This document shows, one piece after another, positions 1 to 42,126 of a stretch of 42,126 bases of DNA. Made by a program: the position numbers and the translations under genes. Each line of letters begins with the position of its first letter. Position 1 is the stretch's first letter. The DNA comes from Bacteroidales bacterium (lineage in GTDB: Bacteria; Bacteroidota; Bacteroidia; Bacteroidales; UBA7960), in the NCBI GenBank assembly GCA_007134525.1, contig SLKR01000021.1:1-42126 (forward strand). The letters are read 5' to 3'. Below the pieces are notes generated by a model that was given only the letters and a program-made list of their open reading frames with translations, ran no database searches and was not told the DNA's origin.

Positions 1-359
1 TAACCGAGGTTGGGAGTTATCTTGATATAAGCGAGAACAAAATATACGGGGTTGCCACCTTTTATGACAATTTCCGTTTTTCGCCGCTGGGGAAATTCCA
101 TTTCAGGCTGTGTCACGGTACTGCCTGCCATGTGGCAGGTGCATCCACGATTTTGAAAGAGCTTGAAAAACTTCTGAAGATAAATGAGGGCCAAACCGGC
201 GAGGATGGTTACTTCAGCCTCGAGGTTGTGAGCTGCATGGGAGCCTGCGGGCTGGCACCCATGATTCAGGTTAATGACAAATTCTATACAAATCTTACCC
301 TGGATTCATTAAAGGAGATAGTTGTTTCCATAAGGAAAATAGATAAAACCAGTTTATGA
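1..359 (+). CDS. hydC: NuoE/HydC-like [2Fe-2S] subunit of [FeFe] hydrogenase (5' truncated by window)
   Basis: The reading frame is open from base 3 and the 5' end lies outside the window, so only about the last 118 residues are seen. The fragment has the thioredoxin-like [2Fe-2S] fold pattern of NuoE, HndA and HydC: a Cys pair in LCHGTACHVAG (fragment residues 37 and 42) and a second pair in SCMGACG (78 and 82), giving all four cluster ligands. In trimeric hydrogenases this small subunit carries electrons next to the flavoprotein. The stop codon overlaps the start of the NuoF-like gene in an ATGA junction (356-359), so the two are translationally coupled. The first in-frame ATG at 132 lies inside the conserved domain and is not the real start. 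Confidence 0.9.
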   Translation, partial: TEVGSYLDISENKIYGVATFYDNFRFSPLGKFHFRLCHGTACHVAGASTILKELEKLLKINEGQTGEDGYFSLEVVSCMGACGLAPMIQVNDKFYTNLTLDSLKEIVVSIRKIDKTSL

Positions 360-2332
360 TACCGGAAAAAGGTTCAGAAAGAAAGGAGTTCCTGATAAAC
401 AAGGTATTGCTTGACAGGGAAAGGGATAACAATTCCTCTCTAAAAAAACCATTGTCTTATATTTCCGGAGAGAGGGTAAACAGGCCCCTGATATACGTGG
501 GGATGGCAACCTGCGGGCAGATAGCAGGAGCGGGTGATACTGCGGCTGCTATTAAGGAATACCTTAATGACCACAGCATTGATGCTGACCTGATAGAAGG
601 TGGGTGCAACGGGTTGTGTAGTGAAGAACCTATTGTTGATGTTCAGCTCCCCGGCAAAACAAGGCTTTCCTTTCCGCGGATCACCAGCTCCAGGGTGCAG
701 AGCCTCCTGGATGAAATACTCAACGATAACCTGCCGGAAATCGAGCCACTTGGACAGTATGATAATCCAGTTCTGAGAAAGTGGGAAGGCATCCCGATGA
801 TGGACGCCCACCCCTTTTTCCTGAATCAGGAAAGATTGCTGCTGGAACATTGTGGGTTGGTTGATCCGGTATCTGCGGAAAACTATATTGCAAGAGGTGG
901 TTATTGGGCTTTTTCGGATATCATATCAAGACTCACCCCGGCACAGGTATGTGAAGAGGTAACAAAGAGCGGCCTGAGGGGGCGGGGAGGGGGAGGTTAC
1001 CCCACCGGTACCAAGTGGTCCGCTGCACTAAGCACAGTGAGTGAACAGAAATTCCTTGTTTGTAATGCCGTTGAGAGCGATCCGGGCAGTTATATGAACC
1101 GGGCAATAATTGAGAGCAACCCCCACCGTTTGATAGAAGCCGTTTTAATTGCCTCTTATGCAATAGGTGCAACCAGGGCTTACATATTCATTAGAGAGGA
1201 GTTCGGTCTTGCCGTAGAGAGGCTGGAGAGCTCAATTGAGCAGGCACGTGATTACGGCCTTATCGGACACAACATACTCGATTCGGGTGTAAATATTAAC
1301 ATAGTTGTTAAAAGGGGGGCCAGGGCTTTTGTATGTGGCGAGGAAACCGCACTTAACAACAGTATAGAGGGTAAAAGGGCGATGCCTTCATCAAAGCCTC
1401 CCTATCCGGCTGAAAAGGGCTTATGGAACAAGCCGACAATAGTAAACAATGTTGAAACACTTTTCAATATACCACTTATACTCAGCAGGGGGGCAAAATG
1501 GTTTTCAGGTACCGGAAGTGGTAACAGCAAGGGTACCAAACTTTTTACACTTTCAGGAAACATAAAGCACTATGGCACTGCTGAAGTACCCATGGGTATA
1601 AAGTTCAGAGACGTAGTCCTGAAAGTTGCCGGAGGGTTAAAAAAGAACAGTGGCGGACCGGAATCTGAAGGAACAGTCGACTTTAAAGCGGTTGTGCTTG
1701 GGATAAACAGCGGCAGTTATATTACTGCCGACCACCTTGATACCCGGGTTAGCTTCGGGGAGCTTGAGAAGATCGGAGCTGCCCTGGGAAGCGGTGCATT
1801 CGTGGTTCTTGACCGCGATGTATGTATGGTTGATCTTGCAAAGTATTTCACCGGCTTCTTTAAACGTGAGAGCTGCGGTAAATGCATCCCATGCAGGGAA
1901 GGTACTGCCCGGATGCTGGAGATAATGGAAAATGTTACCCGTCGTCCGGCTGAAAACAATTCATTCCAGACCCTTGAGCGCTTCAAGGGGGTAATGCAGC
2001 TGAGGAACCTTTCAGGGGTTATAAGTGAGACCTCACTCTGTTCGCTTGGAAAGTCATCACCCAATGCAATACTGAATACCCTGAAGTATTTCAAGGATGA
2101 AATCGATGCCCACATATTTGAAAGAAGGTGCGATGCCGGTATTTGTACTGACCTCAGGGTTTACTCCATAGATGTGGATGCCTGCACAGGATGTACTGCA
2201 TGCTTTAAAAAGTGCCCCGTAGATGCGATAATAGGCTCTCCAAGGTATCCGCACTTCATTGTTCAGGAAAAATGTATAGCATGCGGCAGTTGTTACGATG
2301 CCTGCAAGTTCAATGCAGTTATCATTAAATAG
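356..2332 (+). CDS. hydB: NuoF/HydB-like NAD(P)H:ferredoxin flavoprotein subunit of [FeFe] hydrogenase
   Basis: This 658-residue protein has the HydB/HndC layout. An N-terminal thioredoxin-like [2Fe-2S] domain spans about residues 45-120 with C53, C84 and C88. The NuoF core follows, with the FMN/NADH glycine-rich loop GLRGRGGGGYPTG near 207-219 and the acidic FVCGEETAL segment near 325-333. An SLBB segment and a [4Fe-4S] site (C507, C510, C513 and C562) come next. Two ferredoxin-type [4Fe-4S] motifs close the protein (CTGCTACFKKC at 610-620 and CIACGSCYDAC at 640-650). In the family this subunit holds FMN and exchanges electrons between NAD(P)H, ferredoxin and the H-cluster subunit. It overlaps the upstream gene by 4 bases and lies 14 bases before hydA. 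The N-terminal domain shows three rather than four cluster cysteines. Confidence 0.93.
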   Translation: MIPEKGSERKEFLINKVLLDRERDNNSSLKKPLSYISGERVNRPLIYVGMATCGQIAGAGDTAAAIKEYLNDHSIDADLIEGGCNGLCSEEPIVDVQLPGKTRLSFPRITSSRVQSLLDEILNDNLPEIEPLGQYDNPVLRKWEGIPMMDAHPFFLNQERLLLEHCGLVDPVSAENYIARGGYWAFSDIISRLTPAQVCEEVTKSGLRGRGGGGYPTGTKWSAALSTVSEQKFLVCNAVESDPGSYMNRAIIESNPHRLIEAVLIASYAIGATRAYIFIREEFGLAVERLESSIEQARDYGLIGHNILDSGVNINIVVKRGARAFVCGEETALNNSIEGKRAMPSSKPPYPAEKGLWNKPTIVNNVETLFNIPLILSRGAKWFSGTGSGNSKGTKLFTLSGNIKHYGTAEVPMGIKFRDVVLKVAGGLKKNSGGPESEGTVDFKAVVLGINSGSYITADHLDTRVSFGELEKIGAALGSGAFVVLDRDVCMVDLAKYFTGFFKRESCGKCIPCREGTARMLEIMENVTRRPAENNSFQTLERFKGVMQLRNLSGVISETSLCSLGKSSPNAILNTLKYFKDEIDAHIFERRCDAGICTDLRVYSIDVDACTGCTACFKKCPVDAIIGSPRYPHFIVQEKCIACGSCYDACKFNAVIIK

Positions 2333-2346
2333 ATTATTGCGGTAAT

Positions 2347-4074
2347 ATGGATTTTAAGATAGAGGTAAATAACAGGATGATAGAGGCCGGCGAAGGAGAA
2401 ATGCTCCTTGGCGTATTGCAAAGAAATGGTTTCAGGATACCCACTCTATGCCATATGAACCGTTTTTCGCCAACCGGTGCATGCCGTCTCTGCGTTGTAG
2501 AGGTTGAGGGTAAGAGTGACCTTATCACATCTTGTTCCTGCCCCGTTAAAGAGGGCATGAGGGTAAAAACAAACTCCCGAAGGGTTATACATGCGCGTAA
2601 GTCGCTTGTAGAGCTGCTTCTTTCAAACCATCCCGACGACTGTCTCTATTGCCAGAGAAATGGTGACTGTGAACTGCAGTGGCTTGCAGGTGAATTGAAC
2701 GTAAGGGAGCGACGCTATTTTGGTGAAAAGAACAAGTTCTTTCCGGACTATTCAAGCTCAAGCGTAGCGCGAGACCCGGCAAAATGTGTTCTGTGCTCCC
2801 GTTGTGTGCGGATCTGTGAGGAAGTGCAGCTTGTTACAGCCATTGATTTCATTTCAAGAGGCAATAAAACCAAGGTAAACAGTGCTTTTGGTCAGGGACT
2901 TAACGTTTCCAGCTGTATACATTGCGGACAATGCATTCAGGTATGCCCGACAGCTGCCCTTCTTGATATATCGCACCTTGAAAAGGTTCAGGCCGCACTG
3001 GCATCGGACAAAAAAAGAGTATTGTTCTTTATAAGTCCTTCAGTAATCGCATCGGTTGCCGAGAGGCTTGATATGCGGCCAAAGGATAATATTTTAAACC
3101 AGTTGGTATCTGCACTCAAGAGATGTGGTGCAGACAAGGTGTTTGACCTTGGGTTTGCCAATGATATAAATATCATGGAAGATGCCGGCAGGCTGGTGCA
3201 AATTCTAAAAGGAGGCATTAAAGGTGAATTTCCGCTGATCTCTTCCTGTTGTCCTTCATGGGTAAGGTATGCACAGGAGTTCAGGCCCCGTACACTTAAT
3301 CTGCTTTCACTGTCGAAATCACCCCAGCAGGTTATGGGTACAGTGCTGAAGACCACGTATGCAGAACAAACCGGAACTGATACCGAGGATATATATACAG
3401 TTGCTGTAATGCCTTGTGTGGCAAAAAAATATGAAGCATCACTTGAGAAGAATACCCATAAGGGAATTTCGGAAGTAGACTCAGTGCTTACTGTAAGGGA
3501 GCTGCTCAGGATGCTGCGCAGTTACGGACTTAATCTGTCGCAGATGGATGAAGAGGAAATTGACACGCCATATGATGTTTCATCCTCTGCCGCGTGGAAG
3601 CTGGGTTACTCCGGAGGAAAGGCCGAGGCTGTAGCTAGGGAGGTATTTAATATGACCACTACTGGCAAAAAGGAAGGCTTCAGGTTCAATCTCCCCAAGA
3701 ACCAGTCGGTAAGGAGGGAGACTAAACTAAGTATAGGTAAATCCCAGATTGGTTTTGCCTGGGTGAGCAGTATCGCTGAGGCTGAAAAATACCTCCAGGA
3801 GCTCGAGGAAGAAGGGCGTGATGATATTCACTACATTGAGATAATGGCATGCCTTGGTGGTTGTGCCGGGGGAGGAGGTCAGCCTATCAGCCGGGGTTTT
3901 GAAAATGCCAGGGCCAGGAAGCGGTTTTGTGTTGAAATGGAGAAGCTGAGCCCGGTCAAATTACCCTCAGAAAATCCTGTCCTTAAACCGGTGATGGGTG
4001 ATTCGGGATTTGACCCTGGTAACAGTGAGGCCAGAGAATGGCTGATCAACAGGTTTATTAAAAAGCAAGGATAA
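2347..4074 (+). CDS. hydA: [FeFe] hydrogenase catalytic subunit, divergent active-site loop
   Basis: This 575-residue protein has the domain order of clostridial CpI-type enzymes. An N-terminal [2Fe-2S] domain has C35, C46, C49 and C63. A His/Cys [4Fe-4S] site has H95, C99, C102 and C108. Two ferredoxin [4Fe-4S] motifs lie at 147-157 and 190-200. The H domain has SSCCPSW (C302 as ligand, C301 as the usual proton-transfer Cys), VMPCVAKK (C357) and MACLGGCAGGGGQP (C502, C506). All four H-cluster ligands are present. The third active-site loop, normally FGxxGGVMEAALR, reads LGYSGGKAEAVAR (419-431), so the Met that contacts the cluster (CpI Met497 by manual alignment) becomes Ala. The C-terminal tail also lacks the usual HxLLHT-like end. 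It is cotranscribed with hydB and its stop shares one base with the next start (TAATG). Catalysis of H2 turnover is likely but may be altered. Confidence 0.9.
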   Translation: MDFKIEVNNRMIEAGEGEMLLGVLQRNGFRIPTLCHMNRFSPTGACRLCVVEVEGKSDLITSCSCPVKEGMRVKTNSRRVIHARKSLVELLLSNHPDDCLYCQRNGDCELQWLAGELNVRERRYFGEKNKFFPDYSSSSVARDPAKCVLCSRCVRICEEVQLVTAIDFISRGNKTKVNSAFGQGLNVSSCIHCGQCIQVCPTAALLDISHLEKVQAALASDKKRVLFFISPSVIASVAERLDMRPKDNILNQLVSALKRCGADKVFDLGFANDINIMEDAGRLVQILKGGIKGEFPLISSCCPSWVRYAQEFRPRTLNLLSLSKSPQQVMGTVLKTTYAEQTGTDTEDIYTVAVMPCVAKKYEASLEKNTHKGISEVDSVLTVRELLRMLRSYGLNLSQMDEEEIDTPYDVSSSAAWKLGYSGGKAEAVAREVFNMTTTGKKEGFRFNLPKNQSVRRETKLSIGKSQIGFAWVSSIAEAEKYLQELEEEGRDDIHYIEIMACLGGCAGGGGQPISRGFENARARKRFCVEMEKLSPVKLPSENPVLKPVMGDSGFDPGNSEAREWLINRFIKKQG

Positions 4075-6110
4075 TGTCCGCAGGCGAAAGAGAAATAATA
4101 TACACGGTAAAAGACAGGTGCAGGGTTTGCTATACCTGTGTAAGGGAGTGCCCTGCAAAGGCCATCAAGATAATGAACGGCCAGGCAGAGATAATGACTG
4201 AGAGGTGTATTGCATGCGGCAACTGCATAAGGGTATGCAGCCGTGACGCAAAAATGTTCGTTTTCTCGATAGACAGGGTGAAAGATCTTCTTAACAGCCG
4301 CTACAAGGTTGCCGCCATTGTTGCACCGAGTATTTCGGGAGAGTTTACCGATATTAAGGATTTCAGGCATTTTGTCGGGATGATAAAGGCTCTTGGCTTT
4401 GACTATGTCAATGAAGTTGCATTCGGAGCGGAACTGGTTGCCAGCAAATACAAGGAGATGCTTGAATCCAGGCCAAGCCGGCCTCTGATTTCGACTTCGT
4501 GTCCGGCAATTGTAAGTTATGTAGAAAAGCATCACCCCCAGATAATAGATTCGCTTATGCCGGTGGTATCACCAATGATAGCTACTGCCAAGGTAATAAG
4601 GGAGAGGTATGGTGCCGACACCCGAATAGTTTTCATAGGCCCCTGTATAGCTAAAAAACATGAAGCTTCAAAGGAACAGTTTGACGGCCTGATTGATGAG
4701 GTAATCTCTTTTGTGGAGCTGCGGAGAATGTTTGAAGAAAAGAAGATAAGTGAAGACAGGGTAGAACCACAGGAGTTCGACCCTCCTGTAGCAGGTAAAG
4801 GAGCTATTTTCCCGATCAGTGGTGGTATGCTTCAGACAGTTGATCTTGAGGAGGACTTTGTTAAAGGTGAAATCATTGTGGCTGAAGGCCGGCGGGATAT
4901 AATCGAGGTATTGAGGGAGTTCGAAGAGGGTTATCTTGAGGCTAAAATGTTTGATCTGCTTTGTTGCAATGGATGCATCAATGGCCCGGGAATGAGCAAT
5001 AACAAGCAATTCTTCTTTAAAAGGAAGAATATATCTGATTTTGCTAAAAGGAGATACGACCTGATCGACATGGAGCAGTGGCAAAAGGATCTCGACCAAT
5101 TTCTGAAGCTTGATCTTAGCCGTGAGTTTATGGCTGATGACCAGCGGTTTCCAGGCACTTCGAGAACTGATGAGGTTCGTGAGGTGCTCAGGAAGTTTGG
5201 CAAAAAGGAGCCTGAAGACGAGCTTAACTGCGGTGCATGCGGTTATGATACCTGTTACGAACACGCCGTTGCCATAATACAGGGAATAGCTGAATCAGAA
5301 ATGTGCCTGCCCTATACTATTGAGAAGCTGCATGAATATATAGAGGAACTCGATGTTTCGAATAAAAAGCTGGAATCTACCCAGGCCGCACTGAAGCAGA
5401 GCGAGAAACTCGCTTCGATGGGTCAGCTTGCTGCAGGTATTGCGCATGAGGTCAATAACCCACTCGGGGTGGTGATTATGTACAGCCACATACTGCTGGA
5501 TGATATGGATCCCTCATCTCCGTTTTACCGCGATCTGAAGTTGATAGTTCAACAGGCAGACCGTTGCAAGAAGATTGTTGGCGGACTGCTTAATTTCGCA
5601 AGGAAGAGCAAGGTGAAGATCGACGAAGTCAATGTAAAGAGACTGATAAACAACGGTCTTAAAACTTTATTGATTCCAAGGAGTGTTGATCTTGAAGTGA
5701 GGATAAATAACCAGAACCCCCTGATTGAGTGCGACCATGACCAGATAGTTCAGGTATTCTCCAATCTATTCAAGAATGCGATTGACGCAATGCCCGGAGG
5801 TGGTAAGCTTTCTATTCTAGTTGATGATGACAGCCATGGGGATATGGTAAATTTCAGGGTAAGGGATACCGGAACAGGAATATCAAAGGATATCATGGAG
5901 AAAATGTTCGAGCCCTTTTTTACCACCAAGGAAACAGGGCAGGGTACAGGTCTTGGTTTGCCCATAATTTACGGAATAATCAAGATGCACCGAGGGACCA
6001 TAAAGGTTGACTCTAATGATGATCCGGCCAAAGGACCCACGGGTACGACATTCTATGTGTCTTTGCCCCGCAGGTCGGTAGATGAGAAAAATAACAACAA
6101 AACATCCTGA
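4074..6110 (+). CDS. H-cluster-domain sensory histidine kinase (ferredoxin + hydrogenase-like domain + HisKA/HATPase)
   Basis: This 678-residue fusion begins with a two-cluster ferredoxin domain (Cys at 16-26 and 45-55). A hydrogenase large-subunit-like domain follows (about 75-345). A four-Cys iron-sulfur motif of the PF04060 type comes next (C386, C389, C394, C411), then a coiled-coil linker and a histidine kinase with H458 in AAGIAHEVNNPL, N564, DTGTGI, FEPFFTTK and GTGLGL. H-cluster ligand cysteines are kept (C143 in STSCPA, C191 in GPC, C297 and C301 in CCNGC). The proton-transfer Cys is Ser142, and the GGVMEA loop reads GGMLQTV. This resembles the kinase-linked putative sensory [FeFe] proteins (group C type). 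I infer a cytoplasmic H2 or redox sensor; no membrane segment or PAS domain is seen. It is coupled to hydA by a one-base overlap and followed by two receiver proteins. Confidence 0.88.
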   Translation: MSAGEREIIYTVKDRCRVCYTCVRECPAKAIKIMNGQAEIMTERCIACGNCIRVCSRDAKMFVFSIDRVKDLLNSRYKVAAIVAPSISGEFTDIKDFRHFVGMIKALGFDYVNEVAFGAELVASKYKEMLESRPSRPLISTSCPAIVSYVEKHHPQIIDSLMPVVSPMIATAKVIRERYGADTRIVFIGPCIAKKHEASKEQFDGLIDEVISFVELRRMFEEKKISEDRVEPQEFDPPVAGKGAIFPISGGMLQTVDLEEDFVKGEIIVAEGRRDIIEVLREFEEGYLEAKMFDLLCCNGCINGPGMSNNKQFFFKRKNISDFAKRRYDLIDMEQWQKDLDQFLKLDLSREFMADDQRFPGTSRTDEVREVLRKFGKKEPEDELNCGACGYDTCYEHAVAIIQGIAESEMCLPYTIEKLHEYIEELDVSNKKLESTQAALKQSEKLASMGQLAAGIAHEVNNPLGVVIMYSHILLDDMDPSSPFYRDLKLIVQQADRCKKIVGGLLNFARKSKVKIDEVNVKRLINNGLKTLLIPRSVDLEVRINNQNPLIECDHDQIVQVFSNLFKNAIDAMPGGGKLSILVDDDSHGDMVNFRVRDTGTGISKDIMEKMFEPFFTTKETGQGTGLGLPIIYGIIKMHRGTIKVDSNDDPAKGPTGTTFYVSLPRRSVDEKNNNKTS

Positions 6111-6112
6111 TT

Positions 6113-6511
6113 ATGTTAAAAAAGGAAAAAAAGATCATTCTTATTGTTGATGATGATGCAGACTTTCTTTTCCAGCTCAAGGTAGGAGTCAGGGATATGG
6201 GGTTTGAAACTGTAACAGCTGGTACCCAAAAGGAGGCCGAAGATATTATAGACCGCATAAAGCCTGATCTTGCAATTCTTGATCTTATGATGGAGAAGCA
6301 GGATACCGGATTCATACTATGCCACAAGATCAAGGACAGATATCCGGGTGTGCCCATTATCATTGTTTCTGCGGTTACTTCCGAAACCGGTATGCTTTTC
6401 GATGTCAATACCGAGGAAGACCGCGACTGGATCAAGGCGGAGTTGTTTCTTGACAAAGGGATAAGAATGGACCAGCTGCACAAGGAAATAAATAAACTAC
6501 TGAAGATATAA
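6113..6511 (+). CDS. Stand-alone response regulator receiver (CheY-like)
   Basis: This 132-residue protein is a single receiver domain: the acidic pocket DDD near residues 13-15, the predicted phospho-acceptor D57 in LAILDLMM, a Ser/Thr switch region (IIVSAVTS) and K115 in FLDKG. It has no DNA-binding or enzymatic output domain. It starts 2 bases after the histidine kinase stop and its own stop meets the start of the next gene (TAATG), so the phosphorelay genes are likely co-translated. It probably receives phosphate from the upstream kinase and either passes it on or acts by protein contact; the target is unknown. Confidence 0.9.
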   Translation: MLKKEKKIILIVDDDADFLFQLKVGVRDMGFETVTAGTQKEAEDIIDRIKPDLAILDLMMEKQDTGFILCHKIKDRYPGVPIIIVSAVTSETGMLFDVNTEEDRDWIKAELFLDKGIRMDQLHKEINKLLKI

Positions 6512-7635
6512 TGGAAAAGCTTAACCTTCTGGTAGTTGACGATGAACCGGGTATCAGGAGCGGAGTAAACCGTATTCTGGAGAACTATTCCATCAGCTTC
6601 CCGTTTATGGATGAGGACTTTGGCTTTAACGTGGAGCTGGCGGAGACTGGTGAGGAGGCACTAGAGATTTTAAAGCAGAAGAAGATGGATATAGTGCTCC
6701 TGGATAATAAACTTCCCGGTATTCAGGGCATAGAAGTGCTGGAGTACATAAATGAGCATCGCATTGATGTTGTAGTGGTAATGATCACCTCCTATGCTTC
6801 CCTCGAACTAGCCGTCAAGGCTACTCGCCAGGGGGCTTATGACTTCGTGCCAAAACCATTTACTCCTAAGGAACTTCGTGCATCAATAGAGACAATTACC
6901 AAGCAATTGTTTCTCAGGCGTATGACTCAGCGCCTCAATGTCGAGGGGCGGCAGGTGAGGTTTCAATTTCTGTCGGTACTCTCCCATGAGCTAAAGTCGC
7001 CCCTGAATGCCATCGAAGGTTATCTGCGAATGCTTCAGGATAAAAAGTTCGGTGAAAGCCTGGATGAATACATGGAGATCATAGACAGGTCAATGCATCG
7101 CATCCAGGGAATGCGCAACCTTATTATGGACATGCTGGACTTTACCCGAATAGAAAGTGGCAAAAAGAAGCGTAATCCGCGGGATATCAAAATTTGCGAC
7201 ATTACCCAGCAGTGTATTGATTCATTTCAGCCACTGTCAATTCAAAAAGACGTGGATGTATATCTTAACTGCAGTGAGAAAATAATAATGAATGCCGATC
7301 CCCAGGAAATGGAAATAATACTGAACAATCTTATTTCCAATGCTATTAAATACAACAAGCAGGGAGGAAGGGTAGACGTGAATCTGAGGAAGGATAAGTC
7401 AAGAGTGATACTCAGTGTTGAGGATACAGGCATTGGAATGAAAAAAGAGGATATAGGAAGGCTCTTTGAGGATTTTGTGCGCATAAAGAGTGAACATACC
7501 AAAGATATCAGCGGCAGCGGGCTTGGCCTTTCTATTGTAAAAAAACTGCTGGAGAATTATGAAGCGGAGGTAAAAGTTGACAGTGCACCAGGTGAAGGCA
7601 GCAGTTTTACTATAGAATTTAAGAACAAGGAATAA
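6511..7635 (+). CDS. Receiver-histidine kinase hybrid
   Basis: This 374-residue protein has an N-terminal receiver domain (DDE near residues 10-12, phospho-acceptor D65 in VLLDNKLPG, K115 in VPKPF). A HisKA dimerisation helix follows with H159 in LSVLSHELKSPLNAI. A HATPase domain completes it with the N-box NNLISNAIKYN, DTGIGM and GSGLGLSIVKKL. No membrane segment, sensor domain or DNA-binding domain is present. The receiver-first order suggests the receiver controls the kinase, so a signal could pass from the H-cluster kinase to the small receiver and on to this protein. Its final target is not in the window. It lies 19 bases upstream of rex, whose product is a separate redox regulator. Confidence 0.9.
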   Translation: MEKLNLLVVDDEPGIRSGVNRILENYSISFPFMDEDFGFNVELAETGEEALEILKQKKMDIVLLDNKLPGIQGIEVLEYINEHRIDVVVVMITSYASLELAVKATRQGAYDFVPKPFTPKELRASIETITKQLFLRRMTQRLNVEGRQVRFQFLSVLSHELKSPLNAIEGYLRMLQDKKFGESLDEYMEIIDRSMHRIQGMRNLIMDMLDFTRIESGKKKRNPRDIKICDITQQCIDSFQPLSIQKDVDVYLNCSEKIIMNADPQEMEIILNNLISNAIKYNKQGGRVDVNLRKDKSRVILSVEDTGIGMKKEDIGRLFEDFVRIKSEHTKDISGSGLGLSIVKKLLENYEAEVKVDSAPGEGSSFTIEFKNKE

Positions 7636-7654
7636 ATAATACACAGAGATTCAG

Positions 7655-8284
7655 ATGATGAAAAAAGTCAATCAGGAACTACCCGGAAAAACCATAGAGC
7701 GCTTGAGCCAGTACAGGCGCATTCTCTTCAATATAATGAATGAAGGGAAGGCCAACATATACTCCCACGAGCTGGCAAGTATGATGAACCTCACCTCTGT
7801 GCAGGTCAGGCGTGATTTGATGCTTATCGGATATTCAGGCAGTCAGAGCAAAGGATACGTGGTAAAGGATCTTGTTGAGCTGATTGGTAATATCATAGAC
7901 AGCGATCATGGCCAGAAGATAATTATAGTTGGCATGGGAAACCTTGGCAGGGCTATCACAAGTTATTTTTCGGGTAAAAGAGAAAAGCTTTCAATTGTCG
8001 CTGCTTTTGACAATGACGAAAATAAAACCGACAGGATTATGTCAGGTATTCCATGCTATCATGTAAACAAATTAAATGAGGTTGTTCAAAAAGAAGGGGT
8101 CAGCATAGCCATCCTGACAGTTTCGCCTGAAGCGGCGCATACGGCAAATAAGCTGCTTCTGGAAGCAGGAGTAAAGGCGATAATGAATTACACCTCAATA
8201 CCGCTTACAGTTCCTGAAGGCGTTCATCTGGAGGAGTATGACATGGTAACATCACTTGAAAAACTGGCATATCTGGTAAAATGA
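7655..8284 (+). CDS. rex: Redox-sensing transcriptional repressor Rex
   Basis: This 209-residue protein has the Rex layout: an N-terminal winged-helix DNA-binding domain (about 1-75, with SVQVRRDLMLIGY) and a Rossmann NAD(H)-binding domain with the fingerprint GMGNLGRA (93-100) and a C-terminal swapped helix. Rex proteins bind operators when NADH/NAD+ is low and release DNA when NADH rises, typically controlling fermentation and hydrogenase genes. Two ATG codons stand in tandem (7655 and 7658) and either may be used. The stop overlaps the next start (ATGA, 8281-8284). An 18-bp palindrome upstream of hydG has the spacing of a Rex operator, which suggests local control. Confidence 0.92.
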   Translation: MMKKVNQELPGKTIERLSQYRRILFNIMNEGKANIYSHELASMMNLTSVQVRRDLMLIGYSGSQSKGYVVKDLVELIGNIIDSDHGQKIIIVGMGNLGRAITSYFSGKREKLSIVAAFDNDENKTDRIMSGIPCYHVNKLNEVVQKEGVSIAILTVSPEAAHTANKLLLEAGVKAIMNYTSIPLTVPEGVHLEEYDMVTSLEKLAYLVK

Positions 8285-9201
8285 GAGTATTCTATCACAC
8301 AGCAGAGGCAGCAGGAAAGATAAAAAACGCAGTTGTTACAACCGGGTCATTCGACGGGGTACATGTTGGTCATAAAATGATTATCGACAGGTTGAATGAG
8401 ATCGCCGGCGAAATTGACGGTGAAAGCGTACTTGTAACATTTTATCCCCATCCACGAAAGGTCCTTTATCCGGATCTTCAGGGTCTTAAAATGATCAGTT
8501 CACAGAAGGAAAAGATTGAGCTGCTCCGCAAGTCAGGTTTGCAGAACCTTGTAATACTTCCCTTCTCAGTGGAGTTCTCCAGAACATCCTCAAGGGACTT
8601 TGTTGTAAACATGCTTATCAGTCATCTGCAGGCGAGGGTCATAGTCGTCGGACACAATCATCATTTCGGCTATGCACGAAAGGGTGATTACTCCTATTTG
8701 CACCGTCTTAGCCAGGATATTGGTTTCAGGGTTGAGGAGATCCCGCTGCAGATGATCGAGAACGAAACAGTAAGTTCAACAAAGATAAGAAAGGCGATTG
8801 CAGAAGGTAATATTCAGAGGGCAAATGCATATCTTGACCACCAGTATATAATTATCGGTGAAACCTTCAGCCCATCAGCCAGCAGGGGCCTTTCAGGTGA
8901 GCAGATTGTCGGTATGAAGATAACGGCCGGAGAAAAACTGATACCGCCTGCAGGTATTTATGCAAGTAATCTGGTGACCGGCAACAAATGGATGAAGTCA
9001 ATGACCCTGATCTCATTGTCAGAAAATGGAGAACCATTGATTGAAAGTCAGCTTCTTTACGATGATTTCAGGGATTTCGGAACAGAAGCAGGTTTGTACT
9101 TTTATAAGAGAGTTTACGACGGAAGCACAGGTGCAAACGGGAAGTTTGCAGAAGATATCATACATAGTTCACGTGAGCTGGTTGAGGAACTCATATACTG
9201 A
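8281..9201 (+). CDS. ribF: RibF-like FAD synthetase with degenerate riboflavin kinase half
   Basis: This 306-residue protein begins with a good FMN adenylyltransferase domain (about 1-185). It has the nucleotidyl-transferase motif GSFDGVHVGH (22-31), FYPHPRKV (54-61), a GHNHHFG loop (124-130) and SSTKIRKAI (165-173). The C-terminal part (186-306) keeps the length and the LIPPAGIYA strand of the riboflavin kinase domain. It lacks the GFPTAN motif that binds Mg-ATP and flavin, and the region reads GETFSPSASRGLSG instead. I therefore expect FAD synthesis from FMN but doubt riboflavin phosphorylation. It overlaps rex by 4 bases. The neighbouring hydrogenase flavoprotein uses flavin, which may explain its place here. 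Confidence 0.8.
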   Translation: MRVFYHTAEAAGKIKNAVVTTGSFDGVHVGHKMIIDRLNEIAGEIDGESVLVTFYPHPRKVLYPDLQGLKMISSQKEKIELLRKSGLQNLVILPFSVEFSRTSSRDFVVNMLISHLQARVIVVGHNHHFGYARKGDYSYLHRLSQDIGFRVEEIPLQMIENETVSSTKIRKAIAEGNIQRANAYLDHQYIIIGETFSPSASRGLSGEQIVGMKITAGEKLIPPAGIYASNLVTGNKWMKSMTLISLSENGEPLIESQLLYDDFRDFGTEAGLYFYKRVYDGSTGANGKFAEDIIHSSRELVEELIY

Positions 9202-9223
9202 AATAATAAATAAAAGGAATTTT

Positions 9224-10003
9224 ATGCCAGATGAAGGCTCAATGACTGTAACATTCCTTGGGACCGGCACTTCCACAGGTGTCCCTGTTGTGGCATGTGA
9301 CTGCCATGTCTGCAGCAGCAAGGATCCCAGAGACCGCAGGCTCAGGACTTCGATTATGATCGAAAAAGGGAAAAAAAATTTTGTTATTGACTGCGGTCCG
9401 GATTTCAGGTATCAGATGATAAGGGAGAATGTTTCAGATATTGCAGCGATAATTTTTACTCATGGCCACCGTGACCATATTGCCGGACTTGATGATGTAA
9501 GGGCATTCAATTATGTACTTAATAAAACAGTTGATATTTACGCCAGCGAACAGGTAATAGACTCCATTAACAAGGAGTTCCCATATATTTTGAAGGAGAA
9601 ACGCTTTTTCGGTTCGCCACAACTGCATTTCCATATAATTGGCAATTCCCCTTTCTCCGTAAACGGAGTAGAGTTTTTACCTATAGAGGTACTTCACCAC
9701 AGAATGAATGTATTTGGTTTCAGGACAGGTGATTTTAGCTATATCACTGATGCAAGCCATATTCCTGAAAAGGAGATGAAAAAGCTTGAGGGCAGCAAAG
9801 TTTTGGTAATCAACGCACTCAGGAAGTCGAAACATATTTCTCATTTTTCACTCAATGAAGCCCTTGAGATAATAGGAAAGCTGCGTCCTGAAAAGGCTTA
9901 CATTACCCACCTGAGCCATTTTATGGGTGTTCATGAAAGTGTAGAACGATCCCTGCCCGGGAATGTATCACTTGCATATGATGGCCTCAGGGTAATACTC
10001 TGA
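9224..10003 (+). CDS. PhnP-like metallo-beta-lactamase-fold hydrolase
   Basis: This 259-residue protein has the metal-binding signature THGHRDH (79-85), a later metal-site Asp/His region (FSYITDASHI) and a final His in THLSHFMGVHE. An N-terminal CDCHVC motif (C25, C27, C30) follows the GTGTSTGVP loop, as in PhnP-type phosphodiesterases where Cys residues hold a structural zinc. I chose the ATG at 9224 because an AAAGGA-like ribosome site stands just before it; the same frame runs open upstream inside the RibF gene. The family acts on phosphodiester-type substrates, but the substrate here is unknown. It is the last gene before the hydG promoter region. Confidence 0.85.
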   Translation: MPDEGSMTVTFLGTGTSTGVPVVACDCHVCSSKDPRDRRLRTSIMIEKGKKNFVIDCGPDFRYQMIRENVSDIAAIIFTHGHRDHIAGLDDVRAFNYVLNKTVDIYASEQVIDSINKEFPYILKEKRFFGSPQLHFHIIGNSPFSVNGVEFLPIEVLHHRMNVFGFRTGDFSYITDASHIPEKEMKKLEGSKVLVINALRKSKHISHFSLNEALEIIGKLRPEKAYITHLSHFMGVHESVERSLPGNVSLAYDGLRVIL

Positions 10004-10061
10004 AAATAAAACACAAAACTGTTTTTTTAATCTTTTTAATGCTTATTTAAGCAAAAGAATG

Positions 10062-10091
10062 CCTAAATTTGTCATGAATTAGACAATTAGG
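10062..10091 (+). promoter_or_regulatory. hydG promoter with overlapping Rex-like palindromic operator
   Basis: TAAATTTG at 10064-10071 matches the Bacteroidota -7 box TAnnTTTG. It overlaps the inverted repeat TTGTCATGAATTAGACAA at 10069-10086, whose TTGT-N10-ACAA layout and 18-bp length match the Rex operator class. Flanking bases extend the symmetry imperfectly (CCTAA on the left, TTAGG on the right). No clear -33 TTTG was seen. Overlap with the -7 box predicts repression when bound. The local Rex or Rrf2 protein is the likely binder. Confidence 0.6.
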
Positions 10092-10099
10092 TTATTATA

Positions 10100-11527
10100 A
10101 TGATTTACTACCCTGAAAAATACCGTATTGAAGACAGGAGGATGAAGCCATTCATTGATCCTGACGAGATATGGGGTTATCTGAAGAATGTAAAGGCAGA
10201 CAAGACAAGGGTCAGGGAGATTATTAAGGCTTCACTCGACAAAAAACGTCTTTCTCTTGAAGAGACCGCAGTGCTTCTGAATGCCAGCGACCACGATTTA
10301 ATTGAGGAGATAAAAGAAGGAGCCAGAGCCCTTAAGGAGAAGGTATACGGTGAACGTATCGTGCTATTTGCTCCCCTTTATGTAGGTGACCTCTGTACCA
10401 ACAACTGCCAGTATTGTGGTTTTCGCTCCTCGAACAAGGGGGTGCAAAGAATGACGCTGAGCGAAAACGAACTAATTGCTGAAACCACTGCCCTAATTGA
10501 CCAGGGTCACAAAAGGCTCATACTGGTTTACGGGGAACATCCGAAATATTCACCGGAATTTATTGCTGAAACGGTCAGGATCGTATACGGGGTCAGGCAC
10601 AAAAATGGCGAGATCAGAAGGGTTAATATTAATGCTGCCCCATTTGACATACCGGGTTTCCGTACAATTAAGGATGCTGGAATTGGTACTTTCCAGATCT
10701 TCCAGGAGACCTATCACGAACCGACATACATGAATGTTCATCTCGGAGGTGTGAAAAGGAATTTCGAATGGAGGCTCACTGCGCTTGACAGGGCACAGGA
10801 AGCCGGTATAGATGATGTCGGGATAGGTTCCCTTTTCGGACTTTATGACTGGAGGTTTGAGGTAATGGGGCTGGTTCGCCATGTTAACCACTTCGAGGCT
10901 GTATATAATGTCGGCCCACATACGATATCTTTTCCGAGGATACAGAATGCATTGGCCCTGAATATAATGAAAGACCACATGGTCAGGGATGAAGAGTTTG
11001 TTCGGCTTGTTTCAATATTAAGGCTTGCAGTACCGTATACGGGTATGATACTCACAGCGCGTGAGCCTGCACATATACGCGACCAGATATTGCGCTTCGG
11101 GGTTTCGCAGATTGACGGGGGTACAAACCTCGAACTGGGAGGTTATTCCAGGGGCCGGCAGGAAACACAGGACCTTAGCAGGGAACAGTTTCAGATAAAT
11201 GACAGCAGATCGCTGTCTGAAATCATGGACGAATTGATAAGAAACGGTTACATACCTTCTTTCTGTACCGCCTGTTATCGGTTGGGGCGTACGGGTGAAC
11301 ATTTCATGGAGTTTTCGGTGCCCGGATTCATAAAGCGGTACTGTACACCAAATGCTCTGCTTACCCTTGCGGAGTATCTTGAAGACTATGCCTCTGAAGA
11401 TACAAAAAAGGCAGGTTATGACCTCATTGAGGTAAAGATACGCGAACTGAAAAAGGGACAGAAAACTGATAAACTCAGGGAAAAGATTGGAAAAGTCAGA
11501 TCAGGTGAAAGAGATCTCTATTTCTAA
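10100..11527 (+). CDS. hydG: [FeFe] hydrogenase H-cluster maturation radical SAM enzyme HydG
   Basis: This 475-residue protein has the radical-SAM motif CTNNCQYC (C99, C103, C106) and the C-terminal auxiliary-cluster motif CTACYRLGRTGEHFM, with C389, C392 and C415 in the CX2CX22C spacing specific to HydG. HydG cleaves tyrosine to make the CO and cyanide ligands of the H-cluster. It sits alone behind its own promoter and palindrome at 10062-10091 and is followed 17 bases later by two TM1266-type genes. The ATG at 10100 is used here, but an in-frame ATG at 10142, just after an AGGAGG-like stretch, could also serve. HydE and HydF, the other two maturases, are not in the window. Confidence 0.95.
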   Translation: MIYYPEKYRIEDRRMKPFIDPDEIWGYLKNVKADKTRVREIIKASLDKKRLSLEETAVLLNASDHDLIEEIKEGARALKEKVYGERIVLFAPLYVGDLCTNNCQYCGFRSSNKGVQRMTLSENELIAETTALIDQGHKRLILVYGEHPKYSPEFIAETVRIVYGVRHKNGEIRRVNINAAPFDIPGFRTIKDAGIGTFQIFQETYHEPTYMNVHLGGVKRNFEWRLTALDRAQEAGIDDVGIGSLFGLYDWRFEVMGLVRHVNHFEAVYNVGPHTISFPRIQNALALNIMKDHMVRDEEFVRLVSILRLAVPYTGMILTAREPAHIRDQILRFGVSQIDGGTNLELGGYSRGRQETQDLSREQFQINDSRSLSEIMDELIRNGYIPSFCTACYRLGRTGEHFMEFSVPGFIKRYCTPNALLTLAEYLEDYASEDTKKAGYDLIEVKIRELKKGQKTDKLREKIGKVRSGERDLYF

Positions 11528-11544
11528 CCAAAAAATAATCTGTC

Positions 11545-11811
11545 ATGCAACAGACCATTATCTTGGGAATACTTGTTTTTGACCGGATCAAGGAAGCCGG
11601 ACGTACCCAGGAGGTACTCAGCAAGTATGCGGATGTTATCCGAACTCGCCTGGGCTTTCATGAACTCTCCGACAAGGTGTGCAGCAGGCTAGGTACAATT
11701 GTGCTCGTATTGCAGGGATACCCTGAAAAATGGAAACCACTTGAAGATGAACTTGCGCAAATAGGTGGAGTGGAAATAAAAAGGATCAAGTTTGATTATA
11801 TGTTTAAATAA
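11545..11811 (+). CDS. TM1266-type iron-only hydrogenase system putative regulator, copy 1
   Basis: This 88-residue ACT-like protein has the pattern of the TM1266 family: an opening strand IILGILVFDR, the IRTRLGFHEL core and a closing IKRIKF strand. Such genes are often found beside hydE, hydF and hydG and are named putative regulators of the iron-only hydrogenase system from that context; their biochemistry is not established. It keeps one Cys in the core (KVCSRLG). It lies between hydG and a paralogue, 11 bases from the latter, and is probably in the same transcript. Confidence 0.8.
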   Translation: MQQTIILGILVFDRIKEAGRTQEVLSKYADVIRTRLGFHELSDKVCSRLGTIVLVLQGYPEKWKPLEDELAQIGGVEIKRIKFDYMFK

Positions 11812-11822
11812 AAGCATTTAAA

Positions 11823-12074
11823 ATGATAGATGTCAGGATATTGGGTGTGCTGGTTGAGACCAGATCAGAGGCTGCTGCCAGGGTACAGGAAATACTTACA
11901 AAATATGGCTGTAACATCCGTACCAGGCTTGGCCTGCATACGCTTGAAGCGCCCGAATGCAGCAATTGTGGTTTGATTTTACTTGAACTCAGCGGAAGTC
12001 AGGATGAGTGTATAAGGCTTGAAAATGAACTTCTCGCCCTTGACAATGTCAGGGTCCAGAAAATGGTCTTTTAA
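11823..12074 (+). CDS. TM1266-type iron-only hydrogenase system putative regulator, copy 2 (Cys-rich)
   Basis: This 83-residue paralogue of the preceding gene shares the start (ILGVLVETR versus ILGILVFDR), the exact core IRTRLG and the end strand. Unlike copy 1 it has four cysteines (C30, C46, C49, C63), including a CSNC motif where copy 1 has CSRL. That could bind a metal or cluster or form a disulfide, and suggests the two copies have diverged in role. Tandem placement after hydG indicates a local duplication. Function is inferred only from family context. Confidence 0.78.
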   Translation: MIDVRILGVLVETRSEAAARVQEILTKYGCNIRTRLGLHTLEAPECSNCGLILLELSGSQDECIRLENELLALDNVRVQKMVF

Positions 12075-12110
12075 GAGGAGTGTAACCGAAATAAATTATA
12101 TTATTCAATT

Positions 12111-12521
12111 ATGGCAAAAATTGTCCATTTCTCCGAGGCAGCTTCACTGGCCATTCACGCCATGGTGCTGATTGCCAAATCAGACAGTCATGTTAATGTA
12201 AACAGCATAGCTGCAGAGATGGGAGCCTCCCGTAATCATCTGGCAAAGGTTCTTCAGCAACTGGCAAAGCACAATTTCCTGAAATCTGTGCGCGGACCAA
12301 GTGGCGGATTTGTTTTAAACAGGGATCCTGACCAGATTTCTGTACTCGAGATTTATGAATCCATAGAAGGCAGGGTTGACCTGCCTGAATGCCCTCTCGA
12401 CCGTAAGGTATGTCCGTTTAATAAATGCCTTGTTGACGGTTTGGTAAGGGATATGACCAATCAGTTTAAAAAATATTTTCAGGAGCAGACCCTGGCTGAT
12501 TTTATTACCCGCTCCGCATAG
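12111..12521 (+). CDS. Rrf2-family transcriptional regulator with three cysteines
   Basis: This 136-residue protein has an N-terminal winged helix-turn-helix (NSIAAEMGASRNHLAKVLQ, about 31-50), the wing RGPSGGF (61-67) and the C-terminal motif CPLDRKVCPFNKC (C94, C101, C106). Three cysteines in this region are typical of iron-sulfur-binding Rrf2 members such as IscR, NsrR and RsrR, so a redox-, Fe-S- or NO-responsive role is likely. It closes the hydrogenase locus, 36 bases after the TM1266 pair, and is a second candidate controller of hydG besides Rex. Confidence 0.88.
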   Translation: MAKIVHFSEAASLAIHAMVLIAKSDSHVNVNSIAAEMGASRNHLAKVLQQLAKHNFLKSVRGPSGGFVLNRDPDQISVLEIYESIEGRVDLPECPLDRKVCPFNKCLVDGLVRDMTNQFKKYFQEQTLADFITRSA

Positions 12522-12556
12522 CTTGTTCATGCCCCTTCGGCAGCCATTGATCTGCC

Positions 12557-12571
12557 CTTATTATTAATAAG
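12557..12571. promoter_or_regulatory. Perfect palindrome upstream of the ZIP transporter gene
   Basis: CTTATTATTAATAAG is a perfect inverted repeat with 7-base arms around one central base. It lies 22 bases before the start of the ZIP metal transporter gene, where a metal-responsive repressor could bind. The binder is unknown, and AT-rich palindromes can arise by chance. Confidence 0.35.
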
Positions 12572-12593
12572 TGACATGAATATATAATTACAT

Positions 12594-13418
12594 ATGTCAG
12601 AAGAATTTATTAGTTCAAACGAGGTTCTGATAGCTTTCGCCCTTACTCTGTTTGCAGGTCTTTCTACGGGAATAGGCAGTGCCATAGCCTTCTTTGCCAA
12701 ACGTACAAACACTAAGTTTCTTTCTATAGCACTGGGCTTTTCGGCCGGGGTTATGATATACCTTTCATTCGTTGAGATATTTCCCAAGGCAAAAGAGATA
12801 CTTAGCCAGGAAATGGGTGTTCAGGCTGCCTATTTGATGACTGTAACAGCTTTCTTTGCAGGAATTATACTGATTGCTGTCATAGACAGGCTGGTACCCG
12901 AATTTGAGAACCCCCATGAGCTGAAAAGGGTCGAGCTTATTCATGACCATGAGGCGGATAAAAGCAGGAAGCTTTACCGTATGGGCATGATGTCTGCTCT
13001 TGCCATTGCAATACACAATTTTCCTGAAGGACTGGCTACCTTTCTGGCTGCACTGCATGATATCAGGCTCGGGCTCCCCATTGCCATTGCCATTGCAATA
13101 CACAATATCCCTGAAGGGATAGCTATATCCGTTCCGATATACCATGCAACAGGCAGCAGGAGAAAAGCCTTCATGTACTCCTTTCTTTCTGGTCTTGCCG
13201 AACCGGTGGGTGCCCTGGTAGGTTTTTTCCTGCTGATGCCCTTTATGAGTGAGATTGTATTTGGGTTTTTGTTTGCATCCGTTGCGGGGATAATGGTATT
13301 TATTTCAATAGACAACCTTTTGCCCGCGGCAAGGGAGTATGGGGAGCCACATCTTTCTCTTTACGGGCTCACCGGTGGAATGGCCTTAATGGCAGTAAGC
13401 CTGGTCTTTTTTATGTAG
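12594..13418 (+). CDS. zupT: ZIP-family divalent metal (zinc) transporter
   Basis: This 274-residue multi-pass membrane protein is close to the usual ZupT length of about 260. It contains the two ZIP metal-channel helices, HNFPEGLATF and HNIPEGIAISV, with their paired His, Asn, Pro and Glu residues. Several other hydrophobic helices are visible, and a cytoplasmic-type loop (DHEADKSRK) lies before the first motif. ZupT imports zinc and other divalent metals such as iron and manganese. Its stop is 3 bases from the stop of the convergent rhomboid gene. A perfect palindrome at 12557-12571 may be an operator. Confidence 0.9.
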   Translation: MSEEFISSNEVLIAFALTLFAGLSTGIGSAIAFFAKRTNTKFLSIALGFSAGVMIYLSFVEIFPKAKEILSQEMGVQAAYLMTVTAFFAGIILIAVIDRLVPEFENPHELKRVELIHDHEADKSRKLYRMGMMSALAIAIHNFPEGLATFLAALHDIRLGLPIAIAIAIHNIPEGIAISVPIYHATGSRRKAFMYSFLSGLAEPVGALVGFFLLMPFMSEIVFGFLFASVAGIMVFISIDNLLPAAREYGEPHLSLYGLTGGMALMAVSLVFFM

Positions 13419-13421
13419 TTG

Positions 13422-14042
13422 TCAGTTTTTGCCTTCGGTATAGAAGAAGCTGGTGCCGTTGCCAGTATCACTGCTTTCAGAGGAATCAGGATCGGTCTCT
13501 TCAATTTCCTCGATCTCCCATGAATACAACGGTCGCTGAGGCCCGTGTTCCCTATAGAACAATGCGAGCAGTGCGCCTGAGATCATTCCCATCAGGTGAG
13601 ACTCCCATGAAATATGTTCCCTGACGGGAAATATCCCCCATACCATACCCCCGTAAAGGAATGCAACAAGCATGGATAAAGCCATAAGCCTGGGATGCCG
13701 TCTTATGATCCCGCTTACAAACAGGAAGGCAGCCAGGCTGTATAAAACTCCCGATGCACCAATGTGATAGGAGGGTCTTGCAAATACCCAAACCCATAAG
13801 CCGGTTATGAGAAGTCCGAGTATAAATACCCTGAATGCCACTTCACGGTAAAAATAAAACAATGCAGTACCCAGCACAAGTAAAGGCAGTGAATTTGAGA
13901 TAAGGTGGGAGAAGCTGCCGTGGATGAAAGGTGAAAGAATAATACCCATGAGTCCCTTTATGTCCAGTGGGTAGATCCCAAGGTGGTAAAGCTCCCAGTC
14001 AAATATAACTGATGCAGTTTTTACCATCCAGAGAAGGATCAC
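13422..14042 (-). CDS. Rhomboid-family intramembrane serine protease (true N-terminus uncertain)
   Basis: The visible 206 residues (from a GTG) contain six or so hydrophobic helices, the catalytic Ser in HIGASGVLY (S97), the catalytic His in SWESHLMGM (H149) and an N-terminal SHLISNS motif, as in Bacteroidota rhomboids. The acidic C-terminal tail (EEIEETDPDSSESSD) is cytosolic in character. The frame stays open upstream to 14126 and encodes a basic stretch (NKKEEKRRFVSG) typical of the family N-terminus, yet there is no ATG, GTG or TTG before the stop at 14127-14129. The real start is therefore probably upstream of 14042 at a non-standard codon, or a base error hides it. A TATTTTTG box at 14187-14180 would fit that longer form. 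Confidence 0.85.
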   Translation of the reverse strand: MILLWMVKTASVIFDWELYHLGIYPLDIKGLMGIILSPFIHGSFSHLISNSLPLLVLGTALFYFYREVAFRVFILGLLITGLWVWVFARPSYHIGASGVLYSLAAFLFVSGIIRRHPRLMALSMLVAFLYGGMVWGIFPVREHISWESHLMGMISGALLALFYREHGPQRPLYSWEIEEIEETDPDSSESSDTGNGTSFFYTEGKN

Positions 14043-14179
14043 AAAAGAAGATGGAAATATCAGGCCGGAAACAAAGCGCCTTTTTTCCTCCTTTTTATTA
14101 CTTTTGTATGTTATATCGGCTTCCAGTTATCAGCTGATTTTTTGGCCCGGTTTTTGGGCCCGTTCTTTTGCCTTTTGAA

Positions 14180-14187
14180 CAAAAATA
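14180..14187 (-). promoter_or_regulatory. Candidate -7 box for the rhomboid gene
   Basis: On the minus strand this reads TATTTTTG, a match to the Bacteroidota -7 box TAnnTTTG. No TTTG -33 element at the right spacing was seen. A transcript from here would leave room for a start codon near 14126-14090 and agrees with a longer rhomboid N-terminus. The same 191-base divergent region holds no clear box for the rightward protease gene. Confidence 0.35.
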
Positions 14188-14233
14188 CGCATTGTTTTAT
14201 TCTTATATATAAGACTTAATCAAAAAATATAGC

Positions 14234-15859
14234 ATGAACTTTTTAAGCAGATCGGTTAGCAGGCTGGCAATGGCAGCCTTTTTTATATTCTCTCTGACAC
14301 AGGCCCCTGTATTCAGCCAGGTAAGCCAGTCGCAAGTGGAAAAACTGCAGAGAGCAGTACAGTTTATAGAGTTTGCCTATATAGATAAACTTGAGGATGA
14401 AAAGATTGTGGAGGATGCAATAAAAGGTATTCTCAGTGAGCTTGACCCCCATAGCGTGTATCTGTCGGCCGATGAGTTGCGCCGGGCAAACGAGCCATTG
14501 GAGGGAAGTTTTGAGGGTATAGGAATTCAGTTCAATTTAGTTAATGATACAATAGTAGTTGTAAGCCCTATACCCGGTGGGCCTTCAGAAAAAGTGGGGC
14601 TCATGCCGGGCGATAAAATTGTGAAGATAGACGGGGAGACCTCATACGGAAGCAGGATCAACAATCAGTTCGTACAGGACAGATTAAGGGGCGAGAGGGG
14701 TTCAGTTGTAGAGGTTAGTGTTTACAGAATGGGGGTACGCGAACTTCTGGATTTTTCAATTACACGGGATCGCATACCGATAAATTCAGTTGACGCCGCC
14801 TTTATGGCAACACCCGAAATAGGGTATATTAAGCTGAACCGGTTTGCCCGCACAAGCATGCGGGAATACAGGGAGGCAAGTCAGAAGTTGCAGGATCAGG
14901 GTATGAAGCATCTGATCCTTGATCTTAATTACAACTCCGGGGGTTATCTGGATGTTGCAAAAGACCTTTCCGACCAGTTTCTTGAACGTGACAAGATGAT
15001 TGTTTACACCGAAGGTCAGGCTTCCCCTACTCAGGAATTTAAGAGTACATTCAGAGGAAATTTTAAAGAAGGTAAACTGGTAGTGCTTATAAATGAGGGC
15101 AGCGCATCGGCAAGCGAGATCCTTGCTGGAGCTGTGCAAGACTGGGACAGAGGCCTTATAGTCGGCCGCAGGTCTTTTGGCAAGGGTCTGGTGCAGAGAC
15201 CCTTTGAACTGCCTGACGGATCTGCCATAAGGCTTACAACAGCCCAATACTATACACCCACAGGAAGGAGTATACAGAAACCCTATGATGAGGGCGGGGC
15301 GGAAGAGTATTACCGCGATCTGTCCGAGAGGCTGTCATCCGGAGAGCTTGTCAGCCCTGAGAATATAAGCTTCCCGGATTCTCTGAAATTCTATACAATG
15401 AATAACCAGCGTGTAGTTTACGGAGGCGGTGGGATAATGCCAGATTATTTTATTCCTTTAGATACAAACATGGTTTCTGAGTTCTATTCAAGACTGCTTA
15501 GAAGGGGTATACTCAATAATTTCGGTATCGAATACACCAACAGGAACCGTGCAGCACTCAGTGAGGAGTTTCCGGATGTTGACAGCTTTATTGACGGGTT
15601 CAGTGTGGACTCCGAACTCATGGGCGAAATGTACAGCTATGCAGAGAAACAGGGTATAACAGACGAAGACGAAGAGCAGTCCGATGCTGTTGAGCAGTTC
15701 ATGAAAAACCAGGTAAAAGCCTTGATTGCCAGGAATCTGTTTGATATTTCTGCATATACCCAGGTAGTAATGCAGATTGACAATGCATACGTGAAAGCTG
15801 TGGAGCTGATTGAGGGTGATACTTTCAATGAACTAAGTATTCAGTACAGGCTGCCTTAG
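14234..15859 (+). CDS. C-terminal processing peptidase (S41 family, CtpA-like), secreted
   Basis: This 541-residue protein has a signal peptide (residues 1-29, ending in PVFSQ), an N-terminal tail region, a PDZ domain (about 88-175) and an S41 protease domain. The Ser-Lys dyad is visible as S292 in GSASASEI and K317 in SFGKGLVQ, spaced 25 residues as in Tsp. The GLMPGDKI PDZ strand and the LDLNYNSGGYLD strand support this. The family trims periplasmic proteins from their C-termini. The C-terminal 150 residues are less recognisable. Its stop overlaps the stop of convergent smpB by 4 bases. Confidence 0.92.
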   Translation: MNFLSRSVSRLAMAAFFIFSLTQAPVFSQVSQSQVEKLQRAVQFIEFAYIDKLEDEKIVEDAIKGILSELDPHSVYLSADELRRANEPLEGSFEGIGIQFNLVNDTIVVVSPIPGGPSEKVGLMPGDKIVKIDGETSYGSRINNQFVQDRLRGERGSVVEVSVYRMGVRELLDFSITRDRIPINSVDAAFMATPEIGYIKLNRFARTSMREYREASQKLQDQGMKHLILDLNYNSGGYLDVAKDLSDQFLERDKMIVYTEGQASPTQEFKSTFRGNFKEGKLVVLINEGSASASEILAGAVQDWDRGLIVGRRSFGKGLVQRPFELPDGSAIRLTTAQYYTPTGRSIQKPYDEGGAEEYYRDLSERLSSGELVSPENISFPDSLKFYTMNNQRVVYGGGGIMPDYFIPLDTNMVSEFYSRLLRRGILNNFGIEYTNRNRAALSEEFPDVDSFIDGFSVDSELMGEMYSYAEKQGITDEDEEQSDAVEQFMKNQVKALIARNLFDISAYTQVVMQIDNAYVKAVELIEGDTFNELSIQYRLP

Positions 15860-16296
15860 TACGAGTCCCTGTCTATTTCGCGCTGAATATCTTTATTCTT
15901 AAGGGTTTCTCTCTTATCATGCAATTTCTTACCCTTGGCCAGTGCAATCTTAAGTTTTGCAAGCCCTTTGTCATTTATAAACAGAAGTACCGGGATGAGC
16001 GTGTTTCCCTTCTCTTCGATCCCGGCCTTTAATTTTTTCAACTCCCTGGTCGTGAGCAGTAGTTTTCTCTCCCGCTTTGGTTCATGATTGTTGTAGCTGC
16101 CATACGAATAGGGTGAGATATGCATATTCCTGACAAAGAGCTCATTGCCGGAAAAGGAGCAGTAAGCCTCTTTAAGGCTGGCCTTTCCCGACCTGATGGA
16201 CTTGATCTCGGTACCAGAAAGTACAATGCCGGCAATGAAGTCTTCAAGCAAATAATATTCAAAACCAGCCTTCTTATTCCTTATCTCAATTTTCAT
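15856..16296 (-). CDS. smpB: SsrA-binding protein SmpB
   Basis: This 146-residue protein has the SmpB oligonucleotide-binding fold: GIVLSGTEIKSIRSGKASLKE-like signature near residues 24-44, NMHISPYSYGSY (57-68), and the basic C-terminal tail with KGKKLHDKRETLK that reaches into the ribosomal decoding centre. SmpB delivers tmRNA to stalled ribosomes. Length is normal. The tmRNA gene was not seen nearby. The gene converges on the CtpA-like gene with a 4-base stop overlap and probably starts transcription within the shared promoter at 16464-16471, giving a leader of roughly 160 bases. Confidence 0.96.
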   Translation of the reverse strand: MKIEIRNKKAGFEYYLLEDFIAGIVLSGTEIKSIRSGKASLKEAYCSFSGNELFVRNMHISPYSYGSYNNHEPKRERKLLLTTRELKKLKAGIEEKGNTLIPVLLFINDKGLAKLKIALAKGKKLHDKRETLKNKDIQREIDRDSY

Positions 16297-16433
16297 ATAA
16301 CCAGTGATCTATAATTTCCTGAAATCCTTTTATGGACCGGCATCAGGCTGAAGACGTCAGTGCGAAGTTAATAAAGAAAACCAAGGCCTGGTAAGATTTA
16401 TCAATAAAGCTGAACCAAATATTGAAATAAATG

Positions 16434-16463
16434 TTGCTTAAATAATAAAAAAATATACTTTTG
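16434..16463 (+). promoter_or_regulatory. Bacteroidota-type promoter of the DUF2795 gene
   Basis: TTG at 16434-16436, a 19-base spacer and TACTTTTG at 16456-16463 match the TTTG-N19-21-TAnnTTTG consensus of the Bacteroidota primary sigma factor. The predicted start of transcription is about 20 bases before the ATG at 16491. Confidence 0.6.
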
Positions 16464-16471
16464 CAAAAATA
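16464..16471 (-). promoter_or_regulatory. Candidate -7 box for smpB, facing the DUF2795 promoter
   Basis: The minus strand reads TATTTTTG, matching TAnnTTTG, and abuts the plus-strand box at 16456-16463. Together the two form the near-palindrome TATACTTTTGCAAAAATATA. No matching -33 TTTG was found for the minus strand. Confidence 0.4.
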
Positions 16472-16490
16472 TAATAAACCCATTACGAAT

Positions 16491-16712
16491 ATGTATTGGA
16501 CTCTTGAACTGGCTTCAAAACTCGAGGATGCTCCATGGCCCGCCACCAAGGAAGAGCTTATTGACTATGCATTAAGGTCGGGCGCACCCATGGAGGTGAT
16601 CGAAAACCTTCAGGAAATAGAAGACGAAGGTGATGTGTATGAAAGTATCGAGGACATCTGGCCCGATTATCCGACAAAGGATGATTTCTTCTTTCATGAG
16701 GACGAATACTGA
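16491..16712 (+). CDS. DUF2795 domain-containing small acidic protein
   Basis: This 73-residue acidic protein starts MYWTLELASKLEDAPWPATK and ends in a DDFFFHEDEY-type acidic tail. It matches my memory of a short DUF2795 protein conserved in Bacteroidota. The pattern LIDYALRSGAPMEVIENL carries the domain. Function is unknown. I chose the ATG at 16491 because a good promoter lies just upstream and leaves a leader of about 20 bases; an earlier TTG in the promoter is not a start. The gene is monocistronic, with a strong hairpin terminator after it. Confidence 0.85.
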   Translation: MYWTLELASKLEDAPWPATKEELIDYALRSGAPMEVIENLQEIEDEGDVYESIEDIWPDYPTKDDFFFHEDEY

Positions 16713-16743
16713 ATAAGTGGATTCATACCGAAAGCATTGAATT

Positions 16744-16766
16744 ACCGGCCATGAGCCGGTTTTTTA
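16744..16766 (+). terminator. Rho-independent terminator after the DUF2795 gene
   Basis: ACCGGC and GCCGGT form a 6-bp GC-rich stem around a 5-base loop, followed by a run of six or seven T residues at 16760-16766. It separates the DUF2795 gene from secA. Confidence 0.85.
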
Positions 16767-16802
16767 TTTCCAGCCCGGCTGTTATTTATGGTTGGATTTA
16801 AC

Positions 16803-16810
16803 TAACTTTG
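16803..16810 (+). promoter_or_regulatory. Candidate -7 box for secA
   Basis: TAACTTTG matches TAnnTTTG, 24 bases before the secA ATG and directly downstream of the hairpin terminator. A convincing -33 element was not found at the expected spacing. Confidence 0.45.
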
Positions 16811-16834
16811 CAACCTACATAAAAGTATACCCTT

Positions 16835-20102
<3,268 letters not shown>

Positions 20103-20119
<17 letters not shown>

Positions 20120-20537
20120 ATTGTTCACTTTCGAGACACAGATCAGGGTTCGCTATGCCGAAACTGACCAGATGGGCTTTGTATATTACGGAAATTATCC
20201 GCAGTACTATGAAGTGGCAAGGGCAGACTCTATGAGAAAACTGGGTATGACTTACAGGGAGATGGAAGAGAAAGGTGTTGTGATGCCAATAGCACAAATG
20301 GAAATCAAGTACATAAAACCTGCATACTATGATGAGCTGCTTACTGTAAAAACTCATGTCCCGGAGCTTCCGCATGCAAGAATGCATTTTGATTATGAAA
20401 TTTACAATGAAGCAGGTGCACTTATCAACAAGGGTATGACGGTTCTTGCATTTATAGGTAAGGAATCGGGCCGCCCCTGTGCAGCACCCTCATGGTTCCT
20501 TGATAAGCTCCGGGAAGAGTCAGGAAGCAGGGTTTAA
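20103..20537 (+). CDS. Hot-dog-fold acyl-CoA thioesterase (YbgC/4HBT family)
   Basis: This 144-residue protein carries the 4HBT signature [15 protein letters not shown] with the catalytic Asp at residue 22, followed by the long hot-dog helix ([14 protein letters not shown]). Such enzymes hydrolyse acyl-CoA thioesters, and YbgC members associate with cell-envelope functions in other bacteria. I chose the ATG at 20103, inside the end of secA, because the conserved domain begins right after it. An earlier in-frame codon lies within the SecA zinc motif and is unlikely. The next gene starts 34 bases downstream. Confidence 0.9.
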
Positions 20538-20571
20538 GCTGATTGAACAAGTAGATAGAAAACCAGATCAT

Positions 20572-20973
20572 ATGAAAGAGATGAGAATAACCCTTGGTGA
20601 GAACCTGAAAGTAAATGCCCGGTATAAGGACTATCTGATCCGGACTGATCAGCCTGAAGCAGCCGGTGGTGACGGTAGCCACCCTTCACCTTTTGACCTT
20701 TTTCTTGTCTCTGTTGGTACTTGTGCAGGTTTTTACGTTAAATCGTTCTGCCGGCAGAGAGGAATCCCAGAGGATAAAATAGAGCTTGTTCAGAGGATGG
20801 AGGTTGACAAGGCTACCCGGATGATTACCAGGGTGGAGATAGATATTTTACTTCCTCCGGAATTTCCCGAAAAATACAAGGAATCAGTCATTAAGGCCGC
20901 AGGGGCATGTACCGTAAAAAAACACATTGCCTCAGCTCCTGAATTCGTATTAAACACGGTAACAAGCAAGTGA
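20572..20973 (+). CDS. OsmC/Ohr-family protein
   Basis: This 133-residue protein has the OsmC pattern GGDGSHPSPFDLFLVSVGTCAGFYV with C51, and a second cysteine, C113, in KAAGACTVKKH. Such Cys pairs reduce organic hydroperoxides in active OsmC and Ohr proteins; YhfA-like members have less certain activity. The ATG at 20572 fits the family N-terminus; the open frame reaches further upstream inside the thioesterase gene but does not add domain sequence. Its TGA shares one base with the ATG of the next gene. Confidence 0.87.
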   Translation: MKEMRITLGENLKVNARYKDYLIRTDQPEAAGGDGSHPSPFDLFLVSVGTCAGFYVKSFCRQRGIPEDKIELVQRMEVDKATRMITRVEIDILLPPEFPEKYKESVIKAAGACTVKKHIASAPEFVLNTVTSK

Positions 20974-21329
20974 TGAAGACATTGGTAATAGGGGCCAGCC
21001 CTAATCCGCTCCGGTATTCGCACAAGGCTGTAAAACGCCTGAGGGAATACGGATTTGAAGTGGAGGCCATCGGAAAGCGTGAGACAACAATTGAAGATGT
21101 TGAAGTATACAGGGGATTTCCGGATCTAAAAGATATCGATACAGTTACCCTATATGTCGGGCCAGCTAACCAGAAAGAGTATATAGACTATATAGTATCA
21201 CTGAGGCCCAGGAGGATAATATTTAATCCCGGCACATACAACAGGATCCTGGAGGATTATGCCAGTGAGGCCGGTATAGAATGTATTGAAGACTGCACCC
21301 TTGTGATGCTCTCCTCAGGTGATTATTAA
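20973..21329 (+). CDS. CoA-binding domain protein (YccU-like)
   Basis: This 118-residue single-domain protein has a Rossmann-like CoA-binding fold: the opening TLVIGASPNPLRYSHKAV with the GASPNP loop, the central YVGPANQKEYID segment and the IIFNPGTYN strand. It matches the CoA_binding_2 family, which has no firm biochemical role. The ATG at 20973 overlaps the OsmC stop by one base. An in-frame GTG at 20970 would add one residue. It is the last of a short run of small genes after secA. Confidence 0.87.
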   Translation: MKTLVIGASPNPLRYSHKAVKRLREYGFEVEAIGKRETTIEDVEVYRGFPDLKDIDTVTLYVGPANQKEYIDYIVSLRPRRIIFNPGTYNRILEDYASEAGIECIEDCTLVMLSSGDY

Positions 21330-21357
21330 ACAAATTTGAAACACAAAGCCCTTTTAT

Positions 21358-22539
21358 ATGAAAAATAAGGATCTTGGATTCGATTCCAGATTAATTCATG
21401 AGGGTCATATTGATGACCAGTTTGGAAGTGCTACAGTACCCATATACCAGACAAGTACATTCAGGTTCAAGAGTGCCGAACATGGAGCAGCCTGCTTTTC
21501 CGGCAGCTCTGACGGATATATTTATACAAGGCTGAATAATCCTACGGTTGATTCACTTGAGAGGCTTGCTGCATCGCTTGAGAACGGGTACCGTGGTATT
21601 GCCTGCAGTTCGGGCATGGGAGCAGTCAATACAATTTATGGAGGCCTGCTCAAACAGGGTGACCATATGATCAGTACAGATGCGGTCTATGGCCCCTCAA
21701 GGGTTGTAATGGAGAAACATTACAGCAAGTACGGCGTAGAATCAAGCTATGTGGATACGAGCAATGCAGAAAACATCCTGAAAGAGATAAGGCCGCAAAC
21801 AAGGCTGATCTATATAGAGACACCTGCAAACCCGACAATGTCTATAACCGACCTTAAGGCAGTTGCTGAGATTGCGAGGCAAAAGGGCCTTATTACAGTT
21901 GCTGACAACACCTTCTGCAGCCCCCTGCTTCAAAAGCCGATAGATTTCGGTTTTGATATTGTGTTTCATTCAGTCACCAAATTCATGAACGGGCATGCAG
22001 ATATTGTTGGAGGCGTAATTGTTTCCAGGAGCAGGGAGTTTGACCAGATACTGAGGCCGATGATGATAAACCTGGGATGCAATATGGATCCTCACCAGGC
22101 ATATATGGTAATTCGCGGGCTCAAGACTTTATCGGTAAGAATGGAGAGGGCACAGGAAAATGCAATTAAAATTGCACGTTTCCTTGAGGATCACCCAAAG
22201 GTCGCCTGGGTAAAATACCCCGGCCTTGAGTCACATGCACAGTACAAACTTGCACGCAGTCAGATGAATGGTCCGGGTGCAATGATAAGTTTTGAAATGA
22301 AAGGTGGTCTGGATGCAGGCAAGACGTTGATGAACAATGTCAGGCTGTCTCTTCTTGCCGTATCCCTGGGAGGGGTAGAATCTTTGATACAGCATCCTGC
22401 ATCGATGACACATTCCAAGGTAGATAAACAATCGAGGGAAGTTTCTGGTATTACAGACGGGCTGGTAAGGTTCTCGGTAGGTATCGAAAATGCTGAAGAC
22501 CTTATTGCCGACATCAGTCAGGCACTGGACATGGTATAG
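21358..22539 (+). CDS. PLP-dependent trans-sulfuration enzyme (methionine gamma-lyase / cystathionine lyase-synthase family)
   Basis: This 393-residue enzyme belongs to the Cys/Met metabolism PLP family. Landmarks are the YTRLNNPT loop (56-63), SSGMGAV (84-90), the PLP-ring Tyr in VYGPSR (Y111), IETPANPTM (153-161), and the Schiff-base lysine K208 in HSVTKFMNGHADIVGG. Family members cleave or build C-S bonds of methionine, cystathionine, homocysteine or O-acyl-homoserine. At the position of Cys116 of Pseudomonas methionine gamma-lyase this protein has Pro113, so I leave the exact reaction open. It stands 28 bases after the CoA-binding gene and may share its transcript. Confidence 0.88.
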   Translation: MKNKDLGFDSRLIHEGHIDDQFGSATVPIYQTSTFRFKSAEHGAACFSGSSDGYIYTRLNNPTVDSLERLAASLENGYRGIACSSGMGAVNTIYGGLLKQGDHMISTDAVYGPSRVVMEKHYSKYGVESSYVDTSNAENILKEIRPQTRLIYIETPANPTMSITDLKAVAEIARQKGLITVADNTFCSPLLQKPIDFGFDIVFHSVTKFMNGHADIVGGVIVSRSREFDQILRPMMINLGCNMDPHQAYMVIRGLKTLSVRMERAQENAIKIARFLEDHPKVAWVKYPGLESHAQYKLARSQMNGPGAMISFEMKGGLDAGKTLMNNVRLSLLAVSLGGVESLIQHPASMTHSKVDKQSREVSGITDGLVRFSVGIENAEDLIADISQALDMV

Positions 22540-22583
22540 GAATCCTTTTGATTGGAATTTGGTTTTTTGCACAAAAATATTCC

Positions 22584-22591
22584 TATTTTTG
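22584..22591 (+). promoter_or_regulatory. Candidate promoter -7 box for the DUF349 gene
   Basis: TATTTTTG matches TAnnTTTG, with TTTG at 22558-22561 about 22 bases upstream, slightly long for the consensus. Transcription from here would give a structured leader of about 110 bases before the DUF349 start at 22712. Confidence 0.5.
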
Positions 22592-22615
22592 TAGAATTAA
22601 TAAGTACATATTCAT

Positions 22616-22681
22616 TGCCCTTGTATAAATGGGCATCCAACACTGGCTTGGTTCAGTGTTTATTAACGAAGAAAGCTTCTT
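22616..22681 (+). other. Structured leader: three hairpins before the DUF349 gene
   Basis: Three short inverted repeats follow one another. TGCCC (22616-22620) pairs with GGGCA (22631-22635). AACACTG (22639-22645) pairs with CAGTGTT (22654-22660). AAGAA (22669-22673) pairs with TTCTT (22677-22681). They lie in the predicted 5' leader and inside a short open frame at 22629-22712. No known riboswitch family was recognised. Confidence 0.4.
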
Positions 22682-22712
22682 AACTTTAATTAGTAACAAG
22701 AATTTACTTTGA
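22629..22712 (+). CDS. Possible 27-residue upstream open frame coupled to the DUF349 gene
   Basis: A frame from ATG at 22629 encodes 27 residues (starting MGIQHWLGSVF) and ends in TGA at 22710-22712. That stop shares its last base with the ATG of the DUF349 gene (TGATG). The junction is what translational coupling looks like elsewhere in this window. There is no clear ribosome site and no recognised family. It could be a leader peptide or a chance open frame. Confidence 0.3.
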   Translation: MGIQHWLGSVFINEESFLTLISNKNLL

Positions 22713-24643
22713 TGGAAAACAAGGAACAACTGCACCCCAGAACAGAGGATTTACCTGCAGGGGAAGAGAGCCTGTCCGGCAAAAAGGACATAGAAACTGA
22801 CCCGGCCGAGGAAGAAACCAAAGAGACTTCAGATAAAACCGGGGGAAAAGACATTAGTAAAATACGTGAAGAACCTGCTGCGGAGAGCAGGAAGGTAACA
22901 TCGCAGGAAGGCGACGACAGTGATACCTTAACCGAGAAGTATTCTGCAATGACCAGGGAGGAGATTGTGGAAACGGTTGAGGAGCTTGTATCCAGTGATG
23001 ATGTTAACTATATAAGAAAGCACATTGGTTTTTTAAAGGTAGCTTACCGAAAGTTGCTGCGTGACGAAAACATGGCTTCCTTCGAGCAAAGCCTGGGGAG
23101 TGACGGTGATGAAGGCGGTGAAGCCAGGACAGATACCCTTACAGATAGGTTTGATGCAGCATTTGCCGTTTACAAGGAGAAAAAGGCAGCATTTGACAAA
23201 ACCCTGGAAGTTGAGATGCAGCAGAATCTCAGGCTCAAGGAAAATATCCTTGAGGAGCTTCGCCAGCTTATTGACTCCGAAGAGGAGCTAAAGAAAACAT
23301 ACGACCAGTTCAACGAGCTTCAGGAACGCTGGCGCGCTGCCGGACCGGTGCCCAGGGGTGCGAAGGGAACCTTGTGGAATAATTACCACTTCCTTGTGGA
23401 AAAGTTCTTTGATAAGGTTAATATTAACAAGGAGCTCAAGGACCTTGACCTGAAAAAGAACCTTGAGGCCAAGACTGAATTGTGCGATAAGGCTGAGGAG
23501 CTACTGCTTGAACCCTCAGTTACAAAATCTTTTCAGCAGTTACAGAAGTTTCATGAAGCCTGGAAAGAGATTGGACCGGTACCAAAGGATAAGAAAGACG
23601 ATTTATGGGAGAGGTTCAAAGCGGCAACCGATAAGCTGAATAAAAGGCGTCAGGATCATTACGACAGCCTTCGGGAAGAACAGAACAAAAATTATGCTGC
23701 TAAGCTCGTACTGTGTGAAAAAGCGGAGGAGCTGACTGCTGACCTTCCTGAAACACCCCGCCAGTGGCAGGAGAAAACCGAACAGATCAACGAACTCTTC
23801 AATGTCTGGAAAACTATAGGTTTTGCACCAAAAAAGGTCAATAATGAGGTATGGAACAGGTTTCGTTCTTCTCTTGATAACTTTTTCGGAGGCAAAAAGG
23901 AGTTTTTTAGAAAGTACAAGGATCAGCAAAAAGAGAACTACAATCAGAAACTGAACCTCTGCCTTCAGGCGGAAGCTCTTAAAGAAAGTGAAGACTGGAA
24001 GGCTACCACCGATGCCCTTATAAATTTGCAGAAGGAATGGAAGAAGATAGGCCCGGTACCGGCAAAGTTTTCTGATAAAATATGGAAGCGCTTTCGCCAG
24101 GCATGCGATGTTTTCTTTAACCGCAAATCGGAGCACTTTGCATCAATAGGCGAACACCAGGAGGAAAACCTTAAAAAGAAACTGGGGTTGATCGAGGAGG
24201 TGAATAACCACAACTACTCCGAAGACAATAAGGATAATCTTGAAATCCTGAAGGAGTTTCAGCGCCGCTGGATGGAGATTGGCCATGTACCGATAAAGCA
24301 GAAAGATAAGGTGCAGGCTGATTTCAGGAAGGCCATTGACAGGCAGTTTGAGGTACTGAATATAAGTAAAAAGGTCAAAAACACCCTGTCATTCAGATCC
24401 AAGATAGATAATCTGAAAAACGCCCCGAATGCAGGCAATATAATACAGAAGGAGCGCAATATAATTAATGGCAAGATAAAAAATCTGGAAGCAGATATAA
24501 AGGTGCTGGAAAATAATATCGGATTTTTTGCGTCTTCTAAAAAGGCAGATATCCTAAAAGCCGAATTTGAGGAAAAGATTGATAGCGCCCGTAATGAGAT
24601 CGGTGTGCTGAGGGAGAAAATGAGGATTTTAAGGGATGCCTGA
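22712..24643 (+). CDS. DUF349 repeat protein
   Basis: This 643-residue, highly charged, helical protein begins with an acidic low-complexity stretch (about 1-75). It then repeats the DUF349 unit, marked by WRAAGPVPRG, WKEIGPVPKD, WKTIGFAPKK, WKKIGPVPAK and WMEIGHVPIK, each followed by a W/D-F-R helix. A coiled-coil C-terminus of about 90 residues ends the protein. The family is common in Bacteroidota and Actinobacteria with no settled function. I chose the ATG at 22712; the TTG at 22709 would add one residue. It follows a leader with three hairpins and a coupled short open frame. Confidence 0.88.
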   Translation: MENKEQLHPRTEDLPAGEESLSGKKDIETDPAEEETKETSDKTGGKDISKIREEPAAESRKVTSQEGDDSDTLTEKYSAMTREEIVETVEELVSSDDVNYIRKHIGFLKVAYRKLLRDENMASFEQSLGSDGDEGGEARTDTLTDRFDAAFAVYKEKKAAFDKTLEVEMQQNLRLKENILEELRQLIDSEEELKKTYDQFNELQERWRAAGPVPRGAKGTLWNNYHFLVEKFFDKVNINKELKDLDLKKNLEAKTELCDKAEELLLEPSVTKSFQQLQKFHEAWKEIGPVPKDKKDDLWERFKAATDKLNKRRQDHYDSLREEQNKNYAAKLVLCEKAEELTADLPETPRQWQEKTEQINELFNVWKTIGFAPKKVNNEVWNRFRSSLDNFFGGKKEFFRKYKDQQKENYNQKLNLCLQAEALKESEDWKATTDALINLQKEWKKIGPVPAKFSDKIWKRFRQACDVFFNRKSEHFASIGEHQEENLKKKLGLIEEVNNHNYSEDNKDNLEILKEFQRRWMEIGHVPIKQKDKVQADFRKAIDRQFEVLNISKKVKNTLSFRSKIDNLKNAPNAGNIIQKERNIINGKIKNLEADIKVLENNIGFFASSKKADILKAEFEEKIDSARNEIGVLREKMRILRDA

Positions 24644-24699
24644 ACCAGGTGGTCAAGCATATATCCGCCCGGTTATGTCGCACTTAAAGACTCATTGCC

Positions 24700-25362
24700 A
24701 TGAAAAAATTAGTGTTACTGACTATACTGGCTGTCTCCCTGGTCGGTTCCGGCCAGCTTTTTGGTTCGGGTATCGGAATCAAAGGTGGTTTGAACTTTTC
24801 ATCAATCCCTTCAGTTACGGATGTATGGATCGGAAGGGGTGAATTCAACTCATCTCATTGGCTGGAGCTTCAGAATGACCCATACAGAGGTTATCACTTT
24901 GGTGTTTTTGCAAGTATACGTTTGAGGAACCTTTTTTTACAGCCGGAACTGCTTTACAGTGAAACAGGGCAAAAGATGGCCTACAAGGTTGACCGGACCA
25001 ATCAGATGATACCTCAAAGGGACTATTTCACACCTGTTTACAGTCACGTAAAGTTTCCGGTACTTGCAGGCATAAATCTGGGCCCGTTAAGGTTTGGGGG
25101 AGGGCCTGTTTTTTCTTACCTGCTCGACAGCACTCAGGGGCATCTTGCTGATCTGTACGAGGAGGTGACATATAATTACAAGAAGTCAACTCTTGGATTT
25201 CAGTTAATTGCCGGCCTCAGACTGGGAAACCTGAGGCTCGACTTCAAGTATGAGGACAATCTGGGCAATGTAGGTACCGGTATCAGTATCGGTGGCCATG
25301 AATACGAGTTTGACATGAGGCCCAGGCAATATATAATTTCACTTGGGATAGTGGTATTCTGA
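24700..25362 (+). CDS. Outer-membrane beta-barrel protein (PF13568-like porin family)
   Basis: This 220-residue protein has a signal peptide (MKKLVLLTILAVSLVGSG) and alternating beta strands ending in aromatic or hydrophobic residues. The opening GIGIKGGLNFSSI and the FLQPELLYSETG pattern are typical of Bacteroidota outer-membrane barrels of the PF13568 group. The final strand RQYIISLGIVVF ends in Phe, as needed for barrel assembly. Ligand and role are unknown. It lies 56 bases after the DUF349 gene on the same strand and its stop is 2 bases from the stop of the convergent permease gene. Confidence 0.85.
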   Translation: MKKLVLLTILAVSLVGSGQLFGSGIGIKGGLNFSSIPSVTDVWIGRGEFNSSHWLELQNDPYRGYHFGVFASIRLRNLFLQPELLYSETGQKMAYKVDRTNQMIPQRDYFTPVYSHVKFPVLAGINLGPLRFGGGPVFSYLLDSTQGHLADLYEEVTYNYKKSTLGFQLIAGLRLGNLRLDFKYEDNLGNVGTGISIGGHEYEFDMRPRQYIISLGIVVF

Positions 25363-25364
25363 AA

Positions 25365-26585
25365 CTAGCGGAATATCATTGCCTTTACGGGTGAGATACG
25401 TGCTACGATGTAGGATGGTGCTATAAGCATTGCAATTGACAGTAGAAATGTACCTGCATTCAGTGCCAGGATATGTGTAAGCTGTATATTCACGGGAACT
25501 TCACTGACATAGTATGATTCGGGCGACAGGCTCACAACTCCCCATATGTGCTGAACCAATACTGCCGTAAGCCCTATTATGTTTCCTGTTATCATACCCT
25601 TTGAGATCAGTATCCCTGCATGGTAAAGGAATATCCTCCTTATGATTTTGTTTGATCCCCCGACTGCCTTCAGTATCCCGATTGCATTTGTCTTTTCAAG
25701 CACGGAAATAAGTAGTGTTGTGATCATATTGATGCCGGCCACAAGCACCATAAGTGTGATGATCACGTACACATTCATGTCCAGCAGCGAAAGCCAGTCA
25801 AATATTTGCGGATATAACTCCCTTATGCTTCTGGCCTCAAGATCATAAGGCAGCAGTTCCAGAATATCCCTGCGGATGCGCTCCAATGATCCGAAATCAG
25901 CCACCAGAACCTCAAATCCACCTATCTGGTCGCTTTCCCAGTCATTCAGTGCCTGAATATGTCTTATATCACCTATCACAAATATTTTGTCAAGCTCTTC
26001 AAGACCAGTATCATAAATTCCTGAAATGGTAAGTCTCCTGATCCTTGGCGGATCCTGAATAAAGTATATAAAAAGGTCATCGCCTTTACTTAGCCTGAGT
26101 CTCCTTGATACCAGGCTTGAAATGATAACCTCATCCGAGCGGAGAGTGTCTCCAATTTCAGGTATGCTGCCATCGGTAAGGCGCCGGGAAAAGAAAGACC
26201 AATCAGTACCGGGCCCGTTACCCTTTAATATTATACCATGGATATCCTCATCGGTTTTTATTATACCGGGCTTGGTAGCAAAGGGCTGTATATGCCTTAC
26301 ACCATCAATTTCCTCCAACTGGGGAATAAAGTCCTGATAACTGCTTATTGGCCTGGGCTCAAATGATATATTATAATCATGATTGGTAATCTGTATATGA
26401 GAACCAAAACCGGTGACCTTATCGCTTATTTCTGACTGAAAACCGGTAACAATGGCTACCGATATTATCATTACAGCCAGGCCCAGGGCAATGCTGGTAA
26501 TGGCTATCTTCTTTATCAGTGAAGTATATGTGCTTCCTGGTTTTGCCCCGCCCAGGCGCCTGGCTATAAACAGTGAAGTATTCAA
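25365..26585 (-). CDS. LolC/E-type ABC transporter permease (FtsX-like)
   Basis: This 406-residue protein has one N-terminal membrane helix (about 25-48), a large periplasmic domain (about 50-265) and three C-terminal helices (about 270-400) around the FtsX-like core LEKTNAIGILKAVGGSNKIIRRIFL. This is the layout of LolC and LolE, which extract lipoproteins from the inner membrane for export. The ATPase partner LolD is not in the window. The start is a TTG at 26585, since no ATG or GTG fits the N-terminal helix; the -7 box at 26602-26609 lies just upstream. MacB-type permeases are less likely on length. Confidence 0.85.
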   Translation of the reverse strand: MNTSLFIARRLGGAKPGSTYTSLIKKIAITSIALGLAVMIISVAIVTGFQSEISDKVTGFGSHIQITNHDYNISFEPRPISSYQDFIPQLEEIDGVRHIQPFATKPGIIKTDEDIHGIILKGNGPGTDWSFFSRRLTDGSIPEIGDTLRSDEVIISSLVSRRLRLSKGDDLFIYFIQDPPRIRRLTISGIYDTGLEELDKIFVIGDIRHIQALNDWESDQIGGFEVLVADFGSLERIRRDILELLPYDLEARSIRELYPQIFDWLSLLDMNVYVIITLMVLVAGINMITTLLISVLEKTNAIGILKAVGGSNKIIRRIFLYHAGILISKGMITGNIIGLTAVLVQHIWGVVSLSPESYYVSEVPVNIQLTHILALNAGTFLLSIAMLIAPSYIVARISPVKAMIFR

Positions 26586-26589
26586 TTCA

Positions 26590-26611
26590 GCTATTTTTTC
26601 CCAAAAATAGC
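26590..26611 (-). promoter_or_regulatory. LolC/E-like gene promoter within a perfect inverted repeat
   Basis: On the minus strand TATTTTTG at 26609-26602 matches the -7 box TAnnTTTG. It sits inside a perfect 9-bp inverted repeat (GCTATTTTT and AAAAATAGC around a 4-base centre). The repeat also lies between clpB and this gene and could be a weak transcript boundary, but no T-run follows it. Confidence 0.45.
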
Positions 26612-26615
26612 AATT

Positions 26616-29210
26616 TTAGCCGACTTTAAAGTCGAGTTGATCATCCCTGATGTCAACACTAACATGCTCACCTGAACTGATTTTTCCTGCGAGTATTTCC
26701 ATTGACAATTTATTCAGAACGCTCCTCTGAATGACCCTTTTAAGCGGCCTGGCCCCAAACTGGGGGTCAAAGCCGGCTCTTGCAATCCAGTCGACTGCAC
26801 CGGGGGTGAAATCAAGTGTTATATTGCTGTCTGTGAGCATGTTTATTACATTTTCGATCTGCAGTTCAACAATCTGCCTGATCTCATTCCGGGTAAGTGG
26901 TTTGAACATGATAGTCTCATCAATACGGTTGAGAAATTCCGGCCTTATTGAGCGCTTGAGAAGTGCAAAAACCTCATCCCTGCATTCACCTATTACTTTT
27001 TCCCTGTTCTCATCTGTCATTTTCTCCATCTTTTCCTGTATAAGGCCCGATCCAACGTTGGATGTCATGATAATTACAGTATTCTTAAAATCAGCAGTAC
27101 GGCCCTTATTGTCGGTGAGTCTGCCATCTTCGAGCACCTGCAGGAGAATATTGAATACATCGGGGTGAGCTTTCTCAATCTCATCCAGAAGTATTACTGA
27201 GTAAGGTTTTCTCCTTACTGCCTCTGTCAGCTGCCCACTCTCCTCGTAACCTACATAACCGGGCGGAGCACCGATCAAACGGCTGACCGCATGTCTCTCT
27301 TGGTACTCAGACATGTCAATTCTAATCATGGCATTTTCATCGTTGAACAGGAACTCTGCCAGTGTTTTTGCAAGCTCTGTTTTCCCTACCCCGGTAGTAC
27401 CCAGGAATATAAATGAGCCAACCGGGCGCTTTGGATCCTGCAAACCTGCACGGCTGCGTCTTATGGCATGAGAGACCGCTGCAATTGCATCATCCTGGCC
27501 GACAACCCTTTTGTGGAGTTCCTCCTCAAGTCTCAGCAGCTTTTCCCTTTCGCTCTGGAGCATCCTGCTGACAGGAATACCAGTCCATCTTGAAACTACA
27601 TCTGCGATATCCTCAGCACTTACCTCCTCCTTTATCAGCGCTGAATCTACCTGCATTTCCTGCAGTTTGCTGTTTAGGTTCTCCAGTTCCTGTTCTGCCT
27701 CTTTGATACGTCCATACCTTAACTCGGCTACCTTGCCAAAATCGCCGCTGCGTTCTGCCTGTTCAGCCTCAAACCTGTAATTTTCAATAGCAGCCTTGTT
27801 CTTTTGGATCTGGTCTACAACGGACTTTTCACTTTGCCATTTTGCCATCAGGCGATTTTTCTCTTCCCTTATATTGGCCAGATCCTCATTTAACTGCCTG
27901 AGTTTGATTTCGTCCTTTTCTCTTTTAATTGCTTCTTTTTCAATCTCCAGTTGCCTGATTCTCCTTTCGGCTTCATCCAGCTCCTCAGGTACAGAGTTCA
28001 TTTCAAGCCTCAGCTTTGAGGCAGCTTCATCTATAAGGTCTATTGCCTTATCAGGAAGGAACCTGTCGCTGATATACCTGTGAGATAGGTCAACTGCCGC
28101 TATTATTGCCTCATCCTTTATCCTAACCTGGTGATGTGTTTCGTACCTTTCCTTCAGCCCTCTGAGTATGCTGATTGCATCTGGTTTAGAGGGTTCATCA
28201 ACGATAACTGTCTGAAAACGACGTTCAAGAGCTTTATCTTTTTCGAAATACCTCTGATACTCCTTCAGTGTGGTGGCACCTATTGCCCGCAGTTCGCCCT
28301 TGGCCAGGGCAGGTTTAAGAATGTTGGCAGCATCCATGGCACCTTCACCTGCAGCACCTGCACCTACAAGGGTATGTATCTCATCAATGAACAGAATATA
28401 TTCACCATCGGAAGAAACAACCTCCTTAACCACTGCTTTTATCCTCTCTTCAAATTCACCCTTGTACTTGGCCCCGGCAATAAGTGAACCCATATCGAGT
28501 GAGAAGATCTTCTTCGACTTCAGGTTTTCAGGAACATCTCCATTTATTATTCGGTGCGCCAGCCCTTCAGCAATTGCAGTTTTACCCACACCTGGTTCTC
28601 CGATAAGTATCGGGTTGTTCTTTGTCCGGCGCGAGAGGATCTGAAGAATGCGCCTGATCTCCTCGTCACGGCCTATAACAGGGTCGAGTTTACCCGAAAG
28701 GGCCATATCGTTAAGGTTATTTGCATATTTGTTAAGGGCATTGAGCATTTCTTCGGCCGACTGACTGTCAACCCTGGCGCCCTGCCGAAGCTCCTTTATT
28801 GCTCCCTTCAGTTCTTTTAAAGAAAGTCCGCTGTCTTTGAGCAATTGGGCAACATCATCACTCCCGGAAATTATACCCAGCATAAGATGTTCAATGGATA
28901 TGTATTCGTCCCCAAACTCCCTAAGCTGAGCCAGTGCAGCCTGCAATGTCTTTTTTGCCGAATCGGCAAGGTAGGGTTCACCACCTGCAACTTTTGGGTA
29001 TCTGTCGATGATGCGCTCAAGTGCCTGCCCGAGATTCAAAACGGAAACATTGTTCTTTTTCAGGAGCCAGGGTGCAACATTATCATCCACTGTAAGTATA
29101 CCCTTGAGCAGGTGTCCGCTTTCAATTGCCTGGTGCTGATAGCCCATTGCAACTTCCTGGGCCTTTTGCACAGCTTCCTGCGATTTTATTGTCAAACGGT
29201 CAAAGTGCAT
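26616..29210 (-). CDS. clpB: ATP-dependent disaggregase chaperone ClpB
   Basis: This 864-residue protein has the ClpB layout: an N-terminal Clp domain with two repeats (about 1-145), AAA-1 with Walker A GEPGVGKT (near 204-211), the middle coiled-coil (rich in EEKNRL, KWQSEK and [17 protein letters not shown]), AAA-2 with Walker A TTGVGKT, and the C-terminal domain. ClpB threads aggregated proteins with DnaK. I chose the ATG at 29210 because GGAGG stands at proper spacing before it and the family starts here; a further in-frame ATG at 29303 adds an unrelated stretch. Nothing else on this transcript is seen. Confidence 0.97.
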
Positions 29211-29374
29211 GTTATCCTCCTTTTTTTTAAAAACACGATCATCAAAATGCAAACCAATACTGAAAAAAGTGTTTAATAAGCCAAAGTGGCACTGTTTTTT
29301 CACATGGCTGTCAATTTTACATTAGTTTAAATTGCTTATATTTTGTATTATTGCCGCCTACTAAATCTATTCGC

Positions 29375-30586
29375 ATGCTAAGGATAAAACTTCACTGGCA
29401 GATTCTCATAGCCCTTTTCCTCAGTATCCTCTACGGTTATTTTCTTACCGATCATATATCCTATGTTGGATGGATGGGAGATCTGTTCCTGAGAGCTCTT
29501 CAAATGATAATTGCCCCGCTGATATTATCATCGATTGTTTCTGGCGTGCTAAACCTTGGGAGTACAAGAAACCTTGGAAGAATGGGCGCGAAAACAATCG
29601 GATATTACATGATAACAGGGCTGATAGCGGCAACTATCGGGATCACTATGGTCAATATTATCAGGCCCGGGATCGGGGCGGGTATAACTCTTGAGAACGA
29701 TTTTACCCTGGATGCAGACCCCTCGACCCTTGGGCAGACTCTTCTTGAAATTGTTCCCGTAAATGTATTTCAGGCTTTGGCTGAAACAGATATGCTTGCC
29801 ATTATCTTTTTTGCAATGCTGTTTGGATTTTTTGCTTCCCGGCTCGATGATAAATACAAAAACCCCCTCGAGAAGCTTTTCAATGCAGTATTCGAAGTGA
29901 TGATGCGCATTACAATGTTTGTGATACGCTTTGCACCACTTGGCATATTCGGAATTGTTTCCGGAATAGTGGCCGATCAGGTTGATGATCTGGCAGGGGT
30001 TTTTGGCAGTATGGGAATGTATATGCTTACTGTTATATTTGCGCTCCTTATACACTCAATCGTGGTTCTTCCCCTTTTAATGAGATACATAGGAGGCGTG
30101 AATCCCCGCAAGCATTTCAGGGCCATGTCAGTACCATTGCTGACGGCATTCACTACATCCAGCAGCAGTGCAACACTGCCGCTTACAATGAAGGCAGTGG
30201 AGCAGAATGCAGGGGTATCCAAGAAAACATCTTCTTTCGTGCTTCCTCTTGGAGCGACTATCAATATGGACGGTACGGCTCTATACGAATGTGTATCAGT
30301 GCTGTTTATAGCCCAGGTAATTGGCATGGAGCTTTCGCTGGTGCAACAGTTTATAGTTGTGATCACCGCACTGCTTGCATCCATTGGTGCAGCAGGGGTA
30401 CCCATGGCCGGGCTGGTGGTTATCACCATTATAATGTCGGTACTTGGAATGCCTCTTGAGGGTATCGCCCTTATTCTGGCCGTTGAGAGGATCCTGGATA
30501 TGTTCAGGACTTCGGTTAATATCTGGAGCGATACATGTGGTGCGGTAATAATTGCAAAATCGGAAGGGGAGGAGCTTAAGGTATAG
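29375..30586 (+). CDS. Dicarboxylate/amino acid:cation symporter (DAACS family)
   Basis: This 403-residue multi-pass protein has the glutamate-transporter hallmarks: the serine-rich hairpin TTSSSSATLPLTM, the NMDGT motif in PLGATINMDGTALYE, and hairpin 2 in AAGVPMAGLVVITIIM. GltP, DctA and related proteins couple glutamate, aspartate or C4-dicarboxylate uptake to protons or sodium; the substrate cannot be read here. I chose the ATG at 29375; an earlier in-frame TTG at 29351 would add eight polar residues before the first helix. The gene diverges from clpB and converges on rimM with a 3-base gap. Confidence 0.92.
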   Translation: MLRIKLHWQILIALFLSILYGYFLTDHISYVGWMGDLFLRALQMIIAPLILSSIVSGVLNLGSTRNLGRMGAKTIGYYMITGLIAATIGITMVNIIRPGIGAGITLENDFTLDADPSTLGQTLLEIVPVNVFQALAETDMLAIIFFAMLFGFFASRLDDKYKNPLEKLFNAVFEVMMRITMFVIRFAPLGIFGIVSGIVADQVDDLAGVFGSMGMYMLTVIFALLIHSIVVLPLLMRYIGGVNPRKHFRAMSVPLLTAFTTSSSSATLPLTMKAVEQNAGVSKKTSSFVLPLGATINMDGTALYECVSVLFIAQVIGMELSLVQQFIVVITALLASIGAAGVPMAGLVVITIIMSVLGMPLEGIALILAVERILDMFRTSVNIWSDTCGAVIIAKSEGEELKV

Positions 30587-30589
30587 AAA

Positions 30590-31120
30590 TTATGCATTGA
30601 GGTCCAGAAGCCCTCCGGGAGGATCTATACAGATTGATTTTCTTTCATGGTCTACTTTCAGGATAAGTTCCTCAGCAATGGGAATTAGTATTTCTTTGCC
30701 TCCGGCATCTATGCTGAGTAGGGGATTGCCAGGGTGATAGATTATTTGCTCCACCTTCCCGATATACCTTTCATCAATATCACAGACAGTATATCCGGTT
30801 ACTTCCTGATAAGTGATTTCTTTATCAGCCTTGTCTGACAGTTGCTGAACTGAATCTATGTATATGTCATGCCGGCTGAGTTCCCTTGCCTTTTCAACAG
30901 AATCAATGTCTTCGAGCCATATAACGGCTTGATCATCTTTTGCCCGCATACTGATATCCTCAATAAAAAATGGAACCAATTTCCCATCTATCATGATGAA
31001 AATTGATTCCAGTTCTGTATGGTCAAAAGTAAGACCTGCTTTAAAAAAAACACTCAACCCCCCGTCTGTGCCAACGGTTTTTGATATATGCCCCAGGTAA
31101 TGACAATTACTTGTTTTCAT
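30590..31120 (-). CDS. rimM: 16S rRNA processing protein RimM
   Basis: This 176-residue protein has the RimM layout. The N-terminal barrel has GHISKTVGTDGGLSV (10-24) and FIEDISMRAKDDQAVIWLEDIDSVEKARELSRHDIYI-type motifs (about 53-89). A PRC-barrel follows, with VTGYTVCDIDERYIGKVEQI (107-126) and the end motif EILIPI (143-148). RimM assists 30S head assembly by binding S19. It lies 28 bases after rpsP on the same strand, the common rpsP-rimM pair. The trmD and rplS genes that often follow are absent; a convergent symporter gene ends 3 bases away. Confidence 0.93.
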   Translation of the reverse strand: MKTSNCHYLGHISKTVGTDGGLSVFFKAGLTFDHTELESIFIMIDGKLVPFFIEDISMRAKDDQAVIWLEDIDSVEKARELSRHDIYIDSVQQLSDKADKEITYQEVTGYTVCDIDERYIGKVEQIIYHPGNPLLSIDAGGKEILIPIAEELILKVDHERKSICIDPPGGLLDLNA

Positions 31121-31148
31121 TCCCGGCAGGGTTGATTTACTCTAAGGT

Positions 31149-31805
31149 TTATTCCTTTTTTTCTTCCTTCTTCTCCTCGGGCTTTGCCTCTTCTTTTACT
31201 TCTTCCTTCTTCTCCCCGGGCTTTGCCTCTTCTTTTACTTCTTCCTTCTTCTCCTCGGGCTTTGTCTCTTCTTTTACTTCTTCTTTCACGGCCTCTGGTT
31301 CTGCAGGTTTTTCATCTTCCTTGCCCTTTTCGGCTTCCAGGTTGTCTTTAGCACGTTTCTTGGCAATTTCTGCAGCCCTGGCCTCGTTTATTTTCTTTTC
31401 TGCCTCAATCTGCTTTTTGGTCTTTTCTTTTTCAGATAGCTCAGAATCCTTACGTGCTTGTTCTGCCCTTTCTTCCTTCTCCTTGAGCCATGCCTGGAAT
31501 TTTTCCTCTGCCTGCTCCTCTGTTAGAGCACCTTTCTGAACTCCTTTAAGCAGGTGATGCTTGAGCATAACTCCTTTTACTGATAAAATGCTACGGGCTG
31601 TTTCACTTGGTCTTGCTCCGACCTGCACCCAGTGCAGTGACTTTTCAAAGTCAATTTCAATGGTAGCCGGGTGGGTCATAGGGTTATAAGTGCCAATCCT
31701 TTCAATGAATTTTCCATCTCGGGGTGCACGACCGTCCGCAACTACCAGGTGGTAAAATGGTTGACCTTTTTTACCTTTTCTCTGTAGTCTGATTCTTGTT
31801 GGCAT
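31149..31805 (-). CDS. rpsP: Ribosomal protein S16 with long charged C-terminal tail
   Basis: The first 80 residues or so are a standard bS16: [20 protein letters not shown], the [21 protein letters not shown] motif (about 22-42) and [16 protein letters not shown] (59-74). A long lysine- and glutamate-rich extension follows to residue 218. It ends in three near-identical 13-residue repeats of the type [13 protein letters not shown], encoded by 39-base direct repeats. Bacteroidota S16 often has an extension, though the repeat part is probably variable between strains. The product binds 16S rRNA in the 30S body. It forms an operon with rimM. Confidence 0.95.
31161..31277 (-). repeat. Three 39-base tandem repeats in the rpsP tail
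   Basis: Units at 31161-31199, 31200-31238 and 31239-31277 are nearly identical (one or two changes) and encode the 13-residue motif [14 protein letters not shown] further decayed part follows at 31278-31290. Being in frame, copy-number change would lengthen or shorten the S16 tail by 13 residues without a frameshift. Confidence 0.9.
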
Positions 31806-31902
31806 TTAAAAATTGTTTAAAGTTTGTATAACAGTGATTTTTATAAGGCTGCAAATATCGTATTTTTTTTTGAATTAAAAAAACTGCCTGGTTAAAATTA
31901 CC

Positions 31903-31933
31903 TTGCCGGTGTAGTTGTATTTGCCTAATTTTG
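31903..31933 (+). promoter_or_regulatory. Bacteroidota-type promoter of dnaE
   Basis: TTG at 31903-31905, a 20-base spacer and TAATTTTG at 31926-31933 match the TTTG-N19-21-TAnnTTTG consensus. The ATG of dnaE is at 31953. Confidence 0.6.
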
Positions 31934-31952
31934 GGTCATTAAACCTTTGATT

Positions 31953-34900
31953 ATGGCAATCCCCGACTTCATTCATTTACACGTACATACACAATACTCC
32001 ATTCTTGATGGTGCAGCTGACATTGATCCACTATTGGAGAAAGCTTCTGCCGACGGGATGAAGGCCCTTGCAATTACAGATCATGGAAATATGTACGGGG
32101 TGATGGAGTTTTTTGAGAAAGCACACAAGCACGGAGTAAAGCCAATAATTGGCTGTGAAATGTATGTTTCCGGAGGCAGCAGGTTTGACAAGAGAGGAAA
32201 GGAGGACCGCAGTGGCTACCACATGATACTGCTTGCAAAAAACCTGCAGGGCTACAAAAATCTCTCCAGGCTTTGTTCACTGGCATACCTTGAAGGGTTC
32301 TACTATACCTCACGGATAGACAAGGATCTTCTGTTCAGGTACAGTGAAGGGCTTATTGCCACTTCAGGATGCCTTGGGGGCGAGATTCCGCAAACCATAC
32401 TATACAAGGGCGTGGAGGCTGCCGAAGAGCTTCTTCTGAAATACCTTGAAGTTTTCGGGGGTGACTTTTACCTGGAGCTGCAAAGACATGGTCTTGACGA
32501 ACAGCTTGTTGTAAACGATGCATTGGTTTCCCTCTCCGGGAAGCATAATGTAAAGCTTATTGCCACCAATGACTGCCATTTTATCAACAAGGAAGACTCC
32601 AGGGCTCATGATATACTGGTTTGCCTTCAGACCGGCCGTGATCTTGATGATGATACCAGGATGAAATATTCGGGCCAGGAGTACCTTAAGACAAGGGAGG
32701 AGATGGCTGAGCTTTTCTCTGATATCCCATCGGCCCTGGAGGGTACAGTTGAGATAGGAGAGAAGATCGAGGATTATGACATTACCACCAAAAAGGTATT
32801 GCTTCCGGGGTTCCCTCTTGCAGAGGGTTTTGAGACGGAGGATGATTATCTGCGACACCTTACATATAAAGGTGCGGAAAGGCTCTATCCGGAGATCACT
32901 GACGAAATAAAGGCACGACTTGACTTTGAACTACAGGTAATTAAGGAGATGGGGTTTGCCGGATATTTTCTCATTGTACAGGATTTTATCAACAAAGCCA
33001 GGGAAATGGATGTTGCTGTAGGACCGGGAAGGGGAAGTGCCGCTGGCTCGGCCGTCGCATATTGTACAGGAATAACCGCGATCGATCCTGTAAGGTATAA
33101 TCTTCTTTTTGAGCGTTTCCTCAATCCTGAAAGGGTTTCGATGCCGGATATAGATATAGATTTTGATGATGAGGGCAGGGAGAAGGTGCTGCAGTATGTA
33201 ATAGATAAATACGGCCGTGAGAAGGTAGCCCAGATTGTGACTTTCGGTACAATGGCTGCCAGATCCTCAATAAGGGATGTGGCCAGGGTGCTTAAACTGC
33301 CCCTGCCGGAAGCCGACAGGCTGGCTAAGCTGGTACCTGAAAGACAGGGAACGTCCCTGTCAAATGCTTATAAGGAGGTACCAGAACTGGCTCAGGCATT
33401 AAAAGAAGCCCCTGTACAGGTTAAGGAAACCCTGGAATATGCAAAGAGCCTTGAGGGCTCAAACCGCCAGACCGGAGTACATGCATGCGGGGTGATAATT
33501 GGACCATCCGACCTTGTTGACTGCCTTCCCTTAAGTGTGCAGAAAGACACAGACCTTCCGGTTACTCAGTATGAGGGCAAGTATGTTGAGTCGGTCGGTA
33601 TGCTGAAGATGGACTTTCTCGGACTCAAGACCCTGTCAATAATAAAAGAGGCACTCAGGAATATTGAAAAAAGATACGGAAGCAAAATTGACATTGAAAA
33701 TATCCCGCTTGATGACGAACAGACTTACAGGCTTTATCAGAGGGGAGATACTGTAGGTACTTTCCAGTTCGAATCGCAGGGAATGAGGGAGTATCTTAAG
33801 GAGCTCAAACCCTCCAACATAGAGGACCTGATAGCAATGAACGCCCTGTACCGTCCCGGCCCCATGGATTTTATACCATTGTATATAAAGCGCAAACACG
33901 GAAAACAGAAAGTAGAGTATCCTCATCCATGGCTTGAGGATATTTTAAAGCCTACTTTCGGCATTATGGTATACCAGGAGCAAATCATGCAGGCTGCGCA
34001 GATAATGGCCGGTTATTCACTGGCAAATGCAGATATTCTGCGTAGGGCAATGGGAAAGAAAAAGATGGAGGAGATGGATCGCCAGAAGGCCTTCTTTGTA
34101 GATGGAGCCCTGGAAAAAGGTATTGACAGGCAGACAGCGGTGAAGATATTCGACGTCATGTCGCGTTTTGCTGAATATGGCTTTAACAGGTCACACTCTG
34201 CTGCCTATTCCGTGGTGGCTTACCGTACGGCTTATTTAAAGGCAAATTACACCGCAGAGTACATGGCTGCAGTACTTACGCACAACTTCAGCGATATTAA
34301 GAAGATCACCTTCATTATGGAGGAGTGTCAGAGGCAGCAGATACCTGTTCTGGGACCTGATGTAAATGAGAGTACCTTTAATTTCGTGGTTAACAACCGT
34401 GGTGAGATCAGGTTCGGGCTTGGCGCCATAAAGGGAGTCGGGGAGGGAGCAGTTGAAAATATTGTTTCCGAGAGGGAGGTAAACGGACCTTACAAAAACA
34501 TATTTGATTTTGCCAAAAGGGTTAACCTCAGGAGTGTGAACAAAAGAGTCTTTGAATCGCTTGCCAAGGCAGGTGCCTTCGATTGCTTCGAAGGTTCGCA
34601 CAGGGCACAGTTCTTCTTCTCTGATGACAATGGCGCAAGCACTTTTATCGACAAGATCATAAGGCATACGCAGAATATCCTGCTCAGGGAGAATACTTCG
34701 CAAATGAATCTTTTTGAAGAAACAGGAGAGGTAAGCTTTCCTGACCCGGACCTCCCTGAATGCGAAAAATGGGATAAACTTGAAATGCTCAGGGAAGAAA
34801 AGGATGTTACCGGGATGTATATTTCAGGGCATCCTCTGGATAATTACAAAATACACATAAAAAGCTTCTGTTCCCACAATGTGGGTGATATGAAGGTGCT

Positions 34901-35417
34901 GCAGAAGTTACGGAACAGGGAGGTTTCCTTTGCCGGTATAATAACTGAAGCCGCCCATAAGTATTCAAAGACGGGTAGTCCGTATGGCGTATTCACCATT
35001 GAGGACTATACCGATACTCTGCAGCTTTACCTTTTTTCAGAAGATTACCTTAAGGTAAAGCATTTTCTTCAGATACAAAATGCTGTAATGGTAAAAGCAA
35101 GGATACAGACAAACCGCAGGAATCCCTCACAGTTGGATATCAGGGTTAAGAGCATGAGTCTGCTTAGTGATCTTGTTGAAAGGGAGAATTCTGACCTGAT
35201 CCTTCACCTGCCTGTTGCAGACGTGGATACAGATATGGTTTCAAGATTAAGTATTTTGGCCCGGGAGCATAACGGAAAGTCTCGCCTAAGGGTGTTTTTG
35301 ATGGATGCGGTTGAAAACTACTCGATTGAAATGGTATCACGTACCGTAAAAGTTGAACCTGTAGGTTTTTTACAGGAGCTCTTAAAACATTATAATATCG
35401 ATTACCGTTTAAATTAA
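31953..35417 (+). CDS. dnaE: DNA polymerase III alpha subunit DnaE
   Basis: This 1,154-residue protein starts with a PHP domain (HLHVHTQYSILDG, residues 7-19). It continues with the C-family polymerase palm: GPGRGSAAGSAVAYC, then PDIDIDFDDEGR with the catalytic aspartates. Further core motifs are GSNRQTGVHACGVI and GFNRSHSAAYSVVAYRTAYLK, followed by helix-hairpin-helix and OB-fold segments toward the C-terminus. It is the replicative polymerase subunit. No intein is present. I chose the ATG at 31953; a TTG six bases upstream adds two residues only. Confidence 0.97.
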   Translation: MAIPDFIHLHVHTQYSILDGAADIDPLLEKASADGMKALAITDHGNMYGVMEFFEKAHKHGVKPIIGCEMYVSGGSRFDKRGKEDRSGYHMILLAKNLQGYKNLSRLCSLAYLEGFYYTSRIDKDLLFRYSEGLIATSGCLGGEIPQTILYKGVEAAEELLLKYLEVFGGDFYLELQRHGLDEQLVVNDALVSLSGKHNVKLIATNDCHFINKEDSRAHDILVCLQTGRDLDDDTRMKYSGQEYLKTREEMAELFSDIPSALEGTVEIGEKIEDYDITTKKVLLPGFPLAEGFETEDDYLRHLTYKGAERLYPEITDEIKARLDFELQVIKEMGFAGYFLIVQDFINKAREMDVAVGPGRGSAAGSAVAYCTGITAIDPVRYNLLFERFLNPERVSMPDIDIDFDDEGREKVLQYVIDKYGREKVAQIVTFGTMAARSSIRDVARVLKLPLPEADRLAKLVPERQGTSLSNAYKEVPELAQALKEAPVQVKETLEYAKSLEGSNRQTGVHACGVIIGPSDLVDCLPLSVQKDTDLPVTQYEGKYVESVGMLKMDFLGLKTLSIIKEALRNIEKRYGSKIDIENIPLDDEQTYRLYQRGDTVGTFQFESQGMREYLKELKPSNIEDLIAMNALYRPGPMDFIPLYIKRKHGKQKVEYPHPWLEDILKPTFGIMVYQEQIMQAAQIMAGYSLANADILRRAMGKKKMEEMDRQKAFFVDGALEKGIDRQTAVKIFDVMSRFAEYGFNRSHSAAYSVVAYRTAYLKANYTAEYMAAVLTHNFSDIKKITFIMEECQRQQIPVLGPDVNESTFNFVVNNRGEIRFGLGAIKGVGEGAVENIVSEREVNGPYKNIFDFAKRVNLRSVNKRVFESLAKAGAFDCFEGSHRAQFFFSDDNGASTFIDKIIRHTQNILLRENTSQMNLFEETGEVSFPDPDLPECEKWDKLEMLREEKDVTGMYISGHPLDNYKIHIKSFCSHNVGDMKVLQKLRNREVSFAGIITEAAHKYSKTGSPYGVFTIEDYTDTLQLYLFSEDYLKVKHFLQIQNAVMVKARIQTNRRNPSQLDIRVKSMSLLSDLVERENSDLILHLPVADVDTDMVSRLSILAREHNGKSRLRVFLMDAVENYSIEMVSRTVKVEPVGFLQELLKHYNIDYRLN

Positions 35418-35433
35418 TCAGGGAATAAACCCA

Positions 35434-35441
35434 TATATTTG
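35434..35441 (+). promoter_or_regulatory. Candidate -7 box for the thioredoxin gene
   Basis: TATATTTG matches TAnnTTTG, 30 bases before the thioredoxin ATG and just after the dnaE stop. No clear -33 TTTG was seen. Confidence 0.5.
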
Positions 35442-35470
35442 CAATTCTTAATCATTTCAAAACCTTAGTT

Positions 35471-35788
35471 ATGGCAATAGAGCTAACCGATTCGAATTTT
35501 GAGGAAAAAGTACTGAAAACCGAAAAGCCCGTTTTAGTGGACTTTTGGGCAGAGTGGTGCGGACCATGCCGTATGGTGGGGCCAATTGTGTCTGAGATCG
35601 CTGAGGAATACAAAGACAAGGTTGTTGTAGGCAAACTTGATGTTGACAGCAACCCTGAAGTTCCCATGAAGTATGGTATCCGTAATATTCCCACCATATT
35701 GTTTTTCAAGGATGGAGAAGTTGCAGATAAACAGGTAGGTGCGGTTCCTAAGTCGGTACTTACCGATAAACTGGAAAACCTTTTGTAG
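35471..35788 (+). CDS. trxA: Thioredoxin
   Basis: This 105-residue protein has the thioredoxin fold with the active site WCGPC (W29, C30, C33) in FWAEWCGPCRM, the conserved Asp in LVDFW and the cis-Pro in RNIPTILFF. It reduces protein disulfides in the cytoplasm, fed by thioredoxin reductase, which is not in the window. It has its own candidate promoter and lies 22 bases before the DUF58 gene. Confidence 0.96.
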   Translation: MAIELTDSNFEEKVLKTEKPVLVDFWAEWCGPCRMVGPIVSEIAEEYKDKVVVGKLDVDSNPEVPMKYGIRNIPTILFFKDGEVADKQVGAVPKSVLTDKLENLL

Positions 35789-35810
35789 TTTTTGATAAAA
35801 CAATCACCTT

Positions 35811-36728
35811 TTGATTAAAAAAATTGATCCGGAAGTTCCGGGGCGATTTGGCAACCTTGAGCTTCTTGCCAGGCAGGTAGTTGAGGGGTTTATAACCGGT
35901 ATGCACAAGAGTCCGTTTCACGGCTTTTCTGTTGAGTTTGCCGAACACAGGATTTACAACCCCGGAGAGAGTACACGTAATATTGACTGGAAACTTTATG
36001 CCCGCACAGAAAAGCTGTTTGTGAAGCGTTACGAGGAGGAGACAAACCTGCGGTGTCAGATAGTAATCGACAACTCCTCTTCAATGCATTTCGAGGACGG
36101 AAAAACCTCAAAGCTCGCCTTTTCTGTTGAATGTGCTGCTGCTTTAATGTATCTCTTAAGGAAACAGAGGGATGCAGTTGGCCTGAGTATAGTATCCGAC
36201 AAGACCGAACTGCATACCCAGGCCCGTTCGAGTAATTTTCACCATAAAATGCTTTACGGGCAGCTTGATAATCTTTACAGGCAGGATCGTGAAGGAGGGA
36301 AGAGGCTTACCAATACTGCAGAGATGCTTCACCTGCTTGCTGAGAAAATACACAAGAGATCACTGGTGGTGATCTTCTCGGATATGATTGACAATACAGC
36401 GGATCCCAATTCATTATTCTCTGCTTTACAGCATTTAAAGCACAATAAACACGAAGTAATACTGTTTCATGTTTATGAAAGCAGAAAAGAGCTTGGGTTT
36501 GATTACCGGAACAGGCCCTTCAGGTTTGTTGATATGGAAACAGGTGAGACAGTAAGGCTTAATCCCGGTGACCTTAAGGAAAAATATGTCAGCAAAATGG
36601 AGCTGTATTTCCGTGAACTGCGCCTTAAATGCATGCAGTACAAGATAGATTTTATACCGTCTGACATAAACGAGGGCTTTGAGAAGACACTGCTTTCATT
36701 TCTTGTAAAACGATCCAAACTCTATTAG
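35811..36728 (+). CDS. DUF58 / von Willebrand A-like domain protein
   Basis: This 305-residue protein has the DUF58 signature HGFSVEFAEHRIYNPGESTR-type segment (37-56) with IDWKLYARTEKLFVKRYEEE (58-77). A vWA-like domain follows with the metal-site motif DNSSS (D87, S89, S91) and a second acidic site in VVIFSDMID. Such proteins usually stand beside a MoxR AAA ATPase in aerotolerance or assembly operons; no MoxR gene is present here. The start is a TTG at 35811, since an in-frame stop lies at 35796-35798 and no ATG intervenes. It is 13 bases upstream of the PAS gene. Confidence 0.87.
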   Translation: MIKKIDPEVPGRFGNLELLARQVVEGFITGMHKSPFHGFSVEFAEHRIYNPGESTRNIDWKLYARTEKLFVKRYEEETNLRCQIVIDNSSSMHFEDGKTSKLAFSVECAAALMYLLRKQRDAVGLSIVSDKTELHTQARSSNFHHKMLYGQLDNLYRQDREGGKRLTNTAEMLHLLAEKIHKRSLVVIFSDMIDNTADPNSLFSALQHLKHNKHEVILFHVYESRKELGFDYRNRPFRFVDMETGETVRLNPGDLKEKYVSKMELYFRELRLKCMQYKIDFIPSDINEGFEKTLLSFLVKRSKLY

Positions 36729-36741
36729 AAAGGGTACTGCA

Positions 36742-37737
36742 ATGACAGCATCAGTCAACCTTACAGCATCTGTCACCGGTGGATTTGTGTTGCCGGTTAT
36801 TATCTTTATGCTGTTACTGGCCCTGGCCTTTGCAGTTTACAATAACATTTCCTACAGGAAAAGGGTCGGGAAAAAGCTTCACAAGCTTATGGGAAGGCTC
36901 GCGGTTAAGAGTGATAAGACCGCCAGGGCTATGTTAGACAACAATGAAAAGTTCAGGAAGGTAATTCTGGAAATGAATGAAGGCCTGTTAATCACTGATG
37001 CCGGCCATAATATTGTTTTTGCAAATGATTGTGCATGCAAGATCCTCAGGTTGCCCGAAAAAAGAATAACCGGCAGAAAACTCTCCGTTTTTACCCCTGG
37101 AGCCTCAGAAGCTTCTAAAATTGAAGAGCTGTTAACTAACAGGGGTTCACTCCGGAATGTGCGTGAAGAGCTGCAACTACTAAGGGGTGATGATGAAATA
37201 ATATGGGCTATCCTGAGTATTAGCTACCCGGCAGATATAAAGGAGATTAGCGCTGGAGCCATAATAGTGCTTACAGACATAACAAGTCATATCATGCTGG
37301 AAAGAAAAATGCACAAGCTTACCTCATACATGGTGCAGAAGGTAAGGCAGCAGGACTGCAGTTTTGATATCCAGCAGCTGGTCAGTGACCCCGGTAATGA
37401 CGCAGTTTCTGTTTTTAAAAGGGCATTGAAAATAATCCCGGAAGGTCTTCGGTTTGGCAACGATATGAGGGTGGAGATAGAGTTTCTTGGAAAGAGATAC
37501 TCATCTCAAGGGTACAAAGACACCCAGTGTATGTACAAAGTGCCTCTTAATGTAGATGGCAGAAGATATGGCAATATCTCAATCAGCTATACCGGCAATG
37601 TATTGCGGAATACAAAGCCTTTCCGGCTGGGAGAAAAGGTTCTTCTAAAAAACATAGCAGACAAAATAGCAAACTCACCTTCTGTCAGGGAGCTTATACA
37701 AGCTGTAAAGAATAAAAAACAATCACCGGCGCTATAA
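36742..37737 (+). CDS. Membrane-anchored PAS sensor protein without an output domain
   Basis: This 331-residue protein has one N-terminal membrane helix (about 14-37), a short basic and helical linker and a PAS domain (about 68-180, with MNEGLLITDAGHNIVFAND and AIIVLTDITSHI). A C-terminal region (about 205-315) follows whose pattern, RALKIIPEGLRFGNDMRVEI and YGNISISY, recalls a GAF-like module found in some sensor kinases. No HATPase, GGDEF, receiver or DNA-binding domain follows. I do not recognise a named family. It may signal through a partner. Its stop overlaps the convergent PLP enzyme gene by 6 bases. Confidence 0.75.
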   Translation: MTASVNLTASVTGGFVLPVIIFMLLLALAFAVYNNISYRKRVGKKLHKLMGRLAVKSDKTARAMLDNNEKFRKVILEMNEGLLITDAGHNIVFANDCACKILRLPEKRITGRKLSVFTPGASEASKIEELLTNRGSLRNVREELQLLRGDDEIIWAILSISYPADIKEISAGAIIVLTDITSHIMLERKMHKLTSYMVQKVRQQDCSFDIQQLVSDPGNDAVSVFKRALKIIPEGLRFGNDMRVEIEFLGKRYSSQGYKDTQCMYKVPLNVDGRRYGNISISYTGNVLRNTKPFRLGEKVLLKNIADKIANSPSVRELIQAVKNKKQSPAL

Positions 37738-38976
37738 TACATCCACTATTTTGCCGGTTGCATATTCACCCCTGTCGAGTTTATCCTTAACCTTTGAGAA
37801 TGCATCAAGGGTATACTCAACATCTTTCACAGAGTGAACCGCAGTGGGTATCAGCCGGAGTATTATCATACCCTTGGGTATAACCGGGTATGCAACCACC
37901 GAACAGAATATATTGAAGTTTTCCCTCAGATCATGGGTCAGGTTTGTACCCTCAGGTGTATCTCCGCTAAGTACTACAGGGGTTACAGGCGATTCTGTAT
38001 TTCCCGTATTGAATCCCCTGTCGCGAAGTCCTTTTTGCAGAGCGTTTGCAATTTCCCAGAGTTTTTGTCTCAGTTCGGGTCTTGTGCGGATCAGTTCCAG
38101 TCTTTTCAGGCCACCAACAACCAGCGGCATAGGCAATGATTTTGCATATATCTGGCTGCGCATATTGTACATAAGATATGTGATTATCTCAGAGGGGCCG
38201 GCCACGAAAGCTCCTATTGAAGCAAATGCCTTTGCAAAGGTGCCGAAGTATATGTCAATGTCTTCCTGAACACCGAAATGCTCGCCAGTACCTGCACCAG
38301 TTTTTCCCATAATGCCAATTCCATGTGCATCATCAACCAGGAGGCGAAAGTTGAACTCTTTTTTCATTGCTGCGATCTCGTCCAGCTTGCCAAGATCGCC
38401 CGACATGCCAAATACTCCTTCGGTTATGACAAGAATGCCACCTCCGGTTTTCTTTGCAAGGCTGGTTGCGCGTGATAGCTGTTTACGCAAACTACACATG
38501 TCATTATGCGGATATACGAATCTTTTACCGATATGCATCCTCAATCCGTCAATAATGCATGCATGTGATTCCGAATCATATACAACAACATCCTGGCGGT
38601 CGAGCAGTGCGTCTATTATGGAAACCATACCCTGGTAGCCATAGTTTAGAAGGTATGAAGACTCTTTGCCGACAAAAGATGCCAGCTCATTCTCAAGCTG
38701 CTCATGCAGATCGCTCTGCCCCGACATCATCCTTGCACCCATGGGCAGGGCCAGTCCATATTCCCTTGATGCATCCGCATCGGCTTTCCTTACTTCAGGG
38801 TGATTGGCCAGACCCAGATAGTTATTCAGGCTCCATACCAGCTTTTCCTTGCCCTGGAACTGCATTCTGTTTGATATCTCTCCCTCTAGTTTGGGAAAGG
38901 TGAAATAACCGTGAACCTGGCTGGCATACTGGCCCAGAGGACCCATTTTGGCAGTAGCTTTAGAAAATATATCCAT
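37732..38976 (-). CDS. AOS-family PLP-dependent acyltransferase (KBL / AONS / serine palmitoyltransferase-like)
   Basis: This 414-residue enzyme belongs to the alpha-oxoamine synthase family: the substrate-side Asn in WSLNNYLGLANHP, GARMMSGQSDLHEQLE, the PLP-stacking His in SESHAC (H138), VDDAHG (D215, H218) and the PLP lysine K249 in GTFAKAFASIGAF. Members condense an amino acid with an acyl-CoA, as in 2-amino-3-ketobutyrate ligase, 8-amino-7-oxononanoate synthase or serine palmitoyltransferase. The exact substrate is unclear; no biotin or sphingolipid genes are beside it. The ATG at 38976 was chosen over a TTG at 38985. A good promoter lies upstream. Confidence 0.88.
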   Translation of the reverse strand: MDIFSKATAKMGPLGQYASQVHGYFTFPKLEGEISNRMQFQGKEKLVWSLNNYLGLANHPEVRKADADASREYGLALPMGARMMSGQSDLHEQLENELASFVGKESSYLLNYGYQGMVSIIDALLDRQDVVVYDSESHACIIDGLRMHIGKRFVYPHNDMCSLRKQLSRATSLAKKTGGGILVITEGVFGMSGDLGKLDEIAAMKKEFNFRLLVDDAHGIGIMGKTGAGTGEHFGVQEDIDIYFGTFAKAFASIGAFVAGPSEIITYLMYNMRSQIYAKSLPMPLVVGGLKRLELIRTRPELRQKLWEIANALQKGLRDRGFNTGNTESPVTPVVLSGDTPEGTNLTHDLRENFNIFCSVVAYPVIPKGMIILRLIPTAVHSVKDVEYTLDAFSKVKDKLDRGEYATGKIVDVL

Positions 38977-39010
38977 AACAAACAAATGGTTGGTTTAACT
39001 AATTATCTGG

Positions 39011-39041
39011 CAAAATTAATCTATTAAACTTTTAATCCAAA
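39011..39041 (-). promoter_or_regulatory. Bacteroidota-type promoter of the AOS-family gene
   Basis: On the minus strand, TTTG at 39041-39038, a 19-base spacer and TAATTTTG at 39018-39011 give an exact TTTG-N19-TAnnTTTG promoter. The -33 element abuts the stop codon of the M23 peptidase gene, so the AOS-family gene has its own start of transcription. Confidence 0.7.
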
Positions 39042-39731
39042 TTACTGCATTGCCATTTTTCTGAAGAAGACAGAAGGGCTTGGGCATATTTTGCCATATA
39101 TGCCGGCTTCATCCTTATAACATACTCCCGGAAAGTCCCCGGTCGCTTTACCAATCCGGGTAATTACCTGGAAATGCAGATGAGGCGGCCAGTCACCATT
39201 CTCATGGCTGTTGCCGATTTGGGCAAGGACATCACCGGACTTCATTGACAAACCGGGTTTCAATGACCTGAGTGAGGATCTGGAAAGGTGACCATACAGG
39301 GTATAAAAACTGGTTCCGTCAATTTCATGTTTCATTATCAGTGTAGGACCGTAATCCCCGTAGCTGTCATTATCACTAAAACTATGAACCATGCCGTCAA
39401 CCGGGAGCCTTATCAGAGTATTGGCGGCAGTCCACAGATCAATACCAAGGTGGATGCTTCTTGTTTTGCCATCTTCACTTTTAAACAGTGGGCTACGGTG
39501 GTAAACGGCCCTGTCTTCCATGTATCCGCCAAAAGCATACAGGGCGTTAGGTGTTTTCATTTTATCCTTAATATATCTGTCAAGAACACTACTTTCCTCT
39601 ATCCGGATATCTGTCAATTCATTGTTTGTAACTGAAAGGTCAAGGATTACAGTATTATCCGGTTCCGGCTCGGGTATAAAAAGCGGTACTGGCTTTATTT
39701 TACTTTTCTCAAGTAGTTTTGATATATTCAT
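39042..39731 (-). CDS. M23-family (LasA/LytM-like) peptidase
   Basis: This 229-residue protein has the M23 zinc motifs: HLGIDLW (HxxxD) and PPHLHFQV (HxH). The YGPTLIMKHEIDG, YTLYGHLS and GDVLAQIGNSHENGDW stretches are the usual strands of the LytM fold. M23 enzymes normally cut peptidoglycan cross-links outside the cytoplasm, yet no signal peptide or membrane segment is seen at the N-terminus (MNISKLLEKSKIKPVP), so export route or target is unclear. Its start overlaps the uvrB stop by one base (TAATG), so it is translated with uvrB. Confidence 0.85.
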   Translation of the reverse strand: MNISKLLEKSKIKPVPLFIPEPEPDNTVILDLSVTNNELTDIRIEESSVLDRYIKDKMKTPNALYAFGGYMEDRAVYHRSPLFKSEDGKTRSIHLGIDLWTAANTLIRLPVDGMVHSFSDNDSYGDYGPTLIMKHEIDGTSFYTLYGHLSRSSLRSLKPGLSMKSGDVLAQIGNSHENGDWPPHLHFQVITRIGKATGDFPGVCYKDEAGIYGKICPSPSVFFRKMAMQ

Positions 39732-41755
39732 TACATATATTTTTCCCTGAACAATTTCTCAAGTTCCTGCATATCGTCCCTGTATTTTGCCGCTTCCATG
39801 AAATTGAGCTCCTTCGCAGCCTTCTCCATCTGTCTCCTGCTCCGGTTTATTGCTTTCTGAAGCTGCTCCCTGTTCATGTATTTTATTACCGGGTCGGAAG
39901 CCACACCCTCTTTTGCCTGTCCGGAATAGGCCTTTATCCCCTCATGGCTGCCGGCCACATATGTCTGGCCATGTATTGCCTCAACAGACTTTAATATCTG
40001 TGCCGGGGTGATATTGTTTTCCCTGTTGTATTTTATCTGTTTTTCACGCTTTCTTTCTGTTTCGTCAATTGCTGCCTGCATTGAACGCGTTATGGTGTCG
40101 GCATACATTATTACCTTTGAATTTATATTCCTGGCTGCCCTGCCTGCGGTCTGTATAAGTGACCTTTCCGACCTTAGGAAACCCTCATTGTCTGCATCAA
40201 GGATTGCGACCAGCGATACCTCCGGGAGGTCCAGGCCTTCCCTGAGAAGGTTAACACCAACCAGAACGTCAAAATTTCCAAGCCTCAGATCCCTTAGTAT
40301 TTCAACCCTTTCAAGGGTATCAATATCGGAATGGATATATTTGCACTTTATACCTGCATTACTCAGGTATTTTGAGAGCTCCTCTGTCATCCTTTTTGTA
40401 AGCGTGGTTACCAGAACACGTTCACTTTTATCTGTACGCAGGCGGATCTCTTCCAGCAGGTCATCTATCTGATTGCGGCTCGGTCTTACCTCTATCGGCG
40501 GCTCCAGAAGGCCTGTGGGTCTTATAAGCTGTTCTACGACCACTCCTTCGCATCTGTTAAGCTCATAGTCTGCAGGGGTGGCACTTACGAAAATAACCTG
40601 GTTCGTCAATTGCTCAAACTCGGAGAACTTAAGTGGCCTGTTATCCAGCGCTGCAGGCAATCGAAAACCATACTCAACAAGGTTCTTCTTCCTGGAGAAG
40701 TCGCCCCCGTACATCGCATGAACCTGTGAGACCGTTACATGGCTTTCGTCAATTACCATAAGGTAATCGCCAGGAAAGTAGTCGAGCAGACAGAACGGTC
40801 TGGAACCCGGCTTACGGCCGTCAAAATATCGTGAGTAATTCTCTATCCCTGAGCAATAACCCAGCTCCCTGATCATTTCGAGATCGTAGTTCACTCTGTC
40901 TTCAAGTCTTTTTGCCTCAAGATGCTTGCCATTTTCGCGCAGGAATCCGGCCTGTTCGGTGAGGTCGTCCTGAATATTGCGGATGGCCACCTTCATTCGG
41001 TCGGGTGATGTAACAAATATATTTGCCGGGTATATTGTTACCTGGCTAAGATCTTCAATTGACCTGCCTGATCCGGGATCGAAGAACTCTATTGTTTCGA
41101 TCTCATCACCCCAGAAAGTAATCCGGCAGGCTTTGTCAGCGTATGCAGGAAAGACATCCACGGTATCGCCCCTGACCCTGAAATTACCCCTGTTGAACTC
41201 AGCGGTTGTCCGGCTGTAAAGGCTTCCAACAAGCTGGTGCAGCAGACGGTTGCGGCTTATTATTTCTCCTCTTTTAAGGTATATCGTGTTTTTTTTGAAA
41301 TCATCAGGATTGCCTATGCCATATATGCATGATACAGAGCTTACTACGATTATATCTCGCCTGCCTGAAAGCAGTGCGCTTGTTGTGCTGAGGCGCAATT
41401 TTTCAATTTCATCGTTGATCGACAAATCCTTCTCTATATAGGTGTTGGTTGTTGGTATGTAGGCTTCAGGCTGGTAATAATCGTAGTATGATACAAAGTA
41501 TTCCACAGCATTATCCGGGAAGAAATGCCTGAACTCTCCATAGAGTTGTGCAGCAAGGGTTTTGTTGTGACTCAGCACCAGGGTTGGTCGTTGCACCTCC
41601 CTGATAACATTGGCTATTGTAAAGGTTTTACCGGATCCTGTAACCCCGAGGAGTGTCTGGCAGGGAAGCCCCTGCCTGAGGCCTTCCGAAAGCTGCGAAA
41701 TAGCCTCTGGCTGATCGCCGGTAGGGGAGAAGTCAGATCTTAGACTGAACTGCAT
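39731..41755 (-). CDS. uvrB: Excinuclease ABC subunit UvrB
   Basis: This 674-residue protein has the UvrB layout: Walker A GVTGSGKTF (about 38-46), the beta-hairpin region FVSYYDYYQPEAYIP, and helicase motifs including MVIDESHVT and GVNLLREGLDLPEVSL. A C-terminal UVR domain (NRSRRQMEKAAKELNFMEAA) contacts UvrC. It verifies DNA damage in nucleotide-excision repair. Length is usual. The gene lies 9 bases after the rhomboid-like gene and shares one base with the M23 gene, so the three form one transcript. Confidence 0.97.
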   Translation of the reverse strand: MQFSLRSDFSPTGDQPEAISQLSEGLRQGLPCQTLLGVTGSGKTFTIANVIREVQRPTLVLSHNKTLAAQLYGEFRHFFPDNAVEYFVSYYDYYQPEAYIPTTNTYIEKDLSINDEIEKLRLSTTSALLSGRRDIIVVSSVSCIYGIGNPDDFKKNTIYLKRGEIISRNRLLHQLVGSLYSRTTAEFNRGNFRVRGDTVDVFPAYADKACRITFWGDEIETIEFFDPGSGRSIEDLSQVTIYPANIFVTSPDRMKVAIRNIQDDLTEQAGFLRENGKHLEAKRLEDRVNYDLEMIRELGYCSGIENYSRYFDGRKPGSRPFCLLDYFPGDYLMVIDESHVTVSQVHAMYGGDFSRKKNLVEYGFRLPAALDNRPLKFSEFEQLTNQVIFVSATPADYELNRCEGVVVEQLIRPTGLLEPPIEVRPSRNQIDDLLEEIRLRTDKSERVLVTTLTKRMTEELSKYLSNAGIKCKYIHSDIDTLERVEILRDLRLGNFDVLVGVNLLREGLDLPEVSLVAILDADNEGFLRSERSLIQTAGRAARNINSKVIMYADTITRSMQAAIDETERKREKQIKYNRENNITPAQILKSVEAIHGQTYVAGSHEGIKAYSGQAKEGVASDPVIKYMNREQLQKAINRSRRQMEKAAKELNFMEAAKYRDDMQELEKLFREKYM

Positions 41756-41764
41756 TAATAAGGT

Positions 41765-42126
41765 CTATTTTTTGTTCATCCTGAACAATATCTCTTTCTC
41801 TTCGCTTGTCAGGCTGTCATAACCACTGCGGGAGATCTTGTCAAGTATATCGTCTATCCTTTTCTGGTAGTCGACCCTTTGACGGTTATATTCCTCATCA
41901 CTTACGGGTCTTTTGCTTGTATACTCTACTCTGAAGTGCGGTTTTTTGCGAAATATCCTGACAAACCTTTCAAGATAGAACCCGATAACAAGAGCCGGAT
42001 CCCTTCCGGATCTCAGAAGCCTTGCATATATAAACCCCCACAATGCCCCGCCAAGATGTGCTAGATGCCCTCCGGGATTTCCCTTGTCTATGCTTATAAT
42101 GTCTAAAACCACAAAGAATATTGCAA
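41765..42126 (-). CDS. Rhomboid-family protein, C-terminal part (5' end outside window)
   Basis: The frame is open to the window edge, so the N-terminus is missing; an internal GTG at 42112 is not a start because the membrane helix continues upstream (AIFFVVLDIIS). The visible part has the rhomboid His helix GGHLAHLGGALWGF and then a long cytosolic tail with charged helices (DEEYNRQRVDYQKRIDDIL). Ending in SLTSEEKEILFRMNKK, it fits the larger Bacteroidota rhomboids with a DUF-type tail. The catalytic Ser would lie outside the window. It is the first visible gene of the uvrB transcript. Confidence 0.85.
   Translation of the reverse strand, partial: AIFFVVLDIISIDKGNPGGHLAHLGGALWGFIYARLLRSGRDPALVIGFYLERFVRIFRKKPHFRVEYTSKRPVSDEEYNRQRVDYQKRIDDILDKISRSGYDSLTSEEKEILFRMNKK

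Follow-up and report, generated by a model that had tools for sequence, protein, structure and literature searches.

The analysed window, a stretch of 42,126 nucleotides from a Bacteroidales bacterium (contig SLKR01000021.1), contains the genes hydS, RR1 and RRHK, which sit inside an [FeFe]-hydrogenase (hydCBA) operon (Table 1). The 3' end of hydA overlaps hydS by 1 base, hydS and RR1 are separated by 2 bases, and RRHK shares one base with the end of RR1, as expected from an earlier note on this DNA, which had described the trio as adjacent with gaps or overlaps of at most 2 bases. The trio is located in the middle of the operon, with a partial hydC, hydB, and hydA immediately upstream and rex and hydG downstream. 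HydA is matched by the NCBIfam group A models, but under their cut-offs. The hydCBA operon and Rex form a context that was absent from the earlier reading.

Table 1. Genes, domains and individual codons of the hydrogenase operon, in window positions
Feature	Positions	Strand	Evidence
hydC, 3' part; contig starts within gene	3–359	+	blastp 84% to hydC of locus L005
hydB, NuoF-like subunit	356–2332	+	Complex1_51K and NADH_4Fe-4S
hydA, catalytic-type [FeFe]-hydrogenase subunit of hydCBA operon	2347–4074	+	Fe_hyd_lg_C 6.5e-65
hydS, kinase-linked sensory [FeFe]-hydrogenase, 678 aa	4074–6110	+	Pfam; conserved in 137 aligned relatives
C143 codon, H-cluster ligand (next after Ser142)	4500–4502	+	Cys in 137/137
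C191 codon, H-cluster ligand	4644–4646	+	Cys in 137/137
C298 codon, proposed fourth H-cluster ligand in place of C297	4965–4967	+	Cys in 137/137; HydA alignment
C301 codon, H-cluster ligand	4974–4976	+	Cys in 137/137
C-terminal Fe-S module, C386-x2-C389-x4-C394-x16-C411 (residues 384–413)	5223–5312	+	PF04060 1e-9; all four Cys in 137/137
Connector helix, C411 to DHp domain; length varies by sevens	5307–5444	+	lengths in 137 sequences
H458 codon, phospho-acceptor (HExxN)	5445–5447	+	H, E, N each in 137/137
RR1, stand-alone receiver, 132 aa; acceptor D57 (codon 6281–6283)	6113–6511	+	PF00072 1.8e-15; D57 and K115 in 80/80
RRHK, receiver-kinase (REC-HisKA-HATPase), 374 aa; D65 (codon 6703–6705), H159 (codon 6985–6987)	6511–7635	+	Pfam; D65 and H159 in 80/80
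rex, NADH/NAD+-type repressor; nearest DNA-binding regulator	7655–8284	+	NCBIfam Rex over cut-off
hydG, H-cluster maturase	10100–11527	+	TIGR03955 498 bits vs cut-off 312

HydS can be divided, according to Pfam, into Fer4x2 (residues ~10–59), an H-domain (78–305) with a full-length match to Fe_hyd_lg_C (8e-52), an FeS module (384–413), and the kinase domains HisKA (449–511; 1.6e-12) and HATPase_c (554–667; 1e-25). The profile search thus recovered the ferredoxin part, the hydrogenase-like domain and the kinase that had been read from the letters, and added the C-terminal Fe-S module (PF04060), which had been overlooked. The AlphaFold2 monomer of HydS has a mean pLDDT of 83.6, and the best 50 of 962 matches of the PDB fold search are, as expected, all [FeFe]-hydrogenases apart from rank 16, which is the hydrogenase subunit of an H2-dependent CO2 reductase. 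No PAS family, typical of M2f, is among the domain matches at E ≤ 0.01; to our knowledge, a PAS domain is no requirement for the label of kinase-linked C1. The H-cluster cysteines, the two N-terminal [4Fe-4S] motifs, the C-terminal Cx2Cx4Cx16C motif, the absence of a conserved C299-type Cys, and the fused histidine kinase are traits of group C (kinase-linked) proteins that HydS shares. The proposal of a sensory hydrogenase akin to group C, linked to a kinase and served by two receivers of its own, is supported. Two N-terminal [4Fe-4S] motifs combined with Cx2Cx4Cx16C are described as a sensory-type trait in a passage of PMC8163306. Kinase-linked group C hydrogenases have been published before, and the sensor type itself is known.

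Three of the cluster cysteines named in the earlier note, C143, C191, and C301, are invariant in the 137 aligned HydS kinases, whereas the fourth, C297, is Cys in 98 of them and otherwise F (26), A (7), S (4), L (1), or T (1). In the alignment to catalytic HydA, relative to which HydS is one residue shorter at this place, the invariant C298 corresponds to the first Cys of MACxGGC. C297 was rejected as a ligand on these two grounds, and C298 takes its place. The sequence suggests that HydS is occupied by an H-cluster. Position 142, of the C299 proton-transfer type, is Ser in the window protein; none of the 137 HydS kinases has Cys there (D 56, S 31, P 19, T 15, A 14, N 2). HydS of T. maritima, with Ala at the equivalent position, is reported to both oxidise and make H2, with activity decreasing when Cys was put back (PMC10055695). 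Because the residue varies and the Ala form turns over H2, the earlier inference from Ser142 to a non-turnover sensor is unsupported and was rejected.

The Fe-S module is separated from the phospho-acceptor histidine by 47 residues in 113 of the 137 sequences, by 40 in 22, by 33 in one, and by 65 in one (locus L251). The spacings of 47, 40, and 33 residues are steps of seven and account for 136 sequences, whereas that of L251 is off the series; the length changes represent only about four independent events. The hydrophobic periodicity of the whole connector is weak, with 6% of shuffles matching the observed power at 3.5 residues, and an a/d register is visible at residues 416–440 only. Residues 436–462 have a pLDDT below 50, so a coiled coil cannot be read from the AlphaFold2 monomer. 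For a relative in group D, a passage of PMC13104023 states that the C-terminal cluster was not reduced by H2. A connector that changes in steps of seven would be a testable route of conformational signalling.

The earlier note had named a lack of conservation of the trio across genomes as its refutation; the neighbourhood survey found the trio conserved. In set 1, the gene after hydS is RR1 in 70 of the 73 loci that could be tested, RRHK is next in 66 of 69, and hydA precedes hydS in 68 of 73; 7 of the 80 loci, cut near the hydS end, were left out. In set 2, from other phyla, the trio is present in 22 of 27 loci, three of them with RR1 relocated. The 40 regions of this set were reduced by eight with remote H-domain proteins at 26–37% identity (L254–L256, L271–L275) and by five that are cut (L237, L251, L266, L267, L276). 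Membership in set 2 was scored by tblastn because scripted gene picking misses RR1 in L244 and L248 and RRHK in L238; L265 was scored as a trio despite broken frames, and L253 and L072, which are one genome, were counted in both sets. In set 3, more distant Bacteroidota represented by 20 of 25 non-window genomes, the trio is present in 20 of 20 regions, five of which (L289, L294, L296, L298, L306) do not have hydCBA immediately upstream, and no hydrogenase gene was recognised within the 14 kb region of L289. All counts exclude the initial search for relatives and 20 regions used for orientation. The gene order recurs across phyla and is therefore more than chance. Relatives also encode a divergent second sensor, HydS-PAS, with a SpoIIE-type phosphatase, which was absent from the earlier reading.

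The residues H458, D57, D65, and H159 are intact in 80 of 80 trios. The HExxN motif is present in all 137 HydS sequences, whereas the same place in RRHK is S or A in 77 of 80. No DNA-binding domain was detected in the 59 RRHK or 49 RR1 proteins scanned, which agrees with the earlier description of receivers lacking an output domain; the description has to be amended in that the RRHK receiver is fused to a kinase and that one planctomycete relative (L250) has an NtrC-type sigma54 activator directly after hydS. Receiver specificity analysed by mutual information in the 80 trios (effective number 46; relatedness dominates) did not separate the pairings that would make up a His-Asp-His-Asp transfer, and the blocks of DHp with receiver alpha1 ranked 26th, 40th, 21st, and 18th of 100 for the four pairings. 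RR1 is retained without RRHK in L060, L061, and L063, RRHK is retained without an adjacent RR1 in L238 and L239, and two Sumerlaeota have a single RRHK-type receiver after hydS. These loci suggest that HydS has two direct partners in a branched path.

Rex-like boxes are present in 25 of 38 divergent hydC promoters, compared to 0.85 expected from dinucleotide-preserving shuffles (an earlier scan used mononucleotide shuffles). They are also above expectation in the remaining gaps within the loci (20 of 209 vs 3.15 expected) and are scarce ahead of rex-hydC operons (2 of 22). The scans were based on what we take to be the Rex-box consensus. In L005 alone, each of two scans gave one match with three mismatches, which is within chance, and the promoter of the window operon is outside the contig. 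The promoter counts point to Rex-type control of the operon.

Most likely, HydS belongs to an already known type of H2/redox sensor kinase and feeds both receivers. We lean, with modest confidence, towards a mechanism in which HydS would read H2, or the redox poise of a linked ferredoxin, at an H-cluster whose ligands are C143, C191, C298, and C301. From there, the signal would pass through the C-terminal [4Fe-4S] module and the phase-kept helix to the DHp domain, where it would set the kinase/phosphatase balance at H458, and phosphate would be transferred directly to both RR1 (D57) and the RRHK receiver (D65). RRHK may be a receiver-gated second kinase, probably a poor phosphatase, which feeds RR1 or an unlinked regulator. 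Since the operon appears to be already under Rex-type (NADH/NAD+) control, the trio would add an H2/redox input on top. We infer H-cluster occupancy, the direction in which H2 acts, both phosphotransfers, the role of RRHK, and Rex control, whereas the genes with their domains, the conserved catalytic residues, and the cassette with its natural variants were observed directly. The mechanism is favoured by the conserved cassette, the retained cluster, kinase, and receiver residues, hydG in the operon, the connector steps, the gene losses, the difference between HydS and RRHK at HExxN, and the Rex-like boxes of the divergent promoters. We counted against the mechanism the unseparated pairings, the weak periodicity and low pLDDT of the connector, its off-series length in L251 and few independent length changes, the distribution of Rex-like boxes in the remaining gaps and before rex-hydC, and the unreduced cluster of PMC13104023.

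HydS could instead sense redox state rather than H2, with the Fer4 and C-terminal clusters following ferredoxin poise and the H-domain acting as a scaffold without a working H-cluster. H-cluster motifs are hardly found in C1 proteins of Hydrogenedentota, according to a passage of PMC11406978. In the sister sensor HydS-PAS, 18 of 44 sequences have a residue other than Cys where C298 would be (H 8, N 6, D 3, K 1), and the protein of L040 has lost all four ligand cysteines; H-domains in such a setting can therefore degenerate. The kinase-linked HydS, however, keeps all four ligands throughout and has hydG in its operon, which makes the redox-only sensor unlikely.

The output of the trio may be transcriptional or may act by contact. 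RR1 or RRHK could hand phosphate to a DNA-binding response regulator encoded elsewhere in the genome, which is quite possible though short of probable. Receiver domains are matched 34 times in the genome, several of them in reading frames of about 450–475 aa that are NtrC-sized by length alone, and the activator of L250 provides a precedent; however, no candidate partner was identified, and of the 27 testable loci in set 2 only one has such a regulator beside hydS. Phosphorylated RR1 might otherwise tune the hydrogenase by contact with HydABC or with the HydS-PAS/SpoIIE branch in a non-transcriptional loop, which we find rather doubtful. The common position of hydA before hydS, the receivers scanned without a DNA-binding domain, and the transcriptional control that Rex seemingly provides already are in its favour, but genetic linkage is no proof of contact, the set 3 regions without hydCBA immediately upstream and the L289 region without a recognised hydrogenase gene speak against it, and one relative uses a sigma54 activator. 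It is likewise rather doubtful that the conserved trio as a whole couples the H-cluster to the kinase through the seven-step helix and ends in a contact-acting receiver on the hydrogenase or the sister sensor/phosphatase, as fast non-transcriptional H2 feedback on Rex-controlled HydABC operons.

The regulatory [NiFe]-hydrogenase HoxBC with HoxJ/HoxA pairs, as proposed for HydS, an H2 sensor of hydrogenase type with a histidine kinase, but it has an unrelated metal site, a separate kinase protein, and an NtrC-type DNA-binding response regulator. Petrimonas mucosa, also of the Bacteroidota, encodes ING2E5A_0849, an [FeFe] group C1 histidine-kinase-linked protein (HydDB) and proposed H2 sensor, near the bifurcating-type hydrogenase hndABCD (0853–0856); the passage in PMC7768429 is silent on receivers. 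Between the two sets lie three locus tags, which would be compatible with RR1, RRHK, and an additional receiver like that of L294. T. maritima HydS (group C / M2f) shares an altered second sphere, a C299 position that is not Cys, the C-terminal Fe-S module, and linkage to a hydrogenase operon, but contains a PAS domain and lacks a fused kinase, as described in part of PMC10055695. TamHydS (group D / M2e) shares Fer4x2, the H-domain, the Cx2Cx4Cx16C module, and Leu at the M497 place, but in passages of PMC8163306 and PMC13104023 it is without a fused kinase or PAS and carries Ser/Thr at the M353 place, a position at which HydS of the window has Gly. In Hydrogenedentota, the sensory [FeFe] subunit BfuT is encoded together with BfuABC, and one BfuT type includes a histidine kinase domain; it is classed as C3, and the passages of PMC11406978 on it mention neither receivers nor a 'response regulator'. 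Among the titles and abstract openings listed by the searches of open-licence PMC papers, none concerns receivers beside a kinase-linked [FeFe]-hydrogenase, which does not prove their absence from the literature.

The trio is a gene set spread over several bacterial phyla and built into a hydrogenase operon. Sensory [FeFe]-hydrogenases are studied for their metal site; for a group D relative, a passage of PMC13104023 disfavours a change in redox state at the C-terminal cluster. The correction of the fourth ligand to C298 matters for the design of mutants. A kinase-linked HydS with two fixed receivers, all with intact active-site residues, would enable a direct assay with H2 as the input and phosphate as the output.

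HydS, a kinase-linked sensory [FeFe]-hydrogenase, forms with RR1 and RRHK a real cassette that is widely conserved and centres on a sensor of known kind. RR1 consists of a receiver domain alone, RRHK combines a kinase with a receiver, and residues 1-440 of HydS are 91% identical to the Bacteroidales MAG CSSed10_347 (locus L056), the closest named relative among the matches listed.

Genes of the hydS operon in the window and domains of HydS
Feature	Position
hydC (partial)	3-359
hydB	356-2332
hydA	2347-4074
hydS	4074-6110
RR1	6113-6511
RRHK	6511-7635
rex	7655-8284
RibF-like gene; MBL-fold gene (by family match)	between rex and hydG
hydG	10100-11527
HydS, two Fer4 motifs	
HydS, H-domain	residues 78-305
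HydS, second Fe-S module	residues 384-413
HydS, HisKA	residues 449-511
HydS, HATPase_c	residues 554-667

Conservation of the trio across genomes, which the earlier note had set as a test, was borne out in three sets of loci. Set 1 was drawn from the genome collection and comprised the best 80 of 551 confirmed loci. Of these, 73 were testable, with at least 400 nt past hydS, and 69 had a further gene in view. Within this best 80 of 551, hydS is followed directly by RR1 in 70 of 73 loci, RRHK comes next after the RR1 place in 66 of 69, and hydA lies directly ahead of hydS in 68 of 73. RR1 is located 5' of hydS in L070, an RRHK-type receiver stands alone with no RR1 next to hydS in L072, and another ORF was called between hydS and a truncated RR1 in L085; the three exceptions at the RRHK place (L060, L061, L063) have rex instead. 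Taxa among the matches listed are Bacteroidales, Planctomycetota, Sumerlaeota, Calditrichota, Marinimicrobia, and Caldisericia. Set 2 contained 40 regions taken from four phyla, those of L071 (Planctomycetota), L072 (Sumerlaeota), L109 (Marinimicrobia), and L085 (Calditrichota); 32 encode a HydS kinase with 38% identity or more, and 27 were testable. By tblastn and Pfam, the trio is present in 22 of the 27, with RR1 ahead of hydS in three (L240, L242, L243), and the others carry RRHK without adjacent RR1 (two), a lone receiver (two), or an NtrC-type sigma54 activator (one, L250). In set 3, 20 regions from more distant Bacteroidota (39-42% identity), hydS, RR1, and RRHK follow one another in 20/20, and a PAS domain is additionally present in both RRHKs scanned. 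The hydCBA genes are not directly upstream in five of these regions (L289, L294, L296, L298, L306); four have a receiver-hydC-hydB-hydA set downstream, and none was found within 14 kb in L289. Matches occur in 26/395 Bacteroidota genomes, the window's own counted (E <= 1e-140), and in 33/294, 3/28, 14/199, and 6/40 genomes of the phyla of L071, L072, L109, and L085, respectively, at E <= 1e-60, a looser cut-off that lets in further H-domain proteins.

The trio is identical in two operon layouts. In 38 set 1 loci (best 80 of 551), a divergent thioredoxin-like ferredoxin gene lies 5' of hydC, in many followed by genes for the sister sensor HydS-PAS and a SpoIIE-type phosphatase. The alternative layout, examined in 16 regions, has a single-receiver gene of about 165-200 aa 5' of hydC. 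In L041 (16912-17412, minus strand) and L043 (12469-12963, minus strand), this receiver is about 165 aa long, about 35 residues of which form an insert, and the divergent HydS-PAS branch is absent. The genome bin contains two differing copies of hydC (L005, i.e. contig C152, 221-703, versus window 1-461; 79.6% DNA identity over 461 bases). C152 and L056 share 89.6% identity over 1302 bases, whereas the figure for L056 and the window at its hydC end is 76.2% over 905 bases. The bin may mix strains, or the genome may have a second operon, and the divergent HydS-PAS branch is therefore not proven to adjoin the window. The H-domain proteins of this genome are two in the window, one on C152, and two on contigs C100 and C150, with open frames of 617 and 599 aa.

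Cysteines 143, 191, 298, and 301 are invariant in the 137 aligned HydS kinases, and the C297 place is Cys in 98 of them (otherwise F 26, A 7, S 4, L 1, T 1). When HydS is aligned with 26 HydA sequences, C298 coincides with the initial Cys of MACxGGC, where HydS is one residue shorter. Thus, three of the H-cluster ligands claimed earlier (C143, C191, C301) stand, and C298 is proposed in place of C297. The proton-transfer position, Ser in the window HydS, is D in 56, S in 31, P in 19, T in 15, A in 14, and N in 2 of the 137. According to PMC10055695, T. maritima HydS with Ala at this position is active at a low rate, its A131C variant has lower activity, and Asp is the sole replacement tolerated in prototypical enzymes. 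The claim that Ser142 fits a non-turnover sensor is dropped, since the Ala-bearing T. maritima protein is active; low rather than zero turnover is a fair expectation.

In HydS-PAS (L005:1249-3102, and relatives), the C298 place lacks Cys in 18/44 sequences (H 8, N 6, D 3, K 1), one further sequence, from the doubtful relative L086, has a gap there, and none of the four cluster cysteines remains in HydS-PAS of L040. An H-cluster ligand place naturally occupied by His, Asn, or Asp is of interest for spectroscopy.

The connector from C411, the last Cys of the C-terminal Fe-S module, to the phospho-acceptor H458 has a length of 47 in 113, 40 in 22, 33 in one, and 65 in one of the 137 HydS sequences. 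The step of seven was seen before set 3 (20 sequences, all with a length of 40) was added; counted by lineage, the changes number about four, and three of these are multiples of seven. Together with an a/d pattern at residues 416-440 (I416, L419, I423, L426, L433, L440), these steps suggest a coiled coil with kept phase; tested over the entire connector, the periodicity is weak, and confidence of the monomer model is low in the same stretch. Because H2 does not reduce the C-terminal cluster of TamHydS, a group D enzyme, according to PMC13104023, a conformational role of the corresponding HydS module is favoured over a redox one.

RRHK has been lost and RR1 kept in L060, L061, and L063, RRHK is kept without adjacent RR1 in L238 and L239, and hydS is followed by an RRHK-type receiver alone in L252 and L253 (Sumerlaeota), where no hydABC gene was recognised within the 13-15 kb covered. 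The simplest reading of these losses is that HydS would communicate with both RR1 and RRHK. The HExxN motif is kept in 137/137 HydS sequences, and the fourth place in RRHK is S or A in 77/80, which we take as a predicted sign of low phosphatase activity. In L253 (6554-9261), hydS lies between a HisKA-only ORF (101 aa) on its 5' side and a receiver-only gene on its 3' side, an arrangement that looks like an RRHK split in two with loss of its ATPase.

A kinase-linked group C1 hydrogenase is described close to hndABCD in Petrimonas mucosa (PMC7768429), a group C1 gene next to one for a histidine kinase in Cloacimonadota (PMC8542988), and sensory subunits that bear a kinase and accompany BfuABC in Hydrogenedentota (PMC11406978); a review terms the sensory role putative (PMC8924675). 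Among the titles and abstract openings listed in a search of open-licence papers, none describes the two receivers beside a kinase-linked [FeFe] hydrogenase.

Family matches confirmed the earlier note in that the receivers scanned lack a DNA-binding output domain: 59/59 RRHKs match receiver, HisKA, and HATPase-type families only, plus a weak cREC_REC in seven, and 49/49 RR1s match a receiver family, with weak extras (VpsR 3, OKR_DC_1_N 1, FleQ 1) that are presumably receiver-like folds. Promoters were scanned with an assumed Rex-like palindrome consensus, allowing at most two mismatches, with expectations from dinucleotide-preserving shuffles. Boxes occur in 25/38 divergent hydC promoters of set 1 (best 80 of 551; 0.85 expected; e.g. 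L120, L094), upstream of 7/16 receiver-first operons (0.4 expected), before 2/22 rex-hydC operons (0.05 expected), in 20/209 other gaps of the same loci (3.15 expected), and in 0/12 gaps between hydC and its preceding single receiver. Because the loci are related, the Fisher value of 4e-13 makes the evidence look stronger than it is, and the window operon's own promoter lies beyond the contig. In L254 (6299-11362), an H-domain protein of 1201 aa combines HisKA, HATPase, two receivers, and Hpt, and its gene is followed by a receiver-receiver-nucleotide cyclase gene; it is an [FeFe]-type sensor with a possible cyclic-nucleotide output. Transcriptional output is possible for a HydS-type sensor, as locus L250 with its sigma54 activator shows.
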